DNA from: Sulfuriferula multivorans
Lineage (GTDB): Bacteria; Pseudomonadota; Gammaproteobacteria; Burkholderiales; Sulfuriferulaceae
Length of the DNA: 45,890 nucleotides
Assembly: GCF_003851125.1 (NCBI RefSeq)
Contig: NZ_BGOW01000045.1
Location: forward strand, 1-45,890
Direction of reading: 5' to 3'
The notes beneath the pieces are model-generated. The model was not told where the DNA came from. It did not search any database and saw only the letters and a list, made by a program, of their open reading frames with translations. Numbering within the stretch: position 1 is the stretch's first letter; every line of letters starts with the position of its first letter. Below are positions 1 through 45,890 of the stretch, piece by piece. The position numbers were made by a program, and so were the translations under genes.

Positions 1-121
1 TGATAAATCGTCGGTTGTCGTGTGCGATGCCGCCCCACACGCCTTTACGCCCCGGCAATCGCGGCTCAAGTAGCGCCCACGCCGCATCGGAGATATCATG
101 TCGTTGATAGGCATCAGCCAT
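1..121 (-). CDS. IS5-family transposase, N-terminal fragment (partial)
   Basis: The ATG is at 121 and the frame stays open to the window edge, giving 40 residues that begin MADAYQRHDISDAAWALLEP and continue with PGRKGVWGG. This is the start typical of the first reading frame (DUF4096-like, helix-turn-helix region) of two-frame IS5-family transposases such as the IS427 group. The protein would bind the terminal inverted repeats. Only the N-terminus is present, so activity cannot be judged. Its orientation matches that of the transposase C-terminus at the right edge of the window. Confidence 0.8.
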   Translation of the reverse strand, partial: MADAYQRHDISDAAWALLEPRLPGRKGVWGGIAHDNRRFI

Positions 122-180
122 TCGCGTCCACCGCAGTTTATGTAAAAAACTATTTTAACATATCACGTGACGACACTGTC
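1..180 (-). mobile_element. IS5-family insertion sequence, 5' end (cut by window edge)
   Basis: The terminus lies at about position 180. Read on the minus strand the end begins GACAGTGTCGTCACG, and it is flanked outside by CTA, which fits the YTAR/TA target preference of IS5-family elements. The same end sequence, with one base changed (GATAGTGTCGTCACG), occurs at 45800 at the other edge of the window, next to a transposase C-terminus. Inside the end lies a roughly 60-bp leader and then the transposase start at 121. The element continues leftwards out of the window, so its length cannot be given. Confidence 0.85.
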
Positions 181-586
181 TAGTGGTCGCCCTCCTTTCC
201 CTCTGTGGGATTTTAGCGGCTACAACAGCGTCACCACGCAAACGGTTCCCGCCTGCGGGAGCCATGAGCCTATGAGCCACTATTTCGATTCTTCTCACTA
301 TAAACCTGCCGTCGGCCAGCTTGTCCTGGATCGGGCACTTAGCCAGAATACAGGCAGTGTGCCCGATGATTTTGGGGTGCAGATAACGCCATCAAATATC
401 GAGAGTGATTTGGCAACGATTCGGCGGGATCGTGAGCGTTGGCGCTCTGCTCACCCAGCCGACCACAAGGAAATCTGGCAGCTTGCAGCGCGTGTATTTA
501 GCAAGAAGAAGAGTACTTATGACTTTCTCTGCCCGAAGACAATCCCAGTAGCTCGAACGGCCAGCGCATCGCCGCCGCAACACTGA
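181..586 (+). pseudogene. C-terminal remnant of an SGNH-hydrolase-like protein, truncated by the IS
   Basis: An open frame of about 134 codons begins inside the IS end and runs to a stop at 584-586. The first sequence outside the IS reads SGRPPFPLWDFSGYNSVTT, and further on comes a conserved-looking DSSHYKPAVGQLVLDR segment, then FGVQITPSNIE and RDRERWR. From memory this resembles the C-terminal part of a family of proteobacterial proteins with an SGNH/AlgX-like hydrolase fold, where DSxHY would supply the catalytic Asp and His. The N-terminal half with the nucleophile Ser is missing. A formal GTG start at 167 lies within the IS inverted repeat, so any product would be a hybrid. The family assignment is tentative; the truncation by the IS is clear. 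Confidence 0.55.
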
Positions 587-736
587 TTTCATTCGGATAC
601 ACCCTGTTCCAGGGTAATTTGGCGCCAGTAAGACAAGGTGCGCGAGATATTTTAGCGCGCGGCTTATGTACGATATGTAAGGGGAGGCGTTGACCAACGC
701 AAATCGCAACGAGTCTTGGATTGTTAGCGATATCTA

Positions 737-2164
737 TCAGGCAGTTTCCGGCGCGATCGCTTCTGCGTAGTCATACAGCGCTGCCAGAATTTCTTCGCCG
801 CGCTCGTCCGCGGTTTCAGCCAGCGTATCAATTTCGTTGAATAATTTCTCCAGCGTGCGTGCGCCGCTTGCGCCTTCAAACAGGCGCGCGGCGCGATGCT
901 CGTGCCAGCGCTGCGCTTCGCCCTCGCTTAGCGTAGCCGGGAAATTACGGGCGCGGTAGCGGAACAGCAGTTCTTCCAGACGCGGGTCGTCGAAGCTGGG
1001 GTGGGCTTGCGCCAGTTGTTCGGGCGGCAGACTCCGCAGCCGGTTCAGCACGCGGCGGTCGTTGTTGCCGACGAAGCCTCCGTACAAGTCCGCGTCCACA
1101 TCCACGGCGCCTGCTGCCGGACGCTGGAATACGTCGCGCCAGATGGCCAGCATATCCGGCGCATTGGCAAAGCGGCTGGCGTACTGCAGGCCAGCAGCGA
1201 TATCCATGCCCCAGCGCTCGGCCATCGCAGGCGTCAGCGTGTTGAGATTGTTGATGACGACGGGCGATTTGTTGAGATGGATGGTCTTGATCGGCAACCG
1301 ACTCACGCCTTCCGGCAAGGCAGCAGCTGCCGTGAATAGGCGGGTACGGATGCTGGCGGCGTCGAGCTCGAACAGTTCGGCGGGATCGAACGCCAGATCC
1401 CAGACGATGACTTCGTTTTTGTTAGTGGGATGCAGCGCCAGCGGCCACGCCAGCATCAGGCAGCCGCGCTCGGTCGGCACCATGCCCGACACATGCAGGA
1501 ACGGGCGCGGCGCATGCAGGCTGATCTGTTCGGCCACCGCGTCTTTTTTGTGCAGGGTGAAGCAAAAATCAAACAGGCGTGGCTGGCGCCGTCGGATCAG
1601 CTGCGCCAGTGCGATGGTGGCACGCACGTCGGACAGCGCATCGTGCGCGGCAGCGTGGGCAAGGCCATTGGCGGCACTGAGGTGTTCGAGCTTGAAACTC
1701 GGGCGGCCATCCTCTTTGGTCGGCCAGACGATGCCTTCCGGACGCAAGGCGTAGGTGGTGCGCACCACGTCGAGCAAGTCCCAGCGCCCGCAGTTGTTTT
1801 GCCACTCGCGCGCGTAGGGGTCGGACAGATTGCGCCACAGCAAAAAACGCGTGAATTCGTCGTCGAAACGGATGGTGTTGTAACCCACGCCGATGGTGCC
1901 GGGCTGGCTGAATGCCTGCTCGATCTCGCTGGCGAACCGGTATTCGGGCAGGCCGCGTTCCAGGCACAACTGCGGCGTGATGCCGGTAATCAGGCAGGAT
2001 TGCGGATCGGGCAGGTAATCCGGCGCGGGCTGGCAGTAGGACATCAGCGCCGCGCCGATTTCGTTTAATTCCGCATCGGTACGGATGGCGGCGAACTGGG
2101 CCGGGCGATCGCTGCGCGGGTCGATGCCGAAAGTTTCATAGTCGTGCCAGAGAAAGGTGTGCAT
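737..2164 (-). CDS. sbcB: Exodeoxyribonuclease I
   Basis: The 475-residue protein has exactly the length of E. coli ExoI. It degrades single-stranded DNA 3' to 5' and serves in recombination and mismatch repair. The N-terminus HTFLWHDYETFGID carries the first DEDDh exonuclease motif (D8, E10), and SDRPAQFAAIRTD follows as usual. Further nuclease signatures are GYNTIRFDDEFTRF, near residues 100-115, and HDALSDVRATIALA, near 180. The SH3-like and helical domains make up the rest. A longer frame extends upstream to 2332, but it would lie entirely over the rimO 3' end and is arginine/tryptophan-rich noise. The ATG at 2164 lies 4 nt past the rimO stop and is preceded by a GAGGTGG ribosome site, so the pair is a translationally coupled rimO-sbcB operon. 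Confidence 0.93.
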   Translation of the reverse strand: MHTFLWHDYETFGIDPRSDRPAQFAAIRTDAELNEIGAALMSYCQPAPDYLPDPQSCLITGITPQLCLERGLPEYRFASEIEQAFSQPGTIGVGYNTIRFDDEFTRFLLWRNLSDPYAREWQNNCGRWDLLDVVRTTYALRPEGIVWPTKEDGRPSFKLEHLSAANGLAHAAAHDALSDVRATIALAQLIRRRQPRLFDFCFTLHKKDAVAEQISLHAPRPFLHVSGMVPTERGCLMLAWPLALHPTNKNEVIVWDLAFDPAELFELDAASIRTRLFTAAAALPEGVSRLPIKTIHLNKSPVVINNLNTLTPAMAERWGMDIAAGLQYASRFANAPDMLAIWRDVFQRPAAGAVDVDADLYGGFVGNNDRRVLNRLRSLPPEQLAQAHPSFDDPRLEELLFRYRARNFPATLSEGEAQRWHEHRAARLFEGASGARTLEKLFNEIDTLAETADERGEEILAALYDYAEAIAPETA

Positions 2165-2168
2165 GCGC

Positions 2169-3482
2169 TCAAACCACCTCGCCCCAGAGGTCGTGCTCGC
2201 CGCTGTCGGTGATGCGTACTTTGGCAAACTCGCCCGGCACCAAGCCAGCCGGATTTTCGATGACCACCACGCCGTCGATCTCCGGCGCATCGGCGTAAGA
2301 ACGAGCCACCGCGCCCTCCTCCGTAATTTCATCCACCAGCACGGTCATGGTTTGCCCCACGCGCGCGGCGAGGCGGTCGGCGCTGATGTCGGCCTGCAAT
2401 TCCATCAGGCGCGCGCGACGTTCTTCTTTGAGCTGTTCGGGAACGTGGTCTGCCAGCGCGTTGGCGGTTGCGCCTTCCACCGCCGAATAGGTGAAGCAAC
2501 CGACGCGGTCAAGCTGAGCCTCTTCAATGAAATCCAGCAACATCTGGAAATCGGCCTCGGTCTCGCCGGGAAAACCCGCGATGAAGGTGCTGCGGATCAC
2601 CAGTTCAGGACAGATTTCGCGCCAGGCCTTGATGCGCGCCAGGGTATTCTCGGCGGCGGCAGGGCGTTTCATGGCCTTGAGTACTTTCGGGCTGGCATGC
2701 TGGAACGGAATATCCAGATAGGGCAGGATTTTGCCCGCCGCCATCATCGGGATGACTTCATCCACGTGCGGGTAGGGATAAACGTAGTGCAGGCGTACCC
2801 ACACGCCCAGTTGCGACAACGCTGCGGCCAGTTCGGTCATGCGTGTCCTGAGCGGACGGCCATTCCAGAATCCGGTGCGGTACTTCACGTCCACGCCGTA
2901 GGCGCTGGTGTCCTGGGAAATGACCAGCAGTTCTTTCACGCCGGCGTTGACCAGATTCTCCGCTTCCTGCATCACGTCGCCGATGGGGCGGCTCACCAGA
3001 TCGCCGCGCATGGAAGGAATGATGCAGAAGGTGCAGCGGTGGTTGCAGCCTTCGGAAATCTTCAGGTAGGCGAAGTGGTCGGGCGTCAGGCGTATGCCTT
3101 GCGCGGGAACCAGATCGAGGTAAGGGTCATGCGGCTTGGGCAGATGCGCATGGACGGCTTCCATCACCGCTTCGGTGGCATGTGGACCGGTCACTGCCAG
3201 CACGCGCGGATGCGCCTGGCGCACCACATCGCCCTTGGCGCCGAGGCAGCCGGTGACGATGACTTTGCCGTTTTCCGCCAGCGCCTCGCCGATGGCATCC
3301 AGCGATTCTTCCACGGCGGCGTCAATAAAGCCGCAGGTGTTGACCACCACCAGGTCGGCGTCGCTGTAATTCGGCGCAATAATATACCCTTCGGCGCGCA
3401 ATTCGGTCAGAATACGTTCGGAGTCGGACGTCGCCTTGGGGCAGCCCAGAGAAACGAAACCAACTTTTGGAATTTTAGTCAT
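2169..3482 (-). CDS. rimO: Ribosomal protein S12 methylthiotransferase RimO
   Basis: RimO is a radical-SAM enzyme that adds a methylthio group to the conserved aspartate of ribosomal protein S12. The 437-residue protein has the full family layout. An N-terminal MTTase domain holds three cluster cysteines ([10 protein letters not shown] at C14, NTCGF at C50, TGCLGAK at C79). The radical-SAM motif CNHRCTFC lies at 146-153. A C-terminal TRAM domain follows, ending EHDLWGEVV. The start [17 protein letters not shown] fits family members. It is the first gene of a two-gene unit with sbcB and is transcribed away from the small membrane protein gene at 3520, with only 37 bp between them to hold both promoters. 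A 508-codon frame on the opposite strand is a codon-bias shadow. Confidence 0.95.
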
Positions 3483-3519
3483 CTGTTCGATCTATCCGTG
3501 TTTGGAAACCAGCGTCGCC

Positions 3520-3693
3520 ATGTACATTGTTTTGTTTGCCTGCGCCTATATCTGGATCATGATGGTGGCCACCGCTCCGTCCCTGCTCAAAGGGATTGCC
3601 GTATTCGTCATCGGCGGCAGCCTGATCGCTCTGATCTATTACATCCTCGACACGCCGGGGCGCAAACGCCGCAGAGCGGCTGAAGAAGATTAG
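3520..3693 (+). CDS. Small two-helix membrane protein
   Basis: This is a 57-residue protein of unknown function. Residues 3-19 (IVLFACAYIWIMMVATA) and 25-43 (GIAVFVIGGSLIALIYYIL) are hydrophobic and look like a transmembrane hairpin. The tail PGRKRRRAAEED is strongly charged, and the arginine cluster suggests it faces the cytoplasm. The ATG at 3520 was chosen because a longer frame from 3436 would begin inside rimO on the other strand. The gene diverges from rimO. Its TAG stop overlaps the stop codon of the convergent ZIP transporter gene (TTAG at 3690-3693), leaving no room for a terminator. No clear ribosome-binding site is visible, which keeps confidence moderate. Confidence 0.6.
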   Translation: MYIVLFACAYIWIMMVATAPSLLKGIAVFVIGGSLIALIYYILDTPGRKRRRAAEED

Positions 3694-4484
3694 GCGTATT
3701 TGCCCACCAGCATCTCCGTCACCGCAATGGTGGCAATCCCGGCGCCGATCAGCAGCACTTGCTCCACGGTCGCCATCAGTCCAACCCGTTTGTGCAGCCC
3801 GGGGATGAGGTCTGCAACCGCAACGTAGATCATGCTCGCCGCCGCCAGCCCCAGGAATACCGGGATCAGGTTCTGCATGGATTGCAGTGCATAATACGCC
3901 AGCAAACCACCCACCAGCGTTGCCGCGCTGGACAGCAGGTTATACGCCAACGCGCGCGCCTTGCTGTAGCCGGAATGCAGCAGGATCAGAAAATCGCCAA
4001 CCTCCTGCGGAATCTCGTGCGTAATGATCGCCAGCGCAGTGACGATGCCCAGCTGCACATCCGTGAGAAACGCTGCGGCAATCAGAATACCATCGACAAA
4101 ATTGTGGAAGGTATCCCCGACCAGGATCATCATTCCGCTGCGGCCATGATCGTGCCCGTCTTGGCTATGGCTGTGGGTCTGTTCCAGACCGTGAGTCTCA
4201 CAGGTTTCGTGGTGGCAGTGGCGCCACAACACCAGTTTTTCCAGCACGAAAAAACCCATGATGCCGGCCAGCACCGTGGCTGCGGTGGTGTGTGCGTTGC
4301 CGGATGCCTCGAACGCATGCGGCAGTATTTCCAGAAAAACCGCACCCAGCAAAGCACCAATCGCATAACTCACCAGCATCCCAACCCAGCTGGGTTTGGC
4401 CGCATAAGCGAACACCGCAGCAGCCAATACGCTCAGCGCACCGCCGAGAAAGCTGGCAGCAATAATCCAGGTGAGGATGGTCAT
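3690..4484 (-). CDS. ZIP-family divalent metal transporter
   Basis: This inner-membrane transporter would import zinc or another divalent cation. The 264-residue protein has about eight hydrophobic helices. Between helices III and IV is a histidine-rich loop (HCHHETCETH, then HSHSQDGHDHG), the hallmark metal-binding loop of ZIP proteins. The paired signatures HNFVDG and HEIPQEVGDF follow in helices IV and V, where the His and Glu residues form the transport site. The start MTILTWIIAASFLGG at 4484 was preferred over a GTG 25 codons upstream, because the extra residues are polar and unlike the family. It ends tail-to-tail with the small membrane protein and diverges from the AsmA-family gene. 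The metal cannot be decided from sequence. Confidence 0.85.
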   Translation of the reverse strand: MTILTWIIAASFLGGALSVLAAAVFAYAAKPSWVGMLVSYAIGALLGAVFLEILPHAFEASGNAHTTAATVLAGIMGFFVLEKLVLWRHCHHETCETHGLEQTHSHSQDGHDHGRSGMMILVGDTFHNFVDGILIAAAFLTDVQLGIVTALAIITHEIPQEVGDFLILLHSGYSKARALAYNLLSSAATLVGGLLAYYALQSMQNLIPVFLGLAAASMIYVAVADLIPGLHKRVGLMATVEQVLLIGAGIATIAVTEMLVGKYA

Positions 4485-4624
4485 GGTGGCAAGAGAATGG
4501 GTTGCTGAGAGGGGTGGCTCGAAAGCCCTTAACGCCGCGTTCGCGCCTGGCGCTTTCACTGTTGTGGCGTGATTCTCTCACAGCCCGTAACCGTCAGCAA
4601 CCACAATAAAAAAACCTATCGTAT

Positions 4625-4638
4625 GTACGCTAGCGTAC
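4625..4638. promoter_or_regulatory. Perfect 14-bp palindrome before the AsmA-family gene
   Basis: GTACGCTAGCGTAC is a perfect inverted repeat. It is extended by a mirrored CGTA at 4620-4623 and TACG at 4636-4639. It lies 57 bp before the AsmA-family ATG in the 210-bp gap between divergent genes. It has the size and place of a dimeric regulator's operator, but no regulator is identified. Confidence 0.35.
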
Positions 4639-4694
4639 GGATTTCGAGTGGCCACAATGCAAAACTGCCAGAACACAATTCGCCGGAAATAAAC

Positions 4695-6644
4695 ATGTTG
4701 CGCCGCATCCTGAGATGGCTGGGCTACCTTCTGGCGGCGATAACCATCATCATCGTCCTATTGATCCTGTTCTTCGACTGGAACTGGTTGCGTCATCCTA
4801 TCGAGCGCGCCGTCACCGAAAAAACCGGACGCGCTCTGACGATCAATGGAAACCTCGATGTCAAACTGGGCTGGCCGGTCACGCATGTCCAGGTTACCGA
4901 TATCACCTTCGCCAATCCTGCCTGGGCCAAGCAGCCGTTGATGTTTAGCATCAAACGCGTGGATGGCGGCATCCGCTTGCCCCAATTATTCGAACGTCAA
5001 TTCTGGCTATCGACAGTGAGGCTCACTCAGCCGCAGGTTTTTCTCGAACAAAGCCCGGACGGCCGCAAGAATTGGCTACTGGACCGCAATCAGAAAGATG
5101 AAAACGCCCAGGCCAGAATTGATCGCATCGTGCTGGATAATGGTCATCTCACCTACAGTGACCCGGCGCAGAAAACGCAAATTCAGGCCGCGCTTTCCAC
5201 ACGCCAAACCCTGTCGCAGGGTGCTGCAACTGCGGATATCGTATTCAGCGCACAGGGCGAATACAAAGGCTTGCCATTAAATGCGAGTGGCAGTGGCGGT
5301 ACCATCCTTGCGCTGAGCGATGAAACGACGCCCTACCCTATCAACATCAAGGCCAGTCTCGGCCACACCCAACTCCAGGCTGCCGGTACAGTGACCAGCC
5401 TGACCCACTTTAGCGCTGTTGACTTGAACATGACGCTGAGCGGCCTCAGCCTCGATCAGTTATATCCGCTGATAGGCATTGCCCTGCCACGCACCACCGC
5501 GTATTCGACCAAGGGACACCTGCTGCATAACGCCCGGCAATGGCGTTATGAAAAATTCACCGGGCGTATTGGCAATAGCAACGTCATAGGCAACATGCAA
5601 GTCGATGGAGGCGGCAAACGCCCGTTTTTGCGGGGTGATTTAACATTTCAGTTGTTGGATCTGGCGGATCTTGGATCGCCAGTAGGCATGAGCAAGCAAA
5701 ACAAGGGTAAATCTTCAGCACCCAATCGGGTGCAACAGGCTGCCTCTACACAGTCTGTCGCCAGTCAGAACAAACGCGACGTGCTGCCTGATCTGCCTTT
5801 CCGCACCGAACGCTGGAATAGTGTAGATGCCGATGTCAAAATTCAGGCGAAACGCATCCAGCGCGCACGCGCGTTGCCTATCGAAAACCTTGAGACTCGT
5901 GTTCGAATGAACAATTCTGTATTAACCCTCGACCCACTGAAGTTTGGTGTTGCGGGCGGGACGCTGGCGGGTGCCATTACCCTCAATGGTCAACACGACC
6001 CGATTCAGGCCAAATTGAACATTCATGCACGAAAAGTTTTACTCAATCAATTATTCCCCACCTTCAAGCTGAGCAAAACCAGCATCGGTCAGGTAAACGG
6101 GGACTTTGATCTCACCGGAGAAGGCAACGCTATCAGCCAGATGCTTGCCAGTTCCAACGGAAAAGTTGTCCTGCTTGTAAATGGCGGCGAAATCAGCAAG
6201 CTGATGCTGGAAACCATCGGTTTACACCTGTGGGAAATATTGCAATTAAAAATTACCGGCGACAAAGTCGTCAAATTGAATTGCGCCGTCGCTGATTTCG
6301 ACGTCAGGAAAGGCGTGTTGCAAACCAGGACAATGCTGCTGGATACCCAGATCACCACCATCACCGGTAGCGGCGATATTAATCTGGCACAAGAAACCAT
6401 CAATCTGGATTTAATACCCCACACCAAGGTAATCAGCCCGCTGGCCTTGCGCACCCCGATTTACATTCGGGGTAAATTTGCCAAGCCCGAGGTATCGATC
6501 GACAAAACCAAGCTGGCATTACGTAGTGCCGGTGCAATTGCCCTGGGCGTGATCAACCCTTTCCTGGCGATTATTCCCCTGGTCGATACCGGCCCTGGGA
6601 AAAACAGCGAATGCGGTCGTTTGATTCAGGCGGCAAAACACTAA
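4695..6644 (+). CDS. AsmA-family envelope protein
   Basis: AsmA-family proteins are anchored in the inner membrane with a large periplasmic domain and are linked to outer-membrane biogenesis and phospholipid transport. The 649-residue protein starts MLRRILRWLGYLLAA. One transmembrane helix follows at about residues 9-27, then the family signature RHPIERAVTEKTGRALTING and GWPVTHVQVTDITFANPAWA. The middle (about 330-375) is a polar low-complexity linker rich in Ser, Gln and Asn. The C-terminal part (about 420-630) has the second AsmA repeat with FKLSKTSIGQVNGDFDLTG and DINLAQETINLDLIP, ending in a hydrophobic segment. The ATG at 4695 follows a GGAA ribosome site and was chosen over a start at 4569 whose extra residues are not signal-like. 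It appears monocistronic. Confidence 0.88.
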   Translation: MLRRILRWLGYLLAAITIIIVLLILFFDWNWLRHPIERAVTEKTGRALTINGNLDVKLGWPVTHVQVTDITFANPAWAKQPLMFSIKRVDGGIRLPQLFERQFWLSTVRLTQPQVFLEQSPDGRKNWLLDRNQKDENAQARIDRIVLDNGHLTYSDPAQKTQIQAALSTRQTLSQGAATADIVFSAQGEYKGLPLNASGSGGTILALSDETTPYPINIKASLGHTQLQAAGTVTSLTHFSAVDLNMTLSGLSLDQLYPLIGIALPRTTAYSTKGHLLHNARQWRYEKFTGRIGNSNVIGNMQVDGGGKRPFLRGDLTFQLLDLADLGSPVGMSKQNKGKSSAPNRVQQAASTQSVASQNKRDVLPDLPFRTERWNSVDADVKIQAKRIQRARALPIENLETRVRMNNSVLTLDPLKFGVAGGTLAGAITLNGQHDPIQAKLNIHARKVLLNQLFPTFKLSKTSIGQVNGDFDLTGEGNAISQMLASSNGKVVLLVNGGEISKLMLETIGLHLWEILQLKITGDKVVKLNCAVADFDVRKGVLQTRTMLLDTQITTITGSGDINLAQETINLDLIPHTKVISPLALRTPIYIRGKFAKPEVSIDKTKLALRSAGAIALGVINPFLAIIPLVDTGPGKNSECGRLIQAAKH

Positions 6645-6803
6645 GCCTTTCGATAGGATTCATTGTCCAACTCACCTGCTTGAAAGATTTAATTAATAGC
6701 GCCGAGTGGCAACTGCGCGCCATGACAAAAAAGTGGACTTGTTTGTTCTTGAGTAAATTTTTGCTCTGGCGAGCCGCATATCGCGCAATTCTGAAATACA
6801 TTT

Positions 6804-6842
6804 CGTGATAAAAACGTGATCATATCGTGATCTCCTTGTGAC
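6804..6842 (+). repeat. Helically phased CGTGAT repeats upstream of the spondin-domain gene
   Basis: CGTGAT occurs at 6804-6809, 6815-6820 and 6826-6831, each exactly 11 bp apart. A weaker fourth copy, TGTGAC, lies in the same phase at 6837-6842. An 11-bp period places all copies on one face of the helix, as in direct-repeat binding sites for a regulator. The array is 94 to 132 bp upstream of the next start codon. Confidence 0.5.
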
Positions 6843-6935
6843 CTCCGCATTCCATGCTGGCGATGGGCGAAAACAACCCGGCGTGTCTGTCGAGTTCGTC
6901 CATACAAATTTTCCGCCATCAAACAAGGAGGCAAC

Positions 6936-7604
6936 ATGAAGAAACCTATCTTATCCGTCCTGACGGCTGCCCTCTCTGCCAGCGCAATTCTGGTAGCACC
7001 GGCTGCTCATTCCGATGACGAAGGAATACGCCATTACGCGATCACCATCACCAATATCACACGCGGACAAATCCTGGCACCCCCTGCGGTCATTGCGCAC
7101 AATGGTGACTACAAACTTTTCACTCTAGGCACTCCTTCCAGCACTGAATTGGCCATGCTGGCAGAAGAAGGGAACCCGTCCTCACTGCTTGATTCGGTTG
7201 CCTCAACCCCTTCGGTTTATCGTACGGCTCGGGGAACTGGTGGCATCATGCCGGGAGCATCAATGACTATTGAAATTGAAACAACCAGCAAATTCTCTGA
7301 AATTTCCATAGCATCAATGCTGGTATCCACCAACGACGGTTTCATGGCGGCGCGTGGGATACAGGCACCCAGGCGTGGCGGGCTGACCACCGAGGCAGAT
7401 GCCTATGATGCAGGGAGTGAAGCCAATACTGAAAACTGCGCTTTCATCCCCGGCCCACCATGCGGTAGCCATGTGCACGACCCCGCTCCGGCGGAAGGAT
7501 ATGTCTATGTGCATTCAGGCGTGCATGGTGGGGGCGGTTTGACCCCTGCACTACATGACTGGCGTAACCCAGTGGCGCAAATTGAAATTAAACGTATCAA
7601 CTAA
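6936..7604 (+). CDS. Secreted spondin-domain protein
   Basis: The 222-residue protein has a clear signal peptide (MKKPILSVLTAALSASAILV, cleavage expected near APAAHS-DD at about residue 26). It continues with a spondin_N-like domain: YAITITNITRGQILAPPAVIAHNGDYKLFTLG, then a Ser/Thr-rich stretch, MPGASMTIEIET, SIASMLVSTNDGFMA, and a terminal VAQIEIKRIN. In eukaryotes this fold is found in extracellular matrix proteins. Bacterial members are exported and of unknown function. Two cysteines (CAFIPGPPC) may form a disulfide. An excellent AAGGAGG ribosome site precedes the ATG. The gene stands alone, with phased CGTGAT repeats upstream and a possible hairpin just downstream, so it is probably individually regulated. 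Confidence 0.8.
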   Translation: MKKPILSVLTAALSASAILVAPAAHSDDEGIRHYAITITNITRGQILAPPAVIAHNGDYKLFTLGTPSSTELAMLAEEGNPSSLLDSVASTPSVYRTARGTGGIMPGASMTIEIETTSKFSEISIASMLVSTNDGFMAARGIQAPRRGGLTTEADAYDAGSEANTENCAFIPGPPCGSHVHDPAPAEGYVYVHSGVHGGGGLTPALHDWRNPVAQIEIKRIN

Positions 7605-7623
7605 TCCGTCATGACTGGTGTTT

Positions 7624-7654
7624 CTCCGCCGAGCCGCTCCAGGGTTTGGCGGAG
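7624..7654 (+). terminator. Possible hairpin after the spondin-domain gene
   Basis: CTCCGCC at 7624-7630 pairs with GGCGGAG at 7648-7654 around a 17-nt loop, 20 bp after the stop codon. There is no following T-run, so it is at best a weak or factor-assisted terminator or a 3'-end-stabilising hairpin. Confidence 0.3.
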
Positions 7655-7809
7655 GAGTCAATCCGGATGCCTGCAGAGGGCTGTAGAATTCGGCTGCAAT
7701 ATCGATGCCTGATTTTCTCTGACTGCGATTGCACTAAACGACGGACTTCATTCTGCCCCTTCCGCGGCCGTTAAAGGTAAGACAATCCATTTCATGCATT
7801 AGGAACAGT

Positions 7810-8091
7810 ATGCGCGTATCGTCTCTCACCCGCTTGCTCATCGGCGTTATTCTGGTTGTGGCTTTGCCAGGCATCGGCTGTTTTGGCTGGTACTCGCTGG
7901 ATGCCGTGGCGAACACCAGTACATTTGTGAAAGTGATGGTCGTTGCAGCCTATCCGGCTGCTCTTATTTCGCTCGCCTTCCAGCTGCTTGCATTGTCTTC
8001 TTCAAATCGAAACTGGCGAACCGTGTGGATCCCCGGGTTTTTTTGGCAGTGGCGCTTACCATTGTGTACATTGCGCGAAACTAACTGCTGA
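7810..8091 (+). CDS. Small membrane protein with a probable frameshift at a T7 run
   Basis: As it stands the frame encodes 93 residues. Hydrophobic helices lie at about 8-26 (LLIGVILVVALPGIGCFGW) and 40-62 (VKVMVVAAYPAALISLAFQLLAL). After PGFF at the T7 run (8038-8044) the frame turns into WQWRLPLCTLRETNC, which does not look like a membrane protein. Adding one T would give LAVALTIVYIARN and a stop at 8082-8084, a clean third helix in a 91-residue protein. The gene is therefore probably either mis-sequenced or recently broken. No family is recognised. The remaining 204 bp up to the next gene hold no coding frame or clear site. Confidence 0.5.
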   Translation: MRVSSLTRLLIGVILVVALPGIGCFGWYSLDAVANTSTFVKVMVVAAYPAALISLAFQLLALSSSNRNWRTVWIPGFFWQWRLPLCTLRETNC

Positions 8092-8295
8092 CCTGCTGGC
8101 TTCCTTTTCCACTTCTTTCTTCCGCTGAATCATTAAGAATGGCGCCTTCAGTTGGATTGGCTGATGGACGAGAGAATCCGCAGCCTTTACACTAAGCTCG
8201 AATTAGTCCGGGCACATAAAAACAATTCGCCTCTTCACAGTACCTCCCGTATCACGAATCGATAATCTCAAATACAACGCCCGAGCCGGTACGCG

Positions 8296-10578
8296 ATGTC
8301 ATCCATCTCCAAAAAAATTCTCGCGGTTTATCTTCTTGTTCTCACGCTGGGCCTCACACTGTCCACACTGATCTATATCAATGGGCACTCCGTATCCGCT
8401 GTTACCAATTCACTGGTTGTTGATAATTTACCCCGGCTCAACGCCATTTCAAAACTGCGCGTGGCTATTTTTGCGCAGAAACCCGTCCTGTACGAATACT
8501 ACGCCACCACTGACCGTGCCGTTTTCCTGGAAAACTATGAAGCCAGGCAGCGCGAGGTTGATGCAGGGTTACACACCATTCATACGAATCAGGAAGGCAA
8601 TAAACAGCTTTTACAGGTCGAATCGCTGGCCGAGGAAATATCACGGTATGCCGTGGAACTTGACCAAACCCTCAATACTCCACAAATTGATTGGGATCAC
8701 GCGCGAGAAATATTGATTAAAGTTAGTAAAACAGAGAACAAAATCACTCCGGCGATCGATGCATTGGTCGAGTTGAACCAGAAAAGTGTCTTCGACAATG
8801 GCAATCTGGCTCAATCCAGCACCCGACTGATGATACAGATGGTCATCGGATTCAGCATTGTGATTTTCCTAATTGCCATTCTCATCGGCTATTACGTCAA
8901 TGCATATATCGCGGAGAATGCGGAGAGAAGACGTCTTGCCACGTTTCCGGAACGCAACCCGAGCCCTGTCTTGCGTATGGCCTGGGATGGCACGGTTGCC
9001 TATGCCAATCCTGCCACGACGGAATTGCTCGCACGGCTCGGCCTGGCCAACACGAATCAACTTTTGCCTGATGATTTTAAAACGCGACTTGCCGAACTCA
9101 AAACCACCGGACGTGAAAACTTGTCGCTGGAATACACCAAACATAACCATGTACTCGACTGTTTTGTTCATGCCTTGGCAGATTTGCATATTTTTCACAT
9201 TTATATTTCTGACATTACCGACCGCAAGCGGGCCGAAGAAGAACTCGTATACCAGGCTTATCACGACGAGCTGACTGGTCTGCCGAATCGCCGCATGCTG
9301 GGTGAACGGTTGCAAGAAGCAATCAGACAGGCAGAGGGAAATGGAAATAGCATGCTGGCGGTCGCTCTATTGCGGCTCGATCGCATCAAGCGAATACTGG
9401 AAAGCCAAGGCTATGAGGCCAGTGACAACCTCATGCATAGCATAGCGGCGCGATTAAACACCTTGCTACACGAGAACCGTGACTTGATTCGGGGTGCGGT
9501 ATTGTTCCGCTTTGAAGGTGCGACATTCGGTTTACTGCTTCCGGAATTGACCAGCACACATCAACTACAATCGCTTGCAGAAAAATTGTTGATAAGCATG
9601 CATGAGCCATTGCATGTTAATAATCAGGAGTTCTTTTTTACACTAAGCATTGGAGCAAGTGTTTTCCCGGCAGACGGGCAGGATTCCGAAAGCCTGATCA
9701 GAAATGCGGAAGCGGCGGTCAATCGGGCCAAAACATTAGGCGGCAATATCTTCCAGAGTTACACCGAAGACATGAACAAGAAGGCGGAACGCTGGCTGTC
9801 TTTAGAGAATGGCTTGCGCCATGCTTTGGAACGACACGAACTGACTTTGCATTACCAGCCCCAGGTAGCGATCGCAAATAGCCGAATACTAGGCGTTGAA
9901 GCGCTGCTCAGATGGCATCGCGACGGGCAGACATTCATTTCGCCAGCGGAGTTTATCCCGCTTGCTGAAGAAGTCGGCCTCATTATCCCGCTAGGTGAAT
10001 GGGTGCTACGTACTGCGTGTTTACAGGCTAAGCTTTGGCACGATGCGGGTTTTTGTGATCTGGTCATGGCCGTCAATATCTCTGCACGCCAGTTTCAGCA
10101 TCCTGAATTTACCGAACTCGTTGCAGCAGTAATCAAGGAAACCGGGATCGACCCACGCTATCTGGAACTGGAAATTACCGAAAGTGTGACGATGCACGAT
10201 GCTGAAAAAACCATCGCCACGCTAAACAGCCTGCGAGCCTTGAATCTCCAGCTTTCCATTGACGATTTCGGGACTGGCTATTCTTCACTCAGCTATTTGA
10301 AACGCTTCCCCATCAACAAGCTCAAGGTGGACCAGTCTTTTGTTCGCAACATGACTACCGACCCCAATGATGCGTCCATCACAAAATCCGTCATTTTGCT
10401 GGGGCAGAGCCTGAACCTGAATGTCATTGCCGAAGGAGTAGAAACGGCAGAACAACTCGCCTTGCTAAAACAGTATGGATGCGATGAAGTACAGGGTTAT
10501 TTTTTCAGCAAACCCGTACCCCATAACGAGCTGGAACGCCTGCTGACCAGCAATCCGCAACAAACGATAGGCCTATAG
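8296..10578 (+). CDS. Membrane PAS/degenerate GGDEF/EAL protein, probable c-di-GMP phosphodiesterase
   Basis: The 760-residue protein has two membrane helices (about 8-28 and 180-204) bracketing a roughly 150-residue helical periplasmic sensor, then a PAS-like domain (about 215-312), a GGDEF domain (about 315-490) and an EAL domain (about 500-755). The GGDEF signature is replaced by FEGATF at 406-411, so cyclase activity is unlikely. The EAL domain looks intact: EALLRW at 535, the metal-binding EITES segment near 626, DDFGTGYSS at 656-664 and AEGVET near 712. The expected reaction is hydrolysis of c-di-GMP to pGpG, perhaps with the GGDEF domain sensing GTP as in other hybrids. It is followed by a strong terminator, so it is a single-gene unit. 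Its ligand is unknown. Confidence 0.9.
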   Translation: MSSISKKILAVYLLVLTLGLTLSTLIYINGHSVSAVTNSLVVDNLPRLNAISKLRVAIFAQKPVLYEYYATTDRAVFLENYEARQREVDAGLHTIHTNQEGNKQLLQVESLAEEISRYAVELDQTLNTPQIDWDHAREILIKVSKTENKITPAIDALVELNQKSVFDNGNLAQSSTRLMIQMVIGFSIVIFLIAILIGYYVNAYIAENAERRRLATFPERNPSPVLRMAWDGTVAYANPATTELLARLGLANTNQLLPDDFKTRLAELKTTGRENLSLEYTKHNHVLDCFVHALADLHIFHIYISDITDRKRAEEELVYQAYHDELTGLPNRRMLGERLQEAIRQAEGNGNSMLAVALLRLDRIKRILESQGYEASDNLMHSIAARLNTLLHENRDLIRGAVLFRFEGATFGLLLPELTSTHQLQSLAEKLLISMHEPLHVNNQEFFFTLSIGASVFPADGQDSESLIRNAEAAVNRAKTLGGNIFQSYTEDMNKKAERWLSLENGLRHALERHELTLHYQPQVAIANSRILGVEALLRWHRDGQTFISPAEFIPLAEEVGLIIPLGEWVLRTACLQAKLWHDAGFCDLVMAVNISARQFQHPEFTELVAAVIKETGIDPRYLELEITESVTMHDAEKTIATLNSLRALNLQLSIDDFGTGYSSLSYLKRFPINKLKVDQSFVRNMTTDPNDASITKSVILLGQSLNLNVIAEGVETAEQLALLKQYGCDEVQGYFFSKPVPHNELERLLTSNPQQTIGL

Positions 10579-10633
10579 CAATTCGACTGGTTGCGGGAAT
10601 CAGTGATGGATCAGCCAAAAAATACCGGAAAAT

Positions 10634-10661
10634 AAAATGGGCTCGAAATGAGCCCATTTTT
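10634..10661. terminator. Bidirectional Rho-independent terminator
   Basis: A perfect 11-bp stem, AAAATGGGCTC (10634-10644) with GAGCCCATTTT (10650-10660), encloses a 5-nt GAAAT loop and is followed by one more T. The flanking A- and T-tracts make it work on both strands. It sits between the convergent GGDEF/EAL gene (ends 10578) and the DsrE-like gene (ends 10714), as expected for a shared terminator. Confidence 0.85.
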
Positions 10662-10713
10662 GGCAATACAATACGTCCGAAGTAATAGTTCAGTGATGCG
10701 GTTGCTCAACCAA

Positions 10714-11181
10714 TCATGGCTTGACGTACGAATAATGGTCCAGGGATTGCAGCTTGGAAATTTCGGCCACACCTGAAGGAACAATTTTGGCTTCGGGGAT
10801 CACTGTTTTAGGATCAATTTTCCGCCCGACCAGGGTATTGTTGCAGACATCGAATTCCACTCCTTTGGCTTTCAATTCCTGAGCCGTAATATCAAAAGGG
10901 TTGCCCTGCTGATCCTTGGCGCCTTCTAACAGAAAATCCACACCTTTCCCGTGGGTAACAACCACAATGTGCGCTTGAGGATTGGCACTCAAATGGTTTT
11001 TAACGTTGTTCAGCGCCAGGCGCGCAATCGAACTATCGTTGACATGGTAAACCACATTTTCAGGGAAACCGCCAGCACCAGCGCTCTTGCCTGGCGATGC
11101 ACCTGCTGAAACGCAACCAGTCAGCACGGCCAGACCTGCCAAAACTCCCACGGATATGAATTGTTTCAATCTATACAACAT
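10714..11181 (-). CDS. DsrE-like lipoprotein
   Basis: The 155-residue precursor begins with a lipoprotein signal (MLYRLKQFISVGVLAGLAVL followed by TGC, lipobox LTGC, lipidated Cys23). The mature part has a DsrE/DsrF-like fold: ENVVYHVNDSSIARLALNNVKNHL, then AHIVVVTHGKGVDFLL, a helical region, and VEFDVCNNTL with the single conserved-looking cysteine near residue 117. DsrE-family proteins are sulfur-relay or sulfane-carrying proteins, usually cytoplasmic; envelope-anchored versions are little studied. The ATG at 11181 follows AAAGGAGGAGG, which decides the start over one ten codons upstream. It stands alone between a terminator and the motD end. A sulfur-transfer role is inference from the family only. 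Confidence 0.75.
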   Translation of the reverse strand: MLYRLKQFISVGVLAGLAVLTGCVSAGASPGKSAGAGGFPENVVYHVNDSSIARLALNNVKNHLSANPQAHIVVVTHGKGVDFLLEGAKDQQGNPFDITAQELKAKGVEFDVCNNTLVGRKIDPKTVIPEAKIVPSGVAEISKLQSLDHYSYVKP

Positions 11182-11346
11182 GATGCCTCCTCCTTTTGAA
11201 TTGGATTTCAAATATTATCGTCCATGCATCCGGTTACGGGCATGGTGAATGCAGGTTTAATCATTCCCGGTATCTTGTAAATAGTCCGAAAGTACCCGTC
11301 AGGAAACCCGGTCTCGATTCCCTGCGTGCCCGCAATGAGGGCCAGG

Positions 11347-12123
11347 CTAATTGAGAGAAGATGGTTTGACGGGTACTTCGGTAACAACTTCAGGGAGTGC
11401 CGACTGGATGATTACCGTCACGCGACGGTTGCGTGAGCGGCCTGCAGCCGTTGCGTTGGAATCGACGGGTTGGTTCGATCCGTGTCCAACCGCTGTCAGG
11501 CGATTCTCGCTGATGCCGCTCTCGCCGAACAGCCTGACGACACTGCTTGCGCGCATCGCGGATAATTCCCAGTTGGATGGAAAAAAGGCGTTGCTGATCG
11601 GCAGATTGTCCGTATAGCCTTCAACCCGTATTGCATGTTGATCGTGCTTGAGCACCGCTGCGACGGCCTTCAGTGCCTGACTGGAATCCACGGTCAAAGT
11701 GGCTTCGCCCGGTGCAAACAGCAGGCTGGCATTGATTTCCACACTCACCCCGCGTGCCGTCTGGGTAACGCGAACCTTGCCCTCGCTGACCAGCGGCGCG
11801 AGCACTTTGAGGATGTCCCGGGCGATACCGGTCATCTGCTCCCTTTCGCGCCTTACCGCTTCACTGACATGGGGCCTTGGCACCAGCAGTTTTCCGGGCA
11901 GCGGCAATACCGGCTGCTCTGACCCGGATTTCGTCTGTGGTGTTCGCGTCTGTCCAAAAGCACTGCCGAGGGAATCGGAAAGCACGCGATACTTGCTCTC
12001 GTTTACCGACGAAATTGCATACATCACCACGAAAAATGCGAACAGGAGCGTAATAAAATCCGCATAGGAGACTAGCCAGCGCTCGTGATTGTCGTGCTCT
12101 TCTTCGTATTTTTTTCGGGCCAT
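11347..12123 (-). CDS. motD: Flagellar stator protein MotD (MotB-like)
   Basis: MotD is the peptidoglycan-anchoring half of a second flagellar stator and pairs with MotC. The 258-residue protein begins MARKKYEEEHDNHERW. One transmembrane helix (about 20-41) follows, containing the essential proton-binding aspartate in YADF (D22), then a linker and a C-terminal OmpA-type peptidoglycan-binding domain. That domain carries VEGYTDNLPI, NWELSAMRASSVVR and GHGSNQP, and ends in RNRRVTVII. A GTG three codons upstream is possible; the ATG is preferred. It lies downstream of motC, separated by an unusual 127-bp repeat-rich gap in an otherwise overlapping operon. MotD is distinguished from MotB (23216) by its shorter N-terminus and lack of the KKSGGGHHGGAWKIAYADF start. 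Confidence 0.9.
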   Translation of the reverse strand: MARKKYEEEHDNHERWLVSYADFITLLFAFFVVMYAISSVNESKYRVLSDSLGSAFGQTRTPQTKSGSEQPVLPLPGKLLVPRPHVSEAVRREREQMTGIARDILKVLAPLVSEGKVRVTQTARGVSVEINASLLFAPGEATLTVDSSQALKAVAAVLKHDQHAIRVEGYTDNLPISNAFFPSNWELSAMRASSVVRLFGESGISENRLTAVGHGSNQPVDSNATAAGRSRNRRVTVIIQSALPEVVTEVPVKPSSLN

Positions 12124-12136
12124 GGCGCTCACTCGT

Positions 12137-12250
12137 TAATAAGGCAAAAGGCCAAAATTAAAGGCAAATCAACCCGGGCAAGGCACGGGTTTGCTTCTGG
12201 TTTTTAACTTTTGCCTTTTAATTTTTGCCTTTTGCCTTTTGCCTTTATTT
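12137..12250. repeat. TTTTGCC/GGCAAAA repeats forming a long inverted repeat between motC and motD
   Basis: From about 12137 to 12167 the plus strand carries GGCAAAA-type units. From about 12201 to 12250 it carries at least four TTTTGCC or TTTTTGCC units, the reverse complement. Between the arms AACCCG (12171-12176) pairs with CGGGTT (12186-12191). The transcript of the operon could fold here into one long, mostly A/U-G/C hairpin. It separates the two stator genes. Confidence 0.6.
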
Positions 12251-12259
12251 AAACCCAAC

Positions 12260-13000
12260 CTATCTGAGATAGACAGCCACGCGTTCATCGATAACACGCG
12301 GGTTATCGCCGGTGGCAATTCCGATAAACGCATCAGCAAGCATTTCACGCGTACTGACTTCATGGATGACTGCTGTTTTGAGCCGGTTGCCTATGGGTAA
12401 AAAAACCAGATTGGCCAGCCCGACACCGTAAATGGTCGCAACGAAAGCCACGGCTATTCCTCCACCGAGTTTGGTCGGATCGGAGAGATTCTCCATCACG
12501 TGAATCAATCCCAGCACTGCGCCCAGAATTCCGATGGTCGGCGAATAACCGCCCGCAGACTCCCATATTTTCGCAGCCTGGCGTTGCTCCATCTCATAGG
12601 CGCTAATCTCGAGATCGAGAATTTCCCTGAGTTTGGCGGGCTCGGTTCCGTCGATGATCAGACGCAGACCCTTGGCGGTGAATGGATCTTGCGTCGCCAG
12701 CATGAAGGGTTCCAGGCTTAACAGGCCTTCACGCCGCGCCGTATGGCTCCAGACCCTGATTTCGTCAGCCATCTCATGCCGGTTATCCAGTGCAGGAACG
12801 AATACCCGCCGTATCATCCAAACGCCACGGACAAACACTTGTACCCGATTTTGCAACAGGACTGCGCCTATTGTTCCAATCACCACCACGACAAATGCGG
12901 CCGGTTGCACCAGCGAACCGAGATGGCCGCCGTCCAGCAAATGTGCAACCAGGACGCCCGCCAGAGCGAGTACAACGCCGGCTAAACTGCCCCAGTCCAC
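12260..13000 (-). CDS. motC: Flagellar stator protein MotC (MotA-like)
   Basis: MotC is a four-helix inner-membrane protein that forms the proton channel of the second stator together with MotD. The 246-residue sequence starts with GTG (MDWGSLAGVVLALAGVLVAH) after an AGGGGA ribosome site inside the 3' end of fliA; the two genes overlap by 19 nt. Visible family features are the first two helices (about 5-25 and 32-52), a large cytoplasmic loop with basic and acidic residues (IRVWSHTARREGLLSLEPF), the conserved SPTIGILGAVLGLIHVMENL helix and IAVAFVATIYGVGLANLVFLPIGNRL. The length matches MotC rather than the 286-residue MotA at 24203. Confidence 0.9.
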   Translation of the reverse strand: MDWGSLAGVVLALAGVLVAHLLDGGHLGSLVQPAAFVVVVIGTIGAVLLQNRVQVFVRGVWMIRRVFVPALDNRHEMADEIRVWSHTARREGLLSLEPFMLATQDPFTAKGLRLIIDGTEPAKLREILDLEISAYEMEQRQAAKIWESAGGYSPTIGILGAVLGLIHVMENLSDPTKLGGGIAVAFVATIYGVGLANLVFLPIGNRLKTAVIHEVSTREMLADAFIGIATGDNPRVIDERVAVYLR

Positions 13001-13713
13001 GCCTGTCCCCTGAGTGTTGAGCGGAGCCGGGCTATGGCCTGACTATGTAACTGGCATACGCGCGATTCCGAAACCCCCATGACCGCACCGATCTCTTTGA
13101 GATTCATTTCTTCTTCATAGTAAAGACCCATCAGGATTTTTTCGCGCTCCGGCAACGCTTCGATCGCTTCTGCAACTGCTCCGCGGAAACCGCTTTCGAG
13201 CAGGTCTTTCAGCGGATCGCCGGATTCGCCCTTGGAATGCTGGTCCAGAAAATGGTCGTTGCCATCCGCATCATGAAAGTCTTCGTAATACATCAACTGG
13301 TGTCCGGCCCCATTGCTCAGCAATTCCTGATAATCGGCCAATGAGAGTTTGAGTTCCCTGGCGATTTCGGTTTCTGTGGGTTCATGGCCCAGGCGTTGCT
13401 GAAGGGCGTTCATCGCCACCTCAATCTTGCGCATGTTCTGACGGATACTGCGCGGCAACCAGTCGGTACTGCGCAGCTCGTCCAGCATCGCGCCGCGAAT
13501 ACGTTGCACGGCATACGTCTCAAACTGTGCACCGTGGGTTTCTTCATACCGATTAATGGCATCAAGCAAACCGATCATCCCTGCCTGCACCAGATCGTCC
13601 ACTTCCACGCTGGGCGGCAGCCGGGCTTTCAGATGAAAGGCGAGCCGCTTGACCAGCGGTGCATGCTGGGCCAGGAGATAATTCTTGTCCGATTTTCCGT
13701 TAGCGGTATACAT
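12982..13713 (-). CDS. fliA: RNA polymerase sigma factor for flagellar operons (sigma-28)
   Basis: FliA directs transcription of late flagellar genes at promoters of the form TAAAGTTT-N11-GCCGATAA. The 243-residue protein shows region 2 (DLVQAGMIGLLDAINRYEE, then FETYAVQRIRGAMLDELRSTDWLPRS), region 3 (IEVAMNALQQRLGHEPTETEIARELKLS) and region 4 with its helix-turn-helix (MNLKEIGAVMGVSESRVCQLHSQAIARLR, within about 205-235). It starts 2 nt after the flhG stop and overlaps motC at its 3' end. A near-perfect target promoter for this factor lies in the same window upstream of rpfG (40957-40983). Confidence 0.95.
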   Translation of the reverse strand: MYTANGKSDKNYLLAQHAPLVKRLAFHLKARLPPSVEVDDLVQAGMIGLLDAINRYEETHGAQFETYAVQRIRGAMLDELRSTDWLPRSIRQNMRKIEVAMNALQQRLGHEPTETEIARELKLSLADYQELLSNGAGHQLMYYEDFHDADGNDHFLDQHSKGESGDPLKDLLESGFRGAVAEAIEALPEREKILMGLYYEEEMNLKEIGAVMGVSESRVCQLHSQAIARLRSTLRGQAWTGAV

Positions 13714-13715
13714 AT

Positions 13716-14507
13716 TCAGGACAGGCTGAGTTGTCCGGCAAGGCGCCTGAATGCAACGGAAGCACCGGCCAGCGGGAATGCATCGATTACCGAACGGCCC
13801 AGATGCGCCGCGCGGTTGAGGTGCTCATCAGCCGGCACAGAACCCATGGAATTGAGTTGAATGGCGAGGTAACGACTTGCCGTTCGCGCCATATTCTCAT
13901 AAACCAGGTGAGCTTCTTCTTCGGATGCTCCGGTCACCAGCACGCCGAACGAGCGCCTGCCCATGCATCCGTTAAGGCGTTTGATCAGACTGTATGCGGA
14001 TTTGATCGACGCTGCACCGGGAGACATCTGAACCACGATCTGGCCTTCGGCCATGGCCGGAACCGGAAATGAATCGTTCGCGTCCAGTTCTCCATCCACC
14101 ATGACGACACCGGCCTGTCTTGCGAGCAAGTCAAAGGTATTGGCCAGGCGCTGGGCATCGGCCTCGTCCCGGCTGACCAGGCTCTGTCGTCCACGCGCCA
14201 GTGAAACCAGACCCAAACCCTGCGATACCGGCTGAACCACCTCATCCAGCGCCTTTTCCTGCCGCGCTACATCGAGCAAGCTTGCACGACGTGTCGCGCC
14301 AAACCGCGATGCGATCCCTTTTGATGCGGAACGCGCGTCGACCAGTAGCACATCGCTTCCCGTCTGCACCAACGATGCGCCCAGATTGGCCAGCATTGCG
14401 TTTTTTTCCTCGTCGCGCAGCACCGACAGAAATGTCAGGATGCGGGGACGAGGGCCGGCAAGCATGCGCCGCAGGCCTTCTGCCTGATCAAAATCGAAAT
14501 TAGCCAA
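13716..14507 (-). CDS. flhG: Flagellar number regulator FlhG (MinD-like) with degenerate P-loop
   Basis: FlhG/FleN proteins are MinD-type ATPases that work with FlhF to set flagellar number and place. This 263-residue copy lies between flhF and fliA, the standard position. It starts with TTG: the codon overlaps the flhF stop by 8 nt and has a GAGGTG site 6 nt upstream. The Walker A motif is not recognisable. Where KGGVGKT is expected the sequence reads VLRDEEKNAML (about residues 29-39), keeping at most the lysine. The following NLGASLVQTGSDVLLVDAR keeps the fold's second strand and Walker A'-type VDA, and VVMVDGELD resembles Walker B. It may bind nucleotide poorly and act as a structural partner of FlhF. 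Confidence 0.85.
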   Translation of the reverse strand: MANFDFDQAEGLRRMLAGPRPRILTFLSVLRDEEKNAMLANLGASLVQTGSDVLLVDARSASKGIASRFGATRRASLLDVARQEKALDEVVQPVSQGLGLVSLARGRQSLVSRDEADAQRLANTFDLLARQAGVVMVDGELDANDSFPVPAMAEGQIVVQMSPGAASIKSAYSLIKRLNGCMGRRSFGVLVTGASEEEAHLVYENMARTASRYLAIQLNSMGSVPADEHLNRAAHLGRSVIDAFPLAGASVAFRRLAGQLSLS

Positions 14508-15774
14508 GATTCACCTCGCGCAGAGATTTATCTTTCATCGCACGTACGGTATTGGCAATTACCAGTGGTAACTCATCGTCCTGATACTGGAATGGCGAAG
14601 ATTCGCGCTTCAGTTTGAATGCACGGTCAACCAGATAATCGCGATTGATGACGTGCAGGTCTTCCGGCACGCGCTGGCCGTTGGCAGTGTAGTAAAGGCT
14701 CAGTTTCTGACGGATGGCCACGTCCAGTACATTGCCTATGGTCGCTGCTTCGTCGAGCTTGGTAATAATGCAACCCGCCAGCCCCGAGCCTTGATAAGCC
14801 CGCACCACTTCGTTGAGCGTCTCCCCGGTAGACGTGGCATTGAGACACAGCAGGCGTTTTACCTTGGTGCTTGCGCCCGAGAGCATGGCAACCTGTTCAG
14901 CGACCATGTGGTCGCGCTGGTTCATGCCCACCGTATCGATCAGGATCGTGTGCTTGTTCTTCAATTCGTCCAGTGCGATGCGCAGGTCGGCTTCATCTTT
15001 CACCGAATGCACCATCACGCCCAGAATCTTGCCGTAGATGCGCAATTGCTCATGGCCGCCGATACGATAGCCGTCCGTAGTAATCAATGCCAGCTTGCCG
15101 GTGCCGTGGCGCATCACACAACGCGCGGCCAGCTTGGCGGTTGTGGTGGTTTTGCCTACGCCGGTAGGTCCGACCAGGGCAAACACCCCGCCTTTTTCCA
15201 GAATCTCGTTTTCGTTGTTAATGGCCTGCAGGTTGCGTACCAGAACCGATTTGACCCAGGTCATCCCTTCTTCGGCAGTGTCTGCGGCCGGCAGATTTTC
15301 CGCCAGATGCCGCGCCAGACTGGCGCTGAATCCTGCCGCCAGCAATTCGCGCATGATGACGGCGCGATGCGGCTGCCTGCTCTGGCTGGCTCCCCATGAC
15401 AACTCGGCGAGTTGCGTCTCCAGCATGCCGCGCATCGAACGGATCTCGCTCATGACTTCATTGAACTCGCTGGCGGCGGCCTGTTTCGCGGTCGATGCTG
15501 CGCGCGCGGTTTCAAGAGCGCCCGAGAGGCTGGCGGCCTGGTTGCTCTCCATACGACGTTTTGGCGGCAATGGCGTGAGCTGTGGTTGCGGCACAGTTTC
15601 CTTCTCCACGGACGGCGCCACCAGCGCAGCGATATCCTCATTTGCAAGCGCCATGATTTCAACGCCGCCATCGATACTTCGGTTCGACAGAATCACCGCA
15701 TCCGGACCGAGTGCATCGCGAACCTTGCGCAAGGCGTCACGGGAATTACTGGCAGAAAACTTTTTAACGTTCAT
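14500..15774 (-). CDS. flhF: Flagellar biosynthesis GTPase FlhF
   Basis: FlhF is an SRP-type GTPase that recruits early flagellar parts to the correct cell site. The 424-residue protein has an N-terminal basic/variable region (MNVKKFSASNSRDALRKVR, then a Pro/Ala-rich linker), a helical N domain (about 100-190) and the G domain. The G domain has GPTGVGKTTTTAKLAAR (P-loop at about 202-209), the DGYRIGGHEQLRIYGKIL segment, the DTVGM motif and TKLDEAATIGNVLDVA. The ATG overlaps the flhA stop (ATGA), and the gene's own 3' end overlaps flhG, so flhB-flhA-flhF-flhG are translationally coupled. Confidence 0.95.
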   Translation of the reverse strand: MNVKKFSASNSRDALRKVRDALGPDAVILSNRSIDGGVEIMALANEDIAALVAPSVEKETVPQPQLTPLPPKRRMESNQAASLSGALETARAASTAKQAAASEFNEVMSEIRSMRGMLETQLAELSWGASQSRQPHRAVIMRELLAAGFSASLARHLAENLPAADTAEEGMTWVKSVLVRNLQAINNENEILEKGGVFALVGPTGVGKTTTTAKLAARCVMRHGTGKLALITTDGYRIGGHEQLRIYGKILGVMVHSVKDEADLRIALDELKNKHTILIDTVGMNQRDHMVAEQVAMLSGASTKVKRLLCLNATSTGETLNEVVRAYQGSGLAGCIITKLDEAATIGNVLDVAIRQKLSLYYTANGQRVPEDLHVINRDYLVDRAFKLKRESSPFQYQDDELPLVIANTVRAMKDKSLREVNLG

Positions 15775-17852
15775 GCTTGGCCTCCAACTAGGCTGGTAAC
15801 CCTAATGGTTTTTGAATCGGGAAGTTCGGCGTGCGACAACACCTTGAGTTGCGGGAGTGCACGGCGCAGAAAGCGTGCGAGCAGTGCACGTAAGGGTCCC
15901 GGCACCAGGAGTACCGGGGTGAAGCCCAGTTGCTCCTGCTGTCGGGTAGCCAGTTCGGTCTGAGTAGCCAGCATATCGGCAAGACCGGGTTCAATTCCTG
16001 CGCCTTCCGGTCCGCTCGCCTGTAAAGCTTGCATCAGCAGGCGCTCCAGACGACTATCCAGAGTCATCACCGAAAGCTCGTTCGCCGACGGGAACAGCTG
16101 CTGGACAATTGCGCGACCCAGGGCGATGCGCACCAGGGCAGTAAGTTCATTGGGATCCTGAATACGCGTTGCATGCTCAGCCAGGGTTTCGATGATGGTG
16201 CGCATGTCGCGGATATGCACGCCCTCAATCAACAGGTTTTGCAGCACCTTTTGCAGTGTGGAAATCGTCACCAGCTTGGGCACCAGATCTTCTACCAGCT
16301 TGGGTGATTCCGTACCCAGATGGTCGAGCAGTTGCTGCACCTCCTGACGCCCCAGCAGTTCAGCAGCATGCAGCGTGATCAGATGATTGAGATGGGTCGC
16401 CACCACCGTGCCGGCGTCCACCACGGTATAGCCCATGGTTTGCGCCTGTTCGCGCAATCCCGCATCAACCCATGTTGCGGGCAGACCAAACGCCGGATCG
16501 CTGGACAATGCGCCGGGCAGCGTACCGGTAACCATGCCAGGATTAATAGCCAGATATTGACCGGCATGCGCTTCGCCGTTCCCGATTTCAACGCCTTTCA
16601 GGCTGATGCGATATTCCGCTGGCCTGAGTTCGAGGTTGTCACGAATATGCACCGGCGGTGACAGGAAACCGACTTCCTGAGCGAATTTCTTGCGAATACC
16701 CTTGATACGACGCAGCAGTTCACCGCCCTGATCTTTATCTACCAGAGGAATGAGGCGATAACCCACTTCCAGACTCAGCGTGTCTACCGGCACAATATCC
16801 TGCCAGGTCGCTTCTTCCATCTCGTTGGGAGCGGCCACCACAGCGGGTGGCGGTTCAATGTCTGTCTTGAGTGCGCGTTGCGTAAGGATATAACCGCCAC
16901 CGCCCAGCACCGCGCCCAGCAGAAGAAAAGCAAAGTGCGGCATGCCGGGAATAAGCCCCATTCCGCCGATGATTGCAGCGGCAATATAGAGTACCTGCGG
17001 CTTGGCAAAAAGTTGGCTAAGTAATTGCCCCCCAATATCCTGATCGCTGGCAACGCGGGAAACCACAATACCTGCCGCAGTCGAAATCAGCAGCGAGGGA
17101 ATCTGTGCGACCAGACCATCGCCAATGGCCAGCAAGGTGTAATTCTTGATGGCGACTGCAAAAGTCAGATCATGCTGCACCATGCCCACGATGAGGCCAC
17201 CGATGATATTAATCACCGTCACCATGATGCCAGCCACCGCATCGCCTCGTACGTACTTGCTGGCACCGTCCATTGCACCGTAGAACTCGGCTTCCTGTGC
17301 GACTTCGGTACGGCGGTGGCGTGCTTCCTGCTCGCCGATCAAACCCGCATTCAGGTCGGCGTCGATCGCCATCTGTTTGCCGGGCATGGCATCCAGGGTA
17401 AAACGCGCGCCGACTTCTGCGATACGTCCGGCACCCTTGGTGACGACCATGAAGTTGATGATGGTCAGGATGATGAATACCACGATACCGACGGTGTAAT
17501 TACCGCCGATCAGGAAGTGTCCGAAAGCCTCGATTACTTTACCCGCAGCGTCCGGGCCGGTATGCCCTTCGGTGAGCACTACCCGGGTAGACGCGACGTT
17601 GAGGGAGAGCCGAAGCATGGTGCTGACCAGCAGAACCGTAGGGAAAACCATGAAATCCAGCGGCTTTACCGTATACAGACTGGTGAGCAATACGATAATG
17701 GCAAGGGCAATATTGAAACTGAAAAAGATGTCGAGCACAAAAGCCGGCAGCGGCAACATCATCATTGCCAGCATGATGATAATGATCATCGGTGCAACCA
17801 GCGAAGCCCCGCCAGGCGCTGTCAACCAGGCAGGCAGTTTCAGGCCGTTCAT
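15771..17852 (-). CDS. flhA: Flagellar export gate protein FlhA
   Basis: FlhA forms the ring of the flagellar type III export gate and docks substrate-chaperone complexes. The 693-residue length is normal. The N-terminal half has about eight transmembrane helices (LVAPMIIIIMLAMMMLPLPAF, IALAIIVLLTSLYTVKPLDF) and the conserved FHIPEP loop region (RIAEVGARFTLDAMPGKQMAIDADLNAGLI). The cytoplasmic C-terminal half begins after the linker PPPAVVAAPNEMEE near residue 340 and includes VDAGTVVATHLNHLITLHAAELLGRQEVQQLLD. Four-base ATGA overlaps join it to flhB upstream and flhF downstream. Confidence 0.96.
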   Translation of the reverse strand: MNGLKLPAWLTAPGGASLVAPMIIIIMLAMMMLPLPAFVLDIFFSFNIALAIIVLLTSLYTVKPLDFMVFPTVLLVSTMLRLSLNVASTRVVLTEGHTGPDAAGKVIEAFGHFLIGGNYTVGIVVFIILTIINFMVVTKGAGRIAEVGARFTLDAMPGKQMAIDADLNAGLIGEQEARHRRTEVAQEAEFYGAMDGASKYVRGDAVAGIMVTVINIIGGLIVGMVQHDLTFAVAIKNYTLLAIGDGLVAQIPSLLISTAAGIVVSRVASDQDIGGQLLSQLFAKPQVLYIAAAIIGGMGLIPGMPHFAFLLLGAVLGGGGYILTQRALKTDIEPPPAVVAAPNEMEEATWQDIVPVDTLSLEVGYRLIPLVDKDQGGELLRRIKGIRKKFAQEVGFLSPPVHIRDNLELRPAEYRISLKGVEIGNGEAHAGQYLAINPGMVTGTLPGALSSDPAFGLPATWVDAGLREQAQTMGYTVVDAGTVVATHLNHLITLHAAELLGRQEVQQLLDHLGTESPKLVEDLVPKLVTISTLQKVLQNLLIEGVHIRDMRTIIETLAEHATRIQDPNELTALVRIALGRAIVQQLFPSANELSVMTLDSRLERLLMQALQASGPEGAGIEPGLADMLATQTELATRQQEQLGFTPVLLVPGPLRALLARFLRRALPQLKVLSHAELPDSKTIRVTSLVGGQA

Positions 17853-19021
17853 TGCATGGCTCCTGTATTATTCGTGGCCTGGGCCGCTGCGTTGAGCGGA
17901 TCAAGCTGCGGCGGCACGTCGAGTTCGCCGGGGATATCCGGACGCACACCGCCATGCTCCCGATAGGCGCGCAACTGGAATACATAAGCCAGGACTTCCG
18001 CCACAGCGGTATACAGCGCTTCCGGAATTTCATCACCCAGTTCCGCATGCCGGTATAGCGCCCGTGCCAGCGGCGCAGCTTCCAGCAGCGGCACATTATT
18101 CGCACCGGCCAGTTCGCGAATCTTCGCAGCCACCTCATCGGCGCCTTTGGCAACTACTTTGGGTGCACGCATCGCACCGTCTGAATATTTGAGTGCCACT
18201 GCGTAGTGGGTCGGATTGGTCACCACCACGTCCGCCGTGGGCACTTCGGACATCATGCGGCGCCGTGCCATTTCACGCTGCTGCGCGCGGATTTTTGCCT
18301 TGATTTGCGGATCTCCGTCCGATTCCTTGGCTTCCTGGCGAACTTCCTGGCGCGTCATTTTCAGTTTGTTGGCGTGATGCAACACTTGATAAGGCGCATC
18401 AATCAGGACGATCACACCCAAGGCACCGGTAATCGTGATAAAACTGATCCACAGCAGGCTGCCAAGATGGGCGCTGCCTTCATGCAGGGACTCGACACTC
18501 AGGGCCAGAACCGCGTCTTTTTGCTGCCAGATCACCAGACTGGCAACCACGCCCACCAGAATGGTTTTGGCTATCGCCTTGCCGAATTCCACCGCCGCAT
18601 TGGAAGAGACCAGATTACCCAGCCCTTTGATCGGGTTCATGCGTCCAAAATTCGGTTGCAGAGACTTGGTGCTGAACAACCAGCCACCAATGATGGCGGG
18701 AGTAAGCAGAGCCACAATAATCAATAGCAGTGCTATCGGCGCGAACACCAACAACAGATCGCCCAGGCTCGCACCAAGGTGCGCAAAAAGTGCAGACATA
18801 TCAAATGCCTGGCTACGCTCAAAGCTGAGGCCGGAAACAAGCGTGCTTTCCAGTTGACGAATCAGCTTGTCTCCCGAAAACCAGATACCGCTTCCCGCAG
18901 CGATCAGTATGGTGAAAGTGGCCAGCTCGCGCGAACGCGGGACATTGCCGTCCTCACGCGCCTTTTCAAGTCGCTGCGGGGTGGCTGATTCGGTTTTTTC
19001 GAGATCGCTGTCTTCAGACAT
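17849..19021 (-). CDS. flhB: Flagellar export switch protein FlhB
   Basis: FlhB is the substrate-specificity switch of the flagellar export apparatus. The 390-residue protein has four transmembrane helices (about 33-50, 87-112, 140-165 and 188-210) and a cytoplasmic domain carrying the self-cleaving NPTH motif (269-272, VVVTNPTHYAVALKY). The N-terminus EDSDLEKTESATPQRLEKAREDG is typical. The C-terminus is about ten residues longer than in enteric FlhB and Pro/Asp-rich. It is the first gene of a seven-gene run flhB-flhA-flhF-flhG-fliA-motC-motD. Confidence 0.95.
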   Translation of the reverse strand: MSEDSDLEKTESATPQRLEKAREDGNVPRSRELATFTILIAAGSGIWFSGDKLIRQLESTLVSGLSFERSQAFDMSALFAHLGASLGDLLLVFAPIALLLIIVALLTPAIIGGWLFSTKSLQPNFGRMNPIKGLGNLVSSNAAVEFGKAIAKTILVGVVASLVIWQQKDAVLALSVESLHEGSAHLGSLLWISFITITGALGVIVLIDAPYQVLHHANKLKMTRQEVRQEAKESDGDPQIKAKIRAQQREMARRRMMSEVPTADVVVTNPTHYAVALKYSDGAMRAPKVVAKGADEVAAKIRELAGANNVPLLEAAPLARALYRHAELGDEIPEALYTAVAEVLAYVFQLRAYREHGGVRPDIPGELDVPPQLDPLNAAAQATNNTGAMQ

Positions 19022-19352
19022 CGCTGTTCCTATAGCGGGACCGCCTTGCCTTCAATATGACGCAAAGCCGGATCACACAGCTACGATTATTGGCGATAAG
19101 CCGTTCAGGCCATCGGGGGAATAAGTACATAAATCCCCCCGTATTTCATCGAAGACCCGAAATTGATGCGATCAACGACGAAATATGGCTAAAGACTTCC
19201 AAAATATTTGCCGATGTAACAATGTCAGCCTGAATCAGGCTAAAGGGGTTTGATTCTGTATGAATGAATTGGCTTAACAAGCCTTGCTGACTCTATGACC
19301 AAAGGCCGTATATGCGCAACAGATTTGAAGACATGCCGGGCTTCAATGCCAA
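19022..19352. other. Divergent intergenic region upstream of flhB and a PAS/GGDEF/EAL gene
   Basis: These 331 bp must hold both promoters. GGGGGA (19115-19120) and TCCCCC (19134-19139) form a 6-bp inverted repeat with 13-bp spacing, about 95 bp before flhB, and are a possible operator. A sigma-28-like sequence lies at 19190-19217 (listed separately). AGCCTG/CAGGCT forms a short hairpin near 19227. No coding frame was seen and no certain sigma-70 promoter could be assigned to flhB. Confidence 0.4.
19190..19217 (+). promoter_or_regulatory. Weak sigma-28-like promoter before the PAS/GGDEF/EAL gene
   Basis: TAAAGACT (19190-19197) and GCCGATGT (19210-19217) match the sigma-28 consensus boxes at 6 of 8 positions each. 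They are separated by 12 instead of 11 bp and lie about 135 bp before the start at 19353. This is suggestive only; the rpfG promoter at 40957 is far closer to consensus. Confidence 0.35.
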
Positions 19353-21980
19353 ATGTGCACTACCCGGCCATCCGGGCATGGGCCAATGACGCTCCATCCC
19401 GATCGGCACCGACAGTTCGACCCCCTGCTGCGGATAGGTAGCCGCGCACTTGCGTTTTCAGGAAACGGCATTGTCATCCTGGATGCAACGAACGCATCCA
19501 ATCCGATTATTTTTGCCAACGATGCCTTTTGCCGCATGACCGGTCATGCAATCGAAGAAGTCGTCGGACGCGATTTTTCTTTTTTACTCCGCAATCATCA
19601 CGATGAAGATGAGATGGCCGCAGTCTACAGCGCGCTTGCCAACAAGAGCGAAGCCAATCTGGTATTGCGCAAGTATCATCAGGACGGCGCGGAAATCTGG
19701 TGCAAACTGCTCATTTCCCCGGTACCCGATGAAACTGACCAGATTACGTATTTCATTGGTGTGCAGACCGACATTTCCGAGCATAAACGTGATGAGGAGC
19801 GACTTGCGCATCAGTCTACCCACGACGCGCTGACCGGACTGCCCAACCGCAATCTGCTCAAAGACCGCCTGGAACAGGCGATAGCCCAAACCGACCGCAG
19901 CGAAGATAGCGTGGCGCTGCTATTCCTCGACCTGGATCACTTCAAGTTGATTAACGACAGTCTTGGACATGCTGCGGGTGACCGGATGTTGCTCGATGTA
20001 GCCGAACGGCTGCGTGCCTGCGTCAGAGAAGGTGATACGGTATCCCGGCATGGCGGCGATGAATTCGTGCTGGTGCTGCGGGAAATCAATCAGTCGCATC
20101 ATGTAGCAACAATTTGTGAAAAAATATTCCAGACCATTGCTGATCCATTTTTCATACAAGGCCATAGCTTCCACGTCACCTGCAGTATCGGCATAGCGCT
20201 TTATCCGCAAGATGGTCCGGATACTGCAACGTTATTCAAATACGCCGACATGGCCCTGTACCAGGCGAAAGACCATGGGCGCAACCACTTCCAGTTCTTT
20301 TCCAGCGAAATGAATGAGCGCATGCAGGAGCGCGTCATGCTGGACGAAGCCCTGCGTTCTGCCATTGCCAATGATGAATTGCTCCTGCACTACCAGCCGC
20401 TGGTTAGCCTGAGTACGGGCCAGCTGGTCGGACTGGAGACACTGGTACGATGGCAGCATCCCGTATTCGGCATGGTTTCGCCAGTGCGGTTCATACCCAT
20501 TGCCGAAGAATCTGCCCTGATCGCCAGCATTAGCGAATGGGTATTACGCAAAGCCTGCCAGGATATACGTACCTGGATTGACCAGGGTCTGACAGGATTC
20601 CAGGTTGCCGTGAACGTCTCGCCCCGACAGTTCCGTGACCCCAGGCTGGCGGATCGGATTGAATTGGTGCTCGCCGAGTACCACATCAATCCGGGCATGT
20701 TATCTCTGGAGATCACTGAAACGGTATTGATGCAAGACACAGCATCGAGCGAAGCCACCCTTCGTCAACTCAAGGCGCTCGGAGTAGACCTGGCTCTGGA
20801 TGACTTTGGTACGGGTTATTCCTCATTAAGCTATTTGAAGCGTTTCCCGTTTGACCGCGTCAAAATTGATCGCTCCTTTGTCAGGGACATCACTACCGAT
20901 GCTGATGATGCAGCGATATCGAAGGCGATTATTTCCATGGCCCACAGCCTCGGCATCCGGGTCGTCGCCGAAGGGGTCGAGACAGCTGCCCAGTGTCAAT
21001 TTCTGCGCCGCCATCGATGTGACGAAATGCAGGGATACTACTTCAGCCGGCCGCTTCCACCGGTAGAAATAACCGCGCTGCTGTTAGAAAAAAGACATCT
21101 TCCGGAAAATATTTTAATCCACAGGAAATCAACGCGTATCCTGCTTCTGGTGGACGCTGATCCTGATATTCTGGCAGCACTGCAACAATTGCTGCATCAG
21201 GACAAGTATCTGATCATGACCGCTTGCAGCGCAGAGGAAGCGCTGGCGCTGCTCGCCCAGCACGACGTCGACGTTCTGGTATCCGGCCTGGCAATACCCG
21301 ACATGAGCTGCATTGAGCTACTCAGCCGTACCATGAAAATGCACCCCGGCGTGATACGGATGGTTTTGTCTGCTCACAATGAAAGACAAAGCGTTATCGA
21401 TAACGACCACAATGATCTGGTCCATAAAATTATCGTTAAACCATGGGATGATCAGCTACTGCGTCAACACCTTGACGACGCTTTTCGACTTAAGGAAATG
21501 GCAGAGGAACATCGGCGCCATAATCTGGAATTCAATAAAGAATTCAAGGAGGAAAACCGCCGCCTGAATATCAAGACAAAAGCATTGAGCCAGGCACTGT
21601 CCAGCGCCCACCTGAAGCTGGAGAAAATAATTTCACAGCAGGAACAGCAGAACTTGCGCGATAAGGTTCAACACGACATTCTCAGCGAAATGCTCGAACA
21701 CATACCGCTACCCATGATAGGTTTGGACGACGATGGTGTCATCGTTTTTATCAACTCCGCAGCCGAGGTCCTGTTTGCTTTTCATGGGCCGCTTCTTGGT
21801 AGCGATGCGCATGAGTTGCTACCCGCGCTTCGCGACGCGACAAATGCTCATGACGCCGGCGACGCACTTTCTGTCTGCATACAAAATCGGCCGTACCGTA
21901 TCATTTACCAGCGTATGGGCATGCACTCGCTCTCCAGCGGCAGCCTGCTGACCCTGGTAAAACAAGAGATCATCGTATGA
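19353..21980 (+). CDS. PAS-GGDEF-EAL protein with C-terminal degenerate receiver and PAS-like domain
   Basis: This is an 875-residue soluble c-di-GMP turnover protein. Domains in order are PAS (about 30-145), GGDEF (155-320, signature HGGDEF at 233-238, intact), EAL (325-570, signature ETL at 362-364 with the catalytic Glu kept, DDFGTGYSS at 493-501), a receiver-like domain (595-715), a charged coiled coil (715-775) and a PAS-like end (780-875, GLDDDGVIVFINSAAEVLF). In the receiver the phosphoacceptor Asp is replaced: VLVSGLAIPD has Gly645 where SDxxMP is expected, though the KPW lysine near 697 is kept. Phosphorylation is therefore unlikely. Having enzyme domains before the receiver is unusual. 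An alternative ATG lies at 19386. The stop overlaps the next gene by ATGA. Confidence 0.9.
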   Translation: MCTTRPSGHGPMTLHPDRHRQFDPLLRIGSRALAFSGNGIVILDATNASNPIIFANDAFCRMTGHAIEEVVGRDFSFLLRNHHDEDEMAAVYSALANKSEANLVLRKYHQDGAEIWCKLLISPVPDETDQITYFIGVQTDISEHKRDEERLAHQSTHDALTGLPNRNLLKDRLEQAIAQTDRSEDSVALLFLDLDHFKLINDSLGHAAGDRMLLDVAERLRACVREGDTVSRHGGDEFVLVLREINQSHHVATICEKIFQTIADPFFIQGHSFHVTCSIGIALYPQDGPDTATLFKYADMALYQAKDHGRNHFQFFSSEMNERMQERVMLDEALRSAIANDELLLHYQPLVSLSTGQLVGLETLVRWQHPVFGMVSPVRFIPIAEESALIASISEWVLRKACQDIRTWIDQGLTGFQVAVNVSPRQFRDPRLADRIELVLAEYHINPGMLSLEITETVLMQDTASSEATLRQLKALGVDLALDDFGTGYSSLSYLKRFPFDRVKIDRSFVRDITTDADDAAISKAIISMAHSLGIRVVAEGVETAAQCQFLRRHRCDEMQGYYFSRPLPPVEITALLLEKRHLPENILIHRKSTRILLLVDADPDILAALQQLLHQDKYLIMTACSAEEALALLAQHDVDVLVSGLAIPDMSCIELLSRTMKMHPGVIRMVLSAHNERQSVIDNDHNDLVHKIIVKPWDDQLLRQHLDDAFRLKEMAEEHRRHNLEFNKEFKEENRRLNIKTKALSQALSSAHLKLEKIISQQEQQNLRDKVQHDILSEMLEHIPLPMIGLDDDGVIVFINSAAEVLFAFHGPLLGSDAHELLPALRDATNAHDAGDALSVCIQNRPYRIIYQRMGMHSLSSGSLLTLVKQEIIV

Positions 21981-22300
21981 AACCCGTGCATGAACAAGTC
22001 AGCCTGGACAAGGCCGTTGCAGGCATGATCCTGGTGGAAAATCTAAGCGATGCCGAAGGAAACATGTTGCTGCCACGCGGAGCGGCGCTGACTGAATCGG
22101 CCCTGATTATCCTGCGACGGCGCAGAATAAAATATTTGCATGTGCTCACTACAGCATATGCTCCAGCCGATATGAAAACTGCGCATGCACTGCAGCACCA
22201 ACGCCTGACCAAACTATTCAGGGCGGATGGAAATACAGAGGCGAATGACCTGTTACTGCGCCACCTCTTGCAATATCGTTTGGGCGAAAACCATGAATAA
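21977..22300 (+). CDS. Small protein between the GGDEF/EAL and HDOD genes
   Basis: A 107-residue protein of unknown function. The core VSLDKAVAGMILVENLSDAEGNMLLPRGAALTESALIILRRRRIKYLHV (continuous over about residues 9-57) resembles a short beta-rich segment often seen near HD-GYP and HDOD signalling domains (pattern GM-L-x-D-x-G-LL-x-G-x-L-x-L). The remaining 50 residues are helical and basic. It overlaps the upstream stop by ATGA and the downstream HDOD start by 8 nt, so all three proteins are made from one coupled message. It may be a split-off accessory domain of the HDOD protein. No catalytic motif is visible. Confidence 0.7.
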   Translation: MKPVHEQVSLDKAVAGMILVENLSDAEGNMLLPRGAALTESALIILRRRRIKYLHVLTTAYAPADMKTAHALQHQRLTKLFRADGNTEANDLLLRHLLQYRLGENHE

Positions 22301-23135
22301 GCTGTCCATGGACGAGACCGTCAAAACGATCCGGAGCCTGCCACCTCTTCCTGAAATCGTGACTGATTTGCTGAGCAGCATGGGGAAGGAAAATATCGAT
22401 ATCGACACGCTGGCCGAAAAGCTGACCCGCGACCAGGCATTGGTCGCTACAACTTTGCGCCTGGCCAATTCCTCGTTTTATGGAATGTCTCATCGAGTCA
22501 CCGGCATTCGAGAGGCTTTTGCGATTCTGGGCCTGAAGAGTATGCGTACCCTGATTACCGCTGCTTCGGTGACTAACGGCTTTATCGGCGGCCAGAACCT
22601 GGCTGGCGAAATCGAGAAAAACTGGCGGCACTCGATTGCCGTGGCTGTTTGCGCCAAAACACTGGCGCGTCAACTTAATCAGGATCAGGAACTCGCGTTT
22701 ACAGTGGGGCTGTTGCACGATATTGGCAGGCTGGTTCTGGCGATATATTTTCCTGAACAGCATCAGGCGGTGCTTACTCATCGCACGACGCACGATTGCA
22801 CCGCATTCCAGGCTGAACAGGCGGTACTGGGTATTGATCACGCCATGGTGGGCCAAGCACTTGTCGAATACTGGAAACTGCCGCCGGAAATACAATTGGC
22901 CATAGGCAGCCACCATACGCCGGATCAGTCTAAACAAAACGCTCTGGTATCGTTCGTGCATGTCGCCGATGCCATCGTGCACGCTCTCGACCTGGCTCTG
23001 GATGAGGAAGAACTTGTTCCATTGATTTCCACAGCGGCCTGGAACAAGCTGGGCATTGGTCAGGAAACGGTCTTGCTGGTGTTTGAAGAGACTGAACAGC
23101 AGTTTGAAGAAATGTGCCAAATCCTGATTGTATAG
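22293..23135 (+). CDS. HDOD-domain signalling protein
   Basis: A 280-residue protein made almost entirely of one HDOD domain. The start MNKLSMDETVKTIRSLPPLP leads into the usual LPPLPEIVTDLL opening. Further features are VATTLRLANSSFYGM, the AILGLKSMRTLI segment, FTVGLLHDIGRLVLA (HD near residues 140-145), the HAMVGQALVEYWKLP segment and SHH near 210. HDOD domains are non-catalytic relatives of HD phosphohydrolases found in c-di-GMP and chemotaxis networks, probably acting as protein-interaction scaffolds. The ATG at 22293 was preferred to a start at 22227, whose extra residues are Cys-rich and lie in the preceding gene. It is the last gene of the three-gene cassette and converges on motB. 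Confidence 0.88.
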   Translation: MNKLSMDETVKTIRSLPPLPEIVTDLLSSMGKENIDIDTLAEKLTRDQALVATTLRLANSSFYGMSHRVTGIREAFAILGLKSMRTLITAASVTNGFIGGQNLAGEIEKNWRHSIAVAVCAKTLARQLNQDQELAFTVGLLHDIGRLVLAIYFPEQHQAVLTHRTTHDCTAFQAEQAVLGIDHAMVGQALVEYWKLPPEIQLAIGSHHTPDQSKQNALVSFVHVADAIVHALDLALDEEELVPLISTAAWNKLGIGQETVLLVFEETEQQFEEMCQILIV

Positions 23136-23215
23136 ATATGGAAGCCGGCTAAACACCGAACCCATCGCAAAAGAAAATTGAACGGTGATCCGGATACTTC
23201 CAGAGTCTACCTGCT

Positions 23216-24178
23216 CTATTTCCCCTGAGTACCCGGTTTAATTGCCGGTATTGCCTTCGCTCCCGGCAGGCTTTGTTGCAGCTGCGCTGCGCTGGAAACA
23301 TCCGCCACTCCACCCCCTTCTTTGGCTATGGCGTCTTCTGTTTTCTTGTTCATGACTATGATACTGATACGCCGGTTGATGGGATTGAACGGATCATTCC
23401 GGTCGATAGGTACCGCTGAAGCAAGGCCCACGACGCGTAATATTTTCCCCTCATCCATACCGCCAGCCACCAGCTCGCGGCGTGAAGCATTAGCGCGATC
23501 GGCAGACAGTTCCCAATTGCTATACCCGCTCCCTCCGCCTGAATAAGGCGTTGCATCGGTATGCCCGGAGAGACTTATTTTATTCGGGACGTCATTCAGG
23601 GTCTGTCCGATATCGTGCAGAATTTCCTTGGTATAAGGTTCAAGTTTTGCTTTGGACAAAGCAAACATGGGGCGATTTTTTTCGTCCACAATCTGGATCC
23701 GCAAACCTTCAGTAGTGATATCGATCAATAATTGTTTTTTGAATTGTTTCAGCGTCGGGTTGGCGTCGATAGCGGCTTCAATACGGCCCTTCAGGGCTTT
23801 CAGACGAGAAGCTTCAATACGCTCCAGGTCAGCCTGCGCGGACTTGAGATCATAGGTTTTTTTCTGCGCTGGATTGTCACCCCTGTTAATCTGCCCAACC
23901 TGTTTGGTCAGATCCTTACCACCGCCTTTGATGACGCTGGAACTATCGCCACTCCCCGAGCCGCCCGACATGGCCACCTTGAGAGGCGTCTGGAAATATT
24001 CCGCAATGCCTTGCAGCTCGCCCTTGGTCGTGGATCCCAATAACCACATCAACAGAAAAAACGCCATCATCGCCGTGACGAAATCAGCATAGGCAATCTT
24101 CCAGGCGCCGCCGTGATGGCCGCCCCCGGATTTCTTGATACGTTTGACGATAATGGGGCGTGGTACCGCTTCGGCCAT
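23216..24178 (-). CDS. motB: Flagellar stator protein MotB
   Basis: MotB anchors the MotA channel to peptidoglycan. The 320-residue protein starts MAEAVPRPIIVKRIKKSGGG with the family's HHGGAWKIAYADFVTAMMAFFLLMWLL helix next (about 27-50), placing the proton-carrying aspartate at D32. A Gly/Ser-rich plug region (about 70-95) and a long linker precede the OmpA-type domain with SGHTDATPY, NWELSADRANASRRELV and NRRISIIVMNK. A 25-residue Ala/Pro tail follows. The gene lies 24 nt after motA and ends 80 bp from the convergent HDOD gene; no terminator was found in that gap. Confidence 0.95.
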   Translation of the reverse strand: MAEAVPRPIIVKRIKKSGGGHHGGAWKIAYADFVTAMMAFFLLMWLLGSTTKGELQGIAEYFQTPLKVAMSGGSGSGDSSSVIKGGGKDLTKQVGQINRGDNPAQKKTYDLKSAQADLERIEASRLKALKGRIEAAIDANPTLKQFKKQLLIDITTEGLRIQIVDEKNRPMFALSKAKLEPYTKEILHDIGQTLNDVPNKISLSGHTDATPYSGGGSGYSNWELSADRANASRRELVAGGMDEGKILRVVGLASAVPIDRNDPFNPINRRISIIVMNKKTEDAIAKEGGGVADVSSAAQLQQSLPGAKAIPAIKPGTQGK

Positions 24179-24202
24179 GTCTGTTCCCGCTGAGCTATCT
24201 GA

Positions 24203-25063
24203 TTACTTGGATTTGGCTTGCTTGACGTGATCTTCCAGTTCGCTGAAAGAAGGACGCTCTGTCGAGAACAACACCTTTCTGCCGAACTCAACTGCAAGCG
24301 CAGGGGCATAGCCATTCAGGCTGGCCAGCAAGGTCACTTTAACGCACTGAAACATCTTCGAGGATTCATGCAGCTTTTGCTCCAGAAGACTGGCAAGCGG
24401 CCCCACAAATCCATACGCGAGCAAGATGCCGAGGAAGGTTCCGACCAATGCATTGGCGATCAAAATACCCAGTTCCGCAGGCGGCAGCCCCACCGATGCC
24501 ATGGTATGGACCACCCCCATGACTGCGGCCACGATGCCGAATGCCGGCATGCCGTCGCCGAGTTTTGCAATACAGTGCGCAGGCACTTCACCTTCGTGAT
24601 GGTGAGTTTCGATCTCGTTGTCCATGAGATTCTCGATCTGGAATGCATCCATGTTTCCGGCCACCATCAGACGCAGGTAATCGGTCATGAATTCCATAAT
24701 ATGATGATCGGAGAGAATCGCCGGATATTTGCTGAAAATCGGGCTTTCTTCCGGCCTGTCGACGTCTCCCTCGATCGACATCAGGCCTTCTTTGCGTACT
24801 TTGCTCAATAATTCATACAACAGCGCCATCAACTCCATGTACAGCGCTTTGGTGTACTTGGATCCTTTTACAAGGCTGGGCAGCGCCTTGAGCGTGGCCT
24901 TGATGGATTTGGCATTATTACCAACCAGAAATGCACCCGTCGCGGCGCCGCCGATCATGAGCAACTCCACCGGCTGCAGAAGCGAAGCCAAATGCCCGCC
25001 AGCAAGTGCGAAACCGCCAAACACGGAAGCTAAAACAACGATATACCCGACAATGACTAACAC
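24203..25063 (-). CDS. motA: Flagellar stator protein MotA
   Basis: MotA is the ion-channel subunit that couples proton flow to rotation. The 286-residue protein starts with GTG (MLVIVGYIVVLASVFGGFAL) with CGGAG upstream. It has helices at about 1-20 and 30-50, a large cytoplasmic loop with YELLSKVRKEGLMSIEGDVD, the SIFSKYP-type segment, and helices III-IV in GIVAAVMGVVHTMASVGLPP and ILIANALVGTFLGILLAYGF. The sequence is of the proton-driven MotA type rather than PomA. It forms a two-gene unit with motB and lies beside flhDC, as in many betaproteobacteria and enterics. Confidence 0.95.
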   Translation of the reverse strand: MLVIVGYIVVLASVFGGFALAGGHLASLLQPVELLMIGGAATGAFLVGNNAKSIKATLKALPSLVKGSKYTKALYMELMALLYELLSKVRKEGLMSIEGDVDRPEESPIFSKYPAILSDHHIMEFMTDYLRLMVAGNMDAFQIENLMDNEIETHHHEGEVPAHCIAKLGDGMPAFGIVAAVMGVVHTMASVGLPPAELGILIANALVGTFLGILLAYGFVGPLASLLEQKLHESSKMFQCVKVTLLASLNGYAPALAVEFGRKVLFSTERPSFSELEDHVKQAKSK

Positions 25064-25085
25064 GCGCTCAAACTCCGTTGATTAT

Positions 25086-25214
25086 ATGATTCTTAAGATA
25101 GCTGACTGCCTGAACGCCTATTTGACTGAACAGGAATCTGAAAGCCGCGCTCATTTAGGTTTACGACGCACGTTACAAGAACTTGAGCAACGCACCCCCT
25201 CTTGCATCTGTTAA
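25086..25214 (+). CDS. Possible 42-residue protein upstream of motA
   Basis: The frame reads MILKIADCLNAYLTEQESES and continues to LQELEQRTPSCIC with a stop at 25212-25214. It fills the gap between motA and the methyltransferase gene and looks helical and charged. No ribosome site precedes it, and it overlaps the region where the motA promoter must be. It may be chance; listed because codon use looks plausible. Confidence 0.25.
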   Translation: MILKIADCLNAYLTEQESESRAHLGLRRTLQELEQRTPSCIC

Positions 25215-26003
25215 TCAAAAGCGCCAGGCATAGAGGGTAGGCCCTTGTGTTTTGGACGTGACAATGACATCGGCAACGGCGCCCGGAATGGAAAATTCAT
25301 AACTCAACAGCAACGTGCCAGGTTGCATTTCGATTCCGGCTTTTTCCCACAGCGCAGACATGGCCGCAGGTGACAGATAAGCAAACACCACATCGTATTG
25401 CGAAAAATCCAGACGCGTGTAATCGCCATGGATAAAATGCCCGCGGCTGCGCACCAGCTGCGCCCTCAGCCAGCTTGCCAGCCAGGGTAGCGGTGCCAGT
25501 TCGATTCCGGAAATAGCGCTTTCCGGTCTGCGCGCTGCAAGATTCAGCACCAATCCACCCAAACCACTGCCGATATCGATGAAACGGATTGGGCGATCAA
25601 CCGGAAGCAGGCCGGCCACTGCTTCCCGGGCTTCCAGTCCGGATGGATAAAACGGAACCTGGGTACGGAATGTCGTCCAGTACAAACCAAGTAGTAAAAC
25701 GAACAGGCCAAGAAAAATTTCCGGCGGCAGTGAAAGCGAAAGCATGGCTATCAACGCGACCGGAAACAGAAATTGAATGGCTAACCACCAGGGTGCAAGG
25801 CGCCGCCAGAAAGCCAAGGCAGCCGCAATGACTCCTTGCAATAGTGCAGCCGCAACAATGCCTGCCTGCATGTCAGTCAGGATCCAAATTCCGCGTATTG
25901 CCAGTATGGCCAGAAAAAACGACACGAACTGAATAATCAGTGCCTGGATTGCTGGTATGCGCAGTGTGGATATGAAAGAGTGCACGTGGCTACCTGGCAG
26001 CAT
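25215..26003 (-). CDS. Membrane-anchored SAM-dependent methyltransferase
   Basis: A 262-residue protein with about four hydrophobic helices in its N-terminal 110 residues (FVSFFLAILAIRGIWIL, IVAAALLQGVIAAALAF, WWLAIQFLFPVALIAML, EIFLGLFVLLLGLYW). A class I methyltransferase domain follows, with motif I FIDIGSGLGGLVLNLA at about 142-157, the acidic ISGIELAP and DVVFAYLSP. The substrate is unknown; the membrane anchor suggests a lipid, quinone or membrane-protein target. The ATG at 26003 was chosen; an in-frame GTG four codons earlier is also possible. The gene follows flhC by about 50 bp on the same strand and may be co-transcribed, but no functional tie to motility is evident. Confidence 0.75.
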   Translation of the reverse strand: MLPGSHVHSFISTLRIPAIQALIIQFVSFFLAILAIRGIWILTDMQAGIVAAALLQGVIAAALAFWRRLAPWWLAIQFLFPVALIAMLSLSLPPEIFLGLFVLLLGLYWTTFRTQVPFYPSGLEAREAVAGLLPVDRPIRFIDIGSGLGGLVLNLAARRPESAISGIELAPLPWLASWLRAQLVRSRGHFIHGDYTRLDFSQYDVVFAYLSPAAMSALWEKAGIEMQPGTLLLSYEFSIPGAVADVIVTSKTQGPTLYAWRF

Positions 26004-26050
26004 CCCGCTATCCACGATTAATCGCTACTTTGCTATGAGGTAGATATTTA

Positions 26051-26608
26051 TCAGGCTGCCATTGCCAGCGCAGCGGCGGCATCTTCACGGACTTTTTTGG
26101 TTTTCCCGGCGCGGGATGGCATATGGCAGAGGCCGCAGGCGTAGTCATTATGCAGATCCAGACTATTCACCACAAAGTGACCTCCACATTTGCAGCAGGT
26201 CGTCGTTTTAAGCATTTTTCTGCTCACAAAACGCACCAGTGTCCAGGCACGGGTAAGTGACAGGACGGGTTCTTCGTCGTTGCCGGGTTGTATTTGCTCA
26301 AGATAAAGCTGATACGCCTTCATCACCGCCTCAATACCATGAACTTTGGCGTGCTCTACCAGATAATTATAAATATTGATGAACAGTGAAGAATGAATAT
26401 TGGGTTGCCAGGTCAGAAACCAGTCGGTGGAAAATGGCAGCATGCCTTTCGGTGGCGAAACCCCTTTGAGTTCCTTGTACAGCTTTAGCAAACGCTCGCG
26501 CGACAAGGACGTTTCCGACTCAAGCAATTGCAGGCGGGCGCCAAGATTGACCAGTTTGATTGCGAGTTGAATTTCATTGGATTCGGTTACTACGCTTTTC
26601 TTGGTCAT
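26051..26608 (-). CDS. flhC: Flagellar master regulator subunit FlhC
   Basis: FlhC forms with FlhD the FlhD4C2 activator that opens class II flagellar operons. The 185-residue protein has the family's NEIQLAIKLVNLGARLQLLESETSLSRERLLKLYKE opening (split over about 11-46), KGMLPFSTDWFLTWQPN (about 54-70) and the zinc-binding cysteines CCKCGGHFV and YACGLC at about 138-162. The basic/alanine tail is variable in the family. It follows flhD by 52 bp, and the pair reads away from a GGDEF/EAL gene. The likely targets in this window are the flhB operon and motAB, though no FlhDC box could be assigned with confidence. Confidence 0.94.
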   Translation of the reverse strand: MTKKSVVTESNEIQLAIKLVNLGARLQLLESETSLSRERLLKLYKELKGVSPPKGMLPFSTDWFLTWQPNIHSSLFINIYNYLVEHAKVHGIEAVMKAYQLYLEQIQPGNDEEPVLSLTRAWTLVRFVSRKMLKTTTCCKCGGHFVVNSLDLHNDYACGLCHMPSRAGKTKKVREDAAAALAMAA

Positions 26609-26660
26609 TTTTGCGTTCCAGTCTGAATCGATTTGATGTGCGTTGTTGCGCTTACATTGA

Positions 26661-26978
26661 CTAGGCGATTTCTTCTATAGGTTGTCCAGCCATCAGGATG
26701 GCGGCGTGTGATTGCGCCAGAGAGCGGTCCTTGTTGTAATTGGTCAACATGCCGAGAATGGCGCTATCGTCAAAACGGAAGCGCGCCAGCATCATGCTGG
26801 TACCCGCCAGTTTGAGAATTTGTGCGTTGCTCAGGCCTGAAATCAGATCGGCGATCTGATTGTCGATCCCCAGACGGAAAATCGCCGTGGCCTTGTCGGA
26901 ACGGATCAACTGTTGCGCAAGCATCAGATAGCTCAGGTTGGCGTCACGGATTTCAGTCATTACTTCGTTCGCTGTCAT
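26661..26978 (-). CDS. flhD: Flagellar master regulator subunit FlhD
   Basis: The 105-residue FlhD starts MTANEVMTEIRDANLSYLML and has AQQLIRSDKATAIFRLGI and DLISGLSNAQILKLAGTSMMLARFRFD, all typical. A longer frame from 27077 exists, but the ATG at 26978 is preceded by AAAGGAA and matches the family start, so the upstream 33 codons are leader. It is the promoter-proximal gene of flhDC. The roughly 500-bp region upstream carries several inverted repeats and is where environmental control of motility would be read. Confidence 0.93.
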   Translation of the reverse strand: MTANEVMTEIRDANLSYLMLAQQLIRSDKATAIFRLGIDNQIADLISGLSNAQILKLAGTSMMLARFRFDDSAILGMLTNYNKDRSLAQSHAAILMAGQPIEEIA

Positions 26979-27231
26979 TTTTTTTCCTTTAGCAGTAACC
27001 GTCGGTAACCTGTTTGCAACTCGCAATCCCAGTGGTTGCCATAATGAAGCCTGAATCAAACGGGGAAAATAGGCCATGTTCTGTAATTCACGTCAGAAAC
27101 GGCAACAGACCGCTTGTAGGTGTTTGTCTTACAAGCTCCCTGCAGGCAATGAGCCTATGGGCTCAAATACCCCACCATTTCCATACCGATAAGAACTGTC
27201 CATCAGACGACCGATTAAACCCATAAAAAAA

Positions 27232-27245
27232 TTGACACAGATCAA
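27232..27245. promoter_or_regulatory. FNR/ANR-like binding site
   Basis: TTGACACAGATCAA matches the FNR consensus TTGAT-N4-ATCAA at 9 of 10 positions. It lies 253 bp from the flhD start and 233 bp from the GGDEF/EAL start, so the regulated gene is uncertain. The first six bases also equal a sigma-70 -35 box (TTGACA), which could explain the match by chance. Confidence 0.35.
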
Positions 27246-27425
27246 CCAGGATTAAACATGCAGAGGTAATGCTGGAAGATAGTTCCGAACCGGTTTACCA
27301 TCCGATTCTATGCGCGGGTATCATGGCGCCAGACAGTATTTCATCCGCAAAAAATATTTGAACACTCCGGATCAATGCAAAGTTACTCGCAATCAGGCAC
27401 GGCTTCATTGCGGACTTAGCCTATC

Positions 27426-27431
27426 TATAAT
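27426..27431 (+). promoter_or_regulatory. TATAAT -10 box for the GGDEF/EAL gene
   Basis: A perfect TATAAT lies 47 bp before the ATG at 27478. No good -35 box is found at 16-18 bp spacing (CTTCAT at 17 bp), so an activator may be needed. Confidence 0.4.
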
Positions 27432-27477
27432 GCCGTGCACTGCTCTTGATATGCCCCACTGGAGATAGATTCCCATC

Positions 27478-29187
27478 ATGTTTGTCATGCCCGATATCCC
27501 ACCACGCGCCAATCTCAAAATCCAGTTGGAAAATTTGATGGAAGCTGCGGGAGATGCTGTCTTTCAGTTAAATGATAAAGGTGAAATTCTTTCCGCCAGC
27601 AAGCGCACCATCGAACTGATCAAACCTGACGGTATCCTCATTGGTTTATTATTATCTGATCTGGCCGTACCGGAAGAAAATACATTGATTAGCGCGGCTG
27701 TCACACAGGCCATCCAGTCGGGTCGGCACAGCCAGGTAAACGTACAGATAAAAACTCATGCTTCGGTGCACTGCTTTGATTTTCTGATAACTGCCTATGC
27801 TACCGGGCAAGGCAATATGGAACTGCTCGCCGTGGGCAGAAACATTGCGCAACAGTTGGCGACTGAAGAGAGTTTGCGCCACCTGGCCACCCACGATGCG
27901 TTAACCGGCTTACCCAATCGATCGCTACTTTCAGACCGCCTGAGCATGGCGATGGCACAAGCCAGGCGGACCGGAAAAGGCTTTGCGGTCGTCGCGCTGG
28001 ATCTGGACGGCTTCAAAAAAATCAATGATGCACTGGGACATCCGGTGGGAGATGTTTTGCTGCGCGAAGCCAGTATGCGACTGCGTGACACATTGCGCGA
28101 CACAGACACCCTGGCGCGCGTGGGTGGTGATGAATTCATAGCCCTGCTGCCCAATGCATTGACTGAAGCCGACATTCAAATTGTCGCGCGTCGCATGATT
28201 GCCGCCATACAGTTACCCTTCGAAATTCAGGGCCACGCCTTGTACGTGAGCACCTCTATCGGCATAGCAACCTATCCGAATCATGGCGATAACGAGGTGG
28301 CACTTCTAGCTCATGCCGATTTAGCCCTGTATCGCGCAAAAGAAACCGGCAAAGCGCGTTACGTACTTTATGATCCCCAAACGTTCACCAAACCGGTACA
28401 TGATGTCTCGATCGAAGCGGCAATGTTCGAGGCAGTCAAGAACGGCGAGTTCCTATTGCATTATCAACCTGTAGTCGACGCAACGACACGCCAGATTATG
28501 GGTTTCGAGGCACTCATGCGCTGGATGCATCCCGATCTGGGATTGGTGCCTCCCATTCAGTTCATTCCCATGGCAGAAAATAACGGCCTGATCACTTTGC
28601 TGGGCGCATGGGTTCTCAAGGCAGCCTGCGTGCAAATCAGGCATTTCGAAGAAGCGGCCGGACGTCAGCTCTATATCTCAGTTAACGTCAGTCCAAGACA
28701 ATTCAGGAACGATCATTTTCTGGAAACCGTGGATGAAGCCATGAAGCTATCCGATCTGCAAGGCAGTCAATTGCTTCTGGAAATCACCGAAGGCATCCTG
28801 ATGTCGGATCCTGATCATGCCGAAACATTGCTGACGGCGATTGCCGCGCGCGGCGTACGCATCGCGATCGACGATTTTGGCACCGGCTACTCTTCACTGG
28901 CATACCTGAAACGTTTTCCTATTAACACGCTTAAAATCGACCGCACTTTCGTCAAGGATTTGCCTGGCTCGGTTAAGGATGCGGCCATTTGCGACGTCGT
29001 GATCAGTCTGGCCAGCCATTTAAATCTCAACACGATCGCTGAAGGCGTTGAGGATGAACAACAGCTGCAATTCCTCGCCAAACAGGGTTGCACACTGATC
29101 CAGGGGTTTCTGACAGGCCATCCCATGCTGCCCGACGAAGCCATAGCGGCCCTGAAAGCCAATTCTGCAGCAGCGTTCGTAATCTGA
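27478..29187 (+). CDS. PAS-GGDEF-EAL c-di-GMP turnover protein
   Basis: A 569-residue cytoplasmic protein with a PAS domain (about 15-125, MEAAGDAVFQLNDKGEILSAS), a GGDEF domain (135-300, intact VGGDEF at 215-220, with ALDLDGFKKINDALGH) and an EAL domain (310-560, EAL at 344-346, DDFGTGYSS at 465-473, AEGVEDEQQ). Both catalytic signatures are complete, so it could make or degrade c-di-GMP depending on the signal. The usual C-terminal QGYxFxxP motif is altered to QGFLTGHPM. It is followed after 6 bp by an HDOD gene, repeating the arrangement seen at 19353-23135, and it diverges from flhDC. Confidence 0.92.
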   Translation: MFVMPDIPPRANLKIQLENLMEAAGDAVFQLNDKGEILSASKRTIELIKPDGILIGLLLSDLAVPEENTLISAAVTQAIQSGRHSQVNVQIKTHASVHCFDFLITAYATGQGNMELLAVGRNIAQQLATEESLRHLATHDALTGLPNRSLLSDRLSMAMAQARRTGKGFAVVALDLDGFKKINDALGHPVGDVLLREASMRLRDTLRDTDTLARVGGDEFIALLPNALTEADIQIVARRMIAAIQLPFEIQGHALYVSTSIGIATYPNHGDNEVALLAHADLALYRAKETGKARYVLYDPQTFTKPVHDVSIEAAMFEAVKNGEFLLHYQPVVDATTRQIMGFEALMRWMHPDLGLVPPIQFIPMAENNGLITLLGAWVLKAACVQIRHFEEAAGRQLYISVNVSPRQFRNDHFLETVDEAMKLSDLQGSQLLLEITEGILMSDPDHAETLLTAIAARGVRIAIDDFGTGYSSLAYLKRFPINTLKIDRTFVKDLPGSVKDAAICDVVISLASHLNLNTIAEGVEDEQQLQFLAKQGCTLIQGFLTGHPMLPDEAIAALKANSAAAFVI

Positions 29188-29193
29188 AAATTT

Positions 29194-30708
29194 ATGAAAG
29201 TCTTTGATGCAATGAGCACAATATCGACCGGTAATCCGCAAAAAACCCTGGAATTGCTGTGGAAACGCGTCAAGCAACAGGGTGACTTACCGGGTTTTTC
29301 CAATGTGGTCAGTATGATCATGAGCGCAGTACACGACGAGGGTGACCGCGAGTTCAACATGACCAAAACGGTATTGTCCGATCCGGCACTGACTCAAAAG
29401 GTATTGCGGCTCGCCAACAGCGCCATGTACTCGATGTTCGGGCGGGACATCAACACCGTGTCGAAAGCGGTCCTTATCGTCGGTACGGAATCAATAGGCC
29501 ATCTGGCACTGAGCTCAAAACTGATAGATGGCCTGGCCAAGGCATCGGCAGCTTCGACAAACACCCACAATGAAATGGAAAAAGCAGTTCTCGCCAGCCA
29601 TATCGCGCGACAAGTCACCGGCGCTGCCAGCGCTCGCGATGCTGAAGAAGCTGTTGTGTGTTCGATGTTGCATAACCTGGGTCGCATGATGGTGACTTTT
29701 TACCTGCCCGATCATTGGGCATTGGTACAGGCACGCTGTGCAGAGCAGGGCATCGAAGAAGCGCAGGCGGCGTGCGATACGCTGGGAATAGGGCTCGACG
29801 AGATAGGCCGGTGGGTCGGCCAGAAATGGGGTTTGCCGCCTGTACTCATCAACAGTATGCAGGATGTATTACCCAAAATCGTGGACGAACCGCTGGATCA
29901 TGCCGCGTGGCTGGGCGCTGTTTCAACCATGTCCACCCACTGTGCCAAGGTGCTGTGTGATGAGACTGACGCCGGCTCTGCCGAACTGGCAAATATAGCA
30001 AACAGTTATGCCGATATGCTGGGGATGGATGGATCCGAAATGCTTACAGCCATCCAGGCCGGCCAGCAAGCCGCTGAAAAAGATACCCTGTTTATCAGCG
30101 TCGCTAAAACACATCCGCCTGAGAAGGTCTCCGCTGCTTCTGTACAAAGCGACCAGCCGGCAAACGCTGTGACGATTCTGGAACGTGGTGTAGCCGATAT
30201 GCACGGTATATCAAACAAAGCCACGGCATACCAGATACTGACCATGGCACTGGAAACTGTTTATCAGGGTCTGGGCCTGAGCCGTGCCATTTTTTTCCTG
30301 CGCAACAGCAACGAAGGTAAGTATTTTGCCCGTACCGGCTTTGGCGAAAAAATGCAGGAACTCATGCCACGCCTGGTATTCAGTGATGCCTATCAACCCG
30401 ACGTTTTTCATGCAGGTCTGGCGAACGACAAAATAATTTTTGTAAAGAACGCCAAAGACCCAAATTTTGTTAACAAGCTGCCACGCTGGTGGCGCGATGC
30501 GCTGCCAACGGCGCACAGTTTCGTCATTCTGCCCCTGACAGTAAATCGTCATCCGGCAGGCTTCATCTACGGTGACTGGGACACCACCCCTGCCGTTGAC
30601 GGAATCCATATCAATACGGCTGAGCTCATGCAACTGAATGAACTGCGCTCAGTACTGGTGAGCGCAATTGAACAGCATTATCAGCAAAATTCCACATTAC
30701 TCATTTGA
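29194..30708 (+). CDS. HDOD-GAF signalling protein
   Basis: A 504-residue protein with an N-terminal HDOD domain and a C-terminal GAF-like domain. The HDOD part (about 25-240) shows DLPGFSNVVSMIMSAV, DPALTQKVLRLANSAMYSMFG, KAVLIVGTESIGHLAL and CSMLHNLGRMMVTFYLPDHW, where the metal-site HD is replaced by HN, confirming a non-catalytic domain. Residues about 345-500 (YQILTMALETVYQGLGLSRAIFFLRN and the SFVILPLTVNRHPAGFIYGDWD region) look like a GAF sensor. It is co-transcribed with the GGDEF/EAL gene 6 bp upstream and is a likely output or scaffold partner. It converges on sucB with an 18-bp gap and no visible terminator. Confidence 0.88.
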   Translation: MKVFDAMSTISTGNPQKTLELLWKRVKQQGDLPGFSNVVSMIMSAVHDEGDREFNMTKTVLSDPALTQKVLRLANSAMYSMFGRDINTVSKAVLIVGTESIGHLALSSKLIDGLAKASAASTNTHNEMEKAVLASHIARQVTGAASARDAEEAVVCSMLHNLGRMMVTFYLPDHWALVQARCAEQGIEEAQAACDTLGIGLDEIGRWVGQKWGLPPVLINSMQDVLPKIVDEPLDHAAWLGAVSTMSTHCAKVLCDETDAGSAELANIANSYADMLGMDGSEMLTAIQAGQQAAEKDTLFISVAKTHPPEKVSAASVQSDQPANAVTILERGVADMHGISNKATAYQILTMALETVYQGLGLSRAIFFLRNSNEGKYFARTGFGEKMQELMPRLVFSDAYQPDVFHAGLANDKIIFVKNAKDPNFVNKLPRWWRDALPTAHSFVILPLTVNRHPAGFIYGDWDTTPAVDGIHINTAELMQLNELRSVLVSAIEQHYQQNSTLLI

Positions 30709-30726
30709 CTCAGAAGATTCCACAGC

Positions 30727-31848
30727 TCAGATACCCAGCATCAGCCGCGCCGGGTCTTCCAGCGCGGTTTTCATCTCCACCAGAAACTGCACAGCATCTC
30801 GGCCATCGATCAGGCGGTGATCGTAGGATAACGCCAGGTACATCATCGGGCGGATTACCACCTGGCCGTTCTCGGCGATGGGGCGCTCCTGAATTTTGTG
30901 CATCCCCAGAATAGCCGACTGCGGTGGATTCAGAATCGGCGTTGAGAGCAGCGAGCCGAACACGCCGCCGTTGCTGATCGAAAAGGTGCCGCCGCTGAGT
31001 TCTTCCAGAGTCAGTTGCAGCGCCTCGGCACGCTGGGCGAAGTCACCGATGGCGCGCTCGATATCGGCAAAACCCTTGCAGTCGGCGTCGCGCAGAATGG
31101 GTACGACCAGGCCGCGCGTGGTGGAAACCGCGATGCCAATATCATAGTAATCATGGTGCACGATATCGTTGCCATCAATGGCGGCGTTGACGACGGGGAA
31201 TTGCTTCAGCGCCAATACTGCCGCTTTGGCAAAGAACGACATGAAACCGAGCTTGACGCCATGTTCGCGCTGGAAATCATCCTTGTAACGGGCGCGCAGG
31301 TCCATTACCGGCTGCATGTTGACTTCATTGAAAGTGGTGAGAATGGCGGCGCTGTGTTGCGCGGACATCAGACGTTCGGCGATGCGAATACGCAGACGGC
31401 TCATTGGTTCGCGGCGCTCGTTCCGGCCCTGGCGTGTGTCGAGAGGGGGAGGTGCGGGTTTAGACGGCGTAGCCGGCACTTCTGGCACTGAGGTTTGCAG
31501 AACAGGCTGCGCGACAGGTAACGGTTTCTCCTGCGCCAGGATTATCTCTACTTTCTCTTGCTGCCCGGGTATTGTTGTCGTCGGCGAAGGAGGCGTTGTT
31601 GTCTCCGGCTCGCCATTTTCAATCCGGGCGATCACCTCTCCCGCCGTCACCACCGCGCCGTTCTCGCGCAGCAACTCCACCAGTATCCCGGAAGCCGGGG
31701 CGGAAATTTCAAGTATGACCTTGTCGGTTTCCAGATCGATCAGGGTTTCATCGCGCACCACGGTATCGCCGACTTGCTTGTGCCATTCCAGCAGCGTTCC
31801 CTCGGTAATCGAATCGGACAGTTCGGGGGTTTTGACTTCGATCCGCAT
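30727..31848 (-). CDS. sucB: 2-oxoglutarate dehydrogenase E2 (dihydrolipoyl succinyltransferase) lacking a subunit-binding domain
   Basis: E2 transfers the succinyl group from lipoate to CoA. The 373-residue protein has one lipoyl domain (1-75, modified lysine in ETDKV at K43), a Pro/Thr-rich linker (about 78-143) and the trimer-forming catalytic domain (about 148-373) with [26 protein letters not shown] and the active-site [16 protein letters not shown]. Between the lipoyl and catalytic domains the usual 35-residue peripheral-subunit-binding domain (pattern SPAVRKLL...G-TG--GRI---D) is absent; the segment is all linker. The protein is about 30 residues shorter than E. coli SucB. The ATG abuts the sucA stop. 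No lpd gene follows, so E3 must come from elsewhere. Confidence 0.93.
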
Positions 31849-34596
31849 TTATTTGAGTGCCTCGTCTATCAACGCTTTGCGCTGTGCTTCATACACTTCA
31901 GGATAGCCTGCCGCAGGCGATGCGGCGAAAGGTCTGCCGGCATAGTTCAGGGTCTGCGTCGCCGCCATGCATTCACGCAGATGATGCTGGATGGAAAACC
32001 AGGCGCCCTGGTTTTGCGGTTCTTCCTGCGCCCATACCAGCTCGGTGGCGTTCGGGTAGCGCGCCCTTTCCGCGCTGAATGCGTCGCGTGGAAACGGATA
32101 GAGTTGCTCGATGCGCACCAGAGCAATATCGGTGATACCGCGTTCCTGGGATGCGTTGAGAAGGTCAAAATAGACCTTGCCGCTGCAGGCCACAACGCGA
32201 CGCACGCGAGCGGCATCTATCGCATCGTCTGCGCCGATCACGACATTGAATTCGCCCGCAGTGAATGCCTCGAGCGGCGAGCTGGCCGGTTTGGCGCGTA
32301 GCAGACTCTTCGGCGTCATCACGATCAGCGGCTTGCGATACGGGCGCAACATCTGGCGGCGGATGAGATGGAACATCTGCGCCGCAGTGGTGGGCTGGCA
32401 CACCTGGATATTGTCGTTGGCACACAATTGCATGAAACGCTCCAGCCGTGCCGAAGAGTGTTCCGGCCCCTGTCCTTCCTGGCCGTGCGGCAAAAACAGT
32501 GTGAGACCGCACAAGCGCCCCCATTTGGCTTCGCCACTGGCGATGAACTGATCGATGACTACCTGCGCGCCATTGGCAAAATCACCGAATTGCGCTTCCC
32601 AGATCACCAGTTCGTCCGGCTCGGCGGTCGCGTAGCCGTATTCGAACGCAAGCACAGCCAGTTCCGAGAGCAAGGAATCAATCACGACGAAATGCGGCTG
32701 ATTCGGGTAGATATGTTGCAATGGCACATACTCGCCCGCATCCCAGCGTTCGCGCTGCTGATCGTGCAACACGGCGTGGCGATGAAAAAAAGTGCCGCGT
32801 CCGCTATCCTGACCCGACAGCCGCACCGGATAGCCATCGCGCAACAAGCTGGCATAGGCAAGTATCTCGGCCATTCCCCAATCCAGCGGCAACTTCCCCG
32901 CCGCCATGTCGCGGCGGTCGGCAAGAATCTTGGCTACGCGCGGGTGCAGCGTGAAGCCTTCCGGAACAGTACAGGCTTTTTCCGCCAGTTCACGCAATTG
33001 GGTAAGCGGCAAAAAAGTCTCTGCGGGATGTTTCCAGTCGATGTCGCGATAGGCTTTCCAGTTGGCGGCGAAGGCGCGTTTGTATAGCGACACGGCAGGC
33101 TGCACGATGCGTTCGTCGGTTTCCAGTTGTTCCCGATAAGCTGAAATCATATCCATTGACCCGGTCTCGCTGATCACGTCTTGTGCAGCCAGCTTGCCGG
33201 CATACAGCGTACGTGTGCCAGGGTGTTCGGCAATCTTGTGGTACATCAACGGTTGCGTCACAGCCGGTTCATCCTGTTCATTGTGGCCATGGCGGCGGAA
33301 GCACACCAGATCAATGATGATGTTCCTGCGAAACTCGCGCCGGTAATCGAGGGCGATCTCAACCGCCAGCAGCGCAGCCTCCGGGTCGTCGGCATTGACG
33401 TGCAACACCGGCGCCTCGATCATTTTTGCCACATCGGTGCAATACAGCGATGAGCGTGTATCGCGTGGGTCGGAGGTAGTGAAACCGATCTGGTTGTTGA
33501 TGACAATGTGTATTCCGCCGCCATTGGTAAAGCCGCGCGTCTGCGACATGTTGAGGCTTTCCATCACCACACCCTGGCCGGAGAAAGCGGCGTCGCCGTG
33601 CAGGATCACCGGTACCACTTCGGTGCCGTCGTGATCGCCGCGACGCTGCTGACGTGCGCGTACCGATCCGCGCACCACCGGATGGACAATTTCCAGATGC
33701 GAAGGATTGAATGCCAGAGCCAGGTGTATTGTCCCGTTTCTGGTCGCCACATCCGTGGAAAAACCCTGGTGGTATTTCACGTCGCCGGTTAACGCGCCAT
33801 CAACGTGGACCTGTGCCGGACCGAATATCTGCCCGAGTGGTTTACCCAATACATTGACCAGTACGTTGATACGTCCACGATGCGCCATGCCCAGCACGAT
33901 TTCCTGCGCACCGCGTTGTGCCGCACCTTCAATCACACCGTGCAACATGGGAATCAGGGTTTCTGCACCTTCCAGCGAAAAACGCTTTTGCCCCACATAG
34001 CGAGTATGCAAGAATTTTTCCAGCGTCTCGGCAGCGGTGAGTCCTTCAAGTATGCGTTTTTTTTGTGGTGCATCGAACTGCGGTGTGGAGAGACAGCCCT
34101 CCAGCCGCGCCTGCATCCAGCGTTTGTGCGCATTGTCGGAAATATACATATACTCCGCCGTCAGCGTGCCACAGTAGGTGCGCCGCAGAATGTACAAAAT
34201 ATCGTTCAGGGTGGCCTGTGCAGGCGCTACCAGAGAGCCGGTATCAAATAGACGGCCATTATCGTCAGCCGTCAACCCGTAATGCGCCGGATCGAGTTCC
34301 GGAACTTCAGGCCGTGGAAAACGCTTGAGCGGATCAAGATCGGCATGACGCACACCGAGAAAACGATGCGCATTGATCAGTTGCAGTACGCTCACCTGGC
34401 GTACGTCACATGGCGTGCCGGATACAGTTAGAGGGGGTGGCGTCAGACTCCGGTCGGAGGCTGGCGGCAGCGCATCAAACCAGGCGCGCCAGTGTGGTGG
34501 CACGCTGCCCGGGTCAGCCTGATAAGCTCCGAACAACGCTTCCAGCAGTGGCGCATTGCCGGAAAACAGCGCGCTATGTGACTGCCATTGATCCAA
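31849..34596 (-). CDS. sucA: 2-oxoglutarate dehydrogenase E1 component
   Basis: SucA is the thiamine-diphosphate-dependent decarboxylase that opens the 2-oxoglutarate dehydrogenase reaction of the TCA cycle. The 915-residue protein is near the E. coli length (933). The N-terminus (ALFSGNAPLLEALFGAYQADPGSVPPHWRAWFDAL) is the standard E2-docking helix. Further features are FLHTRYVGQKRFSLEGAE, GMAHRGRINVLVNVLGKP, the GHNEQDEPAVTQPLMY cofactor region, and the C-terminal domain with SGQDSGRGTFFHRHAVLHDQ and VWAQEEPQNQGAW. It starts 6 nt after the gltA stop and abuts sucB. Its presence argues for a complete oxidative TCA cycle. Confidence 0.96.
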   Translation of the reverse strand: MDQWQSHSALFSGNAPLLEALFGAYQADPGSVPPHWRAWFDALPPASDRSLTPPPLTVSGTPCDVRQVSVLQLINAHRFLGVRHADLDPLKRFPRPEVPELDPAHYGLTADDNGRLFDTGSLVAPAQATLNDILYILRRTYCGTLTAEYMYISDNAHKRWMQARLEGCLSTPQFDAPQKKRILEGLTAAETLEKFLHTRYVGQKRFSLEGAETLIPMLHGVIEGAAQRGAQEIVLGMAHRGRINVLVNVLGKPLGQIFGPAQVHVDGALTGDVKYHQGFSTDVATRNGTIHLALAFNPSHLEIVHPVVRGSVRARQQRRGDHDGTEVVPVILHGDAAFSGQGVVMESLNMSQTRGFTNGGGIHIVINNQIGFTTSDPRDTRSSLYCTDVAKMIEAPVLHVNADDPEAALLAVEIALDYRREFRRNIIIDLVCFRRHGHNEQDEPAVTQPLMYHKIAEHPGTRTLYAGKLAAQDVISETGSMDMISAYREQLETDERIVQPAVSLYKRAFAANWKAYRDIDWKHPAETFLPLTQLRELAEKACTVPEGFTLHPRVAKILADRRDMAAGKLPLDWGMAEILAYASLLRDGYPVRLSGQDSGRGTFFHRHAVLHDQQRERWDAGEYVPLQHIYPNQPHFVVIDSLLSELAVLAFEYGYATAEPDELVIWEAQFGDFANGAQVVIDQFIASGEAKWGRLCGLTLFLPHGQEGQGPEHSSARLERFMQLCANDNIQVCQPTTAAQMFHLIRRQMLRPYRKPLIVMTPKSLLRAKPASSPLEAFTAGEFNVVIGADDAIDAARVRRVVACSGKVYFDLLNASQERGITDIALVRIEQLYPFPRDAFSAERARYPNATELVWAQEEPQNQGAWFSIQHHLRECMAATQTLNYAGRPFAASPAAGYPEVYEAQRKALIDEALK

Positions 34597-34602
34597 ATCA
34601 GT

Positions 34603-35898
34603 TTACCGTTTGTCCACCGCAATATAATCGCGCCGCACTTCCCCCACATACAGCTGACGTGGCCGGCCAATCTTGTTTTCCGGGTCGCCGATCATTTCGT
34701 TCCACTGCGCCACCCATCCCGCGGTGCGGGCCATCGCGAAGATGGCGGTAAACATGTTTACAGGAATGCCCAACGCACGCAACACAATGCCGGAATAGAA
34801 ATCCACATTGGGATAGAGTTTCTTGGCGATGAAGTATTCATCCTCCAACGCGACCTGTTCCAGCTTGCGCGCAATCTTGAACAGCGGGTCGTCGTTCAGC
34901 CCCAGCTCATCCAGCACTTCATGGCAGGTTTCGCGCATCACTGCGGCACGCGGGTCCATGTTTTTGTATACCCTGTGGCCGAAGCCCATCAGGCGGAACG
35001 AATTGCTCTTGTCCTTGGCACGCTCAATGAAAGCACCGATGCGCGAAACATCACCGATTTCCTCCAGCATTTTCAAAACTGCCTCGTTGGCACCACCATG
35101 TGCTGGGCCCCACAGCGATGCGATGCCTGCCGAAATGCAGGCGAAGGGATTGGCACCCGAGGAACCTGCCAGGCGCACCGTGGAAGTGGAGGCATTCTGC
35201 TCATGGTCTGCATGCAGGATCATGATGCGTTCCAGCGCGCGCGTCAGTACCGGGTTGGCAACATAAGGCTCGCATGGCGTGGCAAACATCATGTGCATGA
35301 AGTTTTCCACATAACCCAGGCGGTTCTGCGGATACATAAAGGGCTGGCCGGTGTTGTATTTGTAGCTTCCTGCCGCAATCGTGGGTACTTTTGCCAGCAG
35401 GCGGAAAGCGGACACTTCGCGGTGGCGCGGGTCATTTATATCCAGCGAGTCATGATAAAACGCCGACAGCGCGCCCACCACACCTACCATCACGGCCATC
35501 GGGTGCGCATCACGTCGGAAGCCTCGAAATACCATGTTGATCTGGTCATGCAGCATGCTGTGCTGACGCATGGTGGCGTCGAAGTGCTGCTTCTGCTCGG
35601 CTGTGGGCAATTCACCATATTGCAGCAGATATGCCACTTCGATGAAATCGGAATGCTGCGCCAGCTGCTCGATGGGGTAGCCACGGTAATAGAGCAGGCC
35701 CTTGTCGCCATCTATGAATGTGATGCTGGAGCTGCAACTCGCTGTGGCCTGGAAACCCGGGTCATAGGTGAAATAACCCGATTTTCCCAGGCTGCGAATA
35801 TCGATCACGCTGGGACCGAGATTGCCGGACAGCACGGGCAATTCGATGGGCTTGGCGCCGTTGTCAAAAGTGAGGGTGGCTTTAGTCGGTGGTTTCAT
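34603..35898 (-). CDS. gltA: Citrate synthase (in frame with sdhE upstream)
   Basis: GltA condenses acetyl-CoA with oxaloacetate. From [20 protein letters not shown] the protein is 431 residues, the normal type II (NADH-sensitive, hexameric) length. The catalytic residues are visible in [12 protein letters not shown] (His), [13 protein letters not shown] (His) and [15 protein letters not shown] (Asp). An AGGAAAG ribosome site precedes the ATG at 35898, so independent initiation is likely. However, the frame is open upstream through sdhE to a TTG at 36129, which would give a 508-residue SdhE-GltA fusion. The join lies in an A6 run; with five As sdhE would stop at a TGA overlapping this ATG. 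sucA follows after 6 nt. Confidence 0.95.
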
Positions 35899-36129
35899 TT
35901 TTTGCTTTCCTGTACGCAGCCATTCAATAATTATTGCCTGTTCGGGCTGAACCACAGACTGGTTTGTCTGGATCATATCCCACAGCTCGTTATCGCCCAG
36001 TTCCAGCAAGTCGCCGAATGCGATTTGCTGGCTGGATGGGAGATCGGGGTAATGCCGCTCCAGAAAATCCTGTAGCAGGATGTCCAGTTCGAGCATCCCG
36101 CGCCGGGCACGCCAGCGCAGACGGTTCAA
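35899..36129 (-). CDS. sdhE: SdhE FAD assembly factor, 5' end replaced by a MITE and fused in frame to gltA
   Basis: SdhE helps attach FAD covalently to SdhA. The 77 codons read [20 protein letters not shown] and on to [13 protein letters not shown], with the RGMLELD motif, the hallmark RGxxE, intact. Only a TTG (36127-36129) is available as start, with no proper ribosome site. A MITE-like element ends one base upstream. Excising it and one TAA copy gives ATG ATT AAA TTG AAC CGT, that is M-I-K-L-N-R, overlapping the sdhB stop as ATGA. The 3' end has no stop codon before gltA. The gene is therefore probably poorly expressed or untranslated, unless the TTG or the internal ATG of RRGM is used. 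Confidence 0.75.
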
Positions 36130-36133
36130 TTTA

Positions 36134-36398
36134 GGGCTCGTTCATGAATAAATGAACTTACGCTGGGGTCGCTTTGGGATGCAGCCCAAGGCGCGAGACG
36201 AGCGGTTGTGTCATTCACAACAAGCGGCTCGCAACGCCGGGATGCGCCCAAAGCGGCCCCAGCCCGAAGGGTTGCCGTGTATTCGGGATGGATGCTAGGC
36301 GCGAAGCGCGGCGAATGGTTGTTCCATTCGCAAGCTTTGCAACGCCGCAGACGCCCGAATACACGACAACGTAAGTCCATTTATTCATGAACGAGCCC
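36134..36398. mobile_element. 265-bp MITE-like element with two internal hairpins
   Basis: Terminal inverted repeats of 29 bp with one mismatch (outer end GGGCTCGTTCATGAATAAAT) begin at 36134 and 36398. They are flanked by direct repeats TTA at 36131-36133 and 36399-36401. Inside are two long stem-loops: 36163-36262 (CTGGGG...CCCCAG, apex GTTGTG/CACAAC) and 36276-36365 (CGTGTATTCGGG...CCCGAATACACG, apex GCGAATGG/CCATTCGC). There is no transposase. A 3-bp TNA duplication and GGG ends fit mobilisation by an IS5-family transposase (ISL2/IS1031-like), which is inference. Translation entering from the former sdhE ATG at 36406 now yields a 63-residue nonsense peptide ending at 36215. Confidence 0.85.
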
Positions 36399-36402
36399 TT
36401 AA

Positions 36403-37101
36403 TCATGCACCGCGCTTTACCAGCAATGTTTTCATTTTACCAATTGCTGCGGTGGGATTCAGCCCTTTTGGGCAAACTGTCACACAATTCATAATGCCGT
36501 GGCAGCGAAACAGCCGATAGGGATCTTGCAGATTGTCCAGGCGCCGATCAGAAGTCTGGTCGCGGCTATCCGCAATGAAACGATAGGCTGCCAGCAGTCC
36601 GGCCGGGCCGACGAACTTGTCCGGGTTCCACCAGAACGACGGGCAGGCGGAAGAGCAGCAACCGCACTGGATGCACTCCACCAGTCCGTCCATCTGCGCA
36701 CGCTGCTCCGGGCTTTGCAGGCGTTCGATCTCGGGTGCGGGGTCGGCATTATTCAGCCAGGGCTCAACCGAACGATACTGTTGATTGAGCGGTGTCATGT
36801 CCACCACCAGATCGCGGATCACCGGCAGACCCGGCAACGGGCGCACCTCCACCGGCTGCTTCAGGTCTGCCAGCGGAGTAATGCAGGCCAGCCCGTTGCT
36901 GCCGTTGATGTTCATACCATCCGAACCGCATACCCCTTCGCGACAGGAGCGGCGCAAGGTGAGTGTGCTGTCGAGGGTATCCTTGATCATCAGCAGCGCA
37001 TCCAGCAGCATGTTGCCGGCCGGATCGATGTCCAGATCGTAGACCTGCATATGCGGCTTGGCATCCTGCTCAGGGTCGTAACGGTAAATGGAGAAACGCA
37101 T
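36403..37101 (-). CDS. sdhB: Succinate dehydrogenase iron-sulfur subunit
   Basis: SdhB passes electrons from the flavin of SdhA to the membrane quinone site through three Fe-S centres. The 232-residue protein has the [2Fe-2S] ligands in SCREGVCGSDGMNINGSNG followed by LAC (about 57-78) and the ferredoxin-like domain with CIQCGCCSSACPSFWW (about 143-158) and CHGIMNCVTVCPKGLNP (about 200-216) for the [3Fe-4S] and [4Fe-4S] clusters. The gene overlaps sdhA by one base. Its TGA stop once overlapped the sdhE ATG (ATGA); the MITE terminus now lies 5 bp beyond the stop. Confidence 0.96.
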   Translation of the reverse strand: MRFSIYRYDPEQDAKPHMQVYDLDIDPAGNMLLDALLMIKDTLDSTLTLRRSCREGVCGSDGMNINGSNGLACITPLADLKQPVEVRPLPGLPVIRDLVVDMTPLNQQYRSVEPWLNNADPAPEIERLQSPEQRAQMDGLVECIQCGCCSSACPSFWWNPDKFVGPAGLLAAYRFIADSRDQTSDRRLDNLQDPYRLFRCHGIMNCVTVCPKGLNPTAAIGKMKTLLVKRGA

Positions 37102-38864
37102 CAGTAGGTTCGCTCCTTGGGTAAAAACGGCTCCACGGTGAGCGGCTTCAGGCGCACCGGCTTGGTATCGATCTGGTCGTTTTCACTTGTGTACAGGGTG
37201 TGTTTAAGCCAATGGTCGTCATCGCGTTCGGGATAGTCATCACGCGCGTGTGCACCGCGGCTCTCGGTGCGCGCCAGTGCCGAAACCAGCGTGGCGCGAG
37301 CCACGACAAACAGATTCTCCAACTCCAGCGCCTCGATGCGGGCGGTATTGAATACCTGGCTGTGGTCGGCAAGGCGGACGCCCTCCAGCCTGGTTTGCAG
37401 AATATCCAGGGCAGCGATGCCTTCACGCATCAGCACCTCGGTGCGGAATACGCCGCAATGCCTTTGCATCAGCGTTTGCAGCGTCAGGCGCAGATCGGCC
37501 ACATTTTCCCCTGCGCCAGTTTTATTCCAGCGCTCCAACCGCGTCAGCGCTCCTTCAGCCGCGGATTCCGGCAACAGGCGCGCGAACGGGTTTTCACGCA
37601 AGGTTTCGATAATGTGATTGCCGGCAGCGCGGCCGAACACCACCAGATCCAGCAGCGAGTTGCCGCCCAGCCGGTTGGCGCCATGCACGGAAACGCAGGC
37701 GCATTCACCTACCGCGTACAACCCTGGCACCGGTTCCTCCGGCCCGAAGCGGGCTGGCATGACTACCTGGCCGTGCAGATTGGTGGGAATGCCGCCCATC
37801 ATGTAATGTGCCGTCGGCACAATCGGGATGGGCTCATCAATCGGATCGACGCCGGCAAAGCGCAACGCCAGTTCGCGGATACCCGGCAGCTTGTCCTTGA
37901 TGAGCGCCGCGCCGAGGTGGTCGAGCTTGAGATGGATGGTGTCGCCGTGCGGCCCGCAGCCGCGTCCTGCATGAATTTCCAGCGCCACCGCGCGCGCCAC
38001 CACGTCGCGCCCGGCAAGGTCTTTGGCGTGCGGCGCGTAACGTTCCATGAAACGCTCGCCCCGGTTGTTGACCAAATACCCGCCCTCTCCGCGCACGCCC
38101 TCGGTAATCAGACTACCCGAACCAGGTAGCCCGGTGGGGTGAAACTGCCAGAACTCCATGTCCTGCAGCGCCAGACCTGCCCGTAACACCATACCCAGAC
38201 CGTCGCCGGTATTGATGTGCGCGTTGGTGGAGTAGCGGAAAATGCGTCCCGCGCCGCCGGTTGCAAGCAGCGTGGCGCGCGCCTCGATCACCAGCGGCGC
38301 GCCGGTTTCGATACACAGCGCGGTCACGCCCAGCACATAGCCATCGGCGTCGCGCAGCAAATCGAGCGCGAAATACTCGTCGAAAAAATGGGTACGGGCC
38401 TTGAGATTCTGCTGGTGCAAGGTATGCAGCAAGGCATGGCCGGTGCGGTCGGCGGCAGCGCAGGTGCGCGTGGCCTGCGCGCCGCCGTAGTTCATCGACT
38501 GGCCGCCGAACGGGCGCTGGTAGATGCGGCCATTGTCCAGACGCGAAAAAGGCAGCCCCATGTGCTCCAGTTCGATCACCGCTTCGGCGGCATGGCGGCA
38601 CATGAATTCGATGGCATCCTGGTCGCCCAGATAATCCGAGCCCTTCACCGTGTCATACATGTGCCAGTGCCAGTTGTCCGGCGTGACATTGCCCAGCGCT
38701 GCGGTAATGCCGCCCTGCGCCGATACCGTGTGCGAGCGCGTCGGGAATACCTTGGACACCACCGCCACCTGCAGGCCGGAACCGGACAACTGCAAAGCAG
38801 CGCGCAGCCCTGCCCCGCCGCCACCGACGATGACCGCGTCGAATTTGCGCTTGACCGGCATCAT
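37101..38864 (-). CDS. sdhA: Succinate dehydrogenase flavoprotein subunit
   Basis: SdhA oxidises succinate to fumarate. The 587-residue protein starts [20 protein letters not shown] with the FAD-binding GxGxxG-type motif. The flavin-linked histidine lies in [12 protein letters not shown] at about H45. Active-site regions [33 protein letters not shown] and [18 protein letters not shown] are present, as is the C-terminal [16 protein letters not shown]. The ATG at 38864 overlaps the sdhD stop (ATGA). A frame extending to 38903 would lie in sdhD and is rejected. FAD attachment normally needs SdhE, whose gene is compromised here. Confidence 0.96.
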
Positions 38865-39196
38865 GATAAACGCCACAAAATCGCCGTCGCCCATACCACG
38901 CAAGCCGCCAGCCAGAGCAACGCTACAATATGCAGAGTCAGACGCAGCCCGAGCGGATGCACATAATCCATAAAAATATCACGCATCCCCACCCAGGCGT
39001 GCAGCGCCAGCGCCACCACGAATAACAATGTCGCGATGCGCATTGGCAAAGGCACGAACAATCCGCGCCAGACAGCAAAATCGAGCGGCCAATGCAGCGC
39101 GACCCACAGCGGGAAAAACAGCGAGTACGCGGCCAAAAGCAGTGCACTCACGCGTTGCACCAGCCACGTTGACAGCGCACCGCCTACCATAACCAT
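38861..39196 (-). CDS. sdhD: Succinate dehydrogenase membrane anchor SdhD
   Basis: A 111-residue membrane anchor with three helices (about 10-32, 49-69 and 83-106). [17 protein letters not shown] (about 65-81) carries the family's haem-ligand His and the Asp/Tyr near the quinone pocket. The start overlaps the sdhC stop by 13 nt; a second ATG two codons later is equally possible. With SdhC it binds haem b and ubiquinone and docks SdhAB to the inner membrane. Confidence 0.9.
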
Positions 39197-39561
39197 CTCC
39201 CTGCAATGACCAGAGTCAGCAAGCTACTTGCCAGCAGCGTCACTGCAGACAGCTTGCGTGCCATGGTTAGTGCTGTGCCTACATGGATATCCAGCAGCAA
39301 AAAGCGCACTCCTCCCAGCAGGTGCTGCAAATAGATCCACAGCAATAGCGTCGACAGCACTTTGACCACCGGCATGTGCAGCCACTCGCGCAGCCGTGTG
39401 TAGCCGTCGACGTCAAATGAGATTTGCAGCAGATATAACAGTAGCGGCGTGACCAGAAACAGCACGGCACCGCTCATGCGTTGCAGGATGGACACCCACC
39501 CCGGCAAGGGCAGGTGGATTTTAAACAGGTTGAGGTAAACCGGACGGGACGGATACCGCAC
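39184..39561 (-). CDS. sdhC: Succinate dehydrogenase cytochrome b subunit SdhC
   Basis: The 125-residue subunit begins RYPSRPVYLNLFKIHLPLPG, a typical SdhC N-terminus, followed by SILQRMSGAVLFLVTPLLLYLL (quinone-site Ser/Arg and helix I). Helix II contains LSTLLLWIYLQHLLGGVRFLLLDI with the haem-binding His, and a third helix lies near the C-terminus. It starts 4 nt after the stop of the malic enzyme gene, which shows that maeB and sdhCDAB are one transcription unit. Confidence 0.92.
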   Translation of the reverse strand: MRYPSRPVYLNLFKIHLPLPGWVSILQRMSGAVLFLVTPLLLYLLQISFDVDGYTRLREWLHMPVVKVLSTLLLWIYLQHLLGGVRFLLLDIHVGTALTMARKLSAVTLLASSLLTLVIAGRWLW

Positions 39562-39565
39562 CGGT

Positions 39566-40765
39566 TTACTCCTTTGCCGCTTTCATCACTGCAGGCGGGA
39601 TGCGTTCCATCAGACGTGCATCAAAAGGCTTGGGGAGGATGTAATCGCGTCCAAATTCCAGTTTGGTCAGGTTGTATATAGCCAGAACATCTGCCGGTAC
39701 CGGTTCGCGCGCCAAATCCATCAGCGCATGCACGGCCGCTATCAGCATTTTTTGTGTAATACGCTTGGCTCTGGCATCGAGCGCTCCGCGGAAAATGAAC
39801 GGGAAGCCCAGTATATTGTTCACCTGATTCGGGTAATCCGAACGTCCTGTCGCCATGATAAGATCATCGCGCGCAGCATGCGCTGCATCCGGCGTAATCT
39901 CCGGGTCCGGGTTAGCCAAGGCAAATACTACGGGCTTGTCCGCCATGCTCCTGATCATCGCAGGCGTCACCAGATTGGCCGCCGACACGCCGATGAATGC
40001 ATCCGCACCTTGCATCGCATCGGCCAGCGTCCGTGCATCCGTCTCAGCGGCAAAAAAAGCATGATGCGGCGGCAAATCGGTCATGCCGGTGTGCAGGACA
40101 CCCACCTTATCCACCACCAGCAGCCTGGATTTGTCCGCGCCCATGGCCAGCAACAAACGTAATGACGCGCTGCCCGCCGCACCGGCGCCCAGACAGACGA
40201 TCCGGGCATCGGCCAGCTTTTTGCCCTGAACATGCAGCGCATTGATCAGGCCTGCGCAAATGATCACTGCCGTGCCGTGCTGGTCGTCGTGAAATACTGG
40301 GATATCCAGTCGTTCGGACAGCGCTTTTTCGATCTCGAAACAGTGCGGGGCGGCAATATCTTCCAGGTTGATCCCGCCAAACGTTGGCGCAATATTCACG
40401 ACCGTATCAATAAATGCCTGCACACTGGGTGCATTGATTTCGATATCAAACACGTCTATTCCGGCAAAACGCTTGAACAGTACGCCTTTGCCCTCCATCA
40501 CCGGCTTGGCGGCCAGCGGTCCCAGATTCCCCAGGCCCAGAATCGCCGTGCCGTCGGTAATCACCGCCACCAGATTGCCCTTGTTGGTATAGCGATAGGC
40601 CAGTTCCGGGTCGGCACCGATCGCACGTACCGGTTCCGCCACGCCGGGGCTATAAGCCAGCGACAACTCATGCTGGGTGGCACACGGTTTGGAAGATTCA
40701 ACGGAGAGCTTGCCGGGTTTGGGAAACTGATGGTAATCGAGAGCTTGTTGTTTGAATGAGGACAT
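39566..40765 (-). CDS. maeB: Malic enzyme, short form (malate to pyruvate)
   Basis: Malic enzyme oxidatively decarboxylates malate to pyruvate with NAD(P)H. The 399-residue protein lacks the phosphotransacetylase-like C-terminal domain of long MaeB. Visible features are the catalytic region (SLAYSPGVAEPVRAIGADPELAYRYTNKGNLVAVITDGTAILGLGNLG, spanning about 35-82), the metal site GINLEDIAAPHCFEIE and FHDDQHGTAV, and the Rossmann motif CLGAGAAGSASLRLLLAMGA (about 195-214). Cofactor preference cannot be fixed by eye. It is the first gene of the carbon operon and is followed 4 nt later by sdhC. GGAA precedes the ATG. A promoter-like region with a palindrome lies just upstream. Confidence 0.94.
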   Translation of the reverse strand: MSSFKQQALDYHQFPKPGKLSVESSKPCATQHELSLAYSPGVAEPVRAIGADPELAYRYTNKGNLVAVITDGTAILGLGNLGPLAAKPVMEGKGVLFKRFAGIDVFDIEINAPSVQAFIDTVVNIAPTFGGINLEDIAAPHCFEIEKALSERLDIPVFHDDQHGTAVIICAGLINALHVQGKKLADARIVCLGAGAAGSASLRLLLAMGADKSRLLVVDKVGVLHTGMTDLPPHHAFFAAETDARTLADAMQGADAFIGVSAANLVTPAMIRSMADKPVVFALANPDPEITPDAAHAARDDLIMATGRSDYPNQVNNILGFPFIFRGALDARAKRITQKMLIAAVHALMDLAREPVPADVLAIYNLTKLEFGRDYILPKPFDARLMERIPPAVMKAAKE

Positions 40766-40794
40766 GGGATTCCGGGATAGTTGATTGCGCAGTA

Positions 40795-40828
40795 GTTATA
40801 ATGAAGCAAGCGAGCCTACATTGTAGGC
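40795..40828 (-). promoter_or_regulatory. maeB-sdh operon promoter with palindromic operator
   Basis: Read on the minus strand, TATAAC (40800-40795) is a good -10 box 30 bp before the maeB ATG. At the -35 position there is no TTGACA. Instead a 15-bp palindrome GCCTACA-T-TGTAGGC (40814-40828) overlaps it. This is the layout of an activator-dependent or repressor-controlled sigma-70 promoter. The regulator is unknown. Confidence 0.45.
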
Positions 40829-40956
40829 AGTGGGAAATTATACCCTCAGCGCTACCATGCATGTGTTTATTATGAAAAATCAAACGTTTAAGATTATTTA
40901 CTTGATCCTTATGTTGCCAACGGATAGGACACGCGAGTAAAACAGCGCAGCCAGAA

Positions 40957-40983
40957 TAAAGCTTCGGCTAGTCCTGCCGATAA
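40957..40983 (+). promoter_or_regulatory. Sigma-28 (FliA) promoter upstream of rpfG
   Basis: TAAAGCTT (40957-40964), exactly 11 bp, then GCCGATAA (40976-40983) matches the enteric/beta sigma-28 consensus TAAAGTTT-N11-GCCGATAA at 15 of 16 positions with exact spacing. Transcription should start near 40990. That makes an ATG at 40994 leaderless and supports the rpfG start at 41030. Confidence 0.75.
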
Positions 40984-41029
40984 TATTAATATAATGACAT
41001 TCCATGTCGAATCTCTGCCAAACGGGATC

Positions 41030-42097
41030 ATGACCAATTTCAATATGCCCACAACCAGTACAGTTCTGATACTTGATGACCAGGCGACCAGCCGCACTAT
41101 CCTCGCCCAGGTCGTGCGCGGTATAGGCACCGGTATCAGCGTACAAGAGGAAACCTCGCCTTCCGCTGCGCTGGCCTGGGCGGCAGCCCACTCCGCCGAT
41201 CTGGTGCTGGCAGATTATTTAATGCCCGACATGAATGGTGTCGAGTTTATTAGCCGCTTGCGTCAATTACCCGGCTATCAGCACGTTCCAGTCGTCATGG
41301 TCACCATCAAGCAGGATATGGAAACGCGTTATGCTGCACTGGACGCAGGGATGACCGATTTCCTGACCAAGCCCGTGGACATGCGCGAGTGCTTTTCACG
41401 CTGTCGCAACCTGCTGACGCAGCGCCACCAGCAACTGGCACTGGAAGACAAGAGCCGCGTTCTGGAAGATATGGTTAGCGTGGCCACTGAAGAAATCCGC
41501 TGCCGTGAAAGGGAAACCCTGATGCGGCTGGCTCGCGCTGGCGAATACCGCGATACCGATACGGCCAGGCATTTGCTACGCATGTCGCGTTATAGTCGCA
41601 TACTGGCAGATGCACTCGGGCTGCCTGAAGAGGAAGCGGAGCTCATAGAACTTGCTGCGCCACTGCACGATATCGGAAAAATCGGTATTCCCGACAGCAT
41701 CTTGCGCAAAAACGGGCCACTCACGGATGCAGAGATTGCCGTCATGCGCCAGCACCCGAAAATCGGTCACGACATCCTGGCAAACAGCCCGTCCAAGTAT
41801 CTGCGGCTGGGCGGTGAAATCGCCCTGGCCCATCATGAACGCTACGACGGGTCGGGCTACCCGCTTGGCACTTCAGGCCAGGAGATACCGCTTTCTGCGC
41901 GCATCGTGGCTATCGCGGACGTACTGGACGCGCTTACCTCGGTACGTCCCTACAAGTCAGCCTGGAGCATCGAAGCAGCCATGCAGTATTTGCTCAAGGA
42001 AAGCGGCCAGCATTTCGATCCTGAACTGGTAAAAATCATGCTTACACTCGGCGCGAATGTGCAAAAAATACAGTCGGAATTTGCCGATCTCCCCTGA
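41030..42097 (+). CDS. rpfG: RpfG-type response regulator with HD-GYP c-di-GMP phosphodiesterase
   Basis: RpfG receives phosphate from RpfC and hydrolyses c-di-GMP, turning the DSF signal into lower c-di-GMP. From the ATG at 41030 it is 355 residues: a receiver domain (about 10-130, VLILDDQ, phosphoacceptor Asp62 in LADYLMPDMNG, LTKP lysine near 114), a linker helix, and the HD-GYP domain (about 160-345) with RLARAGEYRD, HDIGKIGIPDSIL (HD 213-214) and HHERYDGSGYPLG (GYP 276-278). An earlier ATG at 40994 exists but lies almost at the predicted sigma-28 transcription start. The gene is first of rpfG-REC-rpfC. Confidence 0.92.
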   Translation: MTNFNMPTTSTVLILDDQATSRTILAQVVRGIGTGISVQEETSPSAALAWAAAHSADLVLADYLMPDMNGVEFISRLRQLPGYQHVPVVMVTIKQDMETRYAALDAGMTDFLTKPVDMRECFSRCRNLLTQRHQQLALEDKSRVLEDMVSVATEEIRCRERETLMRLARAGEYRDTDTARHLLRMSRYSRILADALGLPEEEAELIELAAPLHDIGKIGIPDSILRKNGPLTDAEIAVMRQHPKIGHDILANSPSKYLRLGGEIALAHHERYDGSGYPLGTSGQEIPLSARIVAIADVLDALTSVRPYKSAWSIEAAMQYLLKESGQHFDPELVKIMLTLGANVQKIQSEFADLP

Positions 42098-42121
42098 CCC
42101 TCGCGCTTGAGGAATCTATAA

Positions 42122-42619
42122 ATGTGCGCCATGATGCTGATATCCTCTTCTTCTCAGCATTTATTCTCATTCGCTTCCATCAGTCATATGTCCGTCCGCA
42201 ATATACGCAGTGCGCCTACCTATCGCCAGACCGTGCTCATCATTGATGATCAACCCATGGTCCTGGCGATCCATACTGCCGTGATGAAATCCATTTCCAT
42301 GGATTTGCGCATTGTAGCCATGACCGATCCCAAGGCCGCGCTCGAATGGCTGGGTCAAAAACAGGTAGACCTGATTGTCACCGATTACCGGATGTATCAG
42401 ATGGATGGCATCCATTTCATCCATGCCGTACGCGATTCAAGAATCGAGCCCATGTGTCCGATAATCGTGGTGACAGCGCTGAAAGATGAAAATATTCATC
42501 AGCAATTGCTGAAAGCAGGCGTCACGGCCTGCCTGACCAAGCCCGCACGCGCAGCACAGCTGTCAAAAATAGCTCGTACCCTGCTCGAAAATGGCAGGCG
42601 GCAATACACTACGCGGTAA
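42122..42619 (+). CDS. Stand-alone receiver-domain protein between rpfG and rpfC
   Basis: A 165-residue protein consisting of one receiver domain after a 37-residue leader. It shows TVLIIDDQPMV (acidic pair), the phosphoacceptor in LIVTDYRMYQMDG (about D87), VVTALKD and LTKPARAAQL (Lys), so it should be phosphorylatable. It has no output domain. A GAGG ribosome site 9 nt upstream supports the ATG at 42122; a second ATG at 42188 would remove a poorly conserved leader but has no such site. Lying between rpfG and rpfC, it may be a second target or a phosphate sink for RpfC. Canonical Xanthomonas rpf loci have no such gene at this place, as far as I recall. Confidence 0.85.
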   Translation: MCAMMLISSSSQHLFSFASISHMSVRNIRSAPTYRQTVLIIDDQPMVLAIHTAVMKSISMDLRIVAMTDPKAALEWLGQKQVDLIVTDYRMYQMDGIHFIHAVRDSRIEPMCPIIVVTALKDENIHQQLLKAGVTACLTKPARAAQLSKIARTLLENGRRQYTTR

Positions 42620-42631
42620 AGCAGACCAACC

Positions 42632-44776
42632 ATGAGCATGCTGGGAAAAATGAAAATCTGGTTCACCGATCATGTTGCGAGATGCGACAGGGTGGAGCTT
42701 GAGCAATCGTTGATTCGGCTGGGTATCGGATTATCTATCTTAGCTTTCCTAATAGTCAGGCTAACTGTCCGCAATACGCTTACAAATAATGATTTGATAG
42801 CCATAAAAATTATCAGCGTCTTCTTATTTTTAACCCTTATCATAATTGGCACCATTCTTTATACGGGAAAATCTTCAGTCACTCGCAGACTCGCAGGTGC
42901 TTGGCTAGATCAAGGTAGTACCACTTTGTTTATGTTACTCACCGGGGAAGCAGGCGTCCTTTTGGTTGGTATATATTTATGGGTAATTTTTGGTAACGGG
43001 TTTAGATATGGCAACAAATACCTCTTCCATGCCCAAACATTAAGTGTTGCAGGGTTCGTTTTTACGTCACAAGTTAACCCATACTGGCTGGAACATACCA
43101 CCATAGGTTATGGGCTGCTATTGATGCTAACCGCTTTGCCAATTTATGTCGCCGCATTAATTAGCAGAATGAACGAAGCCAAGCTTAAAGCTGAAGAAGC
43201 CAGCACCGCGAAAACCCGCTTTGTGGCCAACATGAGTCATGAGATTCGCACGCCACTCAATGGCATTATCGGTATCGGCACCTTGTTTAAAGCCACCCCG
43301 CTCAACAGCGAGCAACGGGATTTGCTCGACACCCTGGACAGTTCTTCCAGATTACTGGTATCCCTTCTGAATAATGTGCTGGATTTCGCCAAAATCGAGG
43401 ATGGCAAACTGACTATCGAGCACACCAGCTTTTCCGTACATAAGCTGCTGGAAGAAACCGTAAAAATTTTTCATTCCAATGCTGAAGCCAAAAATATCCA
43501 CCTGGATACCCATATCGCAACCACAACGGACATGCTGCGCGGCGATCCTCATCGGCTGCAGCAGGTGCTTGCCAATCTGGTAGGCAACGCGATCAAATTC
43601 ACGGAACTTGGCGGCGTCACCCTATCCGTCACCTTGCTCGGGGAAGACGAGCATCACTGCAACCTACGTTTTGAAGTCGCAGATACCGGCGTAGGCATTC
43701 CCACCAGTGCACAGGGCAAAATATTTGAGAGCTTTACCCAGGCTGACATCTCCACGACCCGTCGCTTCGGTGGTAGCGGGCTGGGGCTGACCATTTCCAA
43801 GCATCTGGTGGAAGCCATGGGGGGACGCCTCTCTTTTGAAAGCGCAGAAAATATGGGCAGCCGCTTCTGGTTTGACATGCCGCTGGAAAAAACGCTGTTG
43901 ACTCAGCCCGAACATGACTGGGTCGTGCCGTTAGCAGCTACGCGTGATGCCCACCTCGGTAGTTCGCTGCGCATCCTGGTATGCGAGGACGATGCCACCA
44001 ATCAGAAAATACTGCTGCGCTTACTCGAGCTGGCCGGTCATCAGGCCTCTTTGGCCAACAATGGCGAAGAATTGCTCGACCACCTTGAACGCGCCAGCTT
44101 CGATCTGGTTATTGCCGATCTCAATATGGCGGGCATGAGCGGAACGGATGCCTTGAAGCTCTATCGCTTCACCAGGCCGGACGACACTCGCACACGTTTC
44201 ATACTGCATACCGCCGATGCCACTCCTGGTGCGCGCCAGTCAGGCAAGGAAGCCGGGTTCGATGCCTTCCTGAGCAAACCTGTAGATGCCTCCACTTTGT
44301 TCAGCACCATCGCAAACCTGCTGGGCATGCCTGCCACCACCTCTGAAACCTGGCTGAATACGGTCATGGGCGGTTCCCATCCCAATCCGATTCCGGCCAG
44401 TTCGGAAACCAACGCAGTGCTGGATGCCGCCACGCTCAGCGAACTGGAAATCCTGGGGGCGGGGGATGCCTTGTTTGTGCAACGCCTATTACGCAACTAT
44501 TTGCGTGATTCAAGCGAATTACTGGACAAGATCGAATACGCGGTCAAGCACAAACAATACGGCGCACTGCGCGACCATTGCCACGCGCTCAAAGGCAATA
44601 GCCTGAGCGTCGGTGCCCGAGGGGTCTTCGTCCGCGCCGAAACCATGGATCAAGCTGATCCTGGCGAACTGCGCTTTCGCGGTATCGCCATGCTCGGACT
44701 TTTACGCACTGACTACACAGCGGCGCGGGCTGCTATCGAAGACTATCTCAGTCGTCGGCAGACAGCCGCGCGCTGA
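42632..44776 (+). CDS. rpfC: RpfC-type hybrid sensor kinase for DSF
   Basis: RpfC senses cis-2-unsaturated fatty acid signals (DSF) and phosphorylates RpfG. The 714-residue protein has an N-terminal membrane input domain of about five helices (33-47, 54-78, 98-121, 133-148 and 156-178). HisKA follows ([13 protein letters not shown]203), then HATPase (N-box in [29 protein letters not shown]), a receiver (CEDDATNQK, phosphoacceptor D496 in [14 protein letters not shown] lysine) and a C-terminal HPt domain ([11 protein letters not shown]651). All phosphorelay residues are present. The opening [14 protein letters not shown] resembles other RpfC proteins. The stop is 4 bp from the stop of the convergent rpfF gene. 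Confidence 0.93.
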
Positions 44777-44780
44777 GTCC

Positions 44781-45674
44781 TCATGCGATAGCTTGCTCTG
44801 CTATAGCCGGCTCCGTCACTTTGCGGTTCTGCGCCCGTACCAGACGCTCCATGATCTTGAGATCGCGTTCACTCAAGCGCAGCGCCGCATCCACCCAAAT
44901 CTCGGTGATTTCGTATAATTCTTCTACAGTAAGCGGGTTTACACGCTGCTTGGCGCGCTGTATGGCCTGGAAAGAATTCAACGAACGGTGATTCTTGCGT
45001 ATCCAGTCGTACAGGGCTTTTTCCCCCTGCCCGTCTTCGGCCAGCACATCCACCACTCCCATCCCATACAATTCCGTCGCTGTATAAACCTTGCCTGAAC
45101 GCACCATGGTATCGGCCGCCTGCATTCCGATTTTGCGCGACAGAAAGCTGAACGCACCCATACCCGGAAAGAGATTAAACAGCACCTCGGGCAAACCCAT
45201 TAACGCACTTTTCTCGGCGATCATCACGTGTGCGGAAAGCGCCGACTCGAATCCTCCCCCCATTGCCTGTCCCTGAACCAGGGAAATGGTCGTAATTGGG
45301 GCCCGCATATTGTAGTAAGTCCACACGTTATCAATGCACAACTTGGCATATGATAAGAGACCTTCTCGATCTTGTTGTGTAATTGCGCGGCGAAATGTGG
45401 CTAGGTCACCACCAAGATTAAACACTCCTGGAAGATCGGAGGCCAGAACCATGTAATTAGCCTGTTTAATTTGTCCATTGGTTACAACACGCCCTTTAAA
45501 GCTCTCAAGGTTATATTGATACATCAAGAGATCTTGTAAAACAGTTCGTGTAAAACATGGCCGAGGTTCGGGCCTCATGAACGACCACATGACACCATAT
45601 TCTTCATCGAAACGGGTGCGGATCTGTTCAAAGTTGTCATTGCTGTACTGCTGGAATTCCACTACTGCGTTCAT
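44781..45674 (-). CDS. rpfF: DSF synthase RpfF (enoyl-CoA hydratase family)
   Basis: RpfF is a crotonase-fold enzyme with dehydratase and thioesterase activity that makes the diffusible signal factor from 3-hydroxyacyl-ACP. The 297-residue protein starts MNAVVEFQQYSNDNFEQI after AGGAGAAA. The oxyanion-hole and catalytic region reads GQAMGGGFESALSAHVMIAE with Glu143, followed by Glu163 in LPEVLFNLFPGMGAFSFLSR. These correspond to Glu141 and Glu161 of Xanthomonas RpfF. The DLPGVFNLGGDLATF segment is also typical. It converges on rpfC with a 4-bp gap. An IS5-family end lies 125 bp upstream of the start codon and may have changed the promoter. Confidence 0.94.
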   Translation of the reverse strand: MNAVVEFQQYSNDNFEQIRTRFDEEYGVMWSFMRPEPRPCFTRTVLQDLLMYQYNLESFKGRVVTNGQIKQANYMVLASDLPGVFNLGGDLATFRRAITQQDREGLLSYAKLCIDNVWTYYNMRAPITTISLVQGQAMGGGFESALSAHVMIAEKSALMGLPEVLFNLFPGMGAFSFLSRKIGMQAADTMVRSGKVYTATELYGMGVVDVLAEDGQGEKALYDWIRKNHRSLNSFQAIQRAKQRVNPLTVEELYEITEIWVDAALRLSERDLKIMERLVRAQNRKVTEPAIAEQAIA

Positions 45675-45799
45675 TATTTTCTCCTGGTATATCGAGGGAT
45701 GACTCTGCCGGCGCATGTGCGCGTTGTCAGTGGTATCACAAAAATATTTCGGCGTAAATATTCTTTCTAATCAAAAATAAATATACTGCCTGATCGTTA

Positions 45800-45890
45800 G
45801 ATAGTGTCGTCACGAGATAGCGAGCCAAAGCACCAAGCAGCGTATGCGGACTGCGGCCAGGAATGAGGAAGCGTTTTTAACGTAGCGCGT
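45800..45890 (-). mobile_element. IS5-family insertion sequence, 3' end (cut by window edge)
   Basis: The element begins at 45800 with GATAGTGTCGTCACG, preceded by TTA (IS5-type YTAR target). This equals the inverted complement of the left-edge terminus with one mismatch in 15 bases, so it is the opposite inverted repeat of the same or a very similar element. It is oriented like the left copy and runs out of the window. Confidence 0.85.
45810..45890 (-). CDS. IS5-family transposase, C-terminal fragment (partial)
   Basis: The last 26 codons of a transposase, TRYVKNASSFLAAVRIRCLV followed by LWLAIS and a TGA inside the inverted repeat. The RYxKxxxSFLAAVxIRCxxLWL pattern is the usual C-terminus of IS427-group IS5 transposases (second frame). 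It reads toward rpfF, so readthrough from the element could enter that gene. Only this fragment is present, so completeness cannot be judged. Confidence 0.82.
   Translation of the reverse strand, partial: TRYVKNASSFLAAVRIRCLVLWLAIS

What the first reader, a model, noticed from the sequence alone, without database searches (positions are those of the whole stretch)
36127..36410. MITE inserted into codon 3 of sdhE; excision in silico restores an exact ATGA-coupled start
Directly visible: a 265-bp element with 29-bp terminal inverted repeats and TTA duplications lies between sdhB and sdhE. Removing the element plus one TTA joins the sdhB end to sdhE. The result is ATG ATT AAA TTG AAC CGT, which encodes M-I-K-L-N-R and runs in frame into SdhE, and whose ATG overlaps the sdhB TGA. 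The present sdhE has only a TTG and no ribosome site, while the old ATG now leads into a 63-codon nonsense frame. The two strong hairpins also sit mid-operon, upstream of gltA-sucA-sucB. Inference: SdhE synthesis, and perhaps the stoichiometry of downstream TCA enzymes, is altered.
Basis: partly seen in the sequence, partly recalled or inferred. Interest (0 to 1): 0.78.

Follow-up and report, generated by a model that had tools for sequence, protein, structure and literature searches.

The report
Twin-hairpin mobile element splitting sdhE
A 265-base non-coding jumping DNA element has landed in the first codons of a gene that helps build a respiratory enzyme, and it appears to belong to a widespread family that keeps the same two-hairpin middle while its ends differ from lineage to lineage.

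Summary
Window 36134-36398 is a 265-bp element with 29-bp inverted ends (28/29 matching) and TTA duplications in codon 3 of sdhE. G002, the relative with the most similar SdhB, has an uninterrupted ATGA-coupled junction aligning codon for codon with the predicted empty site. Of 12 genus genomes with SdhE only this one has a 280-bp gap. Sixty-one elements with these ends were delimited; 38 are 263-268 bp, and 24 of those have exact TTA/TAA duplications. The remaining TTG start has a weak ribosome site; loss of SdhE is not shown. The larger result is the element. A model of one hairpin hits 95 of 369 class genomes. The twin-hairpin core recurs, mostly in elements near 270 bp, between inverted ends that on average are no more alike than shuffled sequence, even within one genome. 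Four of seven insertion-sequence ends tested match an element end. This suggests a class-wide non-autonomous element that keeps its core and changes its ends. Seven library searches found no earlier description.

The parts
36134..36398 (.). 265-bp twin-hairpin MITE (end type TTA|GGGCTCGTTNATGAATAA)
36131..36133 (.). target-site duplication TTA, one side
   Evidence: exact TTA or TAA in 31 of 61 elements
36399..36401 (.). target-site duplication TTA, other side
36134..36162 (+). terminal inverted repeat, left (28 of 29 paired with right)
36370..36398 (-). terminal inverted repeat, right
36162..36263 (-). hairpin A; core found by model R1 at 36174-36250 (-), 32.7 bits
   Evidence: (arms 36162-36178 / 36247-36263)
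36271..36370 (-). hairpin B; core found by R1 at 36283-36357 (-), 103.3 bits (this copy is in the model's training set); cap inverted relative to the other 37 full-length copies
   Evidence: (arms 36271-36287 / 36354-36370)
36264..36270 (.). linker between hairpins, part of CCCGAAGGG (family CCCNNNGGG)
36403..37101 (-). sdhB, 232 aa, intact; stop overlaps the old sdhE ATG
35899..36129 (-). sdhE body (PF03937, E 2.1e-19), now starting at TTG and open into gltA
34603..35898 (-). gltA, citrate synthase, own ATG at 35898
36215..36406 (-). 63-codon frame opened from the old sdhE ATG (no Pfam match)
36126..36380 (-). 84-codon frame across the element; its TGA overlaps the sdhE TTG as TTGA (no Pfam match)

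Best explanation
The 265 bp is a non-autonomous transposable element, moved in trans by an unidentified transposase (IS5-superfamily-like by its TWA target) that inserted it in codon 3 of sdhE. It belongs to a class-wide superfamily defined by its middle: two homologous hairpins, normally of opposite polarity, joined by CCCNNNGGG and flanked by inverted ends of about 30 bp that differ between lineages and in some cases match insertion sequences. In this operon the insertion separates sdhE from its ATGA-coupled start. SdhE should now be made at reduced level from a weakly served TTG, possibly by re-initiation after the 84-codon frame that ends on it. The sdh-gltA-suc transcript probably continues through the element, with its long stem a likely RNase III site. 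Shown: insertion, empty site in relatives, multi-copy family, conserved core with different ends, structural covariation. Inferred: the transposase, the fall in SdhE, RNase III cleavage, how ends are exchanged, and why the core is kept.
For: Empty ATGA-coupled site in G002, and sdhB-sdhE gaps of 12-42 bp in ten and 110 bp in one of the other 11 genus genomes with SdhE. 61 delimited elements, 38 of 263-268 bp, exact TTA/TAA duplications in 31 of 61 (24 of the 38), unrelated flanks. Same core with three end types inside the genus. R1 hits 95 of 369 class genomes, own included, while 728,734 bases of window plus 80 named loci gave matches below E 0.001 only in the window, L112 and L139. In 26 of 26 loci with two hairpins within 200 bases, the left is '-' and the right '+' (my count from the table). 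Pair covariation: 404 cells changed on both sides against 118.6 shuffled and at most 72 when slid (the alignment was fitted to the model, which favours it). Among 25 end clusters, mean cap identity 0.69 (shuffled 0.56), mean end identity 0.43 (shuffled 0.42); 4 of 7 IS ends tested match an element end beyond all 200 shuffles. Weak start energy at TTG.
Against: No autonomous partner for this end type was found. 30 of 61 elements lack an exact TTA/TAA duplication. Three of 7 IS ends do not stand out from shuffles (68, 8 and 57 of 200), and three of the four that match do so with an element in another genome. End clusters were made at a 75% threshold, so low end identity is partly by construction, and 7 of 300 cluster pairs still reach 60% end identity against 0 shuffled, so some end types are related. 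15 of 56 core-bearing loci gave no bounded element in the length window used. The window's own copy breaks the '-'/'+' rule because its hairpin B is flipped. E-values of R1 are rough and no unrelated phylum was searched. No expression data.
Confidence: 0.7

Rival explanations
1. An ordinary single-lineage MITE: internal deletion of one IS, with a palindromic middle kept by chance or by recent spread, and nothing special about its core.
For: Size, ends and duplications are typical of MITEs; many copies within the genus.
Against: Bounded elements with the same cap and unlike ends lie in 26 genomes of 19 families (family codes, elements), and G365, G429, G478 and G563 each hold more than one end type. 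None of 45 transposase-bearing loci, some cut by contig ends, carries the core inside an IS; the four R1 hits among them are two elements lying directly beside an IS.
Confidence: 0.15
2. The core is a functional RNA (regulatory or processing element) used by the host, and mobility is secondary.
For: Very stable fold, strong covariation, and G-U without A-C at the inner pairs 25-137 and 26-136 of alignment A2.
Against: On 38 full copies wobble does not clearly favour one strand (G-T 68, A-C 101 cells on the A-to-B strand); flanks are unrelated; no Rfam match at E up to 5. The A2 bias is confounded because the model chose the strand.
Confidence: 0.12
3. The insertion is neutral for SdhE: the TTG start or re-initiation gives normal SdhE, or SdhE is dispensable here. 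This concerns only the sdhE part of the best explanation.
For: SdhE body intact, dN/dS 0.26 against G002; G013 has an SdhB-like protein (57% identical) but no SdhE hit.
Against: 12 of 13 genus genomes with a strong SdhB hit also have SdhE (the SdhB of G015 is in two pieces). Start energy is the weakest of the 13 sites listed.
Confidence: 0.3
4. Assembly artefact: the repeat was wrongly joined into the sdh operon.
For: The host is an 87-contig draft and repeats are prone to misjoining.
Against: The element lies inside the contig with an exact TTA duplication, and both flanks align to one continuous locus in G002.
Confidence: 0.03

Closest known systems
Correia repeat / NEMIS (CREE) of Neisseria
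   Same: Small non-autonomous palindromic element with inverted ends, beside and inside genes; transcript stem bound or cut by RNase III (PMC2649163, passages).
   Different: The passages give CREE sizes of 71-73 to 154-157 bp; a TA target is recalled. This element is 265 bp, has a TTA/TAA duplication, two homologous hairpins, and relatives with other ends.
CIR repeats of Caulobacter and Brucella
   Same: Two long inverted repeats forming two arms joined by a linker (PMC2229807, passages).
   Different: CIR is described there as differing from repeats with a stem between 5' and 3' ends; this element has a 29-bp end stem and target duplications.
MITEs with ends of known insertion sequences (IS5 superfamily)
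   Same: TTA/TAA duplication; some end types of the superfamily match IS ends closely, e.g. those of L289 and L303.
   Different: No partner IS for the window's end type was found; the core is shared across end types. That these IS are IS5-like is recalled; the calls show PF01609, and PF13340 for L063.
TIMEs (Tn3-derived miniature elements)
   Same: Non-autonomous elements that form mosaics (PMC4133298, passages).
   Different: Tn3-type ends (title); the passages seen describe no exchange of ends around one conserved core.
REPIN / BIME
   Same: Related palindromes in alternating or inverted orientation (starts of abstracts in listings).
   Different: REPs are 20-40 bp (PMC3733652, start of abstract); this element is bounded by long inverted ends with duplications. 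A RAYT link was not tested.

Membership tests
MITE (non-autonomous DDE element) | Inverted ends | tested here: met
   28 of 29 bp
MITE (non-autonomous DDE element) | Target-site duplication at independent sites | tested here: met
   Exact TTA in this copy; TTA or TAA in 31 of 61 elements, 24 of 38 full-length ones
MITE (non-autonomous DDE element) | No transposase gene, under 500 bp, multi-copy | tested here: met
MITE (non-autonomous DDE element) | Empty site in a relative | tested here: met
   G002 junction
MITE (non-autonomous DDE element) | Ends match an autonomous element | tested here: inconclusive
   Not found for this end type; 4 of 7 IS ends match other end types of the superfamily
IS5 superfamily derivative | TWA or CTAG target duplication | tested here: met
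   TTA/TAA; CTAG flanks in the second end type. That this marks IS5 groups is recalled
IS5 superfamily derivative | Cognate IS5-type transposase for these ends | tested here: inconclusive
   None by end pattern with up to 2 mismatches in 18 genus genomes; only 12 of 42 PF01609 rows were read for their ends
Correia / NEMIS | Correia end and core sequence | not tested
   No Correia sequence was fetched; size difference is from passages
CIR repeats | No stem pairing the 5' and 3' ends | tested here: not met
   29-bp end stem present
Known Rfam structured RNA | Match to an Rfam 15 model | tested here: not met
   0 matches at E up to 5
SdhE (PF03937) | Sdh5 domain above gathering score | tested here: met
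   69.7 bits, cut-off 27

The most novel reading that the evidence does not exclude
A class-wide superfamily of mobile DNA whose identity lies in a conserved, divergently arranged twin-hairpin core and not in its ends: the core is copied under the ends of many different insertion sequences, so one non-autonomous element parasitises a succession of unrelated transposases, and the core itself must give an advantage (for example pairing the two ends in a folded strand, or making insertions tolerable to the host).
Probability: 0.5. Interest if true: 0.8.

Novelty: new variant of a known kind. Interest (0 to 1): 0.6.

Why it matters
MITEs are usually defined by their ends, as shrunken relatives of one insertion sequence. 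A core that outlives its ends turns this round and makes a testable question: what does the hairpin pair do that is worth keeping across many bacterial families? It also gives a model (R1) for annotating elements that I could not find described. The sdhE case is a natural experiment on breaking start-stop coupling of an assembly factor inside a central metabolic operon.

Tried and rejected
Autonomous partner: end patterns over 18 genus genomes gave 143 sites at up to 2 mismatches; two inward pairs lie 0.6-3 kb apart (G008:C31, G012:C12), both made of parts of separate elements. The same pattern at 1 mismatch over 300 order genomes was read by eye only, and its listing was cut. PF01609 and PF13340 transposases in the genus: 12 loci were fetched and read for ends, five of them re-examined by alignment; ends of some could not be found. 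Viral contigs: two contigs with the same single solo end, no partner in the stretch held.

Plasmids and phages: no credible element match (the five plasmid records have E 6).

Element as protein-coding: inward frames from the end ATG run 70 or more codons in 58 of 76 cases (38 copies, two directions), but there is no Pfam match, and the commonest frame on each strand is open through the whole element in only 7 of 38 copies. Not pursued as a gene.

Strand-specific RNA: the wobble test gave no clear strand. The later bias in A2 (G-T 130, A-C 79) comes mostly from one dominant U-G pair and is confounded by strand choice.

Hotspot idea: a second superfamily element lies at the sdhE 3' end of JAFAKZ010000315.1, but with three elements in 729 kb searched, 80 of whose 81 sources were chosen for sdhE-gltA, this is not surprising.

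One search, which allowed 70-480, gave 21 of 30 loci in that range as the top inverted repeat; of the other nine, three gave none and six other lengths (97, 97, 167, 196, 287, 325).

Orientation of hairpin A was ambiguous for 9 of 38 copies and scored '+' for 4; only the statement about hairpin B is used from that call.

Full report
What was checked. As a single strand it folds into a stem formed by the two ends and two hairpin arms, far more stable than shuffled sequence (z = -14.9).

The empty site. In G002, the genome with the most similar SdhB (94%), sdhB ends in ATGA and sdhE follows directly as MTELNRLRW; the window, without the insert and one TTA, would read MIKLNRLRW with no gap in the alignment. 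Distances from the sdhB hit to the SdhE profile start are 12-42 bp in ten of the other genus genomes, 110 bp in G011 (no such element in the 120 bases printed upstream of sdhE there) and 280 bp here.

State of sdhE. The protein body is intact (PF03937), and 12 of 13 genus genomes with a strong SdhB hit have SdhE. Over its first 65 codons dN/dS against G002 is 0.26, the highest of six pairs (the others 0.15-0.21); the gene is short and this says little. The only upstream start is TTG at 36129 with a predicted 16S pairing of -2.2 kcal/mol; the other operon starts give -4.3 to -8.4 (with the limits told in the observation check). The TGA of an 84-codon frame that crosses the element overlaps this TTG, so re-initiation is possible. 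Separately, sdhE has no stop before gltA: one A is missing from the run before the gltA ATG compared with G002, giving a 508-codon open frame. G011 also has an in-frame junction; none of the 27 named loci, of 80 examined, in which my motif scan found both proteins does. gltA keeps its own ATG, with AGGAAAG upstream.

The family in the genus and order. The element matches in 11 of 18 genus genomes, own included; its 18-bp end, with up to 1 mismatch, in 16 of 300 order genomes, in eight genera (three of the 16 are genus members). Of 61 elements delimited by both ends in the loci then held (two of them overlapping), 38 are 263-268 bp; 31 of 61 and 24 of the 38 have an exact TTA or TAA duplication. 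Short forms of 46-53 bp made of little but the two ends also exist. Among the 38 full copies, stem pairs show many compensatory changes, and the balance of G-T (68) and A-C (101) cells does not mark one strand clearly as an RNA. In the window copy the cap of hairpin B is inverted relative to the other 37; arms may be able to flip on their own stems.

The core outlives its ends. In the same genus, a second set of elements has the same caps and the same CCCNNNGGG linker but ends in CTAGGAGCCTGTCGGACTT, and a third (G003) ends in TTA-GAGCCGCTTTCAATAGG; the lower stems also differ in sequence while staying complementary. A covariance model of 33 hairpin-B cores (R1) was run over 369 class genomes: 95, own included, have a match at E up to 0.001, in 78 of 272 genera (E-values are rough and few candidates per genome were scored). 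As a background, 728,734 bases of window plus 80 named loci gave matches below E 0.001 only in the window, L112 and L139. In the 56 loci fetched by R1 hits, 86 hairpins were found, and in all 26 loci with two within 200 bases the left is '-' and the right '+' (counted from its table); the window copy, with its flipped cap, has both '-'. 41 of the 56 lie in an element with inverted ends of score 14 or more, 30 of those 263-276 bp long within the allowed window; with a wide window, 21 of 30 loci gave that length. These 41 come from 26 genomes of 19 families. The 46 ends compared (these 41 plus five from earlier calls) fall into 25 clusters at 75% identity, at least three of which look like fragments or variants of another. 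Between clusters, mean end identity (0.43) equals shuffled (0.42), while cap identity is 0.69 against 0.56; 7 of 300 cluster pairs reach 60% end identity against none shuffled, so a few end types are related. G365, G429, G478 and G563 each hold more than one end type with the shared core.

Who moves them. Seven insertion-sequence ends found around transposase genes were compared with the 46 element ends; four match an element beyond all 200 shuffles: L289 (G365 IS, 17 of 18 with an element in G563), L303 (G429 IS, 15 of 16 with one in G478), L309 (G478 IS, 15 of 19 with one in the same genome) and L063 (an IS of the window's own genome, 17 of 22 with one in G478). Three do not stand out. None of 45 transposase-bearing loci holds the core inside an IS; the two with hits, L055 and L160, have an element abutting the IS. 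So the elements are not shown to be deletions of those IS; the simplest reading is that the core has acquired different ends. How it does so is unknown; template switching on palindromes is my guess.

What it does here. Committed reading: reduced SdhE through loss of start-stop coupling, with the rest of the operon still transcribed, and cleavage at the long stem by RNase III likely by analogy with Correia elements (PMC2649163, passages). These steps are inference. SdhE as a flavinylation factor rests on established knowledge and on starts of abstracts seen in a listing, where one paper (PMC8621075) disputes that role for Shewanella.

Novelty. Seven library searches (and 72 on Correia elements) and passages of five papers (PMC10969869, PMC4853749, PMC2229807, PMC2649163, PMC4133298) showed no description of this core or of end exchange around it; most subscription papers, preprints and ISfinder were not available. 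The window element is a MITE by the features tested, except that a partner is not known. The core-conserved superfamily with exchanged ends appears to be a new variant of that kind.

Noticed in passing
34603-36129 (-): sdhE and gltA form one 508-codon open frame without a stop between them; one A fewer than G002 in the run before the gltA ATG. G011 also has an in-frame junction; 0 of 27 named loci (of 80 examined) with both motifs found do.
   Followed up: partly
L038:1297 (+), L049:1319 (+), L051:1259 (minus-strand numbering): In 3 of 20 loci fetched, a solo copy of the element's end opens a long frame beginning MNN (218, 277 and 109 codons), because the end reads ATGAATAAC inward. Ends may be taken over as translation starts; whether these are the true starts was not tested.
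   Followed up: partly
L139:470-737 (JAFAKZ010000315.1): An independent 268-bp superfamily element with its own end type (AGGGGCTGTTGATGATAG) sits at the 3' end of sdhE, before gltA, in another lineage.
   Followed up: partly
L160:1-685 (G000:C3) and L055:147-1602 (G002): Elements of the window's type directly abut the end of an insertion sequence in two genomes, at its CTAG or TTA target.
   Followed up: partly
L043, L044, L045, L046, L047, L203, L204, L205: Tiny 46-53 bp palindromes consisting of the two ends and little else; four of these eight have exact TAA duplications, suggesting the ends alone can be mobilised.
   Followed up: no
36271-36370: The cap of hairpin B is inverted in the window copy, 1 of 38 full copies.
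   Followed up: partly
G004, G008, G009, G010, G012: These genus genomes have no strong SdhB hit (G009 only a weak one) and no SdhE hit; G008 and G012 have the most matches to the element (31 and 30) in the genus.
   Followed up: no
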